From Phycicoccus sp. (GTDB lineage Bacteria; Actinomycetota; Actinomycetes; Actinomycetales; Dermatophilaceae): a stretch of 64,000 nucleotides of DNA. The position numbers were made by a program, and so were the translations under genes. The DNA is taken from the NCBI GenBank assembly GCA_017993715.1, contig JAGOME010000010.1, positions 1 to 64,000 of the forward strand, in the 5' to 3' direction. Under the pieces are notes generated by a model. It did not search any database. It had not been told where the DNA came from and saw only the letters and a list, made by a program, of their open reading frames with translations. Below are positions 1 to 64,000 of the stretch, piece after piece (position 1 is the stretch's first letter; each line of letters starts with the position of its first letter).

Positions 1-636
1 CTGAAACCCATTGCCTTGCCGCCAGATCCGACCCCGGCACCCTTGCCGCCGCTGGCCGCCCCGGCCGAGGTGGAGGTACGGCGTGCCGTCCCCAACAACC
101 GGCTGCACATCGCCTTCCGGCTCCCCGTCGACGGCACGGCGGACTTTCACGCAACGGCCCTGGCCATGGACGCGATTGGTGGACTCGCATCGAGCCGGCT
201 CGGCCGCCGACTCGTGCGCGCCGAGCAATCGGCCCTCAATGTGAACGCCACGGCGTGGGGCTTCATCGGGGGCAACTCCCTGGGTTTCATTGCTGCCGAC
301 ATCTCCCCGGAGTCCACCCTGGATCATGTCGAGTCCGTGGTGCTCGAGGAGTTGGAGCGATTCGCCCACGAGGGGCCAACCCAGGGCGAGCTCGAGGCCA
401 GCCTGGCCCAGACTGAGCGGGGCTGGCTGCAGGCTCTGGCCAGCCAGGAGGAGCGCGCCGATCTCATCAGCCAGCGTGCCCTGCTCAGCGGCGACCCCAC
501 CCTGGTCAATACCTTCTTGGACGAATTGCGGGCTGTCACCGCCGCCGACATCCAGGGTGCCGCCGCCACGTGGCTGCAGCCGGAGGCGCGCGCCACCATC
601 CGCTACCGCAAGACCGACGGGCAGGAGGCCGCCTGA
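1..636 (+). CDS. M16 family metallopeptidase, C-terminal part (5' end outside the window)
   Basis: The frame is open from the first base and ends at TGA 634-636, so this is the 3' end of a longer gene; about 211 residues are visible. They read as the C-terminal lobe of an M16B (pitrilysin-like) zinc protease: a beta strand of the form RLHIAFRLP, then the stretch GLASSRLGRRLVR, where the second M16 repeat normally begins its SSRLF-type helix. The HxxEH zinc motif of the family lies in the N-terminal half and would be upstream. Its stop codon overlaps the start of the next M16 gene by one base, the usual layout for two-subunit bacterial M16B proteases. The M16 call is sound; whether this subunit is catalytic cannot be seen here. 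Confidence 0.75.
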   Translation: MKPIALPPDPTPAPLPPLAAPAEVEVRRAVPNNRLHIAFRLPVDGTADFHATALAMDAIGGLASSRLGRRLVRAEQSALNVNATAWGFIGGNSLGFIAADISPESTLDHVESVVLEELERFAHEGPTQGELEASLAQTERGWLQALASQEERADLISQRALLSGDPTLVNTFLDELRAVTAADIQGAAATWLQPEARATIRYRKTDGQEAA

Positions 637-2021
637 TGACCGACCTGTCCACCGCGCCCCGGCCAACGGTCACTCCGCCCTTGCCGTGGGACTTCCCGGT
701 GCCGCAGGAGCGGCAGCTGCCGGGCGGCATTCGGCTGCTCCAGCACCACCTGCCCGGGCAACACGTACTGTCCGTGCGGGTCGTGATCCCGCTCAGCCTG
801 ACCGACGAGCCCCGCGACCGCGAAGGGGTCGCCAGCCTCATGGCCCGGCTCCTCGACGAAGGCGCCGGGAGATACTCCTCCGACGAGCTCGCCGAGGTCC
901 TGGAGCGACATGGGATCGCCCTAGGCGCTGGCGTCGCCGAGGGCGGCCTGAGCGTCGATCTCGATGTGCCCTCTCGATTCCTCCCCACGGCGCTGGAGCT
1001 GCTGTCGCTCATCGTGCGCGAGCCCACCTTCCCCGAGGCCGAGGTGCGGCGGATGGTCAAGACCCGGCTGGCCGAGATCGATCAGGAGTCCGCGTCACCG
1101 CCGCATCTGGCCATGCGGCACACCATCGCGACCCTGTACGCCTCGCACGAGCGGGCGTCGCGCCCCACCGGCGGCGGTGCCGGGACCGTTGTTCAGGTGA
1201 CTCGCGACGACGTCGAGGGCTGGTTCCGGGAGCGCGTTGGGCCCAGCGGGGCGACATTCATTGTTGCTGGTGATCTGGGGGAGCACGATGTTCCCGGCCT
1301 CGTCGAGGCGGCATTTGCGTCCTGGGTCGTCCCGACTCATGTGGCGCCCTCGCCAGCACGGCGCCCGGAGCTGGCGCGCAATGCCGCCCGCGTGGTCCTT
1401 GTCGACCGTCCCGGCTCGGTCCAGTCCGAGATTGTCGTTGCCTGCCAGGGGCCCGACCGGTCTGTGGCGCCCGGGTGGGCCGAGTATCCCGTGCTCGCCT
1501 TCATCCTGGGCGGGTCACCTAATGCTCGGATCGACGCCGTGCTGCGGGAGGAGAAGGGCTACACGTACGGCATTCGGGCCGGCTTCCGCCCTCGACCCGC
1601 TGGCGGCGTGTTCATCACGAGTGGGTCGGTGCGCGCCGAGGTCACCGCCGAGTCGGTGCATATCCTGCTGGGCCTGCTCGATGGGATGCGCGACGGCGTC
1701 CGCCCGACCGAGGTCACTGCTGCCGTCGATTTCATCTCACGCACTGCGCCCGGGCGTTTTGCTACCGCAGACGCGGTCGCGGACGAGACCTCAGCGTTGG
1801 CCGTCGAACGGCTGCCGCTGGACTTCCCGACGACCAACCTGCGGCGCGTGGAGTCCCTCACACCCGAGCTGGTCGACGGTGCCTATGGGCACGTGGGTGC
1901 TGCGGGATGGACGGTCATCGTCGTCGGCGACGCCGACACCCTGCGCGGCCCGCTCATCGACCTCGGCGTGGGTCCGCTCAGCGTCGTCACGTCCGCGGGG
2001 GTGGGGTCCGCAGAGGACTGA
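636..2021 (+). CDS. M16 family peptidase-like protein, probable non-catalytic partner
   Basis: 461 residues, the full length of an M16B subunit with two M16 lobes. The position that should carry the zinc motif HxxEH (around residues 65-75) instead reads SLMARLLDEGA, so the zinc ligands are missing. The C-terminal lobe keeps the conserved segment EEKGYTYGIRAGFRP (near residue 310), which contains the R/Y pair that family knowledge assigns to substrate binding. That is the signature of the inactive subunit of a heterodimeric M16B protease whose active subunit would be the gene just before it. The ATG at 636 shares its A with the upstream TGA. It runs convergently into hisN with only 7 bases between stop codons, too little for a separate terminator. 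Confidence 0.82.
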   Translation: MTDLSTAPRPTVTPPLPWDFPVPQERQLPGGIRLLQHHLPGQHVLSVRVVIPLSLTDEPRDREGVASLMARLLDEGAGRYSSDELAEVLERHGIALGAGVAEGGLSVDLDVPSRFLPTALELLSLIVREPTFPEAEVRRMVKTRLAEIDQESASPPHLAMRHTIATLYASHERASRPTGGGAGTVVQVTRDDVEGWFRERVGPSGATFIVAGDLGEHDVPGLVEAAFASWVVPTHVAPSPARRPELARNAARVVLVDRPGSVQSEIVVACQGPDRSVAPGWAEYPVLAFILGGSPNARIDAVLREEKGYTYGIRAGFRPRPAGGVFITSGSVRAEVTAESVHILLGLLDGMRDGVRPTEVTAAVDFISRTAPGRFATADAVADETSALAVERLPLDFPTTNLRRVESLTPELVDGAYGHVGAAGWTVIVVGDADTLRGPLIDLGVGPLSVVTSAGVGSAED

Positions 2022-2028
2022 GCCGGTC

Positions 2029-2820
2029 TCAGCCAGGAATGCCGATGCGGGCGAGCACCTCGTCGTGCAGCAGGCCATTGGTTGCCACTGCGTTGCCGCT
2101 GCTGCAGCCGTCGACGCCGTCGAGCCCGGTGAATCGGCCGCCGGCCTCGCGGACGATCGGGACCAGAGCGGCCATGTCGTACAGGCCCAGCTCCGGTTCG
2201 GCGGCGATGTCGAGGGACCCCTCAGCCAGCAGCATGTAGGACCAGAAGTCCCCGTAGGCGCGGTCGCGCCAGCACTCCCGCATGAGGTCGACCATGGCGG
2301 ACTCGCGACCGATCTGGGCCCAGGACGTCACGCTCGAGATGGAGATCGAGGCGTCCGACACGTGGCTCACCCCTGACACGGACAGGCGGCGCGCCGACGT
2401 CAAGCTCCGGCCGGCGAAGGCCCCCGTGCCTTTCGCGGCCCACCATCGCCGGCCGAGTGCGGGAGCGGCGACGAGGCCGACCACCGGGTCATCCCCATCG
2501 AGCAGGGCGATGAGAGTGGCCCACACCGGGACCCCGCGCACGTAGTTGTGAGTGCCGTCGATCGGATCAACGACCCAGCGGCGCGGCCCGTTGCCCGTTG
2601 GGGGAAACTCCTCGCCGATGAAGGCGTCGCGTGGACGGGTGCGGGCCAGTTGGGCGCGCAAGAGCTCCTCGGCCGCCCTGTCCGCATCGCTGACCAGGGT
2701 CAAGTCTGGCTTGGACTCGACGACGAGGTCATCGGCCCGGAATCGCGCCATAGTGATTCGTTCGACGGCGTCTGCGAGGACATGGGCGAGGCGGAGGTCG
2801 TCGTCGAAGGTAGGGGTCAC
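2029..2820 (-). CDS. hisN: Histidinol-phosphatase, inositol-monophosphatase type (HisN)
   Basis: 263 residues of the FIG/inositol monophosphatase superfamily, the actinobacterial form of histidinol-phosphate phosphatase (penultimate steps of histidine synthesis). The metal site is complete: GEEFP (motif with the first Glu), WVVDPIDGT (DPIDGT around residue 90) and GLYDMAAL near residue 215. The HisN-type flavour comes from THNYVRGVPVWATLIAL and RAYGDFWSYML, which differ from true inositol monophosphatases. The start is GTG; a TAGCGT box lies six bases before it, suggesting leaderless transcription. Elsewhere in actinobacteria hisN often neighbours rsgA and aroA; here a peptide importer operon lies between them. 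Confidence 0.87.
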   Translation of the reverse strand: MTPTFDDDLRLAHVLADAVERITMARFRADDLVVESKPDLTLVSDADRAAEELLRAQLARTRPRDAFIGEEFPPTGNGPRRWVVDPIDGTHNYVRGVPVWATLIALLDGDDPVVGLVAAPALGRRWWAAKGTGAFAGRSLTSARRLSVSGVSHVSDASISISSVTSWAQIGRESAMVDLMRECWRDRAYGDFWSYMLLAEGSLDIAAEPELGLYDMAALVPIVREAGGRFTGLDGVDGCSSGNAVATNGLLHDEVLARIGIPG

Positions 2821-2826
2821 GAGGGC

Positions 2827-2832
2827 ACGCTA
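2827..2832 (-). promoter_or_regulatory. -10 box of hisN, probable leaderless start
   Basis: Read on the minus strand, TAGCGT is followed by six bases and then the GTG of hisN. A transcript starting 6-7 bases after the box would begin at the start codon. No convincing -35 or Shine-Dalgarno sequence is visible. Confidence 0.45.
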
Positions 2833-3001
2833 GCGGGTCACCTGTCCGGGCGGAGCCGTGAGTCAGCGAAAGATCTTCGGCAAGTCACAATCGGGTCTCG
2901 GAACGCTCGCCAACTTTCCTTTGTCCTCAGCATCGTCTTACATGGTGGGCGCGACGTTGTGCACGGCGCCGAAGCCTGCCAGACCGACAGGCCTTGACGA
3001 C

Positions 3002-3031
3002 TTGAGCCGGGATTGAGCCCTGGTTTGAGCC
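3002..3031 (+). repeat. Three helically phased TTGAGCC direct repeats before the peptide-binding gene
   Basis: TTGAGCC starts at 3002, 3013 and 3025, that is at 11- and 12-base steps, about one helical turn. The array ends 12 bases before the Shine-Dalgarno sequence AGGAGG of the substrate-binding protein gene. Such phasing would put three contacts on one face of the helix, so a direct-repeat operator is possible. No regulator gene lies beside it. Confidence 0.4.
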
Positions 3032-3056
3032 GCGGATCCAACACAGGAGGAACTTC

Positions 3057-4664
3057 ATGCGGGGAACTACTCGCACGATGCTCGTGGCCGGCATGGCCGC
3101 CACGGCCCTGCTCGCTGCGGCGTGCGGTGGCAGCAGCGACGACACGACGACCGGCACCGGCGGCGCCGGCGGCGAGATCACGGTCCGGGGATGCACCCCG
3201 GAGAACCCGCTCATCGCTGGCAACACCAGCGAGACCTGTGGCGGAAACATCCTCGACACGCTGACCGCCAAGCTCGTCCACTACAACGCCGAGGACGCGG
3301 CCCCCGAGAACGACATTGCCGAGTCCATCGAGACCACGGACAACCAGACCTTCACGATCAAGATCAAGAAGGGTTACAAGTTCTCCGACGGCACCGAGGT
3401 CATGGCCAAGAACTTCGTCGACGCCTGGAACTACACGGCCTTCGGCCCCAACGGCCAGACCGGCGGTTACTTCTTCGAGCCGGTTGAGGGCTACGAGGAC
3501 GTCAAGGACGAGACGTCCACCGTCAAGGAGATGAAGGGTCTGGCCGTCGTGGACGACCACACCTTCACCATCAAGACCACGGCCCCGGTCTCCAACCTGC
3601 CGGTCCGCTTGGGATACACCGCCTTCGCCCCCCAGCCCGACGTCTTCTTCACCGACCCTGAGGCTTTCGGCAAGAACCCGGTCGGGGCGGGCGCGTTCAA
3701 GTTCGACTCCTGGACCGAGGGCCAGAGCATCGTCGTGGTCAAGAACCCCGACTACTCGGGTGACTACGCAGGCAAGGTCGACAAGATCACCTTCAAGATC
3801 TACCAGGACCTCGACGCCGCCTACAACGACCTGCAGGCTGGCAACATCGACGTGACCGACCAGATCCCCACATCGGCCCTGATCGACGACAAGTACAAGA
3901 CCGACCTGCCCGATCGCAACGCGGCCCGCGAGACCGGTGTGATCCAGTTCATCGGGATCAACCCGACGGCGGACCCCAAGCTGACGCCCGAGGTCCGCAA
4001 GGCCATCTCCATGGCCATCGACCGTGAGGGCATCAACAAGGCCATCTTCAACGGCATTCGCGTCAACGCCACCGGCTGGGTCTCCCCCGTCGTCGACGGC
4101 TACAAGGCCGACGTCTGTGGTGAGGTCTGTGTCTACGACAAGGCCAAGGCCAAGGCCGCTCTCGACGCGGCTGGCGGCTACACCGGCCAGCTTCAGTTGG
4201 CCTACAACGGTGACGGCGACCACAAGGCCTGGACCGAAGCCACCTGTAACTCCATCAAGGACGCGCTCGCCATCGATTGTGTGGCCACGCCGCAGGTTGA
4301 CTTCAAGACCTTCCTCACCGCGGCCGGCAACAACGAGCTCGGCTTGTTCCGCTACGGCTGGCAGATGGACTACCCGTCGATCGAGAACTTCCTGACGCCG
4401 CTCTACGCGACCGGCGCGGGCAGCAACTACTTCGGGCCGTACAACAACGCGGCCTTCGAGAAGCTGCTGGCCGAGGCCGCTGCCGCCCCGACCCTGGATG
4501 AGGCCAACGCCAAGTACCAGGAGGCCGAGGCCCTCCTCGTCGACGACATGCCGACGATCCCGCTCTGGTATGGCAAGGCCGTCATCGGCTGGAGCGACAA
4601 GGTGAACGCGGTCGGGATCAACGCCTTCGGCGTCCCGGACTTCGCCAACATCACCACCAAGTGA
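3057..4664 (+). CDS. Peptide ABC transporter substrate-binding lipoprotein (SBP family 5)
   Basis: 535 residues. The N-terminus is a lipoprotein signal: basic MRGTTR, a hydrophobic core and the lipobox LLAAAC, with Cys23 as the lipidated residue, followed by a Gly/Ser/Thr-rich tether. The rest is a family 5 extracellular solute-binding protein (DppA/OppA fold): IAESIETTDNQTFTIKIKKG near residue 85, then KNFVDAWNY, VGAGAFKFDSW and the interdomain segment VRKAISMAIDRE near residue 315. It should capture dipeptides or oligopeptides outside the membrane and pass them to the permease pair encoded next. AGGAGG at 3045-3050 is a strong ribosome site. It is the first gene of a five-gene operon; a 15-bp hairpin after its stop may raise its level over the membrane genes. 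Peptide length preference cannot be read from sequence. Confidence 0.9.
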   Translation: MRGTTRTMLVAGMAATALLAAACGGSSDDTTTGTGGAGGEITVRGCTPENPLIAGNTSETCGGNILDTLTAKLVHYNAEDAAPENDIAESIETTDNQTFTIKIKKGYKFSDGTEVMAKNFVDAWNYTAFGPNGQTGGYFFEPVEGYEDVKDETSTVKEMKGLAVVDDHTFTIKTTAPVSNLPVRLGYTAFAPQPDVFFTDPEAFGKNPVGAGAFKFDSWTEGQSIVVVKNPDYSGDYAGKVDKITFKIYQDLDAAYNDLQAGNIDVTDQIPTSALIDDKYKTDLPDRNAARETGVIQFIGINPTADPKLTPEVRKAISMAIDREGINKAIFNGIRVNATGWVSPVVDGYKADVCGEVCVYDKAKAKAALDAAGGYTGQLQLAYNGDGDHKAWTEATCNSIKDALAIDCVATPQVDFKTFLTAAGNNELGLFRYGWQMDYPSIENFLTPLYATGAGSNYFGPYNNAAFEKLLAEAAAAPTLDEANAKYQEAEALLVDDMPTIPLWYGKAVIGWSDKVNAVGINAFGVPDFANITTK

Positions 4665-4714
4665 GCCAAGGGCAGCGCCTCAGCGCGCTGACCCGCTTGG
4701 CGACATAGCGACAA

Positions 4715-4750
4715 CGGTCGGCCTGTCGGTGAACTCCGACAGGCCGACCG
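4715..4750 (+). other. Intra-operon hairpin after the binding-protein gene
   Basis: A perfect 15-bp inverted repeat (CGGTCGGCCTGTCGG and its complement) with a 6-base loop, 51 bases after the binding-protein stop and 133 bases before the permease start. There is no T-tract. Such intercistronic stems commonly act as partial terminators or 3' mRNA protectors, giving more binding protein than permease. Confidence 0.6.
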
Positions 4751-4882
4751 ACGTCAGTCGACCTCCCCCGCGTAGAACGGAAGGGATAAGGTCGCACTCG
4801 AGCCGCCCCGCCAGTGTCGTCGCGGTGGCGGTCCATGGTTGGCGAGCACCCCTCGCCCCGGACCAGCAAAGGGGAGAGCGAC

Positions 4883-5812
4883 GTGGGCAAATATGTCGTA
4901 CGTCGGTTGCTCCAGATGATCCCGGTCATCGTGGGCACGACATTCCTGATATTCGTCATGGTGTTCGCCATGCCTGGCGACCCCACGGCCGGCAAGTGCG
5001 GTGAGCGCGCCTGTTCTGACGCCTACATCGCCGCGTACTACGAGAAGTACAACCTCAATGACCCGCTGCCGGTCCAGTACGCCAAGTACCTGGGCAAGGT
5101 GGTCCAGGGTGACTTGGGGGAGAACCAGTACGGCGTGCCGGTCACGCAGGACCTCAAGCAGCGCTACGTCGTCACCGGCAAGCTGACGATCATCGCTATC
5201 GCCTTCGAGGTCGTGATCGGCATTGGCGGCGGTGTGCTCGCGGGGATCCGCAAAGGCAGATTCCTGGACAACTTGGTGCTTGTCTCCACCCTGGTCGTCA
5301 TCTCGATCCCGGTGTTCGTCATCGGATCGCTGGCCCAACGGGTCTTCGGCGTCCAGCTGGGGCTCTTCCCGGTCACGGTCACCGGGGCGAATCCGAGCTG
5401 GTATGACCTGTTGCTGCCCGGCATGGTGCTCGGATCCCTCTCGGTCGCCTATGTCGCGCGACTCACCCGCAACAACCTCGTGGAGAACTTGCGGGCCGAC
5501 TACGTGCGCACGGCCACCGCCAAGGGCCTCAGCCGTCGGCGAGTGATCAGCGTGCACGCCTTGCGCAACTCACTCATCCCCGTGATCACCTACGTGGGAT
5601 TCGACGTGGGCGCCCTGCTCGGTGGGGCCATCGTCACCGAGCGCATCTTCAACATCCAGGGCGTGGGTGGCTACATCTGGACCGGTATCCACACGCGCGA
5701 CGGCAACGCGGTCGTCGGTGCCGTCACTGCCCTGGTCATCGTGTTCCTCATCGTCAACCTCATCGTCGACCTCCTCTACGGGGTCCTGGACCCGAGGATC
5801 AGCCATGACTAA
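4883..5812 (+). CDS. Peptide ABC transporter permease, DppB/OppB type
   Basis: 309 residues, an integral membrane protein with about six helices. The N-terminus GKYVVRRLLQMIPVIVGTTF is the classic start of DppB/OppB proteins, which fixes the GTG at 4883; it has a GGGGAGAG ribosome site at 4871-4878. The EAA-type loop that couples to the ATPases is seen as VRTATAKGLSRRRVI around residues 210-225. It forms the pore with the next gene product. The final codons overlap the start of that gene by 8 bases, indicating translational coupling. Confidence 0.9.
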   Translation: MGKYVVRRLLQMIPVIVGTTFLIFVMVFAMPGDPTAGKCGERACSDAYIAAYYEKYNLNDPLPVQYAKYLGKVVQGDLGENQYGVPVTQDLKQRYVVTGKLTIIAIAFEVVIGIGGGVLAGIRKGRFLDNLVLVSTLVVISIPVFVIGSLAQRVFGVQLGLFPVTVTGANPSWYDLLLPGMVLGSLSVAYVARLTRNNLVENLRADYVRTATAKGLSRRRVISVHALRNSLIPVITYVGFDVGALLGGAIVTERIFNIQGVGGYIWTGIHTRDGNAVVGAVTALVIVFLIVNLIVDLLYGVLDPRISHD

Positions 5813-6788
5813 GGCTCCTGAATCCGCCAAGCAGGGCACCGAGCACCCCGACGCCAGCGAGTACCTCGTCGAGGAGGGTGTGGTTCACGAGACCTACGAC
5901 GCCGCGGCCGGCGGGGATGTCGGGGAGGCCCGTTCCCTCGGCGCCGACGCCCGGCGCCACCTGCGCAAGAACCCGCTGTTCTGGATCTCGATGACCTTGA
6001 TCGTCATCTTCGTCCTCATGGCCCTGTGGCCGAGCCTGTTCACCAGTACCAACCCATCGGAGGCCATCCTGGCCCGGGTTCGCGAACGGCCCAATGCCGA
6101 TGCCTGGTTCGGGCGGGATATGCAGGGCTATGACATCTACGCCCGGACCATCTACGGCGCCCGCGCCTCGATCCTCGTTGGCGTCCTCACGACGACGATG
6201 ACGGTCCTGGTCGGCGGGGCGATCGGCGTCATGGCGGCCTACAACGGCGGCTGGGCCGACTCCCTGATCTCGCGGATCACCGACATCTTCTTCGCCATCC
6301 CGCTGCTGCTCGGCGCGATCCTCTTTATGTCCGCCTTGGCCGGTGTCTGGACCTCGTACTTCGGCGTCATCTTCAAGGTGGTGCTGGTGATGACCATCTT
6401 CGGCTGGCCCAGCCTGGCCCGGCTGATGAGGTCGAGTGTCTTCCAGGTGTTGCCCAACGACTACATCCAGGCGGCCCGTGCGCTCGGCGCCAGCCCGTGG
6501 CGAATCATCCGGTCCCACCTCATCCCCAACGCGATGGGTCCGATGATCGTCGTCGCGACCATCAACCTCGGCGCGTACATCGCCGCCGAGGCGACCCTGT
6601 CGTTCCTCGGGATCGGGCTGACTCCGCCGGTCATCTCCTGGGGTGTCTCGATCAGCGACGCGCTCGTGGGACTACGGACCACGCCGCACATGCTCCTGTT
6701 CCCGTCCCTCTTCCTCAGCCTGACCGTCCTCGGGTTCATCATGCTCGGGGATGCCGTTCGGGACGCCTTCGACCCCAAGACGCGGTGA
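5805..6788 (+). CDS. Peptide ABC transporter permease, DppC/OppC type
   Basis: 327 residues. A hydrophilic, acidic N-terminal extension of about 60 residues precedes the first membrane helix (NPLFWISMTLIVIFVLMALW); this resembles DppC/OppC proteins with a long N-tail. The coupling loop reads YIQAARALGASPWRIIRSH near residues 222-240. The segment FGRDMQGYDIYARTIYGAR before the core helices is typical of the family. The ATG at 5805 lies inside the end of the upstream permease gene. It forms the heterodimeric channel with that permease and is energised by the two ATPases encoded next. Confidence 0.9.
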   Translation: MTKAPESAKQGTEHPDASEYLVEEGVVHETYDAAAGGDVGEARSLGADARRHLRKNPLFWISMTLIVIFVLMALWPSLFTSTNPSEAILARVRERPNADAWFGRDMQGYDIYARTIYGARASILVGVLTTTMTVLVGGAIGVMAAYNGGWADSLISRITDIFFAIPLLLGAILFMSALAGVWTSYFGVIFKVVLVMTIFGWPSLARLMRSSVFQVLPNDYIQAARALGASPWRIIRSHLIPNAMGPMIVVATINLGAYIAAEATLSFLGIGLTPPVISWGVSISDALVGLRTTPHMLLFPSLFLSLTVLGFIMLGDAVRDAFDPKTR

Positions 6789-6792
6789 TCCC

Positions 6793-7821
6793 ATGACGAC
6801 CACAGCACCAGCGCCGACCACGAGCGGCTACCAGCCCAACGACGGCCGGCTCCTCGACGTCGAGGACCTTCACGTCGAGTTCCACACCGAGGACGGTGTG
6901 GCCAAGGCGATCAACGGCGTCAGCTTCACGCTCGACCAGGGCGAGTCCCTGGCCATCCTCGGCGAGTCCGGGTCAGGCAAGTCGGTGACGGCCCAGGCGA
7001 TCATGGGCATCCTCGACATGCCGCCTGCGGTGATCCCCGGCGGTCACATCCGCTACTGCGGGGTCGACCTGCTGACCATGCCCGACGAAGAGCGGCGCAA
7101 GATCCGCGGCCCGGAGATCTCCATGATCTTCCAGGACGCGCTGTCCTCGCTCAACCCGGTCTTCCCGGTGGGGTGGCAGATCGCCGAGATGTTCCGTCAG
7201 CACCGCGGCCTGAACAAGTCCGACGCCCTGGACAATGCGGTGCGTCTCATGGAGCGGGTGCAGATTCCCGCGGCCCGCGAGCGGGTCAAGGCCTATCCGC
7301 ACCAGTTCTCCGGCGGGATGCGCCAGCGCATCATGATCGCGATGGCCATCTCGCTCGACCCGGCGGTCCTCATCGCCGACGAGCCGACCACGGCCCTGGA
7401 CGTCACCGTCCAGGCTCAGATCATGTCGCTGCTCGAGGAGCTGCAGGAAGAGCGCAACATGGGGCTCATCCTGATCACCCACGACCTCGGTGTCGTCGCG
7501 GATGTCGCCGACCGGATCGCGGTCATGTACGCCGGCCAACTCGTCGAGAAGGCCGACGTCTTCGACCTCTACGCCCAACCGGCGCATCCGTACACCGAAG
7601 GCCTACTGGAGTCGATCCCGCGCCTGGACCAGAAGGGCCAGGAACTCAACGCCATCGGTGGGCTCCCACCCAACCTGCTGCGGATCCCGCCGGGGTGCGC
7701 GTTCAACCCTCGCTGCCGGCGGGCGCAGGACATCTGCAGCGTTCAGCATCCCGAGTTGCGTGAGGTGGCCCCGGGCCGGCTCGCCGCCTGCCACTTCTCC
7801 GAGGAGGTGCTCGGTGGCTGA
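6793..7821 (+). CDS. Peptide ABC transporter ATP-binding protein, DppD/OppD type
   Basis: 342 residues. Walker A is GESGSGKS (near residue 57), the ABC signature is FSGGMRQRI and Walker B with D-loop reads [12 protein letters not shown]. The C-terminus has the oligopeptide-transporter extension with the cysteine-rich stretch [14 protein letters not shown], a feature of DppD/OppD. The start at 6793 follows the upstream stop by 4 bases, and the end overlaps the next ATPase gene by 8 bases. It should pair with that ATPase as an asymmetric motor on the cytoplasmic side. Confidence 0.92.
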
Positions 7822-8902
7822 CGTCATCCTCAGTGCCCGAGATGTCAAAAAGTACTACCCCATCCGCAGCGGCATCCTGCGGCGCACCGTCGGCCACGTC
7901 AAGGCCGTCGATGGGGTCAGCTTCGACCTGCACAAGGGCGAGACGCTTGGCATTGTCGGGGAGTCCGGCTGTGGCAAGTCCACCCTCGGTCGGGTTCTCA
8001 TGCGCCTGGAGGACGCGACCGGCGGTCAGGTCCTCTTCGAGGGTCAGGACATGCACGCGACGAGCGCCCGCGAGATGCGGGAGATGCGGCGTGACATCCA
8101 GATCGTCTTCCAGGACCCCTACACCTCGCTCAACCCCCGCCGCACCGTCGGCGACATCATTGGCGAGCCGTTCGACATCCACCCCGACGTCGTCCCCAAG
8201 GCCGGCCGTCGGAAGCGGGTCCAGGATCTCTTGGACCTGGTGGGGCTCAACCCCGAGCACATCAACCGCTACCCGCACCAGTTCTCCGGCGGGCAGCGGC
8301 AACGGATCGGGATCGCCCGCGGGATCGCTCTCAACCCCAAGGTGCTCATCTGCGACGAGCCGGTGTCGGCCCTCGACGTCTCGGTGCAAGCCCAGGTCGT
8401 CAACCTCCTGGAGAAGCTCCAGGACGAGCTCGGCCTGGCCTACGTCTTCATCGCCCACGACCTCTCGGTCGTCCGGCACATCTCCGACCGGGTCGGGGTC
8501 ATGTATCTGGGCCGTCTGGCGGAGTTGGGCACGGAGGATCAGGTCTATCAGGCGCCCACCCATCCCTACACCCAGGCGCTGCTTTCGGCGGTGCCCGTCC
8601 CGGATCCGACGCTGAGGGGCAAGCGCGAGCAGATCGTCCTCACCGGTGATGTGCCCTCCCCGGCAAACCCGCCGAGCGGCTGCCGTTTCCACACGCGGTG
8701 CTGGAAGGCGCAGGACATCTGCTCCACCCAAACCCCGGAGCTCATTCCTCGTCCCGACGGCGAGAGCGAGCACCCCAGCGCCTGCCACTTTGCCGAGCCC
8801 AGAGTTGTCGTCCAGACGGTCGACGTCTCCGGTGGCGCGGGCCGGTCGCTGGTCAGCGATGGCGACGACGCCGGCTCCGAAAGGGTCGTCGGGCAGGACT
8901 GA
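7814..8902 (+). CDS. Peptide ABC transporter ATP-binding protein, DppF/OppF type
   Basis: 362 residues. Walker A GESGCGKS, signature FSGGQRQRI, Walker [19 protein letters not shown]. The N-terminal [20 protein letters not shown] and the C-terminal [14 protein letters not shown] are typical of OppF/DppF. The GTG start at 7814 lies inside the end of the preceding ATPase gene, preceded by GAGGAGG. It is the last gene of the importer operon, followed at once by a strong hairpin. An additional tail of about 30 residues after the cysteine motif shows no recognisable domain. Confidence 0.92.
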
Positions 8903-8913
8903 TCCACCGATGG

Positions 8914-8952
8914 GAGGTCAAAGGCGAGCCGATCGGGCTCGCCTTTGACCTC
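8914..8952. terminator. Bidirectional terminator between the peptide importer and rsgA
   Basis: A 17-bp perfect inverted repeat (8914-8930 and 8936-8952, core CAAAGGCGAGCC) with a 5-base loop, followed on the plus strand by TCTTGTT. It lies between two convergent stop codons, 8902 and 8956, so it can serve both transcripts. Confidence 0.85.
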
Positions 8953-8955
8953 TTG

Positions 8956-10026
8956 TTAGTTCGCGGCAGGCAGACCGTCGCTGGACGAATGCCGCTCGAC
9001 GCCATCCTCCGAGCCCGCGACGCGCGTGCGCAGGAGCCGCCGCAGCGACTCGAGCCGGGCCGGACCCGCCGGTCCGGCAGCACCGCTGGCCACCCATTGA
9101 TTCAGAGCGCAGTCGGGCTCGTCGTGGGTGCAGCCACGGGGACACAGGGCTGTGCCGGGCTCGAGGTCGAGGAAGTGGTGGATGATCCGCGCGGGGTCGA
9201 CGTGGGCTAGCCCGAAGGAGCGGACGCCAGGAGTGTCGATCACCCAGCCGGTGTCGTCCGGCAACGCCAGGGCGACCGCCGATGACGAGGTATGCCGTCC
9301 GCGTCCGGTCACGTCATTGACCACCCCGGTTGCCCGATCTGCCAGGGGGACAAGGGCATTGACCAAGGTGGACTTGCCGACTCCGGAGTGGCCGACCAGC
9401 ACGCTGGTCCGCCCTTGCAGGTGCTCGCGCAGCAACCGCAGGCCGGAGGTCGAGAAGTCGTGGGACGACGTGACGACGTGCGGCAGCTCCAGGGGTGCGT
9501 AGTTCTGCAGGAATGGCTCAGGGTCGGCGAGGTCGGCCTTGGTCAGGACGAGGAGCGGATCCATGTCCGCGTCGTAGGCCGCGACGAGGCATCGGTCGAT
9601 CAGTCGAGGGCGCGGCTCCGGGTTGGCCAGGGCACTGACGATGACGAGTTGATCGGCGTTCGCGACGATGACGCGCTCGATCGGGTCGGTGTCGTCGGCG
9701 CTACGCCGCAGGACCGTGGTGCGTGGCTCGATCCGCACGATCCGCGCAAGACTGTCCGGGCGCCCGCTGGTGTCGCCGACCAGCGCCACCCGATCACCGA
9801 CGACCAGTCGTTGGCGACCCAGTTCACGCGCGCGCATGGCCAGGACTCGGTGGGCGCCCGACGTGTCGCCGACCCTGACGGTGAAGCGACCTCGGTCGAC
9901 CGCGACAACCCAACCCGACACGGCATTCAGGTGGGCCGGGCGGTCCTTGGTCCGTGGCCGACTGCCGCGCCGTCCTGGTCGGATGCGGACGTCGCTCTCG
10001 TCATAGTCGTCGGTCGAGCGCGCCAT
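8956..10026 (-). CDS. rsgA: Ribosome small-subunit-dependent GTPase A (RsgA/YjeQ)
   Basis: 356 residues. The GTPase is circularly permuted as in all RsgA: the G4-like LTKADLA (near residue 160) comes before G1 GHSGVGKSTLVN (near residue 212) and G3 DTPGVRSF (near residue 265). An OB fold precedes it, and a C-terminal zinc cluster reads CPRGCTHDEPDC. The protein helps late 30S maturation by displacing or checking assembly factors, coupled to GTP hydrolysis. The N-terminal tail is rich in Arg and Asp. It follows aroA by 11 bases and is the last gene of a minus-strand operon DoxX-aroA-rsgA. Confidence 0.93.
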   Translation of the reverse strand: MARSTDDYDESDVRIRPGRRGSRPRTKDRPAHLNAVSGWVVAVDRGRFTVRVGDTSGAHRVLAMRARELGRQRLVVGDRVALVGDTSGRPDSLARIVRIEPRTTVLRRSADDTDPIERVIVANADQLVIVSALANPEPRPRLIDRCLVAAYDADMDPLLVLTKADLADPEPFLQNYAPLELPHVVTSSHDFSTSGLRLLREHLQGRTSVLVGHSGVGKSTLVNALVPLADRATGVVNDVTGRGRHTSSSAVALALPDDTGWVIDTPGVRSFGLAHVDPARIIHHFLDLEPGTALCPRGCTHDEPDCALNQWVASGAAGPAGPARLESLRRLLRTRVAGSEDGVERHSSSDGLPAAN

Positions 10027-10037
10027 CTAGGGGCCGG

Positions 10038-11381
10038 TCACTGAGCAGCCGCCGTCGTTTGGTCGAGCATGCCGGACCAGAGCGTGGTGAAGCTGGGCAT
10101 CGTCTTGGCGACGGTCCCCACGTCCTGCACGACCAGACCGGGGACCGCGAGGCCGATGACGGCCGCGGCCATGACCATCCGATGGTCCGCATACGTCTGG
10201 AAACGGCTGCCCGACAACGGACGTGGCTCCACCCGCAGACCATCCTCGAGCTCGACCACGTGCGCGCCAATCCGGCCCAGTTCGGTGGCCAGCGCTGCCA
10301 GCCGGTCCGTCTCGTGGCCCCGGATATGGGCCACTCCCCGGATGATGCTCGGTGATTCCGCCAGGGCGGTCAGCGCAGTGACGACGGGTGTGAGCTCGCT
10401 GCTGTCGTGCAGGTCGATGTCGATCCCGAGGATCGAGCCGCCCCCAGTGACCGTCAAACCAGAGCGGTCCAGGACGACCTCGGCCCCCATCATGTCCAGG
10501 ACCTCGCGGATCGCGTCGCCACCTTGGGTGGTGTAGAGCGGCCAGCCGGGGACGTGAACCCGACCACCGGTGACGAGGGCGGCCGCGAGGAACTGCGCAG
10601 CGCCGGACAGGTCGGGCTCGACCTGGACGTCCAGGGCTCCGATCTCGCTGGGCTCGACGCGCCAGGTGTGCGGCTCGCTGTCGTCGACAACAACGCCCGC
10701 GTCGCGCAGGGTTTCGACGGTCATCTCAATGTGCGGCAGGCTGGGGACGGCCTTGCCGTCATGGCGGACCACGACTCCCTCATCGAAGCGGGCGCCGCTG
10801 AGGAGCAAGCCCGAGACGAACTGCGACGAGGCGGAGGCGTCCAACGTGACTGCTCCGCCGCGGATGCGGCCCGTGCCCCGCACCGTGAACGGCAGCGCCC
10901 CCCGGCCGCCGTCATCGAGGTCAGCACCCAGGGTCCGCAGGGCGGCCAGGACGGGCGCCATCGGGCGGTGCCGGGCCGCCTCGTCGCCGTCAAAAACGGT
11001 GTCCCCGACAGCCAAAGCCGCCACCGGTGGGACAAAGCGCATGACGTTTCCCGCCAGACCGCAGTCCACGCGGCCCTGGGAGAGCAGCGCACTGGGGGTG
11101 ACAAGCCAGTCGGCCTCCCCGACGTCCTCGATGCCGCACCCGAGGGCGCGCAGCGCGGACGCCATGAGCTCGGTGTCTCGCGAACGCAGCGGTCGCCGCA
11201 GTCGGGAAACATCGGCGGCAAGAGCGGCCAGGACGAGATACCGGTTGGTCAGCGACTTGCTGCCGGGCAGGTGCACCACGGCGTCCAGGGGGCCAGCGGC
11301 AACCGGCGCCAACCAGTCCTGCGCGGCGGGCACGCCCAGAACCGAGGGTGCCTGCGTGGTGCTGGGGTCAGGCAAGGGCAT
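10038..11381 (-). CDS. aroA: 3-phosphoshikimate 1-carboxyvinyltransferase (EPSP synthase)
   Basis: 447 residues, the usual size. It transfers the enolpyruvyl group of PEP to shikimate-3-phosphate in aromatic amino acid synthesis. [17 protein letters not shown] (near residue 38) contains the Lys-Ser and Arg of the substrate site; GLAGNVMRF corresponds to the NxGTxxR region with variant residues common in actinobacteria; [17 protein letters not shown] and [15 protein letters not shown] follow. The ATG at 11381 lies 14 bases inside the upstream DoxX gene. Conserved residues of both the PEP and the S3P site are visible, so the enzyme looks functional. Confidence 0.93.
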
Positions 11382-11910
11382 GTTGGGCCTGGAGGGCGGT
11401 GATCTTCGCGTCCTGCTTTGCCGATCGGGCGAGGAGGCGCACCGTCCGACGGCCCGAACGCACTGATCGCTGCGCCTGCTGGCGCGCCAGTCGCGCCCGG
11501 TAGGCCAGCCCCGGCTTGCCCTCGGTGTCGACCGCGGCGAGCAGGAGCCCACCGACCAGACCCAGGTTCTTGAGGAACTGCGTGCGGTCCATCGAGCGCT
11601 TGGCGTCATCCGCCTTCTGCCAGAACGGGTGTCCGACAGCCGTGGTCGGGATGAGGGTCACGGCCAAGACCGCGGCCGAGGTGCGCGGCATGCGCGAGGT
11701 CGCCAACAGGGCGCCGGCGCCGGCCATGATGGCACCATTGATCCGCACCACGAGATCAGGGTTGTCGGGCAGCCCTGTCAGCGAGGAAACGCGGTGCGTC
11801 ACTCCAGCTGCGGCCCGAGACCGACCACCAGGGCGCCGAATCTGGTCCAACCCCCCAACAATGAACACGGACGCCAGCATGGGTCGGGCGATCCGTCGGA
11901 CAAGACTCAT
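11368..11910 (-). CDS. DoxX family membrane protein
   Basis: 180 residues starting at ATG 11910, chosen because AAAGGAGC lies 7 bases upstream and the sequence [19 protein letters not shown] is the normal DoxX N-terminus. Four hydrophobic helices are expected ([55 protein letters not shown]). The [19 protein letters not shown] loop is typical of the mycobacterial/streptomycete DoxX group, which has been linked to thiol-oxidation stress complexes. Its place opposite the SRAP-sigR cluster fits a redox theme, but no partner SseA or SodA gene is adjacent. A basic C-terminal tail follows the last helix. Confidence 0.82.
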
Positions 11911-11998
11911 CGCGACTGCTCCTTTGGCTTGGCTGCGGTGGTCTGAAGTCCTTAACGGTAGTCGCCTCGCCGAGCCGGGGGCACGATCCCGCCACAAC

Positions 11999-12004
11999 TA
12001 GGCT
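11999..12004 (+). promoter_or_regulatory. -10 box of the SRAP gene, probable leaderless start
   Basis: TAGGCT is followed by seven bases and then ATG 12012. No Shine-Dalgarno sequence occurs in the seven bases. No LexA-type GAAC-N4-GTTC palindrome is present in the 100-base divergent region. Confidence 0.45.
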
Positions 12005-12011
12005 GTCGGTC

Positions 12012-12857
12012 ATGTGTGGTCGGTATGCCGCAACGGCAAACCCGGACGAGCTCGTCCTGGAGTTCGAGGTGGACCAGGACCGCACGAGCGACCCCGTCCG
12101 CACGCTCCTGGCCAACCCGCAGAGCCCGCCTGCAGGCACCCCCGACTACAACCTGGCGCCGACCAAGTTGGCCCCGGTCGTGCTGACTCGAGTAGCCAAG
12201 GGCGCATCCCTGCCGGACCCGGTCCGGCAACTCCGCCTCCTCACGTGGGGTCTGGTTCCCAGCTGGTCCAAGGACCCCAGCGGAGCCGTGCGGATGATCA
12301 ATGCGCGGGCCGAGTCAGCGGCGCAGAAGCCGGCCTTCGCCAAGGCCCTGGCGACCCGGCGGGCGCTCATCCCCGCCGCGGGGTGGTTCGAATGGCAGCC
12401 GTCGCCGGTGGCGCGCGATGCCAAGGGCAAACCGGTCAAGCAGCCCTTCTTCATTCATCGTGGTGACGGCAGCCCGCTAGCGCTTGCGGGGCTGTACGAG
12501 TTCTGGCGGGACCGCTCGGTGACCGATGGCGAGGACCCCATGGCCTGGCTGACGACCTTCACCATCCTGACGACAGCCGCGGAGCCCGGACTGGACCGGA
12601 TCCATGACCGCCAGCCGCTGGTCTTGGACCATGCGGACTGGGAGCGCTGGCTCGACCCGGCTCTGACCGACATCGAAGGCGTGGCCGACCTGCTTGACGT
12701 CGGGCATGCCCGACTGGGTCGGTTCGCGGCCCACCCGGTGTCCCGGGCCGTCGGCTCCAACCAGGCCCAAGGCCCACAGTTGCTCGATCCGGTGCCGACG
12801 TCAGAGTTGCGCGGCGTCGTGGATCCCGTCACGGGTGAGATCGTCGGTGAGGTGTGA
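12012..12857 (+). CDS. SRAP-domain protein, abasic-site DNA-protein crosslinker (YedK/HMCES family)
   Basis: 281 residues. The initiator Met is followed directly by Cys2 in CGRY, the residue that, once exposed, crosslinks to abasic sites in single-stranded DNA. Other family landmarks are YNLAPTK (Asn near 43), LLTWGLVPSWSKD, INARAES, IPAAGWFEW (Glu) and IHDRQPLVL, where the family His sits. SRAP proteins shield abasic sites from mutagenic bypass. The family is often SOS-linked, but no LexA box is seen upstream here. The stop overlaps the next gene by 4 bases. Same neighbourhood as in other actinobacteria, between aroA and the sigR/sigH locus. Confidence 0.92.
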   Translation: MCGRYAATANPDELVLEFEVDQDRTSDPVRTLLANPQSPPAGTPDYNLAPTKLAPVVLTRVAKGASLPDPVRQLRLLTWGLVPSWSKDPSGAVRMINARAESAAQKPAFAKALATRRALIPAAGWFEWQPSPVARDAKGKPVKQPFFIHRGDGSPLALAGLYEFWRDRSVTDGEDPMAWLTTFTILTTAAEPGLDRIHDRQPLVLDHADWERWLDPALTDIEGVADLLDVGHARLGRFAAHPVSRAVGSNQAQGPQLLDPVPTSELRGVVDPVTGEIVGEV

Positions 12858-13504
12858 GCGCGAGCGTCATCGAGGTCCCCACCCCGGCCGGACTCGGCCG
12901 GATCACGGTGACCCGTCCCCTGGAGAGTGCCGGGCGAGCGCGCGGCCTCCTGGTGCTCGGACACGGGGCGGGTGGCTCCCGGTGGACCAATGACGTCGTG
13001 GCCGTGCAGGACGTCGCCGTCGGGGCGGGGTGGGTCGTCGCACTGGCGGACCAGCCCTGGCGGGTGGCCGGTAAGAAGGTCGCCACCCGGCCACCCGTTC
13101 TCGACCAGGCCTGGCCCGCGCTCGTTGCGGCGGCCCTCGAGGAGGCCGGTGCCGGCGAGCGGGCGGCATTCCCCCTGGTTGTCGGTGGACGCAGCGCTGG
13201 AGCCCGCGTCGCCTGTCGCACCTGCTCCCAGGTCGGCGCGGACGCAGTCCTTGCCTTGAGTTTCCCGCTGCACCCGCCCGGCAAACCGGAGATGTCACGC
13301 GCCGACGAGCTCCGCCTCCCCGTGCTCGACGGCCTCCCGCTGCGGGTCATCCAGGGGCAGCGCGACCCGTTCGGCACCCCCGATGACGTCCGGGCAGAGC
13401 TGTCGGTCCGACATGGCGTCATCGCTGTCGCTGGCACCCACTCGCTGCGCGATCCGTCGGCTGTCGCCACGGCGGCGGGGGAGTGGCTCGCCACACTGGT
13501 CTAG
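12854..13504 (+). CDS. Small alpha/beta hydrolase (KANL3/Tex30-like)
   Basis: 216 residues; GTG start overlaps the preceding TGA (GTGA). The catalytic set is legible: oxyanion region [13 protein letters not shown] (near residue 38), nucleophile elbow GGRSAGAR (near 115), acid in [13 protein letters not shown] and His in AGTHSLR. This is the dienelactone-hydrolase-like group sometimes called Tex30/KANL3-like; substrate unknown. The first strand VEVP-like segment and short length match that group. It is translationally coupled to the SRAP gene, so the two are probably co-expressed, but no functional link is established. Confidence 0.8.
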
Positions 13505-13522
13505 GTCCTTGCGGGCCTGGTG

Positions 13523-13549
13523 GGGAATGCCGTCGCGCGGGTCTACGTT
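13523..13549 (+). promoter_or_regulatory. SigR-type promoter upstream of sigR (autoregulation)
   Basis: GGGAAT at 13523-13528 and GTT at 13547-13549 are separated by exactly 18 bases, matching the GGAAT-N18-GTT consensus known for SigR/SigH-class sigma factors. It lies 117 bases before the sigR ATG. Known members of the family drive their own gene from such a promoter. Confidence 0.65.
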
Positions 13550-13665
13550 CTCCCCACCGACTCGCTCACGCCCTGGTGCGTGACCTCCAGACCGTGGAAA
13601 GCAGGCTGCCTGTGTTCGTGCTCAGCGCAGACTCGACCCTGACCGGCGGGCTAGGGTTGAGGACG

Positions 13666-14328
13666 ATGACTAGTACCCAAACCCCCGCCGAGCCGGCCGA
13701 CGACGTCGCGGCCCCGGCGGCAGTCGACGTCGACGTCGACGTCGCCACGGAGACACCACAGGAGCGCCGAGCCCGGTTCGAGCGCGAGGCGTTGCCTTTG
13801 CTGGATCAGCTGTACTCCGCGGCCCTGCGCACCACTCGCAATCCCTCCGATGCCGAGGACCTGGTCCAGGAGACCTACGCCAAGGCGTGGGCGGCATTCC
13901 ATCAGTACCGTCCCGGGACCAACCTCAAGGCCTGGATGTACCGCATCCTGACCAACTCCTACATCAACACGTACCGCAAGCGTCAGCGCGAGCCCCAGCA
14001 GTCCGACGCCGCCGAGGTGGAGGACTACCAGATCCATCGTGCGGAGTCGCACACGTCCTCGGGTCTGAAGTCTGCTGAGGTGCAGGCGCTGGAGCACCTG
14101 CCCGATACCGAGGTCAAGCGGGCCTTGCAGCAGTTGCCCGAGGAGTTCCGGCTGGCCGTCTACCTCGCCGACGTCGAGGGGTTCGCCTACAAGGAGATCG
14201 CCGAGATCATGGGCACCCCGATCGGCACCGTCATGTCCCGGCTGCACCGAGGACGACGTCAGCTGCGTGAGCTGCTGGCCGACTATGCCCGCGAGCGCGG
14301 TTTCCAGGCCAAGGAGGCGACGTCGTGA
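13666..14328 (+). CDS. sigR: ECF RNA polymerase sigma factor SigR (SigH class), thiol-oxidative stress
   Basis: 220 residues. Region 2 is seen at residues 45-110: [34 protein letters not shown] and [20 protein letters not shown]. Region 4 at about 150-205: [20 protein letters not shown] and [20 protein letters not shown]. The sequence is nearly the SigR/SigH type that directs thioredoxin and mycothiol genes after disulphide stress. An acidic low-complexity N-tail of about 35 residues (VDVDVDVA) precedes region 2. The ATG has a TAGGGT box 8 bases upstream and an autoregulatory SigR-type promoter farther up. The stop overlaps the anti-sigma gene by 4 bases, giving 1:1 coupling. Confidence 0.93.
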
Positions 14329-14594
14329 ACCACGACCACACCGCGCAATCGCATGCGGACTGCTCTGAGGTGCTGCACCGCATCTTTGAGTACCTCGACG
14401 GGGAGCTCGGCACCGAGGACGTCACGCGGATCGCTGGCCATCTGGCCGAGTGCGGTCCCTGCCTCGAACAGCACGACCTCGACCGGACCTTGAAGGCCGT
14501 GATTCGTCGCTCATGCACCGAGGAAGCCGCTCCGGCGGCCTTGCGCCTGTCGATCATTCGCAGCATCACCACGATCCGGATCGACGCCGACTGA
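14325..14594 (+). CDS. rsrA: Zinc-binding redox anti-sigma factor RsrA
   Basis: 89 residues, GTG start overlapping the sigR stop. The ZAS motif is complete: Cys13, His39, Cys43 and Cys46 (HLAECGPC). In the family, zinc held by these residues keeps the protein bound to SigR; oxidation forms a disulphide, releases zinc and frees the sigma factor. One more cysteine occurs near residue 64 (RRSCTEE). Neighbours sigR upstream and the bL37 gene convergent downstream repeat the arrangement of other actinobacteria. Confidence 0.92.
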
Positions 14595-14610
14595 CGCCAG
14601 TCGGTCGCAC

Positions 14611-14661
14611 CACAGACCGCAGGGGCGCCCACCGTGATGGTGGGCGCCCCTGCGGTCTGTG
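14611..14661. terminator. Bidirectional terminator between rsrA and the bL37 gene
   Basis: A perfect 23-bp stem (14611-14633 with 14639-14661, inner part GGGGCGCCCACC) and a 5-base loop GTGAT. It starts 16 bases after the rsrA stop and ends 9 bases before the bL37 stop, so it can end both convergent transcripts. Confidence 0.88.
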
Positions 14662-14670
14662 CGACTCTGC

Positions 14671-14745
14671 TCAGGCGTTGGGCTTGCGGCCGTGGTTGGC
14701 CTTGTTGCCCTTGCGGGAGCGGCGCTTGCGGGCGCGCTTGCTCAT
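14671..14745 (-). CDS. 50S ribosomal protein bL37
   Basis: Only 24 residues: MSKRARKRRSRKG, then NKANHGRKPNA. The composition (half Arg/Lys) and the ANHGxxPNA ending are those of the actinobacterial bL37 protein found in mycobacterial ribosome structures. AAGGAG lies 6 bases before the ATG. The gene is short enough to be skipped by most gene finders. Its place, tail to tail with rsrA, is conserved in this phylum. Confidence 0.85.
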   Translation of the reverse strand: MSKRARKRRSRKGNKANHGRKPNA

Positions 14746-14841
14746 GGGACTCCTTAAAGTTCGTGGTGGATCTTGGGCGACCAGAGGATGGCGATCCTTC
14801 ATCAGGACTCGATGAACCAGTGGCATTCGACCTGATTCGAA

Positions 14842-14871
14842 TTGTCGCACATCGGCCCGGCGTGACAGAAT
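14842..14871 (+). promoter_or_regulatory. Possible promoter of the small secreted peptide gene
   Basis: TTGTCG at 14842-14847 and CAGAAT at 14866-14871 are 18 bases apart, close to the vegetative consensus. They lie 42 bases before the peptide ATG in an unusually AT-rich patch for this window. Confidence 0.35.
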
Positions 14872-14912
14872 TCCGAGTACTTTGGGGAGAGACCCTCTGG
14901 GAGGAGACACAT

Positions 14913-15050
14913 ATGTCCACAATGAAGCGAGCGCTCACCGTCGGTGCGCTTTCGGTTCTCGCGGTTGTCCTGCCGGCCGCTGCGCAGGCTGCAGCACATG
15001 TCAGCAAGCCGGGCGGGATCATCTCGTACATCTGGTCGTGGGGCGGCTAG
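14913..15050 (+). CDS. Small secreted peptide precursor, unknown function
   Basis: 45 residues, family not recognised. Strong evidence for translation: GGGAGGAG sits 7 bases before the ATG. Residues 5-25 form a textbook Sec signal (KR, then ALTVGALSVLAVVLP) with an AQA signal peptidase I site near residue 26. Cleavage would release about 18-20 residues ending in the aromatic segment ISYIWSWGG. The start of the next gene, a membrane HD-domain protein, overlaps its end by 13 bases, so the two are coupled. The layout suggests a peptide sensed by, or guarding, the membrane protein; this is inference. A second in-frame ATG at 14922 could also serve. Confidence 0.6.
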   Translation: MSTMKRALTVGALSVLAVVLPAAAQAAAHVSKPGGIISYIWSWGG

Positions 15051-16267
15051 TCCAGCGCACGCCATCTGAGGGAGCCAGGACCCGCCGCCGATTGCAGGCG
15101 GAGCTCGGGTCCTGGCTCTTTATCTCTGGCCTGCTCGGGGTCGTGTGCGCGACCCTGATCTTCTCCCTGATCCTTGATGGGGGCCCTGGCCTCGTCCCCT
15201 TCCTGGCGGTTCTCGGCGTCTCCGTCGTGGCGTGGGCCGTGGGGTCGGTGGGTCTCGGGGGTCTGAACGTCTCGTTTTTCGGCGTCATCCTGTTGGCTGC
15301 CGCCGTCGTCATCGGCCCCGGCGGGGCGGGCCTGCTCGGGCTGATCGTGGGTGCTCTGGCCCGCGAGGGCCAGCCTTGGCGCGCCCGAGTCTTCAACATG
15401 GGCAACGCCGCGGCCATCGGTTTTGTCGGGGGTTGGGCCTATCGGGCCGCTGGCGGAGTTGTCCCCGAGGCCGGTGACGCCGGGCGCTCCCTCGTGGCTG
15501 AGATGGCGCTGCCTCTGCTGGCCGCGACGGTCGCCCAGGTCGTGGTCAACGTCGTCCTGCTGGCGGCGATCGTCCGCACGGCGACGGGGGTCCCGCTGGG
15601 AGTCCAGCTCCAGCGGATGCTCCCGGCGACCTTGCTCAGCTACACCGGCTACGGGCTGCTGGCCTTCATGCTCATTGTCCTGTGGCTGCCAGCCGGACTA
15701 GGGGTCTTCAGTCTGCTGATGCTCCTGGCGCCGCTGCTCGGGGCGCGCTGGGCGTTCCTGCAGTACGTCGAGGAGCGCGCTGCCCAAGAGGAGACCATTG
15801 AGCTCCTGGTTGCCGCCATCGAGACGCGCAAGCCGACCCTGGCCGGACATGCCGAGCGCGTGGCCGCCCTGTCCGTGCGGATGGGTGAGCACCTGGGCTT
15901 CTCGGCGTCGTCGTTGAGCGACATCCGACGCGCCGGCATGCTGCATGATCTGGGCGTCGTCGCCGCCCCCTCCACGACCGCGACCACGGAGCCGTCGGGT
16001 CCTCTTGCGCTCCTGCGCGGTCTGCCCTTCCTCGCCCCCGCCGCCGAACTCGTGGTCGACCTCTCGCGGCCGGTGCCGACCACCCTGGATGCGGCCGTCG
16101 TCGCGGCAGCCCACCGCTACGACGAACTGACGCAGCCCGCGGCAGGGCATGAACTCGACCGAGACAGCGCCGTGGCGCGTCTAAGTCGTGAGGGTGCCCC
16201 TGACCGCGTCGTCGACGCACTTGTCCGCACCTTGGCGCGCACCCCCGTTGGTGAGGGGCAGCGATGA
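15038..16267 (+). CDS. Membrane protein with C-terminal HD domain (degenerate HD-GYP-like), first of two
   Basis: About 409 residues from GTG 15038; TTG 15092, with a weak AGGA ahead, is an alternative that trims 18 residues. The N-terminal 230 residues hold seven or eight hydrophobic helices. A cytoplasmic HD domain follows: AGHAERVAALSVRMGEHLG (first His, near residue 270) and AGMLHDLGVV (HD pair, near 305). True HD-GYP phosphodiesterases read HDxGK and later HHE...GYP; both the Lys and the GYP box are missing here. So cyclic-di-GMP hydrolysis is doubtful and a sensory or binding role is as likely. It overlaps the peptide gene before it and the second HD gene after it. Confidence 0.7.
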   Translation: MGRLVQRTPSEGARTRRRLQAELGSWLFISGLLGVVCATLIFSLILDGGPGLVPFLAVLGVSVVAWAVGSVGLGGLNVSFFGVILLAAAVVIGPGGAGLLGLIVGALAREGQPWRARVFNMGNAAAIGFVGGWAYRAAGGVVPEAGDAGRSLVAEMALPLLAATVAQVVVNVVLLAAIVRTATGVPLGVQLQRMLPATLLSYTGYGLLAFMLIVLWLPAGLGVFSLLMLLAPLLGARWAFLQYVEERAAQEETIELLVAAIETRKPTLAGHAERVAALSVRMGEHLGFSASSLSDIRRAGMLHDLGVVAAPSTTATTEPSGPLALLRGLPFLAPAAELVVDLSRPVPTTLDAAVVAAAHRYDELTQPAAGHELDRDSAVARLSREGAPDRVVDALVRTLARTPVGEGQR

Positions 16268-17580
16268 GGGACGTGGTCTGGTCCGTCGTGCGCGCCCGGT
16301 GGCTGGTCGTGATTCCGGCGTTGGCCATGCTCGGGATCGCGGCCGCGGCCCTGGCGACACCCGGCGAGACAGCCCAGCTTGCTCGGCACTGGCAGGTCAG
16401 CGTCGTCGTGATCCTGCTGTTGACGGCCGGTGGACTGGCCCAAGTGCGCGTTCCCGGAGGTCGCACCTCGGCGCCGGTCTCCATGGCGACGGCCATCGGC
16501 ACGGTCTGTCTGGGCGCCGTGCACGGGCTCGAACCGTTCGACGTGAGCCTGACCGCCGTCTGTTTGCTCGTCGTGACCGGCCTGCTCCTCGGGCAGGTGC
16601 TGCGGTGGCTCACCCACAGGCCCTTGTCGATCACGCGCTCCTCCGCCCGGGTCACCGGGTTCGGCGTCGCAGCCATTTTGTGGCGCACCGACTGGGGCGA
16701 CCGGGGCAGCCTGTGGGACTGGCAGATGCACCCCGGTACGTCGGTGTGGGCCATCACGCTCGCGATGCTGGGCACGGCCGCCACGGGGGTCCTCACCGAG
16801 ATCGTCCTCAACGGCATCGTGCGGACTCGCACCCGTGGCGGACATCGCGTCGCGGTTCTGCGGGACCAGTTCTCGATCGCCCCCGCCTTGACCCTCTCGG
16901 TCGTCACTGCCGGACCGGTGGCGGCGTTGATCGCGCCGGTCCTCGGGGTCGCGAGTTTCGCCGTCGCCCTCATCCCCATGGTCGTGACCCACGTCGCCGT
17001 GCGGCAGTTCGTAGCTAATCGGGAGACGCACCGCAGCACCATCCTGACGATGTCGCGCCTGACCGAACGCTCCGGTCACACGATGCCCGGGCACCCCGAA
17101 CGGGTTGCCGAGATCAGCGTCACCCTGGGGCGGCGGCTGGGCCTGAGCGATCGAGAACTGCGCGAACTCGAGTTCGCGGCCCTCCTGCACGATGTCGGGC
17201 AGCTCACGTTGGTCGAGCCGATCCCTGCCGGTGCGACGGTGCTGGTCGCTCCCCAGGACCAGCGACTGATCGCGCATGCAGGCGCGATGATCGTGGCGCG
17301 CACGCCGGGGATGCGACCGGTCGCCAACCTTGTGGAGGAGCAGTCTGTCCCGTTCCGCGACGTACGCGAGGACCGCACCGACGTCGCCCTCGGTGCTCGG
17401 ATCATCCGGGTGGCCAACGCTTTCGAGGACTTCACCGAGGGGTCGCGCAGCCCGCGAGATGTGGACTACGCCCTGGAGCGGCTCACCCTCGGGTTGGGCT
17501 ATGAATACGACCCCGAGGTCGTGGACGAGCTCACCGAGGTCGTCCAGGAAGATCAGGCGACAGCCGCCGGAGCCCGGTAA
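16264..17580 (+). CDS. Membrane protein with C-terminal HD domain (degenerate HD-GYP-like), second of two
   Basis: 438 residues, ATG overlapping the previous TGA. The same plan as its neighbour: an N-terminal block of about eight hydrophobic helices to residue 260, then an HD domain. Motifs: MPGHPERVAEISVTLGRRLG (first His near 280) and ALLHDVGQLTLVEPIP (HD near 313). The HD is followed by GQ rather than GK, and the HHE/GYP region is replaced by LVEEQSVPF. Later segments (GARIIRVANAFEDF, then ALERLTLGLGYEYDPEVV) still follow the HD-GYP order, so this is a divergent member. The pair may form a heterodimer. The TAA at 17580 is the last stop before manA. Confidence 0.72.
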   Translation: MRDVVWSVVRARWLVVIPALAMLGIAAAALATPGETAQLARHWQVSVVVILLLTAGGLAQVRVPGGRTSAPVSMATAIGTVCLGAVHGLEPFDVSLTAVCLLVVTGLLLGQVLRWLTHRPLSITRSSARVTGFGVAAILWRTDWGDRGSLWDWQMHPGTSVWAITLAMLGTAATGVLTEIVLNGIVRTRTRGGHRVAVLRDQFSIAPALTLSVVTAGPVAALIAPVLGVASFAVALIPMVVTHVAVRQFVANRETHRSTILTMSRLTERSGHTMPGHPERVAEISVTLGRRLGLSDRELRELEFAALLHDVGQLTLVEPIPAGATVLVAPQDQRLIAHAGAMIVARTPGMRPVANLVEEQSVPFRDVREDRTDVALGARIIRVANAFEDFTEGSRSPRDVDYALERLTLGLGYEYDPEVVDELTEVVQEDQATAAGAR

Positions 17581-17641
17581 CATCGGTTCGTCCGCGTGAC
17601 CCTGCCACGTCACCCCGTACCACGCCGCCAGGACACCGACC

Positions 17642-18796
17642 TTGGACCTGCTCTCACCTGTTCTCTTCCGCGATGACTGGGGCTCGCGGGTCTTCCTGGC
17701 CAGCCTTCAGCAGCGGCCGATTCCCTCGGACAGCCCGGAGTCTGAATTGTGGATGGGGGCGCACGAAGTCGGGCCAGCGGGCCTGACCCGCCACGGGTCG
17801 AGGACCACCTTGGCCCAGGTCATAGCGGCAGATCCGGACACCGAGCTTGGTGAGGACTGTCGACGGCGATTCGGTGACCGGCTGCCCTTCCTGCTCAAGG
17901 TGCTGGCGCCAGGGCGGGCCATCTCGATCCAGGTGCACCCGAGCGCTCACCAGGCCCGGGCCGAACGAGCGAGGTCCGGCGACGCCGTGTATGGCGACGA
18001 TTGGGCCAAACCTGAGCTGCTCCTCGCGATCTCGCCGTTCGAGGTGTTTGTCGGCATGCGTCGCCATGCCGAGGTCGCGGCGCTCGCCAACGCGTTGGGC
18101 GTGCCGAGCTTCTCCGACCTGGTAACGCGGAGCGCGACCGACCCGCGACCCGAGCATGCCTTGCTCTCGGCGATCCTGGCGACGCCCGCGCCCAACGTCG
18201 CCGAGCTGGTCCAGGAGGTCGTGGCCGCGTGTGTCCGGCTCGAGAGCGTGGGTGGAGCGCTAGGCGCGATGGCAGCAGCTGTGGTGTCGGTGGCCGAGGA
18301 CCACGCCGATGACATCGGGATGGTGGTGCTGTTGCTCATGCATCACCGGACGCTCGCGCCGGGCGAGTACCTCGATGTTGCAGCCGGAGTGCTGCATTCC
18401 TATGTCCGCGGCCTCGGGATCGAGGTGCTGGCCAACAGCGACAACGTGGTGCGGGCCGGGCTCACGTCCAAGCCGGTGAACGTGCCTGAGTTGCTCGCGA
18501 TCGTCGATGAGCATGCGGACGGGATCGCGGGGGCCGGCTCGGAACGGGCCCCGGGCGTCGTGGAGTATGTCAGCGCCTCCGACCGGTTCCGGCTCACCAA
18601 GATCGTCCCCGGGCGGGAGCTACCGGCCAGCGCCGGCCCACGGATCGTCTTCTGCCTCGAAGGAGCGGTCAGCCTCGATGACGGGGAGCATTGCCTGGAG
18701 TTGACCGATGCGCAGGCGGCATTCATCCCCGCGGCGACGCTCGACGTGCGGCTCCAGGGAGCCGGCGAGGTCTACTGCGTGCTGGTCCCGCAGTAG
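17642..18796 (+). CDS. manA: Mannose-6-phosphate isomerase, class I
   Basis: 384 residues starting at TTG 17642, needed to include the N-terminal PVLFRDDWGSRVFLA that aligns with the YAWGS element of the family. The zinc ligands are visible: QVHPSAHQA (Gln and His near residue 98), KPE (Glu, near 123) and AAGVLHSY (His near 250). Class I landmarks GLGIEVLANSDNVVRAGLT follow. It interconverts fructose-6-P and mannose-6-P and supplies mannose for actinobacterial mannolipids, mycothiol-independent glycans and GDP-mannose. It faces the sodN gene convergently, with a hairpin between. Confidence 0.9.
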   Translation: MDLLSPVLFRDDWGSRVFLASLQQRPIPSDSPESELWMGAHEVGPAGLTRHGSRTTLAQVIAADPDTELGEDCRRRFGDRLPFLLKVLAPGRAISIQVHPSAHQARAERARSGDAVYGDDWAKPELLLAISPFEVFVGMRRHAEVAALANALGVPSFSDLVTRSATDPRPEHALLSAILATPAPNVAELVQEVVAACVRLESVGGALGAMAAAVVSVAEDHADDIGMVVLLLMHHRTLAPGEYLDVAAGVLHSYVRGLGIEVLANSDNVVRAGLTSKPVNVPELLAIVDEHADGIAGAGSERAPGVVEYVSASDRFRLTKIVPGRELPASAGPRIVFCLEGAVSLDDGEHCLELTDAQAAFIPAATLDVRLQGAGEVYCVLVPQ

Positions 18797-18814
18797 AGGC
18801 GCCGCGCCAGACGT

Positions 18815-18851
18815 CGAATGCCGCCCGCTTCGAGGAAGCGGGCGGCATTCG
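18815..18851. terminator. Bidirectional terminator made of inverted GAATGCCG words
   Basis: Perfect 16-bp stem CGAATGCCGCCCGCTT with its complement, 5-base loop CGAGG, between the convergent manA and sodN. The outer half of each arm is the word GAATGCCG that recurs through the whole window. Confidence 0.82.
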
Positions 18852-18867
18852 GACCATCACACGTACG

Positions 18868-19269
18868 TCAGGCTTGCTTGGTCTCCCAGAAGATGGCCGC
18901 GATCTCGTCGATCTTGGCGATCAGCGACTCCGCTGCGTCGATGTCGAACGAACCCTTGGTGCCGCCGGCCCCCGCGAGCTTGGTCGCCTCGTTGACCAGG
19001 GTGTGCAACTGCGGGTACTTCTCGAAGTGCGGCGGCTTGAAGTAGTCGGTCCACAGCACCCACAGGTGCTCCTTGACCAACTGGCTGCGCTGTTCCTTGA
19101 TGACCGTGGCGCGCATCCGGAAGTCGGCGTCGTCGTTGTCGGCGACCTTTTTGCAGATCATGAGGACGGACTCGGCCTCAATGCGAGCCTGGGCGGGATC
19201 GTAGACACCACAGGGCAGGTCACAGTGGGCGCTGACGGCGGTGATGCGGAGGAACTGAGGAAGGCGCAT
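18868..19269 (-). CDS. sodN: Nickel-containing superoxide dismutase precursor
   Basis: 133 residues. A 14-residue propeptide (MRLPQFLRITAVSA) precedes the nickel hook HCDLPCGVYDP; after cleavage His becomes residue 1, with Cys2 and Cys6 as the nickel thiolates. The four-helix remainder (ARIEAESVLMICKKVADNDD to IDEIAAIFWETKQA) matches NiSOD throughout. It disproportionates superoxide in the cytoplasm. A GAGAGGGA ribosome site precedes the ATG. The maturation protease gene lies 48 bases upstream on the same strand, so it is transcribed first. No Nur-type operator was recognised. Confidence 0.95.
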   Translation of the reverse strand: MRLPQFLRITAVSAHCDLPCGVYDPAQARIEAESVLMICKKVADNDDADFRMRATVIKEQRSQLVKEHLWVLWTDYFKPPHFEKYPQLHTLVNEATKLAGAGGTKGSFDIDAAESLIAKIDEIAAIFWETKQA

Positions 19270-19317
19270 AGGTTTCCCTCTCTCGAACGTCGGGTGTGGA
19301 CAGGACCGCTTCCCAAC

Positions 19318-19689
19318 CTACCGCGCCGGGCGTGCGGGCGGATCGATCGGGGTGCGGCGAACCGGCCAGACGCGGGCCACGACACGGGCCAGAACCGCCT
19401 CGTCTGGCAACGTGCCCACGTCAAAGGACGTCACGCCTGAGGGGTTGTCGCTGTCGACCCACCAGCGCCCCGGCTCGCCTGGGGCCGACGTGATGCGCTT
19501 GACGGCGGGCGGGCGTGGCTGCCCGTGGTGATCGCGTGGCAACGCGACGATGGCAACCCCGGGACGGGGGAGTCCGCCGACGACCAGGAGCACGTCGCCC
19601 TCGTCGAATGTGGGCTGCATGGAGACGCCGTGGACGCGCACGAGCGCTGGCCAAGGCAGGCGACGACCAGGCCCACGGAACCACTGCAT
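19318..19689 (-). CDS. sodX: Nickel superoxide dismutase maturation protease (SodX, S26 type)
   Basis: 123 residues with the signal-peptidase/LexA-type serine-lysine dyad: RVHGVSMQPTFDEGDVLLV (Ser in SM, near residue 24) and AVKRITSAPGE (Lys near 63). Closing element WWVDSDNPSGVTSFDVG is typical of the S26 group. No transmembrane anchor is visible at the N-terminus, unlike housekeeping signal peptidases, which fits cytoplasmic removal of the SodN propeptide. The ATG at 19689 is the first one that leaves the dyad complete. It is followed by sodN in the same direction. Confidence 0.87.
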   Translation of the reverse strand: MQWFRGPGRRLPWPALVRVHGVSMQPTFDEGDVLLVVGGLPRPGVAIVALPRDHHGQPRPPAVKRITSAPGEPGRWWVDSDNPSGVTSFDVGTLPDEAVLARVVARVWPVRRTPIDPPARPAR

Positions 19690-19863
19690 GGGCGGCATTC
19701 TCGCGCTCGCCGGGACGTTCGTCACAGTGGGAGGGCGCGGCCGGTGTGGGAGGATGGCCGGGCGGTCACCCCCGCCGGAAGTCGCGCCCAGCACCAGCAC
19801 TGTGGCGCGGGAGACCCCCCCAGAGCCCCCGGCTCCCCCGAGTTCCCTTCCAGGAGACCTTCG

Positions 19864-21021
19864 ATGTCCGCGTTGCCTGACGACCAGATCTTCGACCCCG
19901 AGAGCCCGGTGTTCCGCGCTCACGAGGGTGGGAAGCTGGCCGTACACGCGACGCAGCCGTTGCGCGACAGCGCCGACCTCGCCTTGCTGTACACCCCGGG
20001 GGTGGCGCAGGTGAGTCTGGCCATCGCTGCGGACCCGACCCTGGCCACGCGCTACACCGCCCGCGGCAACACGGTGGCCGTCGTCAGCGATGGCACCGCG
20101 GTGCTCGGCCTCGGCGACATCGGCCCCCTCGGCGCACTGCCGGTCATGGAGGGCAAGGCGGTGTTGTTCAAGCACTTTGGTGGTGTCGATGCCGTGCCGG
20201 TCGTGATGGATAGTGGCACCGTCGACGAGCTGGTCGAGGCGATCGCTCGCATCGCCCCCACCTATGGCGGGATCAACCTCGAGGACATCAGTGCTCCTCG
20301 TTGTTTCGACATCGAGGAGCAGCTCAAGGAGCGTCTCGATATCCCTGTCTTCCATGACGATCAGCACGGCACGGCCATCGTGGTGCTCGCCGGACTGCTC
20401 AATGCGGTCAAGGTCCAGGGACGTTCGCTTCCAGAGTTGCGGGTCGTCGTGGCTGGCGCCGGGGCGGCCGGAGTCGCGGTGACCAAGTTGCTCCAACGGG
20501 CCGGAGTGCGCGACATCATCGTGGCGGATTCGCGCGGCATTCTCGTGCCCTCGCGCACCGACCTGACCGAGCACAAGGCGCGGCTGGCGGCGTCGACCAA
20601 CCCACGGGCCATCAGTGGCCCGCTCGGCGCGGGTCTGGTCAATGCCGATGTCTACGTCGGCGTGTCCGGGGGGACCGTGCCGGAGGAGGACGTGGCTCGC
20701 ATGGCCACCGGCTGCATGATCTTCGCGCTGGCCAACCCCACGCCAGAGGTGCACCCCGACGTCGCCCACAAGTACGCCGCCATTGTCGCTACCGGGCGCT
20801 CGGATTTCCCCAACCAGATCAACAACGTGCTCGCCTTCCCCGGGATCTTCCGAGGAGCGCTCGACTCCGGAGCCCGTCAGATCACCGAGGCGATGAAACT
20901 CGCTGCGGCACAGGCCATCGCGGATCTCGTCGTCGAGCCGCACGCGACCGAGATCGTGCCGTCACCCTTTCACCCCGGTGTGGCCCAGGCGGTGGCGGCC
21001 GCAGTCGCCGACCTCGCCTGA
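19864..21021 (+). CDS. Malic enzyme, NAD(P)-dependent, short bacterial type
   Basis: 385 residues, the short form without a phosphotransacetylase domain. LLYTPGVAQVS (near residue 40), VMEGKAVLFKHFGGVDA with the catalytic Lys, GGINLEDISAPRCFDIE and the metal motif IPVFHDDQHGTA identify the N-terminal malic domain. The C-terminal NAD-binding fold starts at VVVAGAGAAGVAV (near residue 197), and FPNQINNVLAFPG follows. It decarboxylates malate to pyruvate. The ATG has AGGAGA 7 bases upstream. It stands divergent from sodX; nothing indicates cofactor preference with certainty. Confidence 0.92.
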   Translation: MSALPDDQIFDPESPVFRAHEGGKLAVHATQPLRDSADLALLYTPGVAQVSLAIAADPTLATRYTARGNTVAVVSDGTAVLGLGDIGPLGALPVMEGKAVLFKHFGGVDAVPVVMDSGTVDELVEAIARIAPTYGGINLEDISAPRCFDIEEQLKERLDIPVFHDDQHGTAIVVLAGLLNAVKVQGRSLPELRVVVAGAGAAGVAVTKLLQRAGVRDIIVADSRGILVPSRTDLTEHKARLAASTNPRAISGPLGAGLVNADVYVGVSGGTVPEEDVARMATGCMIFALANPTPEVHPDVAHKYAAIVATGRSDFPNQINNVLAFPGIFRGALDSGARQITEAMKLAAAQAIADLVVEPHATEIVPSPFHPGVAQAVAAAVADLA

Positions 21022-21036
21022 CCCCAGCTCCGGGGC

Positions 21037-21638
21037 CTAGTCGGGCCGGAGTGAGGCCAGGTGCTGGGCCCAGGCCTGGCACGCGGCATACGTGGGGAGG
21101 GCGTCGTGGGCCTCGGCGAGAGTCGGGGCGGTCGCATCCTTGGGGGACAGGACGCGGTCACCCTCGGGCAGGGGGAGGGCCACCGCCGGGTCCAGCGGAT
21201 GAATGCCGTGCTCCCCGTCAGGGTTGTACGTCGCCGTGCACAGGTACACCGCCGTCGTCCCGTCCTCCAGGGCATAGAACGCGTGGCCCAGGCCCTCGGA
21301 GAGCCACACAGCGCGCCGGTCCTCGGGGTCCAGACGCACGGCCTCCACTCGGCCGAACGTCGGTGAACCCACCCGGATATCGACGATGTAGTCGATCAAC
21401 GCACCAGACGTGCACGTGACGTATTTGCCCTGCCCCGGAGGGACATCGGCATAGTGAATGCCGCGCAAGGTTCCCGCCGAGCTCTGGGAGATGTTGGTCT
21501 GGATGATGTCGGGGCGATGACCAAGGCGCTCGGCCAGGCGGTCGCCACGGAAGGACTCGAGGAAGACGCCTCGGTCGTCGGGAAACTGGCGTGGGGTGAT
21601 GACATAGGCACCCTCGATCGTCAGGGCAGTGATGTCCA

Positions 21639-21639
<1 letters not shown>
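21037..21639 (-). CDS. rmlC: dTDP-4-dehydrorhamnose 3,5-epimerase
   Basis: 200 residues, cupin fold. PDDRGVFLESFR (near residue 20), NISQSSAGTLRGIHY (with the catalytic His, near 62), KYVTCTSGALIDYIVDIRVG and LSEGLGHAFYALED follow the RmlC order. It epimerises dTDP-4-keto-6-deoxyglucose at C3 and C5 in dTDP-L-rhamnose synthesis. Its ATG shares one base with the rmlA stop, so rmlA-rmlC form one minus-strand transcript, divergent from rmlB-rmlD. Confidence 0.93.
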
Positions 21640-22517
<878 letters not shown>

Positions 22518-22560
22518 GGCACGGCAGCCTAATGGCGGGCTGAGGTGCTGGTCGCGATGA

Positions 22561-24476
<1,916 letters not shown>

Positions 24477-24545
24477 CACCGCAGGCCGACGCGCTCGTCG
24501 TGTGACTTACGTCGTGCCGGGTCCGGTGCTCCAGGGAGGCCTGGC

Positions 24546-24551
24546 TAGGGT
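24546..24551 (+). promoter_or_regulatory. -10 box of the zinc-type oxidoreductase gene, probable leaderless start
   Basis: TAGGGT, seven bases, ATG 24559, with no ribosome site between. The same spacing occurs before several other genes here. Confidence 0.45.
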
Positions 24552-24558
24552 CGACGAC

Positions 24559-25527
24559 ATGCTTGCTGCGTATGCCGCCCGCCAGTCTGCCGACGATCCG
24601 CTCAGTGGCTTGGTGGTCGGGGAGCTCCCGGACCGCGAGATTCCCGTCGGATGGGCCCGCGTGCGGGTCAAAGCCGCCGCGCTGAACCATCACGACATCT
24701 GGTCACTGCGCGGGGTGGGGTTGGCCGGGGACCGCTTGCCGATGATCCTCGGCTGCGACGCCGCCGGGGTGGATGATGACGGAAACGAGGTGATCGTCCA
24801 CGCGGTCATTGCCAGCCCGGGGTGGTCCGGGGACGAGACCCTGGACCCCCGCCGCTCCCTGCTGTCCGAGCTGTACCAGGGCGCCCTTGCTGAGCAGGTC
24901 GTCGTGCCCCGGCACAACCTGGTCCCCAAGCCCGCCGGGCTGAGCTGGGAGCAGGCCGCCTGCCTGCCGACCGCCTGGCTCACGGCATACCGCATGCTCT
25001 TCACCAACTCCGGGGTGGCGCCGGGGGGACTCGTGCTCGTCCAAGGTGCCGCCGGTGGCGTGGCCACCGCGCTCGTGCAACTGGCCAGTGCGGCCGGCAT
25101 CCGGGTCTGGGTGACCAGTAGGGATGTGGCCAAGGGCGAGGCTGCCGTGGCTTTAGGTGCCGAGCGGGCGTTCGAGAGCGGCGAGCGCCTGCCGGAGCGG
25201 GTCGACGCCGTGCTGGAGACGGTCGGGGCCGCGACCTGGTCACACTCGATCAACGCCCTCCGGCCCGGGGGCCGCATCGTCATCTCTGGGGCCACGTCGG
25301 GAGACGCCCCCGCCAAGGCCGAGCTGACCAGGATCTTCTTCAAGCAGCTGTCGGTGGTCGGGTCGACGATGGGTACCAAGGAGGAGTTGAGCCGGCTGGC
25401 GGCATTCGTCGTCACGGCAGGGATCGAGCCCCGTATCGACTCCGTGCGGCCGCTTGCCCAGGCCGCCGACGGGTTCGCGGCGATGATGGCCGGTCAGGTC
25501 GCGGGCAAGGTCGTCTTCACCGTCTAA
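24559..25527 (+). CDS. Medium-chain dehydrogenase/quinone oxidoreductase-like protein
   Basis: 322 residues. The N-terminal GroES-like domain shows VRVKAAALNHHDIWSLRGVG and PMILGCDAAGVDDDGNEV; the Rossmann domain shows VLVQGAAGGVATALVQLASA (near residue 155) and VVGSTMGTKEEL near the end. The structural four-cysteine zinc site of true alcohol dehydrogenases is absent, so it belongs with zinc-independent or single-zinc quinone-oxidoreductase-like members (QOR/YogA). The NADPH-dependent substrate is unknown. It stands alone between rmlD and an SGNH gene. Confidence 0.85.
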   Translation: MLAAYAARQSADDPLSGLVVGELPDREIPVGWARVRVKAAALNHHDIWSLRGVGLAGDRLPMILGCDAAGVDDDGNEVIVHAVIASPGWSGDETLDPRRSLLSELYQGALAEQVVVPRHNLVPKPAGLSWEQAACLPTAWLTAYRMLFTNSGVAPGGLVLVQGAAGGVATALVQLASAAGIRVWVTSRDVAKGEAAVALGAERAFESGERLPERVDAVLETVGAATWSHSINALRPGGRIVISGATSGDAPAKAELTRIFFKQLSVVGSTMGTKEELSRLAAFVVTAGIEPRIDSVRPLAQAADGFAAMMAGQVAGKVVFTV

Positions 25528-25541
25528 GTGACGACGAGGGT

Positions 25542-25666
25542 CGCGCGTCAGGTGTGCCGCGCGTCAGATGCCAGCCGGACCACAAGCCGTGCCAACCGGG
25601 ACCACTGGCCGACTTTCCGGGGCGAAGGGGGTTGGCTGACCGGAGAAGGGGACGAGTGGCCGACTT
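25542..25666. repeat. Two short direct-repeat pairs in a 160-base intergenic stretch
   Basis: CGCGCGTCAG occurs at 25542 and 25558; TGGCCGACTT occurs at 25606 and 25657, the latter inside similar flanks (GGGAC before, CGxG after). The stretch separates two convergent genes and has no obvious terminator stem. Nothing else was found in it. Confidence 0.4.
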
Positions 25667-25687
25667 GGCGCGCGTGGGACGGCCCGG

Positions 25688-26332
25688 TCAGGGGATGCGC
25701 AGCCAGGAGGTCCAGCCGTTGTGCAGGACCAACCAAGCGATCAGGCCGTAGCCGGCCTGACCAGGGTGAGTCCCGTCGGGGGCCGCGGACAGCTCGCCGA
25801 CCCACTGCTCATGGCCGTCCAGGGGCTCGAAGCAGTTGACGAAGGGGACCGAGCGGCGGGCGCACACGTCGGCCTGGGCCTCGACGAGGACCGAGATCTT
25901 GGCGTTGAGGGCCGTATCCAGGGTCGGCGGGGGACTGACGACAAAGGTCCCAACCCCGTTGCTCGTGGCGTCGTCAAGAATGTTGGCCAGGTTGAGCCGG
26001 TGACGAGCCAGCGAAATGCCGGCGGCGATGTCGCTGCCGCCCGTCGACAAGACCAGCCGCCGCTCCGAGCGACCCTCCCACCGCGCCGGTACCTCTGTGC
26101 GCCAGCGGTCCAGGACATCAGTCGAGCTGGCACCGCGCACGCCCAGGTTATAGGCCGTGAGATCGAGATCGGGGTGCTGCGTGCGGCCCACGACCCGAGT
26201 GACCCAGCCCTGACCCTTGGGGTCGCCGTAACCGGTGACCAGGCTGCCGCCCAGGAAGACGAGGGCGACGTCTCGCCGACCCTCCTGCACCACCGTTGCT
26301 TGGGGGCTGGGCAGGAAGTCCAGGTCAGCCAT
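25688..26332 (-). CDS. SGNH/GDSL-type hydrolase with altered signature residues
   Basis: 214 residues. The nucleophile block reads ALVFLGGSLVTGYGDP, with GGS in place of GDS but the Ser retained. Block II is NLGVRGASSTDVL, block III LVLSTGGSDIAAG (Ser where the family Asn is expected) and block V DGTHPGQAGYG, with the catalytic Asp-x-x-His pair complete. A lysophospholipase/esterase-like activity is likely but substrate is open. No signal peptide, so cytoplasmic. It starts 3 bases from a region shared with DUF6104 and lies downstream of kgd on the same strand. Confidence 0.82.
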   Translation of the reverse strand: MADLDFLPSPQATVVQEGRRDVALVFLGGSLVTGYGDPKGQGWVTRVVGRTQHPDLDLTAYNLGVRGASSTDVLDRWRTEVPARWEGRSERRLVLSTGGSDIAAGISLARHRLNLANILDDATSNGVGTFVVSPPPTLDTALNAKISVLVEAQADVCARRSVPFVNCFEPLDGHEQWVGELSAAPDGTHPGQAGYGLIAWLVLHNGWTSWLRIP

Positions 26333-26338
26333 GCGCCT

Positions 26339-26515
26339 TCACTCGTCCTCGTCGTCGAGCCGCGCCAGCCAGGTGGCCAGCCGCTCGATGGGCGTCTCGA
26401 ACTCAGGATTGAGGTCGACGAAAGTCCGCAGATTCTCTGCGAGCCAGTCGAACGTTACCTCTTCCTCTCCGCGACGGTCCTGCAACTCCTCGATGCCCCG
26501 GTCGGTGAAATACAT
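26339..26515 (-). CDS. DUF6104 family small protein
   Basis: 58 residues, acidic: it opens MYFTDRGIEELQDRRGEEEV and continues with FDWLAENLRTFVDLNPEFE and a closing ARLDDEDE. This matches the small DUF6104 proteins that sit directly downstream of kgd in many actinobacteria. The ATG at 26515 lies 10 bases after the kgd stop, so the two are co-transcribed. No function is known. Predominantly helical, no membrane segment. Confidence 0.78.
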   Translation of the reverse strand: MYFTDRGIEELQDRRGEEEVTFDWLAENLRTFVDLNPEFETPIERLATWLARLDDEDE

Positions 26516-26525
26516 GAGCTCGATG

Positions 26526-29500
26526 TCACCGGTCGAAAGCGGCCGCCATGAGCTCGGCCTGTTCCGCTTGGTGCTTCTTGCTGGATCCGGTCGACGGCGA
26601 GGCCGAGGCCTTGCGAGCGACCACCCGAATGGAGCGGGTCTCCCCGTGAGCGGCCAGTGCGGCTGGCAGGTTCAACGCGAGGAACGGCCACCCTCCCTGG
26701 TTGACGGGCTCGTCCTGAACGATGACGAGCTCGGCGCCAGGGTGCTTGGCAAAGGCCGCGGCCAGCTCGGCCGCCGGGAGCGGGTAATACTGCTCCAAAC
26801 GCAGGATCTCCGTACTCGTGTCGCCTCGCTTCGCACGCTCAGCCTCGAGCTCGTAGACGCACTTGCCGGCGGCGACGAGCACCCGGGTGACCTCGCCGGA
26901 CGTCGCGCCCGGACGGTCGGGCAGCACGGGGCGGAACCCGCCAGTGGTGAAGTCCTCAGGGCTGGACGACGCGGCCTTGAGGCGCAGCATCGACTTGGGC
27001 GTGAAGACGATGAGGGGGCGACGGGGGCGGGCGTAGGCCTGGCGACGCAAGAGGTGGAAGTAGCTCGCGGGCGTCGACGGGTAGGACACGGTCATGTTGT
27101 CCTCGGCGCACATCTGCAGGTACCGCTCAATGCGGGCGCTGCTGTGGTCCGGCCCCTGGCCCTCGAAGCCATGGGGCAGGAGCAGGACGACGGACGAGCG
27201 CTGTCCCCACTTCTGCTCGGAGCTGGAGATGAACTCATCGAGGATGGTCTGGGCGCCATTGGCGAAGTCGCCGAACTGGGCTTCCCACAGGACCAGGGCG
27301 TCAGGGCGCTCAACCGAGTAGCCGTATTCGAAGCCCATGGCCGCGAACTCGGACAGCAGCGAGTCATAGACCCAGAACTTGGCCTGCCCCTGGCCCAGGT
27401 ACAGCAGCGGGGTCCATTCCTCGGCAGAGTTCTTGTCGATCAGCACGGCGTGCCGCTGGACGAAGGTGCCGCGACGGCTGTCCTGCCCGGCAAGGCGCAC
27501 CGGGGTGCCGTCGATCAGCAAGGAGCCGAACGCCACGAGCTCGCCGGTGCCCCAGTCGATACCGCCATCGCGAATGCTGTCCGCACGCTTGTCGAGCATC
27601 TGCATGAGCTTGGGGTGGACGGTGAAGTCATCGGGGACCGCGCGGAACGCCTCGCCGATGTGGTGGAGCATCTCCGGGGAGATCGCCGTGTGCGTCGCCG
27701 AGTGCGTGGTCGCGTCGGCGTTGGAGGCCTGCGCCGCGGGCGGCTCGAGGCCCGCGTGGCCCTCGACGTCGGTCCCGGCATAGTTGGGGTTGGCCCGGCG
27801 GGCCGCCTGGACCTCGCTCTCCTTGAGGGCTTCCTTGGTCTCGACGAACACCCGCTCGAGCTGCTGCTGGTAGTCCCTCAGCGCCGCCTCGGCGTCTTCG
27901 ACCGTGATGTCCCCGCGCCCGATGAGCGACTCCGTGTAGAGCTTGCGGACGCTGCGCTTGGCCTCGATGAGGTTGTACATCAAGGGCTGAGTCATCGAGG
28001 GGTCGTCGCCCTCGTTGTGACCGCGCCGGCGGTAGCAGACCATGTCGATGACGACGTCCTTGTGGAACTCGCGCCGGAACTCGTACGCGAGCTGTGCCAC
28101 GTGGACGCATGCCTCGGGGTCGTCCCCGTTGACGTGGAAGATCGGCGCCTGAATCATCCGGGCGACGTCCGTGGAGTAGGTCGAGGACCGGGACGACGAC
28201 GGGGAGGTCGTGAAGCCGACCTGGTTGTTGATGACGACGTGCACGGTGCCGCCGGTGCGGTAGCCGCGCAGTTGGGAGAGGTTGAGGGTCTCGGCGACGA
28301 CACCCTGACCGGCGAATGCCGCGTCCCCGTGGAGCAGGATCGGCAGGACCGTGAAGGCCTCACCGGCGAGGTTGAGGCGGTCCTGCTTGGCGCGCACGAT
28401 GCCCTCGAGGACCGGGTCGACAGCCTCGAGGTGGCTGGGGTTGGCGGCGAGGTAGACCTTGGTCGTGGCCCCGTTCTCCCCGACGAACTGGCCCTCGGTG
28501 CCGAGGTGATACTTAACATCCCCTGAGCCCTGGACCGACTTGGGATCGGCCTTGCCCTCGAACTCTCGGAAGATCTGCCCGTAGGACTTACCGGCGATGT
28601 TGGCCAGGACGTTGAGCCGGCCACGGTGCGGCATTCCGATACAGACCTCGTCCAACGAGTCCTCCGCCGCGGCGCTGAGCACCTTGTCCAGCAGGGGAAT
28701 GACGGACTCGCCACCCTCGAGGGAGAAGCGCTTCTGACCGACGAACTTGGTCTGCAGGAAGGTCTCGAAGGCCTCGGCGGCATTGAGGCGCCGCAGGATC
28801 CGCAACTGCTCGTCGCGGGTGACCTTCTCGTGCGGGATCTCGATCTTGGCCTGGATCCACTTGCGCTGCTCGGGATCCTGGATGTGCATGTACTCGACGC
28901 CGATGGTGCGGCAGTAACTGTCGCGCAGAATGCCGAGGATCTTGCGCAGTTTGAGGAACGGCTCGCCGCCGAACCCGCCGGTGGCGAAGAACCGGTCGAG
29001 ATCCCACAGGGTGAGGCCGTGGTCGATGATGTCGAGGTCGGGGTGGCGCCGCTGCTTGTACTCAAGCGGGTCCGTGTCAGCCATGAGGTGCCCGCGCACC
29101 CGGTAGGCGTGGATCAACTCCTGGACGCGCGAGACCTTGTTGATGTCGTCATCGTGGGAGACCGAGATGTCCTGGACCCAGCGCACCGGCTCGTAGGGGA
29201 TGCGCAGGCTTTCGAAGATCTCGTCGTAGAAGCCACCTTCGCCGAGCAGCAGGCCGTGGACGACCCGCAGGAAATCGCCCGACTGGGCTCCCTGGATGAT
29301 GCGGTGGTCGTAGGTGCTGGTCAGCGTGAGGATCTTGCTCACGGCGTTGCGGTGGAGGGTCTCGTTGCTCGCGCCCTGCCATTCGGCCGGGTACTCCATG
29401 GCGCCCACGCCGATGATGGCGCCCTGGCCCCGCATGAGGCGCGGCACGGAGTGCACGGTGCCGATGGTGCCCGGGTTGGTCAGGCTGATCGTCGTGCCCG

Positions 29501-30377
29501 CGAAGTCGTCGACGCCGAGCTTGCCGGCGCGCGCCTTCTTGACCATCTCCTCGTACGCGGTCCAGAAGTGGGCGAAGTCCATGAGCTCGGTGGACTTGAT
29601 GCTCGGCACGAGGAGCTGGCGGGTGCCGTCGGGCTTGGCGAGGTCGATCGCGAGGCCGAGGTTGACATGCGCATGTTCGATCAGGACCGGCTTGCCGTTG
29701 TCATCGGTGCCGTAGCCGTTGTTCATCTCCGGCATGGACGCCAAGGCCCGGACCAGCGCGAAACCGATGATGTGCGTGAAGCTCACCTTGCCGCCGCGTG
29801 AGCGCGTCAGGTGGTTGTTGATGACGATGCGGTTGTCGATGAGGAGCTTGGCCGGGATCGCGCGCACCGACGTCGCCGTCGGGACCTCGAGAGAGGACTC
29901 CATGTTGGTCACCGTGCGCGCAGCCACTCCGCGAATGGGGACGATGACATCCTCATTGCGAGGGCCGACGTCGCCGCGGGGGGTGTGCTCTCGCGGCTTG
30001 GGGGAGCCGGTCGACGAACTCGGCGGAGCGGTGGTGGGGGCGGGAGCCGCCGGTGCTGGCGCTGGGGGAGCAGCGGCCGGGGCGGGGGCAGCAGCCGAGG
30101 GTGCCGCAGGCATGGGCGCGGCAGGGGCCGGCGCAGGTGTCGCGACGACCGGTGCGGGCGCCGGGGTTGCCGAGTGCCCGTTGACCGTCTCCCTCGACCG
30201 GTAGGCCGCGTCGTGTCCGAGGGCCGCCTCGCCCGGCTGGTAGTCCTTGAAGAAGTCCCACCACGCCTTGTCGACCGAGTTCTTGTCGCGGAGGTAACTC
30301 TCGTAGAGATCGTCCACCAACCAGTCGTTAGGGCCGAAGGCGGAGGTGGGGTCACTGGGCAGGTGCGACTCAGGCAC
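26526..30377 (-). CDS. kgd: Multifunctional 2-oxoglutarate decarboxylase/dehydrogenase E1-E2 fusion (Kgd/OdhA)
   Basis: 1283 residues. Residues 1-45 are the E1o N-terminal helix ([20 protein letters not shown]). Residues 65-130 are a Pro/Ala linker. Residues 140-375 are a dihydrolipoamide acyltransferase core with [17 protein letters not shown], but no lipoyl domain. From about 390 the thiamine-diphosphate E1 follows: [36 protein letters not shown] and [18 protein letters not shown]. It ends in the transketolase-like C-domain. In actinobacteria this protein serves the TCA cycle with a separate lipoylated E2 and is inhibited by the FHA protein GarA/OdhI; the binding region is present but the regulator gene is not here. 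GTG start with GGAAAGAGG upstream. Confidence 0.95.
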
Positions 30378-30551
30378 GCGGAAACGCCTCTTTCCGAAGT
30401 TGCGTCGACGTCGACGGACACGTTCCTGCCAAGCCTAGCCCCCGGCATTCGGAGACCAGGCGTGACCTCGCCCACCGGCGCGGACCATTCGGTGAGCGGG
30501 GCAGCGGTGCCCTGGTCGCGCCGAACGGTGCCGAATGCCGAACGCTGCCAC

Positions 30552-30585
30552 GGCGGGGCGGGGCGCCCACGTTGGCCGCCCCGCC
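30552..30585 (-). terminator. GC-rich hairpin after the ABC-2 permease gene
   Basis: GGCGGGGCGG (30552-30561) pairs with CCGCCCCGCC (30576-30585), loop 14 bases, directly downstream of the permease stop at 30594 on the minus strand. The flanks add a few interrupted pairs (CCAC with GTGG). It separates the exporter from kgd. No T-tract. Confidence 0.5.
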
Positions 30586-30593
30586 GCGGTGGC

Positions 30594-31400
30594 CTACGTG
30601 ATGTCTTGGCGATTGACGCGCCAGATGCCCAAGCCCGAGAGCACCGCGGCGTAGGCGATCAACACCAGGGACGCCGCCCACCACGAGAGCCGTGAGTCGT
30701 TGGGCTGGGTGGCGACCGCATCGACTACGGCAGTCGTCGCCTGACTGGGGAAATAGGGGACGAGGTGCTCGGCGCCCCAGGTCCAAAAGCTCAGGCCGAA
30801 GGAGACCAGGGGCTCGACAATCCAGGCCACTCCGACTCCGATGAGCAGGGCCGCAACCTGATTGGGGATGAGGATGCCGATGCCCAGGCCGATCAGGGCC
30901 CAGAGGCCGAGCACCACAAGGCTCAGGGCCAGCGTGCGGTAGACCTCGGACCCGGGGAAGGCTTCGAAGCCGCGGAGGCTCAGGACGGTGGCACCGACGG
31001 CCACCGAACCGACGAGACTGATCGCGCCGTAGAGCGCCCCGATCCCGAGCAGGGCGATGACCTTGGCCACCATTGCCTGGACGCGCTTGGGGGTGGCTAG
31101 GAAGGTGCCGGTGATCGTCTTGTGTCGGTACTCGCTGCCGATCTGCAGCACCCCGATGGTCAGCAAGAGGAGGTAGCCGATGCCGATCCCGGCCGTGTAG
31201 ACGCTGTTGGCGATCTGGACCGGCGAGCCGCTCGGGGCGGGCATACCGGGCCCAGCGGACTGCGTCATCGTGTCGCTGGTGTACAGGAAGGCGAACAGGC
31301 CCGCGAAGGCGGCGCCGCAGACGAAGATGGCGATCGCCATGCCCCACCAGAGGCGGGTCGTGAAGAACTTAAGGAACTCTGAGCGGATCGCGGTGCCCAT
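30594..31400 (-). CDS. ABC-2 type transporter permease
   Basis: 268 residues with about six helices: LWWGMAIAIFVCGAAFAGLF, IGIGYLLLLTIGVLQIG, VIALLGIGALYGAISLVGS, LALSLVVLGLWALIGLGIGI, AALLIGVGVAWIVEP and LVLIAYAAVLSGLGIW. The cytoplasmic loop SEYRHKTITGTFLATPKR is the hallmark of bacteriocin-immunity/ABC-2 exporters. It should form the membrane part of the exporter whose ATPase is encoded just before; the two genes overlap by one base. Substrate is unknown; drug or lipid export is possible. Confidence 0.85.
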   Translation of the reverse strand: MGTAIRSEFLKFFTTRLWWGMAIAIFVCGAAFAGLFAFLYTSDTMTQSAGPGMPAPSGSPVQIANSVYTAGIGIGYLLLLTIGVLQIGSEYRHKTITGTFLATPKRVQAMVAKVIALLGIGALYGAISLVGSVAVGATVLSLRGFEAFPGSEVYRTLALSLVVLGLWALIGLGIGILIPNQVAALLIGVGVAWIVEPLVSFGLSFWTWGAEHLVPYFPSQATTAVVDAVATQPNDSRLSWWAASLVLIAYAAVLSGLGIWRVNRQDIT

Positions 31401-32383
31401 CAGAGATTGCCGCCTTCCTGGCCGAGGATGGCATCGGTGTCGACGGGGGCTGCGGCGCCCAGATTGCGGTTGGTGCCTTCGGTGAGGCTGAAGAACAGGC
31501 GTTCGAGGTCGGCCTGCTTGGGCCGCAGCTCCCAGATCGGAAGCCCGGCCCGCAGCGCCACGTCGCCGATCAGACGCAAGTCCGTGGTCTCGGCGACGAA
31601 GGTGCCGTCCTCCTCGACATGCGACATGACGTCCGCGACCCGCAGCGCCCCGGCGAGCTGCCGGATATCGGAGGTCTGCACGATCGCCCCCGATCCGCCG
31701 CTCAGGGTATGGATGTCGCCGGAGGTGACCAGGCGGCCGTTGGCGATGATCAGCACCTCGTCGACCGTCTGCTGGACCTCCTGCAGGAGGTGGCTGGAAA
31801 CCAGGATCGTCTTGCCTTGATCGCTGAGGTGCCGCAGGAACCCGCGAAGCCATCTGATGCCCTCAGGGTCCAGGCCGTTGGCGGGCTCGTCGAGGAGGAG
31901 GACCCGGGGGTCGCCGAGGAGCGCCGCGGCCAGCCCCAGACGTTGACGCATGCCCATGGAGTACTCGCCGGCGCGCTTGCGCGCGGCGGCCGGAATGCCG
32001 GTCAGCTCCAAGAGTTCGTCGACGCGGCGCTCCGGAATGCCGCCGGCAGCCGCGAGGACTCGCAGGTGGTCGCGCCCGGTCCGGCCGGGGTGGAAGTTGG
32101 TGGCCTCCAGGGCTGCACCGACGATGTGCAGAGGCGAGGTCAGGTCGCGGTAGGCCAAGCCGTCGATCGTCGCGGTCCCGGCGCTCGGACCGACCAGGCC
32201 GAGGAGCATCCGCAACGTGGTGGTCTTCCCGGCCCCGTTGGGGCCGAGGAACCCGGTGATCCGACCGGGCTCGACGTCGAAGGACAAGTTATCGACGGCC
32301 ACGAAGGCCCCAAAGCGTTTGGTCAGCCCTCTGACCTCGATCCGCGCTCCCGCCGGATTCCTGCGATCCGTTGATGCATTCAT
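31400..32383 (-). CDS. ABC transporter ATP-binding protein, ABC-2 exporter type
   Basis: 327 residues from ATG 32383; an ATG nine bases further upstream is an alternative. Walker A GPNGAGKTT (near residue 48), signature YSMGMRQRLGLAAALL, Walker B VLLLDEPANGLDPEG and the switch VSSHLLQEV are complete. The C-terminal 80 residues are the regulatory extension of drug/bacitracin-type ATPases (ETTDLRLIGDVALRAGLPIW). It drives the permease encoded downstream. No lantibiotic or bacitracin sensor kinase is adjacent. It stands divergent from the CNNM pair. Confidence 0.88.
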   Translation of the reverse strand: MNASTDRRNPAGARIEVRGLTKRFGAFVAVDNLSFDVEPGRITGFLGPNGAGKTTTLRMLLGLVGPSAGTATIDGLAYRDLTSPLHIVGAALEATNFHPGRTGRDHLRVLAAAGGIPERRVDELLELTGIPAAARKRAGEYSMGMRQRLGLAAALLGDPRVLLLDEPANGLDPEGIRWLRGFLRHLSDQGKTILVSSHLLQEVQQTVDEVLIIANGRLVTSGDIHTLSGGSGAIVQTSDIRQLAGALRVADVMSHVEEDGTFVAETTDLRLIGDVALRAGLPIWELRPKQADLERLFFSLTEGTNRNLGAAAPVDTDAILGQEGGNL

Positions 32384-32546
32384 GGACCCCATCGTGTCAG
32401 GCCGGACCGACGTGGTCCTCCACCTGCCGGTGGACCGCGCTCCACCCATCGGATGACCCTCACGAGGGGGCGAGCGGGCGGCATTCGGATCGGGTGGCGT
32501 CGCCGGGCACCGATGACCGGCGCGCCGACCCTAGGATGGCCGCACC

Positions 32547-33902
32547 ATGTCTGAGTGGCTGTTCGTCCTCGCCGGTGTGCTGCTCACCGCAGGCACCGCG
32601 GTCTTCGTCGCCGCCGAGTTCTCGCTGGTCACCCTTGACCGGCCCAGTGTCGAGCAGGCCGTCACGCGCGGGGAGTCCGGGGCGGGCGCGGTCCTGGCGT
32701 CACTGCGCGCCCTGTCGACACAGTTGTCCGGTGCGCAGGTCGGGATCACGCTGACGACCTTGGCGCTCGGCTTCGTGACGACCCCAGCCCTGACGAACCT
32801 GTTGTCCGGCCCGATGGAGGAACTGGGTTTGACGGACTCCGTCGCGGTCAGCGTGGCCTCGGTGCTGGCCCTCACGCTCACCACGGTGTTCTCCATGATC
32901 TTCGGCGAGCTCGTGCCCCAGTTCCTCGGCTTCTCGGCACCGATGCGCACGGCACGGGTGGTCGCCACCCCCGTGCGGTGGTTCACGGCGGCGGCGCGGC
33001 CCTTGATCGCCGTGCTCAACGGCTCGGCCAACACGTTCCTGCGGGGCGTCGGAGTCGAGCCGCAGGAGGAACTATCGGCAGCCCGCACCCCGGCCGAGCT
33101 CGCGGCCCTCGTCCGAACCAGCGCGGCGGCGGGGACGCTCTCGGCGGCGACCGCCCGGCTGCTCACCGCCTCGATCGGCTTCGACGACCAGACCGCGGCC
33201 GACGTCATGACCCCACGCTCGCGGGCGCGGGGTATCGATCGGACCGCCAGCGCTGCGGACATCGTGCAGCTCGCGCGGGAGAGCGGGCACTCGCGCTTCC
33301 CGGTGCTCGGTGAGGACTGGGACGACATCGACGGCATCGTCCACGTCAAACAGGCCATTGCGGTTCCCCATGAGCGCCGTGCCGACGTCCCCGCGTCCGC
33401 ACTGATGACCCCCCCGATCTTGGTGCCCGAGACGATCCGACTCGATCCGCTGCTCCTGCAACTGCGCGCGTCGGGTTTCCAACTGGCCATCGTCGTCGAC
33501 GAATACGGTGGCACCTCCGGCGTGGTCACGCTCGAAGATGTCGTCGAGGAGATCATCGGCGAGGTCAGCGATGAGCACGACCGGATCCAGAGCACGGGAC
33601 GGCGACTGGCTGACGGGTCGTGGGTCGTCCCCGGCCTGTGGCGCCCTGACGAGGTCCGGTCTCGGGTGGGGGCGCCGATGCCTGAGGATGCGGCCTACGA
33701 GACCGCTGGCGGGTGGTTGATGGCGGCCCTGGGCCGGCTCCCGAGTGTCGGGGACGAGGCCGAGCATGACGGCTGGCGCTATCGGGTGCTGGCGATGGAT
33801 GGTCGTCGGGTCGACCGGGTGCGGCTCACGCCGCCGCCGACTGCTGCTGTTATCGCCACGACGGCCAAAGATCGAATGCCGTCGCCGGGGGAGCGGTCAT
33901 GA
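32547..33902 (+). CDS. CNNM/HlyC-CorC family membrane protein (DUF21-CBS-CorC)
   Basis: 451 residues in the full family order: DUF21 membrane region with a VAAEFSLVTLDR start and four helices (to residue 190), a CBS pair (FDDQTAADVMTPRSRARGID near 215, ALMTPPILVPETIRLDPLL near 285) with the linker DEYGGTSGVVTLEDVVEEIIG, and a C-terminal CorC/HlyC domain (DGSWVVPGLWRPDEV). CNNM proteins are magnesium transporters or ion-flux regulators. A TAGGAT box lies nine bases before the ATG. The gene overlaps its paralogue by 4 bases. Confidence 0.9.
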   Translation: MSEWLFVLAGVLLTAGTAVFVAAEFSLVTLDRPSVEQAVTRGESGAGAVLASLRALSTQLSGAQVGITLTTLALGFVTTPALTNLLSGPMEELGLTDSVAVSVASVLALTLTTVFSMIFGELVPQFLGFSAPMRTARVVATPVRWFTAAARPLIAVLNGSANTFLRGVGVEPQEELSAARTPAELAALVRTSAAAGTLSAATARLLTASIGFDDQTAADVMTPRSRARGIDRTASAADIVQLARESGHSRFPVLGEDWDDIDGIVHVKQAIAVPHERRADVPASALMTPPILVPETIRLDPLLLQLRASGFQLAIVVDEYGGTSGVVTLEDVVEEIIGEVSDEHDRIQSTGRRLADGSWVVPGLWRPDEVRSRVGAPMPEDAAYETAGGWLMAALGRLPSVGDEAEHDGWRYRVLAMDGRRVDRVRLTPPPTAAVIATTAKDRMPSPGERS

Positions 33903-34939
33903 GTCTGCCGCTCACGCTCACGATCACCGCGGTGCTGCTGCTCGTCAATGCCTTCTTCGTCGGCGCCGAGTTCGCGGCGATGGCTGCGCGCCGCAGTCAA
34001 CTCGAGCCGCTGGCGGAGGCCGGGAGCGCCCGCGCCCGGGTCGTGCTCCAGGCCCTGGAGAACATGGGCAGTGTGCTCGCGACCGCTCAGGTGGGCATCA
34101 CCGTGTGTTCGGTGCTCCTGGGTGCCTTCTCCGAAGCCGCCCTGCACCACGCGCTCGTGCCGGCCATGGAGTTCGTCGGTCTGCCCGTCGCCCTCGCCGA
34201 TCCGATCGCCCTCGTGGTCGCCTTGCTCATCGTCGTCTACCTGCATGTGGTCGTCGGCGAGATGATCCCCAAGAACCTCGCCATTTCCGGGCCGGACCGG
34301 GCCGCTCTCGTGCTCGTGCCGCCGCTCTATACCGTCGCGCGCGTGTTCCGGCCGCTGATCTCGGTGATGGAGTCGATGGCCAAGGCGATCGTGCGACTGT
34401 TCGGGATCGAACCTCGCGACGAGGCCTCGGGGGAGATCACGCCCGCGGAGATGGTCCACATCGTCGAGGAGTCCCACCGTGAGGGGCTGGTGGAGTCGGG
34501 ACAATTCACCCGACTCGGCGCCGCGTTGGAGTTCAGTGACAAGAATGCCGCCGACGTCGGCGTCCCCGTCGCGGGGCTGGTCACGGCCACGGTCGGGGTC
34601 ACGCCGGAGGGAGTCGAGCGCCTTGTCGCCAAGCATGGATTCTCGCGCTACCCCGTGTGCAACAGCGATGGCGAGCTCATCGGCTACCTGCATCTCAAGG
34701 ACGTGTTGTTCGCTGATGATGCCGACCGCAGCACGCCGGTGCCATCGCGGCGCGTGCGTGCGATGACCTCGGTGCGCCCGACCGACGGGGTGGAGACGGT
34801 CCTGCAGGCCATGCAGACCAGCGGCTCGCACCTCGCGCGGGTGGTGGGTGAGGACGGTCAGGTGCAGGCCGTGGTGTTCCTCGAGGACGTCATCGAAGAA
34901 CTGGTCGGCACGGTCACCGACGCCTCCCAGCGCTCCTGA
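33899..34939 (+). CDS. CNNM-family membrane protein lacking the CorC domain
   Basis: 346 residues, ATG overlapping the preceding TGA (ATGA). DUF21 starts FFVGAEFAAMAARRSQ and has four helices; the CBS pair (LEFSDKNAADVGVPVAG, SRRVRAMTSVRPTDGVETVL) and VVFLEDVIEELVG follow, then the protein ends, so the CorC/HlyC domain of its neighbour is absent. This long/short pairing is common in actinobacteria and suggests a heterodimer. Function would be Mg2+ or other divalent-ion handling. It ends 55 bases before a nested palindrome and convergent tRNA gene. Confidence 0.88.
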   Translation: MSLPLTLTITAVLLLVNAFFVGAEFAAMAARRSQLEPLAEAGSARARVVLQALENMGSVLATAQVGITVCSVLLGAFSEAALHHALVPAMEFVGLPVALADPIALVVALLIVVYLHVVVGEMIPKNLAISGPDRAALVLVPPLYTVARVFRPLISVMESMAKAIVRLFGIEPRDEASGEITPAEMVHIVEESHREGLVESGQFTRLGAALEFSDKNAADVGVPVAGLVTATVGVTPEGVERLVAKHGFSRYPVCNSDGELIGYLHLKDVLFADDADRSTPVPSRRVRAMTSVRPTDGVETVLQAMQTSGSHLARVVGEDGQVQAVVFLEDVIEELVGTVTDASQRS

Positions 34940-34994
34940 GCCTCGCCCGGACCCGCCCTCGACCGGACGCGGCCCACCTGCCCTGATCACGCCC

Positions 34995-35056
34995 AGGTCG
35001 CAGAAGTTCCCCCAGGTCGCAGGACCTCTTGCGACCTCACGGAACTTCTGCGACCT
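34995..35056. repeat. Nested palindrome with four copies of AGGTCGCA
   Basis: Outer 16-bp arms AGGTCGCAGAAGTTCC (34995-35010 and, inverted, 35041-35056) enclose inner 8-bp arms AGGTCGCA (35014-35021 and 35030-35037). Two direct and two inverted copies of the 8-mer thus lie at 18-19-base spacing. It could be a strong terminator for the CNNM pair or a repeat-family element. Confidence 0.75.
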
Positions 35057-35150
35057 GCGTGCGAATGGTGCCCCTGGCAGGAGCCGTCGGCGCAGCCACC
35101 TCGGTCCTCGGTGCCTGCTTCTCCTCCCATCATCATGCCGGGGCGCACGA

Positions 35151-35194
35151 ACAAGGCCCGACCGTTCGCGCTTCGCGCGATGGTCGGGCCTTGT
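35151..35194 (-). terminator. Terminator of tRNA-Arg
   Basis: ACAAGGCCCGACC (35151-35163) pairs with its complement at 35182-35194; inside it CGCG/CGCG adds a second stem. It lies 7 bases from the tRNA 3' end on the minus strand and also faces the CNNM transcript. Confidence 0.75.
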
Positions 35195-35200
35195 GGCGTG

Positions 35201-35272
35201 TGCCCCCGGCAGGATTCGAACCTGCGCTCCCGCCTCCGGAGGGCGGTGCTCTATCCCCTGAGCTACGGGGGC
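35201..35272 (-). tRNA. tRNA-Arg, anticodon CCG
   Basis: A complete cloverleaf on the minus strand. Acceptor GCCCCCG pairs with CGGGGGC; the D arm is GCTC/GAGC; the anticodon stem CCGCC/GGCGG encloses the loop CTCCGGA, whose centre is CCG; the variable loop has four bases; the T arm is GCAGG/CCTGC with loop TTCGAAT. 71 bases plus discriminator A; CCA is not encoded. It decodes CGG, an abundant Arg codon in this GC-rich genome. It is divergent from argS, which charges it. Confidence 0.95.
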
Positions 35273-35403
35273 CAGATCCGGACCGAAGCCCGAACGTGAC
35301 TGCCGAGGAAGATTAGCAGCCCGAGCCGACCCCCACAGAATCCACCAGATCCGCGTTCGTCCCAGGACCGGTCCGGCGCCGACGGAGCCCTGAACCCAGC
35401 CCA

Positions 35404-35409
35404 TAGACT
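35404..35409 (+). promoter_or_regulatory. -10 box of argS, probable leaderless start
   Basis: TAGACT, six bases, then GTG 35416; the intervening TCTGCG is no ribosome site. Confidence 0.45.
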
Positions 35410-35415
35410 TCTGCG

Positions 35416-37059
35416 GTGACCCCCGAGCAGTTGTCCCAGGCGATCCAGGCTGCCCTCCAGGGCGCCGTCGACGACGGTGCTCTCGCCGTGTCCGTGCCCG
35501 ACGAGGTGCGCGTCGAACGACCCCGCAGCGCCGGACACGGAGACTGGTCCACCAACGTCGCCTTGCAGCTCGCCAAGCCAGCCGGAATGCCGCCGCGGGA
35601 CGTCGCCACTGTCCTCGCCGGGCGCGTGAGCGAGATCGCCGGCGTCGCCAAGGTCGACATCGCTGGCCCCGGCTTCCTCAACATCACCCTCGACGCGGCC
35701 AGTGCAGGGGAGCTGGCCCGCGCCATTGTCGACCAGGGCACGGCATTCGGGGCGGGCCAATCCGAGGCCGGACGCAACGTCAACCTCGAGTACATCTCGG
35801 CGAACCCAACTGGACCCCTTCACATCGGCCACACCCGCTGGGCGGCCCTCGGTGACGCCATGGTGCGCCTGCTGCGCGCCACCGGCGCCAAGGTCACGGC
35901 CGAGTACTACATCAACGACGCCGGGGCGCAGGCCGACAAGCTCGGCGGATCGGTCCTGGCGTCGCTGCGCGGGCAGGACGCCCCCGAGGGCGGGTACTCG
36001 GGGGAGTACGTCGAGGGACTGGCGGCGCTCGTCGTCGCCGCGCACCCGGACATCCTGGACCGCCCGCACGACGAGGCCATCGCGCTTGCCTGGGCGGTGG
36101 CCTACCCCGCCCAACTTGCGGCGATCAAGGCGACGCTGGATCGCTTCAACGTCCATTTCGATGTGTGGTTCTCCGAGAAGGCTCTGCATGATGCGGGCGC
36201 CGTCGAGCAGGCCATCGCCCGGCTGCGCGAGCAGGGGCACGTCGAGGACCGGGAGGGCGCGATCTGGTTGCGCACCACCGATTTCAGTGACGACAAGGAC
36301 CGGGTGCTCATCCGCGCCAACGGCGCGCCCACGTACTTCGCTGCCGATGCGGCGTACTACCTGTCCAAGCGCGACCGCGGCTTCGACGAGAAGATCTACC
36401 TCCTGGGTGCTGACCACCACGGCTACATCAATCGACTCAAGGCGATCGCGGCGGCGGCCGGGGATGACCCCGAGCACCACATTGAGGTCAAGATCGGCCA
36501 ACTCGTCAACATCGCCGGTGAGCGGATGGGCAAACGGCGCGGCAATGCCTTGTACATGGACGAGCTGATCGAATGGCTCGGCAGCGATGCCCTGCGCTAC
36601 AGCCTCGCCCGCTACCCCGCGGATAGCCCGCTCTCCCTCGACGGAGAGGAGCTGCGCCGCCAGACCAACGACAACCCCGTCTTCTACGTCCAGTACGCCC
36701 ATGCGCGCACGGCGGGAGTCGGCCGGTTGGCCGCGGACGACGGGGTCAGTCGGGCCGACGGCTTCGACCCCGCCCTGCTCAGCGACCCGACCGAGGCCGC
36801 GCTGCTCGCGACTCTCGGGGACTACCCGCGGATCGTCGCTCAGGCGGCCACCCTGCTTGAGCCGCACCGGGTCGCGCGCTACCTGGAGGATCTCGCCGGT
36901 CGCTACCACAAGTGGTACGACACGTGCCGGGTACGCCCGACCGCGGATGAGACCGTCACCGACCTGCACCGGACCCGGTTGTGGCTCAACGACGCCACGC
37001 GCCAGGTGCTGGCCAACGGACTCGCCCTGCTCGGCGTGTCTGCGCCTGACCGTATGTGA
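35416..37059 (+). CDS. argS: Arginyl-tRNA synthetase
   Basis: 547 residues, class I. The N-terminal ArgRS-specific domain (SAGHGDWSTNVALQLAKPAG) recognises the tRNA elbow. The catalytic motif PTGPLHIGHTRWAALGDA (HIGH near residue 136) and the KMSKS counterpart GERMGKRRGN (near 372) are both present; EYYINDAGAQ and YFAADAAYYL are further landmarks. The anticodon-binding C-domain ends NGLALLGVSAPDRM. GTG start, no Shine-Dalgarno, TAGACT six bases ahead. It heads the argS-lysA-hom-thrC-thrB-rho run that is conserved in actinobacteria, and is divergent from tRNA-Arg(CCG). Confidence 0.96.
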   Translation: MTPEQLSQAIQAALQGAVDDGALAVSVPDEVRVERPRSAGHGDWSTNVALQLAKPAGMPPRDVATVLAGRVSEIAGVAKVDIAGPGFLNITLDAASAGELARAIVDQGTAFGAGQSEAGRNVNLEYISANPTGPLHIGHTRWAALGDAMVRLLRATGAKVTAEYYINDAGAQADKLGGSVLASLRGQDAPEGGYSGEYVEGLAALVVAAHPDILDRPHDEAIALAWAVAYPAQLAAIKATLDRFNVHFDVWFSEKALHDAGAVEQAIARLREQGHVEDREGAIWLRTTDFSDDKDRVLIRANGAPTYFAADAAYYLSKRDRGFDEKIYLLGADHHGYINRLKAIAAAAGDDPEHHIEVKIGQLVNIAGERMGKRRGNALYMDELIEWLGSDALRYSLARYPADSPLSLDGEELRRQTNDNPVFYVQYAHARTAGVGRLAADDGVSRADGFDPALLSDPTEAALLATLGDYPRIVAQAATLLEPHRVARYLEDLAGRYHKWYDTCRVRPTADETVTDLHRTRLWLNDATRQVLANGLALLGVSAPDRM

Positions 37060-37094
37060 TGACTGCGCGACGCGCACTGTAAGGAAGGTATGCC

Positions 37095-38531
37095 GTGAGG
37101 GCACACGAGGCCGGCGCACTCCACGCCGAGGGCTATGGCGGCCCACCCATTTATTTGCCGTTCCCGCAGAACGTCATGGGACTGACCCCGGCCCTGTGGT
37201 CACAGTCGGTCCGTCGCGATGACGAGGGCCGGCTCGAGGTCGGCGGCCTCGACGTGGTGACCCTCGCCCAGGAGCACGGCACTCCCGCGTACGTCCTGGA
37301 TGAGGCCGACTTCCGGGCTCGGGCCCGGGCGTTTCGCGACGACTTCGGGAGCCAGTTCGACGGCCTTGGTGGTCGGGCCACGATCTACTACGCCGGCAAG
37401 GCCTTCCTCTGTTCGGCTGTCGCGCGCTGGGTGATGGAGGAGGGACTCGGCCTTGACGTATGCAGCGGCGGCGAGCTGGCGGTTGCGCAGCGCGTCGGCT
37501 TCCCTGCCGAACGGATCGGGTTGCACGGCAACAACAAGAGCGTCGCCGAGCTGCGCCAGGCACTGGGCTACGGAGTGGGCCGCATCGTCGTTGACTCGTT
37601 CCAGGAGATCGAGCGCGTCGCCGCAATTGCCGCCGAGCTCGGCGTCCGCGCCCCGGTGATGATCCGGGTCACGGTCGGGGTCGAGGCGCACACCCACGAG
37701 TTCATCGCCACCGGCCATGAGGACCAGAAGTTCGGCTTCAGCCTGACCGGTGGGGTGGCCTTCCAGGCCGCCACCGTGATCCTGGAGCACCGGGACACCC
37801 TCGAGTTGCTCGGGCTGCACAGTCACATCGGCAGCCAGATCTTCGACACCAGCGGCTTCGAGATGTCCGCGCGTCGCCTCGTCCAACTCCATGCCGAGAT
37901 CGCCGCAGAACTGGGCCATGACTGTCCCGAAATCGACTTCGGAGGCGGCTTCGGCATTGCCTACACCTCCCAGCACACCCCGCTCGGCCCCGGAGTGCTG
38001 GGTGAACAACTGGCCAGCATCGTCGCCCGCGAGTTCAAGGCGATCGGCAACGGCGACCTGGCGACCGTGCCCCACGTGTCCATCGAGCCGGGGCGCGCCA
38101 TCGTCGGCACCAGCACGATGACCCTCTACGAAGTGGGCACCGTCAAGCCGGTCTCGATCGATGACGGTCACGTCCGGACCTACGTCTCGATCGACGGTGG
38201 CATGAGCGACAACGTGCGCCCGGCCCTCTACGAAGCCGACTACTCCTGCACGCTGGCCAACCGCTCGTCGGAGGCGACGCCGATCGTCGTGCGGGTCGTC
38301 GGCAAACACTGCGAGAGTGGCGACATCGTCGTCCTCGACGAGTGGCTCCCCGCAGATGTGGCCCCGGGTGACCTCATCGCCGTGCCGGGGACCGGCGCCT
38401 ACTGCCGCAGCCTGTCCAGCCAGTACAACCACACGCCGAGGCCGCCGGTCGTGGCGGTCGGCGACGGGCAGTCCCGCGTCATCGTGCGGCGCGAGACCAT
38501 CGAGGACCTGCTCGCGCTCGACGTGGACTGA
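37095..38531 (+). CDS. lysA: Diaminopimelate decarboxylase
   Basis: 478 residues, PLP alanine-racemase fold. The PLP Lys is in IYYAGKAFLC (near residue 102); GLHSHIGSQIFDT binds the cofactor phosphate region, IDFGGGFGIAYTS follows, and the C-terminal barrel shows EPGRAIVG and VVGKHCESGDIV (Cys-Glu of the second subunit's active site). It converts meso-diaminopimelate to lysine. An N-terminal extension of about 30 residues precedes the fold (AGALHAEGYGG), as often seen in actinobacteria. AAGGAAG lies 8 bases before the GTG. Confidence 0.96.
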   Translation: MRAHEAGALHAEGYGGPPIYLPFPQNVMGLTPALWSQSVRRDDEGRLEVGGLDVVTLAQEHGTPAYVLDEADFRARARAFRDDFGSQFDGLGGRATIYYAGKAFLCSAVARWVMEEGLGLDVCSGGELAVAQRVGFPAERIGLHGNNKSVAELRQALGYGVGRIVVDSFQEIERVAAIAAELGVRAPVMIRVTVGVEAHTHEFIATGHEDQKFGFSLTGGVAFQAATVILEHRDTLELLGLHSHIGSQIFDTSGFEMSARRLVQLHAEIAAELGHDCPEIDFGGGFGIAYTSQHTPLGPGVLGEQLASIVAREFKAIGNGDLATVPHVSIEPGRAIVGTSTMTLYEVGTVKPVSIDDGHVRTYVSIDGGMSDNVRPALYEADYSCTLANRSSEATPIVVRVVGKHCESGDIVVLDEWLPADVAPGDLIAVPGTGAYCRSLSSQYNHTPRPPVVAVGDGQSRVIVRRETIEDLLALDVD

Positions 38532-38642
38532 CCGCCCGCGCGTCCGGCCGGTGGCCGACATGCGGGACAATGGCCGGGAACTCCTGTGCGCGCGGGCGAG
38601 AATCGCCGCCAGGTGCCCCTCATCTTTCACGACAAGGAATCG

Positions 38643-39977
38643 GTGACAACTGTGGTGACTGCCCTGCGCGACGACGTGGCCCCCGTCCGGGTTGCGCTGC
38701 TCGGCTGTGGCGTGGTCGGGTCGGCGGTGGCTCGACTCCTCGTCGAGAATGCCGACGACCTGGCTGCCCGGGTCGGTGCCCCGCTCACGCTGGTGGGGAT
38801 TGCGGTGCGACGCCCTGCCCTGCCGCGCCCCGAGGTGCCGGTCGACCCGGCGCTGTTCACGGCCGACGCCCAAGACCTCATGACGCGTGCGGACGTCGTC
38901 GTCGAGGTCGTCGGCGGCATCGAGCCGGCACGCGGCCTGATCCTGTCGGCCATGCGGCACGGGGCGTCCGTCGTCACCGCCAACAAGGCACTTCTGGCCG
39001 AGGACGGACCCAGCCTGTATGCCGCGGCCGCCGAGCACGGCGTCGACCTGTACTACGAAGCGGCCGTGGCGGGGGCGATCCCCATCCTGCGCCCCATCCG
39101 CGAGTCGCTCGCCGGCGACCGCGTGCGACGTGTCATCGGCATCGTCAATGGCACGACCAACTACGTGCTGGACAAGATGGATACCACGGGGGCCTCCCTT
39201 CAGGACACCGTGGAGCAGGCTCAGGCCCTCGGCTATGCCGAGGCCGACCCGACAGCCGACATCGAGGGTTTCGACGCCGCCGCCAAAGCAGCGATTCTCG
39301 CCTCTCTGGCGTTCCACACCCGCGTCTCCATCGCCGACGTGCACCGCGAGGGCATCACCCAGGTGACCTCGGCCGATGTCGATGCGGCCAAGGACATGGA
39401 CTGCGTCGTCAAGCTACTCGCCATCTGTGAACGGGTCGACACCGATCACGGGGAAGCCGTCAGCGTGCGGGTGCATCCGGCCATGGTGCGTCGCGCGCAC
39501 CCGCTGGGGTCGGTGCGGGACGCCTTTAATGCCGTCTTCGTCGAGTCCGAGGCAGCCGGTCAGCTCATGTTCTATGGCAAGGGTGCCGGCGGGGACCCCA
39601 CCGCCTCTGCCGTGCTCGGCGACTTGGTTGCCGTGGCCCGGCACAAGGTCGGGGGAGCCCGAGGTCCGGGCGAATCCGCCTACGCCGACCTGCCGGTGCT
39701 GCCCATGGGCGCAGCCTTCACGCGCTATCACATCAGCCTCGACGTGGCCGACCGCCCCGGGGTCCTTGCCCAGGTGGCGACGGCATTCGCTGAGCATGGC
39801 GTCTCTATCGAGACCGTGCGCCAGCGGCTCATCGGGACCGGCGGCGAGACCCGAGCCAATCTGGTGGTGGTGACGCACTCGGCGACCGATGCTTCCCTGT
39901 CGGCCACCGTGGAGGCGCTGGCCGCCCTCGACAGCGTGACCGAGGTTCTGTCCGTCCTGCGTGTGGAAGGAGACTGA
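38643..39977 (+). CDS. hom: Homoserine dehydrogenase with ACT domain
   Basis: 444 residues from GTG 38643, preceded by AAGGA at close spacing (4 bases); GTGs at 38652/38655 are alternatives. Rossmann motif [15 protein letters not shown] (near residue 15), substrate segments [23 protein letters not shown] and [13 protein letters not shown], and [16 protein letters not shown]. Residues from about 355 form an ACT domain ([19 protein letters not shown]), the threonine feedback site. It reduces aspartate semialdehyde to homoserine. It leads the hom-thrC-thrB threonine operon. Confidence 0.95.
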
Positions 39978-39979
39978 CC

Positions 39980-41083
39980 GTGGCAACCTTGTGGCGCGGC
40001 GTCATCCGTGAGTATGCCGACCGTCTCCCGCTGCTGGCGGGCTCGCCGGTGGTCACCCTCCTTGAGGGCGGCACGCCCCTGATCGAGGCCGAGAAACTGT
40101 CTGCCCGGGTCGGGTGCCGGGTCCTGGTCAAGTTCGAGGGTCTGAACCCCACCGGCTCCTTCAAGGACCGCGGCATGACGACCGCGATCTCGGTGGCGGC
40201 CGGCAAGGGCGCCAAGGCGGTCATCTGCGCGAGCACGGGCAACACCTCGGCCAGTGCCGCCGCCTACGCCACCAAGGCGGGCATGACCTGCGCGGTCCTG
40301 GTGCCCGAGGGCAAGATCGCGATGGGCAAGTTGTCCCAGGCGATCGCCCACGGCGCGACCCTGATCCAGGTGGACGGCAACTTCGACGACTGCCTCGAGG
40401 TGGCGCGCAAGCTCGCCGAGGCCTACCCCGTGGAGCTCGTCAACTCCGTCAACCCCGCGCGCATCGAGGGGCAGAAGACCGCGGCCTTCGAGATCGTCGA
40501 CGTCCTCGGCGACGCCCCGGACTATCACGTTCTCCCCGTGGGGAATGCGGGCAACATCACCGCCTACTGGAAGGGCTACGTGGAGTACGCCCAGGAGACG
40601 GTCGGCGCCGACGGGTCGGTCCTGCCAGCGGTGGCGACGCGACGTCCGCGGATGTTCGGCTACCAGGCAGCAGGCGCGGCACCGATCGTCCTCGGCCATC
40701 CCGTGGACCAGCCCGAGACCATCGCCACGGCCATCCGGATCGGCAATCCGGCCTCCTGGGCGCAGGCTGAGGCGGCGCGTGACGAGTCCGGCGGGATCAT
40801 CGACATGGTCACGGACGACGAAATCTTGGCAGCGCACCGACTTCTCTCTTCGCAGGAGGGGGTCTTCGTCGAGCCTGGCTCGGCCGCGAGTATCGCGGGA
40901 TTGCTCAAGGCGGCCGAGGAGGGGCGGTTCGATGCTGGTTCGACCATCGTCTGCACCGTGACCGGGCACGGGTTGAAGGACCCCCAGTGGGCGCTCAAGG
41001 GTGCCGATGGTGTCGAGGTGACCCCCATCCGGGTGCCGGTCGATGCGATGTCGGTTGCCGCCGCGCTCGACCTGAAGGACTGA
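39980..41083 (+). CDS. thrC: Threonine synthase
   Basis: 367 residues, fold type II PLP enzyme. The PLP Lys lies in [15 protein letters not shown] (near residue 60); [16 protein letters not shown] and [16 protein letters not shown] (the phosphate-binding GNAGN) follow; [13 protein letters not shown] ends the fold. It is the short form with no N-terminal extension, normal in actinobacteria. It converts phosphohomoserine to threonine. GGAAGGAGA upstream of the GTG lies at the end of hom; only 2 bases separate the two genes. Confidence 0.96.
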
Positions 41084-41084
41084 C

Positions 41085-42011
41085 GTGACCGCTGCCGTGC
41101 CGGTCGGCACCCGGGTTCGTGTGCGGGTGCCGGCGAGCAGCGCCAACCTCGGTCCCGGCTTTGACTCGGTCGGCCTGGCGCTCGGGGTGTGGGACGAATG
41201 CGAGGTCATCGTGACCGACGCACCGGGGCTGGCGATCGAGGTGACGGGGCAAGGCGGGGACGCGGTGCCCCGCGACGAGTCGCATCTCGTCGTGCGCACG
41301 ATGCGCCGGACCTGGGCGGAGTTGGGGGTGCGCGCTCCGCGGGGTCTGCTGGTGCGGTGCATCAACGCCGTGCCACACGGTCGGGGGATGGGGTCCTCGG
41401 CCACCGCTATCGTGACGGGAATCGTTGTGGCACAGGCGTTATCGAATGCCGCCGCCGGAGTCCCAGGGTTCGACACGGCATTCGTCAACAGCCTGGCTGC
41501 GCGCCTGGAGGGGCATCCGGACAACGCGTCCGCCAGCGTCTTCGGCGGCGCCACCCTTTCGGTGTCCGATGATCCCGACGTGTCGACGACGACCGTCTGT
41601 CTGCCCTTGGATGCGTCCATCGTCCCGGTGGTTTTCGTCCCCGGCGAGCAACTGTCCACGGCCAAGGCGCGCGCGGTGCTGCCCGACCGGGTCGCTCTGG
41701 CCGAGGCCGCCGCCAACAGCGCGCGGGTCGGACTGCTCGTGCACGCGTTGACCCAAGACCCCAGTCTCCTCCTGCCCGCGACCGTGGACCTGCTCCATCA
41801 GGAGCCGCGGCGAGCGTCGTATGCCGCCTCGATGGCCTTGGTGGATCGGCTCCGGGCCGACGGCCATGCCGCGGTGATCAGCGGGGCCGGGCCGTCGGTG
41901 CTCGTCCTCTCGACCGACGAGGTCGCGCCCTCGCTCGCGGCGTATTCCCCTCAAGGGTGGGACGCGATCCTCCCCGGTATCCCCGAACGCGGCGCTCACC
42001 TGGTGCCGTGA
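41085..42011 (+). CDS. thrB: Homoserine kinase
   Basis: 308 residues, GHMP kinase family. ASSANLGPGFDSVGLALG near the N-terminus, the ATP loop VPHGRGMGSSATAIVTG (near residue 92) and the C-terminal ISGAGPSVLVL are the three GHMP motifs. LEGHPDNASASVFGG carries the substrate residues. It phosphorylates homoserine for ThrC. GTG start one base after the thrC stop, so the two are tightly coupled. Last gene before the rho leader. Confidence 0.95.
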   Translation: MTAAVPVGTRVRVRVPASSANLGPGFDSVGLALGVWDECEVIVTDAPGLAIEVTGQGGDAVPRDESHLVVRTMRRTWAELGVRAPRGLLVRCINAVPHGRGMGSSATAIVTGIVVAQALSNAAAGVPGFDTAFVNSLAARLEGHPDNASASVFGGATLSVSDDPDVSTTTVCLPLDASIVPVVFVPGEQLSTAKARAVLPDRVALAEAAANSARVGLLVHALTQDPSLLLPATVDLLHQEPRRASYAASMALVDRLRADGHAAVISGAGPSVLVLSTDEVAPSLAAYSPQGWDAILPGIPERGAHLVP

Positions 42012-42105
42012 GGCCCACGCCTGCATTCACGATTCGCGAGGGTGCCGTGTCTCCTGGTGAAGGTGTGAGAACCACGGCGACCCCAGTGGTACTGTGGAGG
42101 ACACA

Positions 42106-42159
42106 GTGACTGCGAAGCGAGCAACCGCTCACCGCACGCTGAATCCCCCACCACAGTGA
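42106..42159 (+). CDS. Possible 17-codon leader ORF upstream of rho
   Basis: GTG 42106 to TGA 42157-42159, peptide TAKRATAHRTLNPPPQ after the initiator. GTGGAGGA sits 5 bases before the GTG, a better ribosome site than most genes here. The ORF ends in three prolines, and its final codons and stop lie inside a hairpin, which resembles attenuator leaders. No homologue is known to me. Translation is not proven. Confidence 0.4.
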   Translation: MTAKRATAHRTLNPPPQ

Positions 42160-42195
42160 GCCCCAGGCGACATCGCAGGGGCGCTAGCGGTGGGG
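42146..42195 (+). promoter_or_regulatory. Structured rho leader, possible attenuator
   Basis: CCCCACC (42146-42152) pairs with GGTGGGG (42189-42195) and encloses a second hairpin, CCCC (42161-42164) with GGGG (42178-42181) extended by GCGA/TCGC. The outer arm covers the last codons of the leader ORF. rho genes in other bacteria are controlled by attenuation in the leader; this structure is a candidate. The whole 284-base gap between thrB and rho holds nothing else recognisable. Confidence 0.4.
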
Positions 42196-42295
42196 TGGGA
42201 ATCATCCAACATGGCCCTGGCTCGTATGCCAACGGCCTTCACATGGGCTCACCCGTCGTGTCACGGGGAGTCACAGACGAGGGGAAGGATCCTTC

Positions 42296-44182
42296 GTGAC
42301 CGATACCACCATCGAGGCCCCCGCCCGTAGGTCGGGTTCGCTGTCGGCGATGAAAGTCGCCGAGCTGCAAGGGCTGGCCTCGAGCATGGGGATCAGTGGG
42401 ACCGCCAAGATGCGCAAGAGCGACCTCGTCGAGGTCATCAAGGCGCGCCAGGGCGGACAGAGCGCACCCGATGCGCCGCAGTCCCAGGCCCCGCGCAAGA
42501 CCTCGCGGCGCGCCACCACCGGTGTCGCCGCCCCGGAAGCCGCGCCCGTGCAGACCCCGGTTCAGCCAGAACTGACGCCGGAGCCGATGACGCGAAGCGG
42601 GGCCGCAGCCGACCGGGCCGAGCGTCCGGAGCGTGGCGAGCAGAACGAGCGCCGCGAGACCGCCAGCCGCCCGGACCGTCCGGCCCGCCAGGACCGCTCC
42701 AGCCGTCAGGACCGCGACCGCCAGCAGGGCGCCGAGTCCCGCACCGAGCGGACGGACCGGAATGACCGCACGGATCGTGCTGACCGGGCTGACCGGCCGG
42801 CTTCGGAGCCACGCCCGGCCGAGCAGGACGAGCGGAGTCAAGGCCAAGGCGGTCAGCAGAGCCGCTGGAGCGAGGACGACGATGGCAGCCGCACCGGCCG
42901 CCGCCGCCGTAACCGCAACCGGAGCCGTGACAAGCGGCCCGTCGCCGGACGCCCGGCGGGCAGCTCGGGTGAGGACAACGAGCCGCAGATCACCGAGGAC
43001 GATGTCTTGGTGCCCGTGGCCGGCATTCTCGATGTGCTCGACACCTACGCGTTCGTGCGGACCACTGGCTACCTGCCCGGTCCCAACGACATCTATGTCC
43101 CCCTGGCCATGGTCAAGCGCCATGGTCTGCGCAAGGGCGACGCCGTCACCGGCGCCATCAAGGCCGCCCGTGAGGGTGAGGAGCCGCTGACCCAGCTGGT
43201 CGGGGGACGCAACAACCGGCAGAAGTACGTCGCCCTCGCCCGCCTGGACTCCGTCAATGGCGCGACCCCCGACGAGGCTCGCCGCCGCCCGGACTTCGGC
43301 AAGCTCACCCCGCTCTACCCGCAGGACCGCCTGCGTCTGGAGACCGAGGCGAGCGTCCTGACGACCCGCCTGATCGACCTGGTCGCGCCGATCGGTAAGG
43401 GCCAGCGCGGCCTGCTTGTGGCTCCGGCCAAGGCTGGCAAGACGCTGATCCTGCAGGCCATCGCCAACGCCATCACGACCAACAACCCCGAGTGTCACCT
43501 CATGGTCGTGCTGGTCGATGAGCGCCCCGAGGAAGTCACCGACATGCAGCGCGCGGTCAAGGGTGAGGTCATCGCCTCCACCTTCGATCGTCCTGCCGAG
43601 GACCACACGACGGTCGCGGAGCTGGCCATCGAGCGGGCCAAACGCCTGGTCGAGCTCGGCCATGACGTCGTCGTGCTGCTCGACTCGATCACCCGACTGG
43701 GTCGCGCCTACAACCTCGCCGCACCGGCGAGCGGGCGGATCCTCTCTGGGGGCGTCGACTCGGCCGCGCTGTACCCGCCCAAGAAGTTCTTCGGCGCAGC
43801 CCGCAACATCGAGGACGGCGGCTCGCTGACGATCCTGGCCACGGCCCTGGTCGAGACCGGGTCGCGGATGGACGAGGTCATCTTCGAGGAGTTCAAGGGC
43901 ACCGGAAACATGGAGCTCAAGCTCGATCGGCAGCTGGCCAACCGTCGGATCTTCCCCGCGGTCGACATCAACAACTCGGGAACGCGCCGCGAGGAGATCC
44001 TCCTGGCGCCCGAGGAGCTGAAGATCACCTGGAAGCTGCGTCGCGTCCTGGCCGCGCTCGATGCCCAACAGGGCATGGAGTTGCTGCTCGATCGGCTGCG
44101 CAAGACCAAGACCAACTACGAGTTCCTCATGCAGGTCCAGCAGACCAGCTCGATTCGGCTCGAGGACGACAACGAGGACTGA
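42296..44182 (+). CDS. rho: Transcription termination factor Rho with long charged insertion
   Basis: 628 residues against about 420 in E. coli. The N-terminal helical domain ([17 protein letters not shown]) is followed by an insertion of about 170 residues (60-235) made of Arg/Asp/Glu/Gln runs such as [20 protein letters not shown]. The RNA-binding cold-shock-like domain ([20 protein letters not shown]) and the ATPase follow: Walker [14 protein letters not shown] near residue 380, Walker [13 protein letters not shown], and the Q/R-loop region. Such insertions are characteristic of actinobacterial Rho and add RNA affinity. GTG start; AGGGGAAGGA lies upstream. Confidence 0.96.
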
Positions 44183-44197
44183 TCCTGCGACGCGTCA

Positions 44198-44244
44198 CAC
44201 CGCGGGCGGCATTCCTGATGAGGTCAGGAATGCCGCCCGCGGTG
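44198..44244 (+). terminator. Rho-independent terminator of rho, built on GAATGCCG arms
   Basis: Perfect 21-bp stem (arm CACCGCGGGCGGCATTCCTG, 44198 onward) with a 5-base loop TGAGG, starting 15 bases after the rho stop. It uses the recurring word GAATGCCG in both arms, like the manA/sodN terminator, and has a similar loop (NGAGG). Confidence 0.82.
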
Positions 44245-44280
44245 CGTGTGTGAGGACGCGTCTGTGATGAGGTGTCCCTC

Positions 44281-45195
44281 ATGTCCGTCTCCTCCGAGCT
44301 GGTCCCGCGCGGCCGTCGCCGTGCGGCGATCGAGCACCCTGTCTCGGCTGTCCTCGCCGGGGGCGTTCTCTTCGGAACCGCCGGGGTGGCCCAGGGGCTG
44401 GCCGACGTGGCCGCCTCACCCATCTCGGTGGGGGCCGTCCGGCTGGCTGGAGGCGCGCTCGCCCTGACGGTCTACCTCGCGCTGCGAGGGGTGTCGCCCC
44501 TGCACCTGGTACGCCTGTGGAAGGCCAAGGCGACTCTCATTGCTGGCTTGGGCGCGGGCCTTTACCAGCCGTTCTTCTTTGCGGGAATCGGGTATGCCGG
44601 GGTGCCGTTGGCCACCCTCGTCGCCGTCGGCAGCGGGCCGCTGCTCACCGGGATCCTGGCGTGGCTGTTGTCGGGGGAGCGGCCGCGGCGGACGTGGTTC
44701 ATCGCCACGAGCGTCTGCGTGGTCGGGCTCGCGATCCTCACCGGGTCGGGCGGCGGCGGGAGTGCCCTGATCGGGGCGGGGCTCGCGCTCGGCGCGGGTG
44801 CGTCGAGCGCGCTCTACAACGTCATGGCCAAACGGCTGCTGGCCCGGGGCGTGCCCCTGCTGGAGATCCTCGCCTCGACGTTTCTGTTCGGGTCGGTCGT
44901 GGTTGCCCCCGCAGCCCTCTGGTTCGGCCTGGGCTGGTTGGGCACCTGGCGGGGGGCCGCGCTCGCGGTCTATCTCGGCCTGGCCACGATGGCTCTGGCC
45001 AACTTCCTGTTCACGCGGGGCCTCGGCGGACTGCCGGCCGCGACGGCGGCGACACTGGTCCTCGTCGACCCACTCACGGCCACGGTGCTCGGGGCGGTCC
45101 TGCTCGGGCAGGTCTTGTCCCCGATCGGCCTCGTCGGGCTTGCCGTCCTGTTTGTCGGGCTCCTCCTCCAGGGCATCTGGGCCCGCAAGGGGTGA
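44281..45195 (+). CDS. EamA/DMT-family transporter
   Basis: 304 residues with ten hydrophobic helices in two EamA repeats (AVLAGGVLFGTAGVAQGLA ... GLGAGLYQPFFFAGIGYAG and GLALGAGASSALYNVMAKRL ... LVLVDPLTATVLGAVLLGQ). The VLLGQ/GE-type end motif of the DMT family is present in each half (LLSGERP, LLGQVLS). A metabolite exporter is likely, substrate unknown. It sits between rho and a convergent LLM gene and is not part of the conserved rho-rpmE block, so it was probably inserted there. Start ATG 44281; an in-frame ATG 44272 is possible. Confidence 0.85.
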   Translation: MSVSSELVPRGRRRAAIEHPVSAVLAGGVLFGTAGVAQGLADVAASPISVGAVRLAGGALALTVYLALRGVSPLHLVRLWKAKATLIAGLGAGLYQPFFFAGIGYAGVPLATLVAVGSGPLLTGILAWLLSGERPRRTWFIATSVCVVGLAILTGSGGGGSALIGAGLALGAGASSALYNVMAKRLLARGVPLLEILASTFLFGSVVVAPAALWFGLGWLGTWRGAALAVYLGLATMALANFLFTRGLGGLPAATAATLVLVDPLTATVLGAVLLGQVLSPIGLVGLAVLFVGLLLQGIWARKG

Positions 45196-45256
45196 TCGTG
45201 TCCCGTCCCCAAGCGCTCACGTCGTCAGGCCCGCGGGTTGTTCACGGGCGCGGGTG

Positions 45257-46138
45257 TTATAGCTGGCGCGGGGGTGAAGTTACCGCGTGGGTGGGTCCGA
45301 GGCGCACGCGTCGGGCTGTCTCGGCGCGGCCCGCCGGCGAGTCGGGCAGGTCCCACCACGACTCCACCCACCACGTCGCACCGGCCCGCCCCCAGCGCTC
45401 GACGGGGGGACGGACCTGGCCGAAGTCGCCGTGGCTGTCGCCCTCGACGACGACGTCGTAGGTCTGCATGGACAGGCCAGCGGCGGACCGTAGGGCGGCG
45501 ATCCGGTCCACGATCTCGCGCAGCGTGTCCAGGGTGAGCCGCGAGCCGGGCTGGTCCAGGTAGCTGCCGACGACGGCCGGGAAGACCCCTTGCCACCGGG
45601 CCGCGCGCTCAAGACTGCGCTGCCGGGACGCGCCGGGGACGAGCCCGCCGACGCACCAGACGGGAGGGTGAGGCTGCTGGATTGGCGGGGGAGGGATGAG
45701 CTCGGTGACGGGACGCGCGCAGTAGTGCTCGCCGGAAAAGGAGAATGGCTGTCCGGCCATGAGCCCTGCGTAGACCGCGAGGCCCTCGTCGAGCTTGGCG
45801 GCCCGCGTCGCGCGGCCCTCATCGGCCTCGAAGGCCAGCCAATTGTCATGCAGGGTGCCCAACCCGACCCCGAGGGTGGCTCGGCCCCCCGACAGCCGAT
45901 CGACGGAGGCGACGCGCGAGGCCAGGTCCCAGGGGCGGTACCGCGAGGCGGGTGTCAGGAGGGTGCCCAGCCGGATCTGCTCGGTCACCATTGCCGCGGC
46001 CCCAAGCGTCACCCAGGCGTCCTGACCCCACACCGCCTCCCAGCTGAAGACCATGTCCCACCCGGCCTCCTCGGCCATCTGGGCGAGATCGGTGAACTCA
46101 GCCTCACTGGCATAGGGGATGACGACTCCGTAGCGCAT
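45257..46138 (-). CDS. LLM-class (luciferase-like) flavin-dependent oxidoreductase
   Basis: 293 residues. It starts MRYGVVIPYASEAEFTDLAQ, then EEAGWDMVFSWEAVWGQDAW; the LLM elements GTLLTPASRYRPWDLASRVASVDRLS and RATLGVGLG follow. This is the bacterial luciferase-like fold using FMN or F420. In actinobacteria F420 is plausible, but the sequence does not decide. Substrate unknown. The ATG has TAGGGT six bases upstream on its strand. It is divergent from rpmE and convergent with the DMT transporter. Confidence 0.85.
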   Translation of the reverse strand: MRYGVVIPYASEAEFTDLAQMAEEAGWDMVFSWEAVWGQDAWVTLGAAAMVTEQIRLGTLLTPASRYRPWDLASRVASVDRLSGGRATLGVGLGTLHDNWLAFEADEGRATRAAKLDEGLAVYAGLMAGQPFSFSGEHYCARPVTELIPPPPIQQPHPPVWCVGGLVPGASRQRSLERAARWQGVFPAVVGSYLDQPGSRLTLDTLREIVDRIAALRSAAGLSMQTYDVVVEGDSHGDFGQVRPPVERWGRAGATWWVESWWDLPDSPAGRAETARRVRLGPTHAVTSPPRQL

Positions 46139-46144
46139 GCTGCG

Positions 46145-46150
46145 ACCCTA
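46145..46150 (-). promoter_or_regulatory. -10 box of the LLM oxidoreductase gene, probable leaderless start
   Basis: On the minus strand TAGGGT is followed by six bases and ATG 46138. No ribosome site lies between. Confidence 0.45.
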
Positions 46151-46202
46151 CGACCGGCGTCCGACACCGAGCCGGCGCCTCGGTGACCGCGGCAGAGCGA
46201 CC

Positions 46203-46229
46203 GGGAATGCCGCCCGGGGTATCGCTGTT
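46203..46229 (+). promoter_or_regulatory. SigR-type promoter upstream of rpmE
   Basis: GGGAAT at 46203-46208 and GTT at 46227-46229, 18 bases apart, identical in form to the sigR upstream element. The rpmE gene of Streptomyces coelicolor is a known SigR target, which supports the reading. It lies 163 bases before the rpmE GTG. Confidence 0.6.
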
Positions 46230-46392
46230 TAGGAGACTGTGTGCCGCTCTGGCACACTTGAACGCTGGACCGGTTCACGGCACGCGATGCGTTTCCTGAG
46301 CGACCTCCCACGAGGGTCGCAGTCGGGGCGCCACAGGGTCTGCAACGAACGTCGTTGGGCCCGCCGACCCGGACACCTCCAAGGAGAAGATC

Positions 46393-46608
46393 GTGAAGAA
46401 GGACATCCACCCCGAGTACGTCGAGACGACCGTGACCTGCACCTGTGGCAACACGTTCACGACGCGCAGCACGGCCAAGAACGGCGCGATCCACGCCGAG
46501 GTCTGCAGCCAGTGCCACCCGTTCTACACGGGCAAGCAGAAGATCCTCGACACCGGTGGCCGCGTGGCCCGCTTCGAGGCCCGCTACGGCAAGAAGGTCG
46601 CCAAGTAG
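46393..46608 (+). CDS. rpmE: 50S ribosomal protein bL31, zinc-binding (C+) form
   Basis: 71 residues. Four cysteines, C16 and C18 (CTCGNTF) and C38 and C41 ([10 protein letters not shown]), make the zinc ribbon of the C+ form, so it is the zinc-replete version rather than the Zur-controlled spare. GTG start with AAGGAGAAG upstream. Between rho and prfA, as in most actinobacteria. A SigR-type promoter precedes it: thiol oxidation could release zinc from bL31, giving a rationale for the control. Confidence 0.96.
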
Positions 46609-46720
46609 CTTTCCCGGTGCGCCGGCCCGCTCGACCACGAGCCGGCCGGCGCACTTGCGTTGTGCCACCCAGGCCCGCGCCGCTCCTGTCCTCCCCGTCC
46701 CGATAGTTCGAGGTCCTTTC

Positions 46721-47797
46721 GTGTTCGAGTCCGCGCAGACCCTGCTCGCTGAGCATGCCGACCTCGAGTCGCGGATGGCCGACCCCGCCGTCGCCTCGGA
46801 TCCCGATCAGTTGCGGACGTTGGGGACGCGGTATGCCGCACTCACGCCGCCCGTGACCGCCTACCGGACGTGGTCGGCGGCCGTGGCCGACCTCGAGGCC
46901 GCCCGTGAACTGACCCAGGAGGACCCGTCGTTTGCCGAGGAGCTGCCCGGTCTGGAAACCACCGCCGATGAGGCCGCCGATCGGCTGCGTCGCCTACTCA
47001 TTCCCCGGGACCCGGACGACGACCGTGATGTCATTCTCGAGGTCAAGGCCGGTGAAGGCGGAGAGGAATCCGCGCTGTTCGCGGGCGACCTGGTCCGGAT
47101 GTACCTGCGATGGGCGGAGCGCCGCGGCTGGCGCGTCGAGGTGCTCGACGAGACCGTGTCCGACTTGGGGGGCTACAAGGACGTCCAGCTCGCAGTGAAG
47201 TCCCGCGGGACGCCTGCGCCGGGGGAGGCCCCGTGGGCGTTGCTGAAGTATGAGGGTGGCGTGCACCGCGTCCAGCGGGTCCCCGTCACCGAGAGCCAGG
47301 GGCGGATCCACACCAGTGCCGCCGGCGTGTGGGTCATGCCCGAAGCCGAGGACGTGGAGGTGACCATCGACCCCAATGACCTGCGCATCGATGTCTTCCG
47401 GTCCTCGGGACCCGGTGGTCAAAGCGTCAATACGACCGACTCGGCCGTCCGCATCACGCACCTGCCGACCGGGACCGTCGTGTCATGCCAGAACGAGAAG
47501 TCGCAGCTGCAGAACCGCGAGGCCGCGATGCGGGTGCTGCGGGCCCGACTGCATCAGATCGCCGCCGACGCCGCTGCCGCCCAGGCCAAGGACGCACGAG
47601 CCAGCCAGGTCCGCACCGTGGACCGCTCCGAGCGAATCCGCACCTACAACTTCCCGGAAAACCGGATCAGCGACCACCGCACCGGCTACAAGGCCTACAA
47701 CCTCGACGCCGTCCTCAACGGTGACTTGGACCCGGTGGTGACGTCCGCCGTGGCTGCCGACGAGCACGCCCGCCTCGAACTCCTCGGCGAGTCGTGA
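46721..47797 (+). CDS. prfA: Peptide chain release factor 1
   Basis: 358 residues. The tripeptide that reads UAG/UAA is PVT in [10 protein letters not shown] (near residue 185), the RF1 type; RF2 would have SPF. The catalytic loop is [14 protein letters not shown] (GGQ near residue 228). The N-terminal helical domain and the C-terminal [18 protein letters not shown] are complete. GTG start chosen at the beginning of the helical domain ([18 protein letters not shown]). It overlaps prmC by 4 bases. Confidence 0.95.
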
Positions 47798-48669
47798 GCA
47801 GGACGCTCGATGCCGAGGTGAGGGCGGCTCGAGAGTCGCTCTCACAGAGCGGTATCGCGGCGGCAGAGGCCGATGCAGTCGAGCTCGCTGCCTTCACTTT
47901 GGGCGTGGATGCCAGCGAGGTGCGGCGCCGGATGGTGTTGCGCGACAGGGTCGATGACGGTTTTCTCGAACGCTATGCAGGGCTGATCGCGGAACGCTCG
48001 TCACGGATCCCCTTGCAGCACTTGACTGGCCGGGCCTACTTTCGCCATCTCACCCTGGCGGTCGGGCCCGGGGTCTTCGTCCCGCGACCGGAGACCGAGA
48101 CCGTGGCCGGCTGGGCGATCGAGGCACTACGCCAGATAGCGTCCGAGGTCTCGGCCCCCAGGGCGGTGGATCTGTGCACGGGATCCGGAGCCATCGCGCT
48201 GTCTCTCAAGGATGAGGTGCCCGCGGCCCTGGTGCACGCCGTCGAGGTCGATGAGAGCGCTCATGCCTGGGCCGCGCACAACGTGGCTGCCCTCGGGTTG
48301 GATATCGATCTGAGGCTGGGCGACGCCACCCAGTCGTTCCCGGACCTGGCCGGCAGCGTTGATGTCGTCGTGTCCAATCCGCCCTATATTCCGAGCGGAA
48401 TGGAGCCGATCGATCCCGAGGTCAGGGAACACGACCCCGTCATCGCCCTGTACGGCGGCAGCGCCGACGGACTGGCGATCCCGCGCCTGGTGGCGGCCAG
48501 GGCTGCGACGCTGCTGCGACCCGGTGGGGTCCTGGTCATGGAGCATGCCGACACCCAGGGCGAGTCTCTGCCGGCTGCCCTGCGGGGCACCGGCTGGTGG
48601 GACGACGTTGAGGACCGCGACGACCTGAGCGGTCGACCCCGCGCCACCATCGCTGTCCGGGCCACCTAA
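47794..48669 (+). CDS. prmC: Release factor glutamine methyltransferase
   Basis: 291 residues, GTG overlapping the prfA TGA. The N-terminal helical bundle ([20 protein letters not shown]) positions RF1; the SAM fold has [14 protein letters not shown] (near residue 125) and the catalytic NPPY motif in VVSNPPYIP (near residue 193). It methylates the Gln of the GGQ loop of release factors; pairing with prfA is the standard arrangement. Confidence 0.95.
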
Positions 48670-48698
48670 ATCAGCTTTGCCGGCATCCACCGAGTCGC

Positions 48699-48704
48699 TA
48701 CCGT
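48699..48704 (+). promoter_or_regulatory. -10 box of the GNAT gene, probable leaderless start
   Basis: TACCGT, six bases, ATG 48711. TTGCCG at 48677-48682 is a possible -35 at 16 bases. Confidence 0.45.
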
Positions 48705-48710
48705 CCTGGC

Positions 48711-49601
48711 ATGGTGACGGTCCGATTCCACGATGACCCCGCGGCATTCCTCACCGTGGCGCAGCACTATCTGAGCGCGGCGCCGGTGGCGGCCTCGGTC
48801 GTGGCCGGTCAAGCGGTTGCCCTGGCGACAGAGGCGGCGGCGGGACCTCTCCCACCGACCCCCTGGCCGCGCTGGTTCGCGAGCGTGCACGAGGACGATG
48901 GGGCGGTGGTCGGCGCGGCGATGAAGGCCAAGCCGCTCGACCCGCACTGGGCCTACGTCATGCACATGCCTGAGCGTGGTGCGCAGTTGCTAGCCCAGGC
49001 CCTTTTCGCGCGCGGAGAAGCCTTGAGCGCGATCAGCGGCACGTTACCGGCTGCGCAGTTCGTCGCTGCTGAGCTGGCCAGTCTCAGCGGGCAGCGGGCG
49101 GTCACCACGATGCGTCTTCGGCTGCACGAGTTAGGCACGCTGCACATGCCTGCTGCAGCGCCGGGTCGACTCCGGCTGGCCGGTCCTGACGACTTTGAGT
49201 TGGTCTCGGACTGGTTCGCCCGGTTTCACGACGAAGCCGACCACCAAGCCGGACGTGTCGGGGGTCATGGGCCGACGCTGCCGGCTGACCAGATCCAGAT
49301 GCGGATCGACCAGGCCGGAGTGTGGCTGTGGGAGAACGAGGATGGCCTCATCGTCCACCTGACCGGCATCCGCCCGCCGGCCTTTGGGGTCGCCCGGATC
49401 GGCCCGGTCTATACGCCGACCCCGCACCGGGGGAGGGGGTATGCCGCCGCCACCGTCGCGCAGGTGTCGCAGCGGGCGCAGTCCGCGGGTCAGCGCCTCT
49501 GTCTGTTCACCGATCAGGCCAACCCGGTGTCCAATGCACTTTACGAGCGGCTGGGCTTCCGGGCCGTCTGCGAGACGGTCGATCTGGAGCTGCGCCCCTG
49601 A
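48711..49601 (+). CDS. GNAT-family N-acetyltransferase
   Basis: 296 residues, with a GNAT fold in the C-terminal half: ARIGPVYTPTPHRGRGYAAA carries the acetyl-CoA loop (Q/RxxGxG/A as HRGRGYAAA, near residue 240), then NPVSNALYERLGFRAV. The N-terminal 150 residues (TVRFHDDPAAFLTVAQHYL) resemble a degenerate first GNAT domain, so it may be a two-domain acetyltransferase. Substrate unknown. It lies between prmC and tsaC and is probably a later insertion in that conserved pair. Confidence 0.82.
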   Translation: MVTVRFHDDPAAFLTVAQHYLSAAPVAASVVAGQAVALATEAAAGPLPPTPWPRWFASVHEDDGAVVGAAMKAKPLDPHWAYVMHMPERGAQLLAQALFARGEALSAISGTLPAAQFVAAELASLSGQRAVTTMRLRLHELGTLHMPAAAPGRLRLAGPDDFELVSDWFARFHDEADHQAGRVGGHGPTLPADQIQMRIDQAGVWLWENEDGLIVHLTGIRPPAFGVARIGPVYTPTPHRGRGYAAATVAQVSQRAQSAGQRLCLFTDQANPVSNALYERLGFRAVCETVDLELRP

Positions 49602-49612
49602 CCTCAGGTGTT

Positions 49613-49649
49613 CGCCGCCATCCTCGGGGCTCGCGCGGAGGTGGCGGCG
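49613..49649 (+). terminator. Hairpin after the GNAT gene
   Basis: CGCCGCCA pairs with TGGCGGCG (49613-49620 / 49642-49649), continued after a one-base bulge by CCTC/GAGG; loop of 12 bases. It starts 12 bases after the GNAT stop; no T-tract follows. Confidence 0.5.
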
Positions 49650-49780
49650 GAGCATGGCAGGCCCGCCATCGTCAGCCGCCCCGGGCGTCGCCTGGCAGGA
49701 ACCACGCTCGCGGCCCCGTCCCGGACGGCCCGGGGATGGGCGTCCCGGTCGAGCGTCGAAGCGGCATACCCTTGGACACC

Positions 49781-50650
49781 ATGAGTCCGGTCTTCGACTG
49801 CACCACGCCTGAGGGCCTCGCCGACGCGATTCCCAAGGCCGCCGACGGCGTCCGGTCAGGCCAGTTAGTCGTGCTCCCCACCGACACGCTCTACGGGGTG
49901 GGGGCGGACGCGTTCTCCCCGAATGCCGTAACCGCACTCCTTGGCGCCAAGGGCCGGGGACGCGACGTTCCACCGCCGGTGCTCATCGGGGATGTGGCGA
50001 CTGTCGACGGGCTCGCCATGGACGTGCCCGACTATGCCCGGGCGCTCATGGCGGCATTCTGGCCGGGGCCGTTGACGCTGGTCCTGGAGGCCCAGCCCAG
50101 CCTGGCCTGGGATCTGGGCGAGACTTCGGGGACGGTCGCCCTGCGGATGCCGGACGACGAGGTGGCGCTGACTCTGTTGCGGGCGACCGGTCCGATGGCG
50201 GTCAGCAGCGCCAACCGGACCGGCAACCCCGCCAGCCGCACGGTGCTCGACGCCGCAGCTCAACTCGGGAGCTCAGTGACCTACTACCTCGATGGCGGGC
50301 CGGTCCGGGGAGGCCTGGCTTCGACCATCGTCGACTGCACCAAGGACGAGCCGGAAATCCTCCGCCTCGGGGCCCTTGCGCAGGACGAGATCTCGGCGGT
50401 GGTCGACCCGATCCTCGAGCGGGCGCGGCGCGCCGCTGAGGAAGCCGTCGAAACCGAAGCCGTCGAACCCGAAGCCGTCGAACCCGAAGCCGTGGAAACC
50501 GTAGAGTCGGACCCGGCCGATTCGGATCACGGTGGGTCCGAGCCGGACTCGCCTGAGCCTGCGGCATCGGATCCGGCCCAGGTCGATACTGTCGACCTTC
50601 CCACCTCGGACGACCCCGCTGACCCCGCCAAGGAGCTGCACCAGTCATGA
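49781..50650 (+). CDS. tsaC: Threonylcarbamoyl-AMP synthase (Sua5/YrdC) with acidic repeat tail
   Basis: 289 residues. The YrdC/Sua5 domain spans about 1-205: KAADGVRSGQLVVLPTDTLY, YGVGADAFSP, KGRGRDVPPPVLIGD, AFWPGPLTLVLEA, VALRMPDDEVAL and MAVSSANRTGNPAS. It makes the threonylcarbamoyl-AMP for t6A in tRNAs. Residues beyond about 215 form an acidic tail with four tandem copies of a 15-base unit (50441-50500), encoding EAVEP. The tail has no known role and is a slippage-prone region. ATG 49781 is preceded by TACCCT 8 bases upstream. The end overlaps glyA by 4 bases. Confidence 0.9.
   Translation: MSPVFDCTTPEGLADAIPKAADGVRSGQLVVLPTDTLYGVGADAFSPNAVTALLGAKGRGRDVPPPVLIGDVATVDGLAMDVPDYARALMAAFWPGPLTLVLEAQPSLAWDLGETSGTVALRMPDDEVALTLLRATGPMAVSSANRTGNPASRTVLDAAAQLGSSVTYYLDGGPVRGGLASTIVDCTKDEPEILRLGALAQDEISAVVDPILERARRAAEEAVETEAVEPEAVEPEAVETVESDPADSDHGGSEPDSPEPAASDPAQVDTVDLPTSDDPADPAKELHQS
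50441..50500 (+). repeat. Tandem 15-base repeat, four units, inside tsaC
   Basis: GAAGCCGTCGAACCC, units 2 and 3 identical and units 1 and 4 with one or two changes. In frame, so copy changes would alter the acidic tail length without frameshift. Confidence 0.9.
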
Positions 50651-51921
50651 GCGAGACCTTCTACGGTTCGGACTTCGACGCGCTATCCGCCTTCGACCCC
50701 GACATAGCTGGCGTCCTGCTCTCCGAGCTCGATCGCCTGCGGGGGGGCCTGCAGCTCATCGCCTCGGAGAACTTCTCGAGCCCCGAGGTGTTGACGGCGC
50801 TCGGGTCGACCTTGTCGAACAAGTACGCCGAGGGGTATCCGGGTCGGCGCTACTACGGGGGGTGCGCCGAGGTCGACAAGGCCGAGGAGCTGGCCATCGA
50901 GCGGGCCAAGACTCTGTTCGAGGCCGATCACGCCAACGTCCAGGCGCATTCAGGGGCCAGCGCCAACCAGGCCGTCTACGGTGCGTTCCTCCAGCCGGGG
51001 GAGACCATCCTGGCGATGAGCCTGCCCCACGGCGGCCATCTCACCCACGGCACCAAGGTGTCCTTCTCGGGCAAGTGGTTCAACGCCGTGCACTACGGCG
51101 TGGACAAGGACACCGAGGACATCGACTACGCCGAGGTCGAGCGCCTGGCCAAGGAGCACAAGCCCAAGGTCATCCTCGCCGGCGGGTCGGCCATCCCGCG
51201 GCTGATCGACTTCGCCTTCTTCCGGCGCCTGGCCGATGAGATTGGCGCGATCTTCTGGGTCGACGCGGCCCATTTCATTGGGCTCGTGGCCGGCAAGGCC
51301 ATCCCGAGCCCGGTGCCGTATGCCGACGTCGTCTCGTTCACGACGCACAAGGTCCTGCGCGGGCCGCGCTCCGGCGCCATCGTCTGCAAGGCCCAGCATG
51401 CCGCGGCGATCGACAAGGCCGTGTTCCCGATGATGCAGGGCGGCCCGCAGATGCACACCATCGCGGCCAAGGCTGTCAACTTCAAGGAGTGCGCGACCCC
51501 GGAGTACGCCGCCTACACGCGTCGGGTCGTTGCGAATGCCGCCGTGCTTGCCGAGGAGTTGGGCAAGCGCGGCATTCGACCGACGACCGGTGGCACTGAC
51601 ACCCACCTTTCCCTGCATGACCTGCAGCCCGTCCTGGTCACCGGCGTCGACGCCGAGGCCCGCTGTGACGCCGCAGGGATCACGCTGAACAAGAACGCCA
51701 TCCCGTTCGACCCGCAGAAGCCCAATGTGGCCTCCGGCATCCGGGTCGGCACGCCGTGCGTGACGACCCAGGGCATGGGCGAGGCCGAGATGGTCGAGAT
51801 CGCCGACCTGATCGCGACGGCCGTCACCCAGGGCGACGCCGACCCCGGCCACCCGGTGTCCCGGGACGTGCGGGGGCGGGTGACCGATCTGGTGACGCAC
51901 TTCCCTGCCTACCCTCGCTGA
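50647..51921 (+). CDS. glyA: Serine hydroxymethyltransferase
   Basis: 424 residues, PLP fold type I. LQLIASENFSSPEVLTALGS, NKYAEGYPGRRYYGGC and HSGASANQAVYGAFL open the fold; the PLP Lys is in VVSFTTHKVLRGPRSGAI (near residue 233). GAIVCKA, PMMQGGPQMHTIAAKAV and GIRVGTPCVTTQGM follow. It interconverts serine and glycine with tetrahydrofolate. It normally reads DMAHFIGL before the active site; here it is DAAHFIGLVAG, a mild variation. ATG overlaps the tsaC stop (ATGA). Confidence 0.95.
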   Translation: MSETFYGSDFDALSAFDPDIAGVLLSELDRLRGGLQLIASENFSSPEVLTALGSTLSNKYAEGYPGRRYYGGCAEVDKAEELAIERAKTLFEADHANVQAHSGASANQAVYGAFLQPGETILAMSLPHGGHLTHGTKVSFSGKWFNAVHYGVDKDTEDIDYAEVERLAKEHKPKVILAGGSAIPRLIDFAFFRRLADEIGAIFWVDAAHFIGLVAGKAIPSPVPYADVVSFTTHKVLRGPRSGAIVCKAQHAAAIDKAVFPMMQGGPQMHTIAAKAVNFKECATPEYAAYTRRVVANAAVLAEELGKRGIRPTTGGTDTHLSLHDLQPVLVTGVDAEARCDAAGITLNKNAIPFDPQKPNVASGIRVGTPCVTTQGMGEAEMVEIADLIATAVTQGDADPGHPVSRDVRGRVTDLVTHFPAYPR

Positions 51922-51960
51922 CCTATTCGCGGCGGGCCGGGAGGGAGGTGAGGAGGGCCG

Positions 51961-53157
51961 GTGCGTGAGTATGTCTTCCTCATCCTCGTCGCGGCGATCA
52001 TCACGTACGCCGCCACCCCGGCCATCCGCATGCTTGCCGAGGCCCTGGATGCCTTTACCCCGGTGCGGGACCGCGACGTGCACTCCGAGCCGATTCCGCG
52101 CCTCGGCGGGGTGTCGATGTTCCTCGGGTTCGGCGCGGCCCTCGTCGTCGCGTCGGTGCTGCCCTTCAGCAGCCAGATGTTCCGCACCGGGGAGCTCTGG
52201 GGCGTCCTCGGCGGGGCGGCCGTCGTGTGTGTCGTGGGCGCCGTCGACGACGTCCACGAGCTCGACCCCCTGGTCAAGTTCGCGGGCCAACTCGTCGCCG
52301 CGGGCATCATGGCCTTTCAGGGCGTCCAGTTCTTTTCACTGCCCATCGGGTCGACCGTCGTCCTGCCCGCCCCCTTCTTGGTCGGGCTGACGATCTTCGT
52401 TGTCGTCCTGCTGACCAACGCGGTCAACTTCGTCGACGGGCTCGACGGACTCGCCGCGGGCATCGTCGTGATCGCTGCGTCCTCATTCTTCGCCTACGCC
52501 TACCTCATCTCACGCAGTTACTCCCCACCCAATGTCTTTACCGCCTCCGCCTTCATCTCGGCGGCCCTGATTGGCATCTGCCTCGGGTTCCTGCCGCACA
52601 ACTTCCACCCCGCCCGCATCTTCATGGGGGACAGCGGCGCCTTGCTGCTCGGTCTGTTGCTGGCCGCGGCCACCATCTCGATCACCGGGACGGTGACCGG
52701 TGCGGATGTCAGCACCAACACGGCGGTCGCCCTGCTGGCCCCGCTAGTCATCCCGATCTCCATCGTGCTGCTGCCGGTCGTCGACGTCGTTCTCGCGGTC
52801 GTCCGGCGCACGTGGCGCGGCCAGAGCCCCTTCCAGGCTGATGCTCAACACCTGCATCACCGCATGCTGCGCTTTGGACACGGGCACCGCCGCGCCGTGC
52901 TGCTGCTGTGGTTCTGGGCGGCCACGGCGGCATTCGGGGTTGTGGCGTTCGTGTTCGTCACCCCGTGGGCGGCGGTGGGGGTGCTGGTCGCCATGGCGAC
53001 CACGGCGCTGATCTTGACGATGTGGCTTCCTCGGGCCACCATCGCGGGACGCACTCCCGTCGAGGTGGGGCAGCTCCCGAACTCGCCCCATGCCGACGAC
53101 GAGGCGCCCCCGACCCGCACCGGTCGTGGGAACGATTTGAGCGCATCAGAACGCTAG
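51961..53157 (+). CDS. wecA: Undecaprenyl-phosphate GlcNAc-1-phosphate transferase (WecA/Rfe type, MraY family)
   Basis: 398 residues with about ten helices. The family sequence is clear: DVHSEPIPRLGGVSMFLGFG, the DDxxE-type GAVDDVHELDPLVKFAGQ (near residue 100), NFVDGLDGLAAGIVVIAAS, ARIFMGDSGALLLG and the C-terminal HLHHRMLRFGHGHRRAV. It starts lipid-linked glycan synthesis, such as teichoic or arabinogalactan-type linker units. Rhamnose genes elsewhere in this window would act in the same pathway. GTG 51961 with GAGGGCC-type upstream. Located just before the atp operon as in other actinobacteria, and its stop overlaps a Rex-like operator. Confidence 0.92.
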   Translation: MREYVFLILVAAIITYAATPAIRMLAEALDAFTPVRDRDVHSEPIPRLGGVSMFLGFGAALVVASVLPFSSQMFRTGELWGVLGGAAVVCVVGAVDDVHELDPLVKFAGQLVAAGIMAFQGVQFFSLPIGSTVVLPAPFLVGLTIFVVVLLTNAVNFVDGLDGLAAGIVVIAASSFFAYAYLISRSYSPPNVFTASAFISAALIGICLGFLPHNFHPARIFMGDSGALLLGLLLAAATISITGTVTGADVSTNTAVALLAPLVIPISIVLLPVVDVVLAVVRRTWRGQSPFQADAQHLHHRMLRFGHGHRRAVLLLWFWAATAAFGVVAFVFVTPWAAVGVLVAMATTALILTMWLPRATIAGRTPVEVGQLPNSPHADDEAPPTRTGRGNDLSASER

Positions 53158-53172
53158 TGATAACTTTCACAA
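53155..53172. promoter_or_regulatory. Rex-like redox operator at the head of the atp operon
   Basis: TAGTGATAACTTTCACAA matches the Rex consensus TTGTGAA-N4-TTCACAA at 12 of 14 defined positions; the right half-site is perfect. Rex is an NADH/NAD sensor; the atp operon is a reported Rex target in Streptomyces. It overlaps the wecA stop and lies 73 bases before atpI. Confidence 0.55.
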
Positions 53173-53245
53173 GCGCCGTTCGGGTGGTTCGCCACTCGCG
53201 CCCGTACCCGCCGACCCGCCGCCGACGAAGAGGACGAGACGACCG

Positions 53246-53713
53246 ATGACGTCCACGCCTGGCGCCTCCTCCACAGGGGTTCCTTCGGCCGATCGGCCAG
53301 GGGCTGGCGCCCCGTTCGCGACCATGCTGCGCTTCGCGCTGTTGCCGTCGGCGGTCGCGGGCGGACTCACGGTCATCGCCATGGTGCTATGGCGCGGGAG
53401 TGATGCCCTGGCCGGCTCGCTGCTGGGCCTGGTGGTCTCGATCGCGTTCTACGCCACCGGAATGCTGCTGATGAGCCGCCTGGTCCGGAGCACGAGTCCG
53501 CACGCCTTTTTCGCCGTGGCCATGGCCGTCTACCTGGGCCAGGTCATCGGTTTGCTGTTGTTCCTCATGGCCTTCCTGCGCGCTCCCTGGGTCGATGGCA
53601 TGGCCCTGGGGTTGGTTGCGCTGGTCGTCACTATCGCCTGGCAGGGATGCTCGATGTGGGCAATGCGCAAGGCGCGCATCCCCCTCTACGACCTCCCGGA
53701 CGATCCGCAATGA
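53246..53713 (+). CDS. atpI: ATP synthase protein I-like membrane protein
   Basis: 155 residues with four hydrophobic helices (PSAVAGGLTVIAMVLWRG, LAGSLLGLVVSIAFYATGML, AFFAVAMAVYLGQVIGLLLF, MALGLVALVVTIAWQGCSMW) and an acidic end. AtpI is a small, poorly conserved chaperone-like protein for c-ring assembly. The identification is by position: first in the atp cluster and with matching topology. ATG 53246, no strong ribosome site seen. Confidence 0.72.
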   Translation: MTSTPGASSTGVPSADRPGAGAPFATMLRFALLPSAVAGGLTVIAMVLWRGSDALAGSLLGLVVSIAFYATGMLLMSRLVRSTSPHAFFAVAMAVYLGQVIGLLLFLMAFLRAPWVDGMALGLVALVVTIAWQGCSMWAMRKARIPLYDLPDDPQ

Positions 53714-53867
53714 CCAGTAGGTGGACGTCGCGAGCCGCCGTCGCTCAGGTCACCGGTGGTCCGGTAAGTTACAACGCGGACGCGGCCGTCCGGGCCGGCG
53801 TGGGTTCCCAGGGTTCCCGATGCCGTCGCGCCGAGACCTCCGCAGCGCAAACGTTCAAGGAAAGGCT

Positions 53868-54698
53868 GTGAGCCCCACCGTGGTCGCCACCCTCGTGCCC
53901 GGCATCGTGCTGGCAGCCGACGGCGGGGAGGGATTCACCCCTCCCTCAGTCGGCGACTTCTACTGGCCGATCATCGCCGGGCAGGACAGTCACTGGGCCC
54001 TGACCCGCCCAGCGGTCGTCCTGCTGATCTCCGTTGCGATCATCGGCTGGTTCTACGTCAGCGTGGCGGGCCGACTCTCGATCGTCCCGAGCAAGCGGCA
54101 GTGGATCGCCGAGCAGAGTTACGACTTTGTGCGCAACACCATCGCTCGCGACATCATCGGCACCAAGGACTTCAAGCCTTTCCTGCCGCTGCTGTTCACG
54201 ATGTTCACGATGATCTTGTTCAACAACGTGATGGGGATCTTCCCGTTCGTCCAGTACCCGACCATGAGCCGGATCGCCTTCCCGATCGTGCTCACCGCAG
54301 TGATCTACCTCGTGTATCACGCTGTCGGGATCAAGCGGAAGCACGGGATCGTCGGCTACCTCGGCTCCCTCATCCCGCCGGGTCTGCCGGGCTGGCTCAA
54401 GCCGATCATGTTCATGCTGGAGTTCCTCACCTACTTCTTCATTCGGCCGCTCACCCTGGCCCTGCGACTCTTCGGCAACATGCTCGCCGGCCACCTGATG
54501 CTCCTGGTCTTCATCCTCGGCGGGGAGTACCTCCTGCTGCACGGCGGCAACATCGGACTCCAGGCCGCGGGCGTCGCGAGCTTCGCCTTCTCGATCGTCA
54601 TGACGTTCTTCGAGCTGCTGATCGAGTTCCTGCAAGCCTTTATCTTCACCTTGCTTGCCGCGATCTACATCGCCGACGCTGTCAGCGAGCACCACTGA
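53868..54698 (+). CDS. atpB: ATP synthase subunit a
   Basis: 276 residues with five to six helices. The essential Arg of the proton channel lies in PLTLALRLFGNMLAGHLML (near residue 205), and FFELLIEFLQAFIFTLLAAIYI is the conserved last helix pair. GTG 53868 follows AAGGAAAGG. The Fo stator with the c ring. The 154-base gap after atpI contains TAAGTT-type AT runs but no clear promoter. Confidence 0.94.
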   Translation: MSPTVVATLVPGIVLAADGGEGFTPPSVGDFYWPIIAGQDSHWALTRPAVVLLISVAIIGWFYVSVAGRLSIVPSKRQWIAEQSYDFVRNTIARDIIGTKDFKPFLPLLFTMFTMILFNNVMGIFPFVQYPTMSRIAFPIVLTAVIYLVYHAVGIKRKHGIVGYLGSLIPPGLPGWLKPIMFMLEFLTYFFIRPLTLALRLFGNMLAGHLMLLVFILGGEYLLLHGGNIGLQAAGVASFAFSIVMTFFELLIEFLQAFIFTLLAAIYIADAVSEHH

Positions 54699-54786
54699 CC
54701 ACCGAGCATCTGCTCGCATCACGACCAACTGAACACCGCATCGACACAGAGAAATCCCTCTCCGTGCCACCGAAAGGAACACTCGA

Positions 54787-55023
54787 ATGAACATGGCCGT
54801 CCTTGCCGAGATCAACGGCAACATCGCCTACCTCGGCTACGGTCTCGCCGCGATCGGCCCCGGTATCGGTGTGGGTCTGATCTTCGCCGCTTACCTCAAC
54901 GGGGTCGCTCGTCAGCCCGAGGCCCGCGGCATGCTGCAGACCATCGCCTTCACGGGTATGGCGCTGACCGAAGCGCTCGCCATCCTTGGTCTCGTTTTCG
55001 CGTTCATCTTCGCGAGCCAGTAA
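54787..55023 (+). CDS. atpE: ATP synthase subunit c
   Basis: 78 residues, a hairpin of two helices. The proton-carrying residue is Glu62 in [12 protein letters not shown]; the polar loop is ARQPEARG; the helix 1 Gly pattern GPGIGVG is present. The c ring of this form in the related mycobacteria is the target of diarylquinoline drugs; the residues of that pocket cannot be judged by eye. AAAGGA precedes the ATG. An inverted repeat right after the stop overlaps the atpF ribosome site. Confidence 0.96.
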
Positions 55024-55027
55024 TTCC

Positions 55028-55072
55028 TCGCTTCCCCCGCCCCACCCCCGTCTGCACCAAGTAAGGAAGCGA
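55028..55072 (+). promoter_or_regulatory. Inverted repeat that can cover the atpF ribosome site
   Basis: TCGCTTCC (55028-55035) pairs with GGAAGCGA (55065-55072), loop 29 bases. The right arm contains the AAGGAAG ribosome site of atpF. Pairing would lower atpF translation relative to atpE. Confidence 0.5.
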
Positions 55073-55074
55073 TC

Positions 55075-55665
55075 GTGGTTCCCGCATCCGTCATCGCCGC
55101 CGGCGAAGCCGGCCCTGGCTGGCCGGAGGCCCTGCCGCTGCTCCCGCATCCCGCGGAGATCATCGTCGGCATCGTTGCCTTCGCGATCCTCTATTGGGTC
55201 TTCAGCAAGAAGGTCGTGCCCAACATGGAGGCTCTCTATGAGGCTCGGGCAGCGGCCATTGAGGGCGGCATGAAGCAGGCCGAGGAAGCCCAGGCCCAGG
55301 CCCAGGCTGCCCTCGACCAGTACAACAGTCAGCTCACCGAGGCACGGACCGAAGCCAATCGGATCCGTGAAGAGGCGCGCGAGGAGGGGGCGGCCATCGT
55401 CACCGAGATGCGTGGTCAAGCCCAGAGCGAGGCCCACCGGATCACCGAGTCCGCCAAGCGTCAGGTCGAGGCCGAGCGCCAGCAGGCCACGGTCCAGTTG
55501 CGCTCCGAGGTCGGCGCCCTCTCGACGACCCTGGCGAGCAAGATCGTCGGGGAGTCGCTCACCGACGAGGTGCGTCGCACCGGCATCGTCGACCGCTTCC
55601 TGGCCGAGCTGGAGTCCGGAGCGGCCACGCCGCGCAAGGTCAGCACCGCGGGGCAGGACGCCTGA
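55075..55665 (+). CDS. atpF: ATP synthase subunit b
   Basis: 196 residues: one N-terminal helix (AEIIVGIVAFAILYWVFSKK), then a long charged coiled coil (EEAQAQAQAALDQYNSQL to SAKRQVEAERQQATVQL) and a C-terminal domain that binds delta. It is the peripheral stalk, two copies per enzyme. GTG 55075. The end overlaps atpH by one base. Confidence 0.93.
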   Translation: MVPASVIAAGEAGPGWPEALPLLPHPAEIIVGIVAFAILYWVFSKKVVPNMEALYEARAAAIEGGMKQAEEAQAQAQAALDQYNSQLTEARTEANRIREEAREEGAAIVTEMRGQAQSEAHRITESAKRQVEAERQQATVQLRSEVGALSTTLASKIVGESLTDEVRRTGIVDRFLAELESGAATPRKVSTAGQDA

Positions 55666-56480
55666 TGCGTGGTTCCTCGCGGGCGGCGGCCGCGGCTGTC
55701 GACCAGGCATTCGAGGCGGCGGTCTCCGGATCCGCCGACTTCGCCACCCTGGCCGATGAGCTCTTCGCGGTCACCGCTGCTGTCGACGCCAACGCGACAC
55801 TGCGGCGCGCACTGGCGGACCCCTCGCGGGAGGCCGACGCCAAGCGTGCCCTTGCCCAGCGACTCTTCGGCCCGCGCGTCGGCGCCGTCACCGCCGATCT
55901 CACGGCCGAGGTGGCGGGGCAGCGGTGGGCCGACGAGCGCGACCTCAGCGACACCCTCGAGGCTCTCGGGGTGCAAAGCCTGCTGATCCAGGCTGAGCGC
56001 GCCGGTCGCATCGATGCCGTCGAGGACGAGCTGTTCCGCTTCGAGCGGATCGTGGCCAGTGACGCGAGCCTGCGGGACACGCTCTCCATGCGTAACTCCG
56101 ACGCCCCCGGCAAGGCGGGGCTCGTGCGCTCGCTGCTCGCGGGCAAGGCGCGCCCGGAGACGATCCGACTGGCCGAGCAGGCGGTCTCGGTACCGCGTGG
56201 TCGCCGGCTCGACCGGGTGCTCGCGGCCTACCTCACGCTGGCTTCGCGCCGGCGCGATGAGTTGACCGCTCTGGTCACGATCGCTGCGCCGATCACGGAC
56301 CAGCAGTCGGCCCGGCTGCGGACGGCTCTGGAGGCGATGTACGGCAAGCCCGTCACCCTGCAGACGGTCCTCGAGCCCGACGTCATGGGCGGCATTCGAG
56401 TCCAGGTCGGCGACGAGGTTGTCGACGGCACCATCATCCGGCGCCTCGACGAGGCGCGCCGACACATCACTGGCGCCTGA
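55665..56480 (+). CDS. atpH: ATP synthase subunit delta
   Basis: 271 residues, the actinobacterial length (E. coli has 177), with an N-terminal six-helix OSCP domain (AVSGSADFATLADELFAVTA) and a C-terminal part that binds the b stalk (KPVTLQTVLEPDVMGGIRVQ, VGDEVVDGTIIRRLDEARR). A duplicated segment pattern is visible between about 20-110 and 130-210. Anchors F1 to the peripheral stalk. ATG overlaps the atpF TGA. Confidence 0.9.
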   Translation: MRGSSRAAAAAVDQAFEAAVSGSADFATLADELFAVTAAVDANATLRRALADPSREADAKRALAQRLFGPRVGAVTADLTAEVAGQRWADERDLSDTLEALGVQSLLIQAERAGRIDAVEDELFRFERIVASDASLRDTLSMRNSDAPGKAGLVRSLLAGKARPETIRLAEQAVSVPRGRRLDRVLAAYLTLASRRRDELTALVTIAAPITDQQSARLRTALEAMYGKPVTLQTVLEPDVMGGIRVQVGDEVVDGTIIRRLDEARRHITGA

Positions 56481-56585
56481 CGGCTTGGCCGCGCGGCATT
56501 CCCGAACCACACCAGAACCGAACACCGACATCAGACTTTCGGCCACGCACGACGAGCGGGCCGTTGACTTCAGGAGAGAACAGAC

Positions 56586-58229
56586 ATGACGGAGCTCTCG
56601 ATCCGTCCGGAGGAGATCCGGGACGCACTGGACAGTTACGTCCAGTCCTACGAGCCCGGGGCAGCCGCGCGTGAAGAGGTCGGCCGCGTCCTCGACGCCG
56701 GTGACGGCATCGCTCACGTCGAGGGGCTGCCCTCGGCGATGACCAATGAGCTGCTCCAGTTCGAGGACGGCACCCTCGGGATCGCCCTCAACCTGGACGT
56801 CCACGAGATCGGTGTGGTCGTCCTGGGCGACTTCTCCAAGATCGAGGAGGGCCAGGAGGTCAAGCGGACCGGCGAGGTGCTCTCCGTGCCCGTCGGCGAC
56901 GGATTCCTCGGCCGCGTCGTCGACCCGCTCGGCAACCCGATCGACGGCCTGGGCGAGATCAAGGCTGAGGGCCGCCGCGCCCTTGAGCTCCAGGCGCCGA
57001 CGGTTGTCCAGCGCAAGTCAGTGCACGAGCCGCTGCAGACTGGCCTGAAGGCCGTCGACGCCATGACACCGATCGGTCGTGGCCAGCGCCAGCTCATCAT
57101 CGGTGACCGCCAGACGGGTAAGACCACGGTCGCGGTCGACACGATCATCAACCAGAAGGAGTTCTGGGAGACCGGCGACCCGACCAAGCAGGTCCGCTGC
57201 ATCTACGTCGCCATCGGCCAGAAGGGCTCGACGATCGCCTCCGTGCGGGGCACGCTCGAAGAGGCCGGCGCCATGGAGTACACGACCATCGTCGCGGCTC
57301 CCGCCTCCGACTCCGCGGGCTTCAAGTACCTCGCCCCCTACACCGGCTCGGCCATCGGCCAGCACTGGATGTATGACGGCAAGCACGTGCTGATCATCTT
57401 CGACGACCTGTCCAAGCAGGCCGAGGCCTACCGCGCGGTGTCCCTGCTGCTGCGTCGTCCGCCGGGCCGCGAGGCCTACCCCGGTGACGTGTTCTACCTG
57501 CACAGCCGGCTCCTCGAGCGTTGCGCCAAGCTGTCCGACGACCTCGGCGCCGGCTCGATGACCGGTCTGCCGGTCATCGAGACCAAGGCCGGTGACGTCT
57601 CGGCCTACATCCCGACCAACGTCATCTCGATCACGGACGGCCAGATCTACCTGCAGGCCGACCTGTTCAACTCCGATGTCCGCCCGGCCATCGACGTGGG
57701 TGTCTCGGTCTCTCGTGTCGGTGGTGCCGCGCAGATCAAGGCGATGAAGCAGGTCTCGGGTCGACTCAAGCTTGACCTGGCCCAATACCGCGCCCTTGAG
57801 GCCTTCGCCATGTTCGCCTCCGACCTCGACCCGGCCTCCAAGCAGCAGCTTGCTCGTGGTGCGCGTCTGGTGGAGTTGCTCAAGCAGAAGCAGAGCAACC
57901 CCTACCCCGTCGAGGAGCAGGTCGTCTCGATCTGGATGGGCACGACGGGGCGGCTCGACTCGATCCCGGTCGAGGACGTGCGCCGCTTCGAGAGCCAGTA
58001 CCTCGACCACCTGCGACGCAGCAAGGCCGACCTGTTGGCCGCGATCCGCGAGACGGGCAAGTTCGAGGAGTCCACGGAGCAGGCGCTCGAGGGCGACATC
58101 GCGGAGTTCAAAAAGGGCTTCGACTCTCGCGGCAACGACGGCATGGTTGCGGGCAATGAGGCCGAAGACGATGCAGCCGCCCGGGCCCAAGAGTCCGAGC
58201 AGGAGCAGATCGTCGTCAGGAAGCGCTGA
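56586..58229 (+). CDS. atpA: ATP synthase subunit alpha
   Basis: 547 residues. N-terminal beta barrel with [13 protein letters not shown], then the nucleotide fold with Walker [15 protein letters not shown] (near residue 175) and ALDAM-like features [40 protein letters not shown] is the alpha-specific signature. C-terminal extension is acidic ([17 protein letters not shown]), typical of actinobacteria and seen in mycobacterial alpha where the tail suppresses ATP hydrolysis. AGGAGAG precedes the ATG. Followed by a hairpin. Confidence 0.96.
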
Positions 58230-58233
58230 GCCA

Positions 58234-58262
58234 CGTGAGGTGCCGGTCTCCGGCACCTCACG
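58234..58262 (+). other. Intra-operon hairpin between atpA and atpG
   Basis: 13-bp stem (CGTGAGGTGCCGG, 58234-58246, with 58250-58262), 3-base loop, starting five bases after the atpA stop. No T-tract. Confidence 0.65.
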
Positions 58263-58319
58263 GCCCAGGCGGCATTCAGACCACGATCAGCACCTCCGAC
58301 CCACGAAAGGCGGAAACGT

Positions 58320-60697
<2,378 letters not shown>

Positions 60698-60718
60698 TCG
60701 TCTGCGGCGATCACACCC

Positions 60719-60752
60719 GGGCCGGCGTCCCCCATCTGGGGGATGCCGGCCC
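60719..60752 (+). other. Intra-operon hairpin between atpD and atpC
   Basis: 15-bp stem with one G-T pair (60719-60733 with 60738-60752, core GGCCGGC/GCCGGCC), 4-base loop, 22 bases after the atpD stop; a possible partial terminator or mRNA protector. Confidence 0.65.
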
Positions 60753-60833
60753 CGTGGCGTCTGCGCACATTTCGCCGTTGCCCAGCCCAGACCAAGGGGA
60801 TGGTCCCCGGTCCGAAGCACGACGCTGGGCCGA

Positions 60834-60839
60834 TACACT
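60834..60839 (+). promoter_or_regulatory. Possible internal -10 box before atpC
   Basis: TACACT lies 33 bases before the atpC GTG in the 175-base gap after atpD. No good -35 was found, so it is weak on its own; with the hairpin upstream it would uncouple atpC. Confidence 0.3.
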
Positions 60840-60872
60840 GACGGTCAACCCCCGGTTCGGAAGGATCTCCTC

Positions 60873-61142
60873 GTGAGCGCATTGAAAGTCGAACTCGTCG
60901 CGGCCGACCGCAAGGTCTGGGAGGGCGAGGCATCGCAGGTCAGTGCCCGGACGACAGACGGCGAGTTGGGCGTGCTGCCCGGTCACGCCCCGATGCTCGG
61001 CGTTCTCGCCGAGGGAGACGTTCGGATCATGGGCGCGGACGGCACGCGCACCGCGACGGTGGACGGGGGGTTCCTCTCGGTCAACCGTGACGTGGTCACC
61101 ATCGTGGCCGAGCAGGTCGACTCCAGCGGCATGACCCTCTGA
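60873..61142 (+). CDS. atpC: ATP synthase subunit epsilon, short form
   Basis: 89 residues. The beta-sandwich is complete (VWEGEASQVSARTTDGELGV, LPGHAPMLGVLAEGDV, VDGGFLSVNRDVVTIVAEQV) but the protein ends there; the C-terminal two-helix domain, present in most bacteria (about 130-140 residues) and used for inhibition of ATP hydrolysis, is absent. GGAAGGA precedes the GTG. The alpha-subunit tail may take over regulation, as in mycobacteria. Short epsilon is found in several actinobacterial lineages. Confidence 0.93.
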   Translation: MSALKVELVAADRKVWEGEASQVSARTTDGELGVLPGHAPMLGVLAEGDVRIMGADGTRTATVDGGFLSVNRDVVTIVAEQVDSSGMTL

Positions 61143-61158
61143 TTCAGCCGCATTACCG

Positions 61159-61590
61159 ATGTCAGCGCTGCATGCCACAGAGCTGATCATTGTTCTGCTG
61201 ATCAGTCTGGCCATCGCAGCCTTGGCGTATATCTGGCTGCGGCGTCGCTGGATCAGCGACGGGCAGCCGCTGATGCTGTGTGCGTTGCGCGCCGGCTCGC
61301 AGGAGTCGTGGCGGCTGGGTCTGGCCAGGATTGGTGACGAACGCCTGGACTGGTTCAGCATCGTGGGCCCCTCCCCGCGCCCCGAGCAGTCTTGGGCGCG
61401 ACACGATCTCGACCTCGGGGCGCCGCGCCCGCTCGCCGAACCGATTCCAGAGCTGCCGAACGCCGTGGCGGTCACCGGTCGCAGCCCGAGCCACCAGTTG
61501 GAGCTTGCGCTCGTGCCCGCGGCCTACACCGCGGTGCGTGCATGGCTGGAGTCCGCGCCTCCTGGTCACGGCGTCAATAACGTGGCCTGA
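61159..61590 (+). CDS. DUF2550 family membrane-anchored protein
   Basis: 143 residues: an N-terminal helix (LIIVLLISLAIAALAYIWL) followed by a soluble domain (LMLCALRAGSQESWRLGLAR, DERLDWFSIVGPSPRP). This family follows atpC throughout actinobacteria; function unknown, likely inside-facing. ATG 61159 lies 16 bases after the atpC stop, so it belongs to the operon. Confidence 0.85.
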   Translation: MSALHATELIIVLLISLAIAALAYIWLRRRWISDGQPLMLCALRAGSQESWRLGLARIGDERLDWFSIVGPSPRPEQSWARHDLDLGAPRPLAEPIPELPNAVAVTGRSPSHQLELALVPAAYTAVRAWLESAPPGHGVNNVA

Positions 61591-61611
61591 CGGTCCCCAC
61601 CCGGTTCCGGC

Positions 61612-62289
61612 CTACTCCGCGGGCGTGGGAGCCTCGTCCTGTCTGGGGCTTGGGGCTGGTGTGCGTCGCCGACGCTCTGGTGCCTCCTCGCGTCCTCCGC
61701 CGGGCTGCCAGAGGACGTCGCCTCCTGCGTCCAGGTTGGCGTGGCGCGCGAGGATGAAGAGCAGGTCCGACAGCCGGTTGAGATAGGTCGCGGTCAAGGT
61801 GTTGATGCCGCCCTCGCCCTTGGCCTCGCCAGGCTGCGTGCCATGCGCGTCGATGGCGGCCCAGGTGGCGCGTTCTGCCCGCCGGACAACGGTGGTGGCG
61901 ACGTGCAGATAGGCCGAGCCCGCGGACCCGCCGGGAAGAATGAAGGAGCGCAGCGGCTCCAACTCGTCGTTGAAGGTGTCGCAGTCGGCCTCGAGCTCGT
62001 CGATCCACTCCTGCTTCACCCGCAGCGGGGGGTATTCGTACGTCGCCTTCAGCGGGGTGGCCAGGTCGGCGCCGACGTCGAACAGGTCGTTCTGCACCCG
62101 TCGCAGGACCGCGATGATCGGATCGATCAACTGTCCCGCCGCGATCGCCACTCCAATGGCGGCGTTGGCCTCATTGGTGTCCGCGTACGCAGCCAGTCGA
62201 GGGTCGGTCTTGCGCGTCCGCCCGAAGTCACCCAGGGCCGTGGTGCCGCTGTCTCCGGTGCGCGTGTAGATCCGGGTGAGATTGACCAT
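61612..62289 (-). CDS. Cob(I)alamin adenosyltransferase, PduO type
   Basis: 225 residues. The ATP motif TRTGDSGTTALGDFGRTRKT is at the N-terminus; YADTNEANAAIGVAI and RRVQNDLFDVGADLA follow, and the Arg-rich helix VVRRAERATW with the ending YLNRLSDLLFILAR is the PduO hallmark. The last 40 residues are a Pro/Arg tail not found in most members. It makes adenosylcobalamin. This fits with the adenosylcobalamin-dependent mutase gene 700 bases away. ATG; no clear ribosome site. Confidence 0.92.
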   Translation of the reverse strand: MVNLTRIYTRTGDSGTTALGDFGRTRKTDPRLAAYADTNEANAAIGVAIAAGQLIDPIIAVLRRVQNDLFDVGADLATPLKATYEYPPLRVKQEWIDELEADCDTFNDELEPLRSFILPGGSAGSAYLHVATTVVRRAERATWAAIDAHGTQPGEAKGEGGINTLTATYLNRLSDLLFILARHANLDAGGDVLWQPGGGREEAPERRRRTPAPSPRQDEAPTPAE

Positions 62290-62443
62290 GGGGCCAGCCT
62301 GCCACGCGGGGGAGCGCCTCTGTGGGCCTCACTGGTGAGCCCCGTCGGCTGACCCCGGCGACGGGACGTGCCGGCTAACTCTTTCTGTACCCAAGAGTGA
62401 CGATGTTGTTACGCGTGTGGCGAAGCGAGATTTGTGCCGACCC

Positions 62444-62459
62444 TGTGTAATGGATCACA
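62444..62459. promoter_or_regulatory. CRP/GlxR-like palindrome before the STAS gene
   Basis: TGTGT-AATGGA-TCACA matches the CRP-family consensus TGTGA-N6-TCACA at nine of ten positions, inside an 18-base inverted repeat (CCCTGTG/CACAGGG at its ends). It lies 53 bases before the STAS start codon in an AT-rich 220-base gap. Confidence 0.45.
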
Positions 62460-62511
62460 GGGTGAGTGGCAGCGTTGCTCGACGTTGTTGTTGGGGGAGT
62501 CAGGGGCAGTT

Positions 62512-62871
62512 GTGGTTGATATTTGGGTGGAGAGTTCGCCCGACGGGCAGCGGGTTCGGGTCGCCGGCATTCTTGACGTCCGCTGCGCACCCGATGCGCG
62601 TCTGCTCATGCACCAGTTGATCGATAGCGCGGCCGGTCCGATCCTGTTGGACTTGGCCGAGTGCCAGGTGCGAGACACCACGGCATTCGGGCTCTTGGTC
62701 GAACTGCGCCTACGCGCTGGCCGGGCGCAGCGTCCGCTCCTGATCATCGCGGCCGACGAACGCACGCGTCGTTTGCTGCGACGGGCTCGGCTGGCGGGCC
62801 TGCTGTCGGCGGATCCAGCCCTCGCCGGGACGGCTGGGGCGAGTCGGGACGGGGTCTTCGCGACCGCCTGA
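62512..62871 (+). CDS. STAS-domain protein (anti-sigma-factor-antagonist-like)
   Basis: 119 residues from GTG 62512, chosen because GGGGGAG and AGGGG lie just upstream and the first strand VDIWVESSPDGQRVRVAG starts the fold. The STAS core is seen in ILLDLAECQVRDTTAFGLLV; at the phosphorylation site the family reads DSSGL, here DTTAF, so Thr would be the acceptor. Sigma-antagonist or scaffold role; no anti-sigma gene is adjacent. A CRP-like palindrome lies before it. Confidence 0.78.
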   Translation: MVDIWVESSPDGQRVRVAGILDVRCAPDARLLMHQLIDSAAGPILLDLAECQVRDTTAFGLLVELRLRAGRAQRPLLIIAADERTRRLLRRARLAGLLSADPALAGTAGASRDGVFATA

Positions 62872-62944
62872 GGCCGGACCCGCCCCCAGGCCGGTGTGGG
62901 CACTCTCACCGCACGCCGGTCTCCCCGGCTCGGCGTCGCGCCGG

Positions 62945-62950
62945 TACCGT
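62945..62950 (+). promoter_or_regulatory. -10 box of the mutase gene, probable leaderless start
   Basis: TACCGT, seven bases, ATG 62958; no ribosome site between. Confidence 0.4.
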
Positions 62951-62957
62951 CGCGAGC

Positions 62958-64000
62958 ATGCCCGAGACGCCTGCTGCTGGTTCGCACCGACCCCACCGTG
63001 ACCGTCCCTGGGTCATGCGTACGTACGCGGGCCACTCCAGCGCCGCCGCCAGCAACGCGCTTTATCGTCGCAACCTGGCCAAGGGTCAGACAGGCCTTTC
63101 GGTCGCTTTCGACCTGCCCACGCAGACCGGCTACGACCCCGACCAGGTGTTAGCCCGTGGGGAGGTCGGCAAGGTCGGCGTCCCCATCAGCCATATCGGT
63201 GACATGGCGCGCTTGTTCGAGGGGATCCCTCTCAAAGACATGAACACGTCGATGACCATTAACGCGACAGCCATGTGGCTGCTCGCGATGTACCAGGTGG
63301 TCGCCGAAGAGCAGGCGAATGCCGCGGGCGAAGACCCTGGCGCGTGGGTTCACGCCTTGGCGGGCACCACGCAGAACGACATCATCAAGGAGTACCTGTC
63401 GCGGGGAACCTACGTCTTCGCGCCCGCGCCCTCGCTGCGTCTCATCACGGACACCATTGCGTACACGGTGAGCGAGATGCCGACCTGGAATCCCATCAAT
63501 ATCTGCAGCTATCACCTGCAGGAGGCCGGAGCGACGCCGGTGCAGGAGATCGCGTATGCGATGAGCACGGCGATCGCCGTCCTCGATGCCGTGCGTGACT
63601 CCGGTCAGGTGCCGGCCGAGCGCTTCGGCGAGGTGGTCGCCCGCATCTCCTTCTTCGTCAACGCCGGTGTCCGGTTCGTCGAGGAAATGTGCAAGATGCG
63701 GGCGTTCGTCGCCCTCTGGGACGAGCTCACCCAGGAGCGCTATGGGGTGACCGATGCCAAGCAGCGCCGCTTCCGTTACGGCGTCCAGGTCAACTCCCTC
63801 GGCCTGACCGAGGCTCAGCCGGAGAACAACGTCCAGCGGATCGTCCTGGAAATGCTCGCGGTGACCCTGTCCAAGGACGCGCGTGCTCGGGCGGTGCAGT
63901 TGCCGGCCTGGAACGAGGCGCTGGGTCTGCCTCGGCCGTGGGATCAGCAGTGGTCGCTCCGCCTGCAGCAGGTGCTGGCCTACGAGTCGGATCTGCTGGA
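62958..64000 (+). CDS. Ethylmalonyl-CoA mutase-like protein (MeaA/Ecm group), 3' end outside the window
   Basis: 347 residues visible, open to the last base. The opening RPWVMRTYAGHSSAAASN, QTGLSVAFDLPTQTGYDPDQ, DMNTSMTINATAMWLLAMYQ and TTQNDIIKEYLSRGTYVFAP run match the ethylmalonyl-CoA/methylmalonyl-CoA mutase catalytic barrel; the MRTYAGHS opening and single-chain layout fit MeaA (ethylmalonyl-CoA pathway) better than the MutA/MutB heterodimer. The cobalamin-binding domain would be downstream. The distinction needs the rest of the gene and neighbours such as crotonyl-CoA carboxylase/reductase. ATG 62958 with TACCGT seven bases ahead. Confidence 0.85.
   Translation, partial: MPETPAAGSHRPHRDRPWVMRTYAGHSSAAASNALYRRNLAKGQTGLSVAFDLPTQTGYDPDQVLARGEVGKVGVPISHIGDMARLFEGIPLKDMNTSMTINATAMWLLAMYQVVAEEQANAAGEDPGAWVHALAGTTQNDIIKEYLSRGTYVFAPAPSLRLITDTIAYTVSEMPTWNPINICSYHLQEAGATPVQEIAYAMSTAIAVLDAVRDSGQVPAERFGEVVARISFFVNAGVRFVEEMCKMRAFVALWDELTQERYGVTDAKQRRFRYGVQVNSLGLTEAQPENNVQRIVLEMLAVTLSKDARARAVQLPAWNEALGLPRPWDQQWSLRLQQVLAYESDLL

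Follow-up and report, generated by a model that had tools for sequence, protein, structure and literature searches.

What does a very small gene with a strong ribosome site do directly before two membrane proteins that carry HD domains? This question is raised by a locus of Phycicoccus sp. in the window, by which we mean the whole stretch of 64,000 nucleotides that was analysed.

A peptide gene between rsrA and two HD genes

The gene order at this locus is sigR, rsrA, a bL37-like gene on the opposite strand, the peptide gene, HD1, HD2 and manA. NCBIfam assigns the first two as a sigR/sigH-type sigma factor gene (TIGR02947, 2.8e-104; 13483..14328, + strand) and the gene of an RsrA anti-sigma factor (TIGR03988, 7.2e-26; 14325..14594, + strand). 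The antisense neighbour, read from the sequence, encodes a 24-aa basic protein (MSKRARKRRSRKGNKANHGRKPNA; 14671..14745, - strand), which we take to be bL37-like. A sigR-type gene also lies upstream in the relatives sampled, as judged from the annotation of neighbours. A simple pattern for the bL37 linkage matched in 31 of 250 cases, a count that is unreliable.

The peptide gene (14913..15050, + strand) encodes a precursor of 45 aa, MSTMKRALTVGALSVLAVVLPAAAQAAAHVSKPGGIISYIWSWGG, and is preceded by the Shine-Dalgarno sequence ggaggag (14900..14906, + strand), so that the 45-codon ORF reported, together with its strong ribosome site, in a preliminary description of this DNA is indeed present. The signal peptide claimed there was also recovered: reading by eye gives a KR n-region, a hydrophobic core and, by the A-x-A rule, a Sec-type site after residue 26, between AQA and AAH (residues 1-26; 14913..14990, + strand). 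Cleavage at this site would leave 19 residues, which agrees in length with the 18-20 residues proposed as the released tail, but the unit conserved among relatives is smaller, about 5-7 residues round the last Trp. In the window, the C-terminal Trp core is YIWSWGG (15027..15047, + strand), and its position and composition match those of the repeated core of relatives described below. A homology search with the 45-mer in its own genome returned the peptide itself and two weak matches (E 0.04-0.06, residues 2-35) that fall mostly in the signal-peptide part, and no family in Pfam or NCBIfam matched it.

Before the peptide gene of Dermatophilaceae a ATTGTCGCACA-like word recurs, for example at 14838-14852 of the window, and such words before peptide ORFs are perhaps a promoter or regulator site. 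No single conserved promoter motif was established, with GTCGCACA-type and TTGCGATT-type words present in 15-18 of 161 upstream regions.

HD1 (15038..16267, + strand) encodes an HdgA-like membrane HD protein with a degenerate HD-GYP domain and an uncertain GTG start, and HD2 (16264..17580, + strand) encodes an HdgB-like membrane HD protein with an ATG start. The 4-base overlap that had been described between them is exact, since HD1 ends at 16267 and the ATG of HD2 stands at 16264. The 13-base overlap described between the peptide gene and HD1 is permitted by the sequence, which offers a GTG at 15038, but a start at this codon is uncertain, and relatives mostly have an interval of some tens of bases or more between the peptide stop and HdgA. 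A terminator-like hairpin (15069..15121, + strand; -51.5 kcal/mol, z -5.06) sits in the first codons of the GTG-start HD1 reading frame, and given this hairpin HD1 may be attenuated or have its start at another position. In some relatives (L092 and L155), a nickel superoxide dismutase gene is found near hdgAB, downstream of hdgB.

The HD proteins resemble Streptomyces HdgA and HdgB

The preliminary description had seen two tandem membrane HD proteins of like plan, and this is what we find: Pfam detects HD_5/HD in both proteins, with HD domains as the only domains found, and the AlphaFold2 models show multiple transmembrane helices followed by the HD domain. The pair lies directly downstream of sigR-rsrA, the location of HdgA and HdgB in Streptomyces. 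Judged by gene order, domain plan and profile, HD1 and HD2 are relatives of the Streptomyces hdgA and hdgB products. In S. venezuelae, HdgA is a 6TM HD-GYP protein and HdgB a 6TM degenerate HD-GYP protein (vnz24090/vnz24095), and the signal that activates them is thought to have been missing under the test conditions (PMC6205966). The same order, 6TM HD-GYP and then 6TM degenerate HD, is kept among the loci studied here, the genes of HdgA and HdgB overlapping by 4 bases in most of the pairs measured, and the Streptomyces loci that we read likewise have hdgAB directly downstream of rsrA. Unlike the Streptomyces pair, the pair here comes with a peptide gene, and HdgA of the window lacks the GYP motif.

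A broad alignment proved too heterogeneous for scanning the named genomes, and a narrower one was used instead. The HD1-family profile matches Phycicoccus, Terrabacter, Humibacillus, Flexivirga and Serinicoccus among the named relatives, and it also picks the gene beside rsrA in named records of Streptomyces and in actinomycetes with large genomes. The five named genera make Dermatophilaceae (Intrasporangiaceae) the probable family of the window. Within the window's family, 174 of 188 genomes have a match to the A1 profile, as have 124 of 395 in the class. HHExxDGxG[YF]P is kept in 112 of 139 HdgA relatives. In the window, HD1 is without the HHExxDGxGYP motif and HD2, as read, is without it too, and an active HD-GYP c-di-GMP phosphodiesterase was rejected for the window on this ground.

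The models of HD1 and HD2 have mean pLDDT values of 89 and 91, respectively. Residues 48-224 of the HD1 model (15179..15709, + strand) match the ECF S-components RibU, FolT, ThiT, PanT and CbiM with Z 12-14, and residues 35-229 of the HD2 model are S-component-like with Z 10-12.5, scores that are moderate for helical folds. The matches have an rmsd of 3-4 A over 150-190 residues, and several S-components occur in each list. In ECF transporters, the S-components bind the substrate. An S-component-like pocket joined to a phosphodiesterase-type domain would fit a ligand-controlled second-messenger enzyme. Unlike S-components proper, the modelled domains of both HD proteins are fused to an HD output domain, and no ECF module (EcfA/EcfT) is present among the sampled annotated neighbours. 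Distances between cores correlate with distances between the membrane domains (partial r 0.28 for HdgA and 0.34 for HdgB, versus 0.15 for the HD domain), where phylogeny was controlled by the HD domain alone and the values are only partly freed from it; this co-variation of the core with the membrane domains is suggestive only.

The peptide gene is kept upstream of HdgA

A strict Trp-ORF (ATG start, Shine-Dalgarno of at least 5 bases, 13-75 aa, W within the last 12 residues) precedes HdgA in 124 of 226 non-Streptomyces loci, where dinucleotide shuffles lead one to expect 2.5 and the antisense strand gives 3. Curation by eye, which adds weaker ribosome sites, brings the number to about 188 peptides upstream of HdgA. 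This place is taken in nearly all relatives by a tiny ORF with a Trp core at its end, and the linkage of the Trp peptide to hdgAB extends far past the genus of the window. The ORFs are very short and sequence similarity among peptides of different genera is weak, as would be the case for chance ORFs in GC-rich intergenic DNA. The excess over the shuffled and antisense controls, and the ratio of silent to amino-acid differences in the repeats given below, reduce the probability of such an origin to practically nothing.

The preliminary description had named HD genes without the peptide as a finding that would speak against it. In part this is the case: none of 28 Streptomyces hdgAB loci has a strict Trp-ORF, which we count against a signalling function; in this genus the signal would have been lost, moved or replaced by one of another type. 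The Streptomyces genes adjoin sigR-rsrA all the same (L252-L271 and named loci). Eight relatives without an HdgA-type match have no such peptide after sigR-rsrA.

In distant actinobacterial lineages, hydrophobic ORFs of 24-26 aa, mostly with strong ribosome sites, precede HdgA homologues. The distant ORFs end in GGAGGRLG, GGAGWRW, AAARW or NSRYP (L314, L316, L319, L320, L323, L325 and L327-L329).

Selection acts on a short Trp core

The peptide ends of relatives share the core consensus [WVIL]-[SGT]-W-x-[GPD], in which position -2 relative to the last Trp is mostly W, V, I or L, position -1 mostly S, G or T, and position +2 often G or P. The last Trp is followed by 0-2 residues in 140 of the 188 peptides. 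Examples are ISYIWSWGG (window), LAGVWGWGG, FIDVVSWED, PPGVSWT, FTGWSWW, TIIWDPVN and RTWWWTPAAR, and from species to species the cores are hypervariable.

Between 2 and 6 copies of the core are present in each of 24 precursors, for example NIDWA x6, NVEWA x6, GYHNWEPKA x4, GYTWQG x4, SVLTWRP x4 and SRFWWYHSA x2. Successive copies were compared by position, with offsets counted from the last Trp and the Trp itself left out. The core copies (offsets -3 to +1) differ by 41 silent versus 5 amino-acid differences and the flanks by 27 silent versus 127 amino-acid differences. Silent changes in the core and amino-acid changes in the flanks imply purifying selection at the protein level on each copy, with spacers that drift. 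By this comparison of coding sequences, selection is acting on a translated product of about 5 residues. Between species, the pN/pS of the core is 0.66-0.84 in four of five groups and 0.12 in Nonomuraea and kin.

These data bear on the idea of a regulatory leader ORF whose Trp codons, when translated, would control hdgAB through attenuation or ribosome arrest, with no function for the peptide as such. The Trp codons do lie near the stop, some peptides contain WWW, and the window and a few relatives have a strong terminator-like hairpin. Terminator-like sites after the ORF are not enriched, however (30/161 versus 40 expected), and a Trp attenuator across the family was rejected on this count, although the window has its hairpin. 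Moreover, copies inside the precursor, at a long distance from the stop, accept silent changes but keep the residues of the core, many cores have a single Trp, and several leaders are Sec-like. Likeness of the copies within a precursor, with divergence between species, also disfavours an attenuator or arrest peptide, and we regard this explanation as very improbable.

By a simple hydropathy rule, the leaders of 161 precursors divide into 30 that are Sec-like, 35 that are otherwise hydrophobic and 96 that are neither. The precursors with NIDWA x6 and NVEWA x6 have, by eye, a hydrophobic, signal-like N-terminus. The chief rival of a signal is a membrane microprotein that would stay at the membrane and regulate HdgA/HdgB in cis, its Trp core plugging the S-component-like pocket. 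It would account for the tight linkage to hdgAB, for the many single-copy forms in which a short helix, hydrophobic or amphipathic, ends in the core, and for the small hydrophobic ORFs that precede the distant HdgA homologues and have strong ribosome sites. It is difficult to see why a subunit would have identical cores in tandem between variable spacers, though, and some precursors have no hydrophobic segment, so that we consider it unlikely.

Precursors of the Phycicoccus type have two copies of RGW[GDETK]W.. beneath a conserved leader. A conserved leader with hypervariable repeated cores would also suit a multicore natural product, modified (for example by Trp crosslinks) or antimicrobial, with HdgA and HdgB for sensing or self-protection, and W-x-W cores resemble crosslinked peptides. 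Among the sampled neighbours of seven loci, however, neither an enzyme for peptide modification nor a peptide exporter was seen repeatedly, and sigR, rsrA, hdgA and hdgB were the only recurrent partners seen, which makes a natural product improbable.

A proposed peptide signal sensed by HdgA and HdgB

The account that we favour, with modest confidence, is a short secreted peptide signal with HdgA/HdgB-type receptors, for which we infer translation, export, processing, binding and output. The peptide gene would encode the precursor of a Trp-containing signal of about 5-7 residues. Its N-terminal part would be the leader, of Sec type in the window, and YIWSWGG, the core, would act outside the cell, where it is set free or exposed. 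HdgA and HdgB would sense the core via the ligand-binding pocket of the S-component-like domain, and their cytoplasmic HD domain would carry the response, by c-di-GMP hydrolysis where HdgA has an intact HD-GYP motif and probably by protein contacts where both HD proteins are degenerate, as in the window. The preliminary description had read the arrangement as a peptide signal plus sensor pair; conservation, the repeats, the silent differences between cores and the S-component-like fold support that reading, in which the peptide would be translated, secreted and bound. A clear hydrophobic segment is absent from about 60% of the precursors (the 96 of 161 mentioned above), so that a single export route cannot suffice for the whole family, and neither a protease nor an exporter was seen repeatedly among the few neighbours sampled at the seven loci. 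Extended to the phylum, this proposal becomes a species-specific linear peptide pheromone system of Actinomycetota, with Trp cores of about 5-7 residues, S-component-fold receptors and second-messenger control, beside the SigR redox-stress operon; we give it even chances.

If true, peptide signalling would gain a new class and HdgA/HdgB the input that has been missing for them. Known actinobacterial signals are typically small molecules made by enzymes (PMC10075063). Were a ribosomal peptide signal with a candidate receptor pair present in environmental genera and antibiotic producers alike, two questions could be tested directly: which input activates HdgA/HdgB, and do actinobacteria use peptides to communicate? 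As short linear peptides, the predicted signals can be synthesised and added to cultures. We found no description of the Trp peptides in the open-access literature, subscription journals and preprints being mostly outside the search, and novelty is provisional to that extent.

We rate the class as new because the nearest comparison is Rap-Phr and membership of the RRNPP group fails on the receptor. As in Rap-Phr/RRNPP systems, a small propeptide lies by its presumed receptor and has a short active unit near the C-terminus (PMC5199041, PMC10075063). With 45 aa and an adjacent HD1, the window peptide falls within the RRNPP propeptide limits taken from PMC10075063 (10-100 aa in length, at -60 to 400 bp relative to the receptor gene). 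The receptors of the RRNPP group are soluble Firmicutes proteins with TPRs, whereas the presumed receptor here is a membrane S-component-like HD protein of Actinomycetota; the neighbours are membrane HD proteins in which Pfam finds only HD, and RRNPP membership, which implies a cytoplasmic TPR receptor, was rejected. Intragenic duplication of the unit and fast divergence between species are further features shared with Rap-Phr (PMC5199041). Copies of Phr autoinducers are alike within a precursor and divergent between species, and their likeness to fungal pheromones has been noted (PMC5199041). The precursors with NIDWA x6 and NVEWA x6 resemble those of alpha-factor-type fungal pheromones in having a signal sequence, tandem identical cores and variable spacers; unlike these, they are bacterial, share no homology with them and would act on an unrelated type of receptor.

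Some relatives repeat the whole ORF in tandem. Upstream of HdgA in L057, three tandem units of about 150 bp encode a near-same 28-aa peptide that ends in VSIWGWGG. In Actinopolymorpha alba (L170), four small ORFs lie 0.9 kb upstream of HdgA, three with the C-terminus AGKGGYEWG and one with GFGFDWG, and two of the four are near-identical duplicates that include the upstream DNA.
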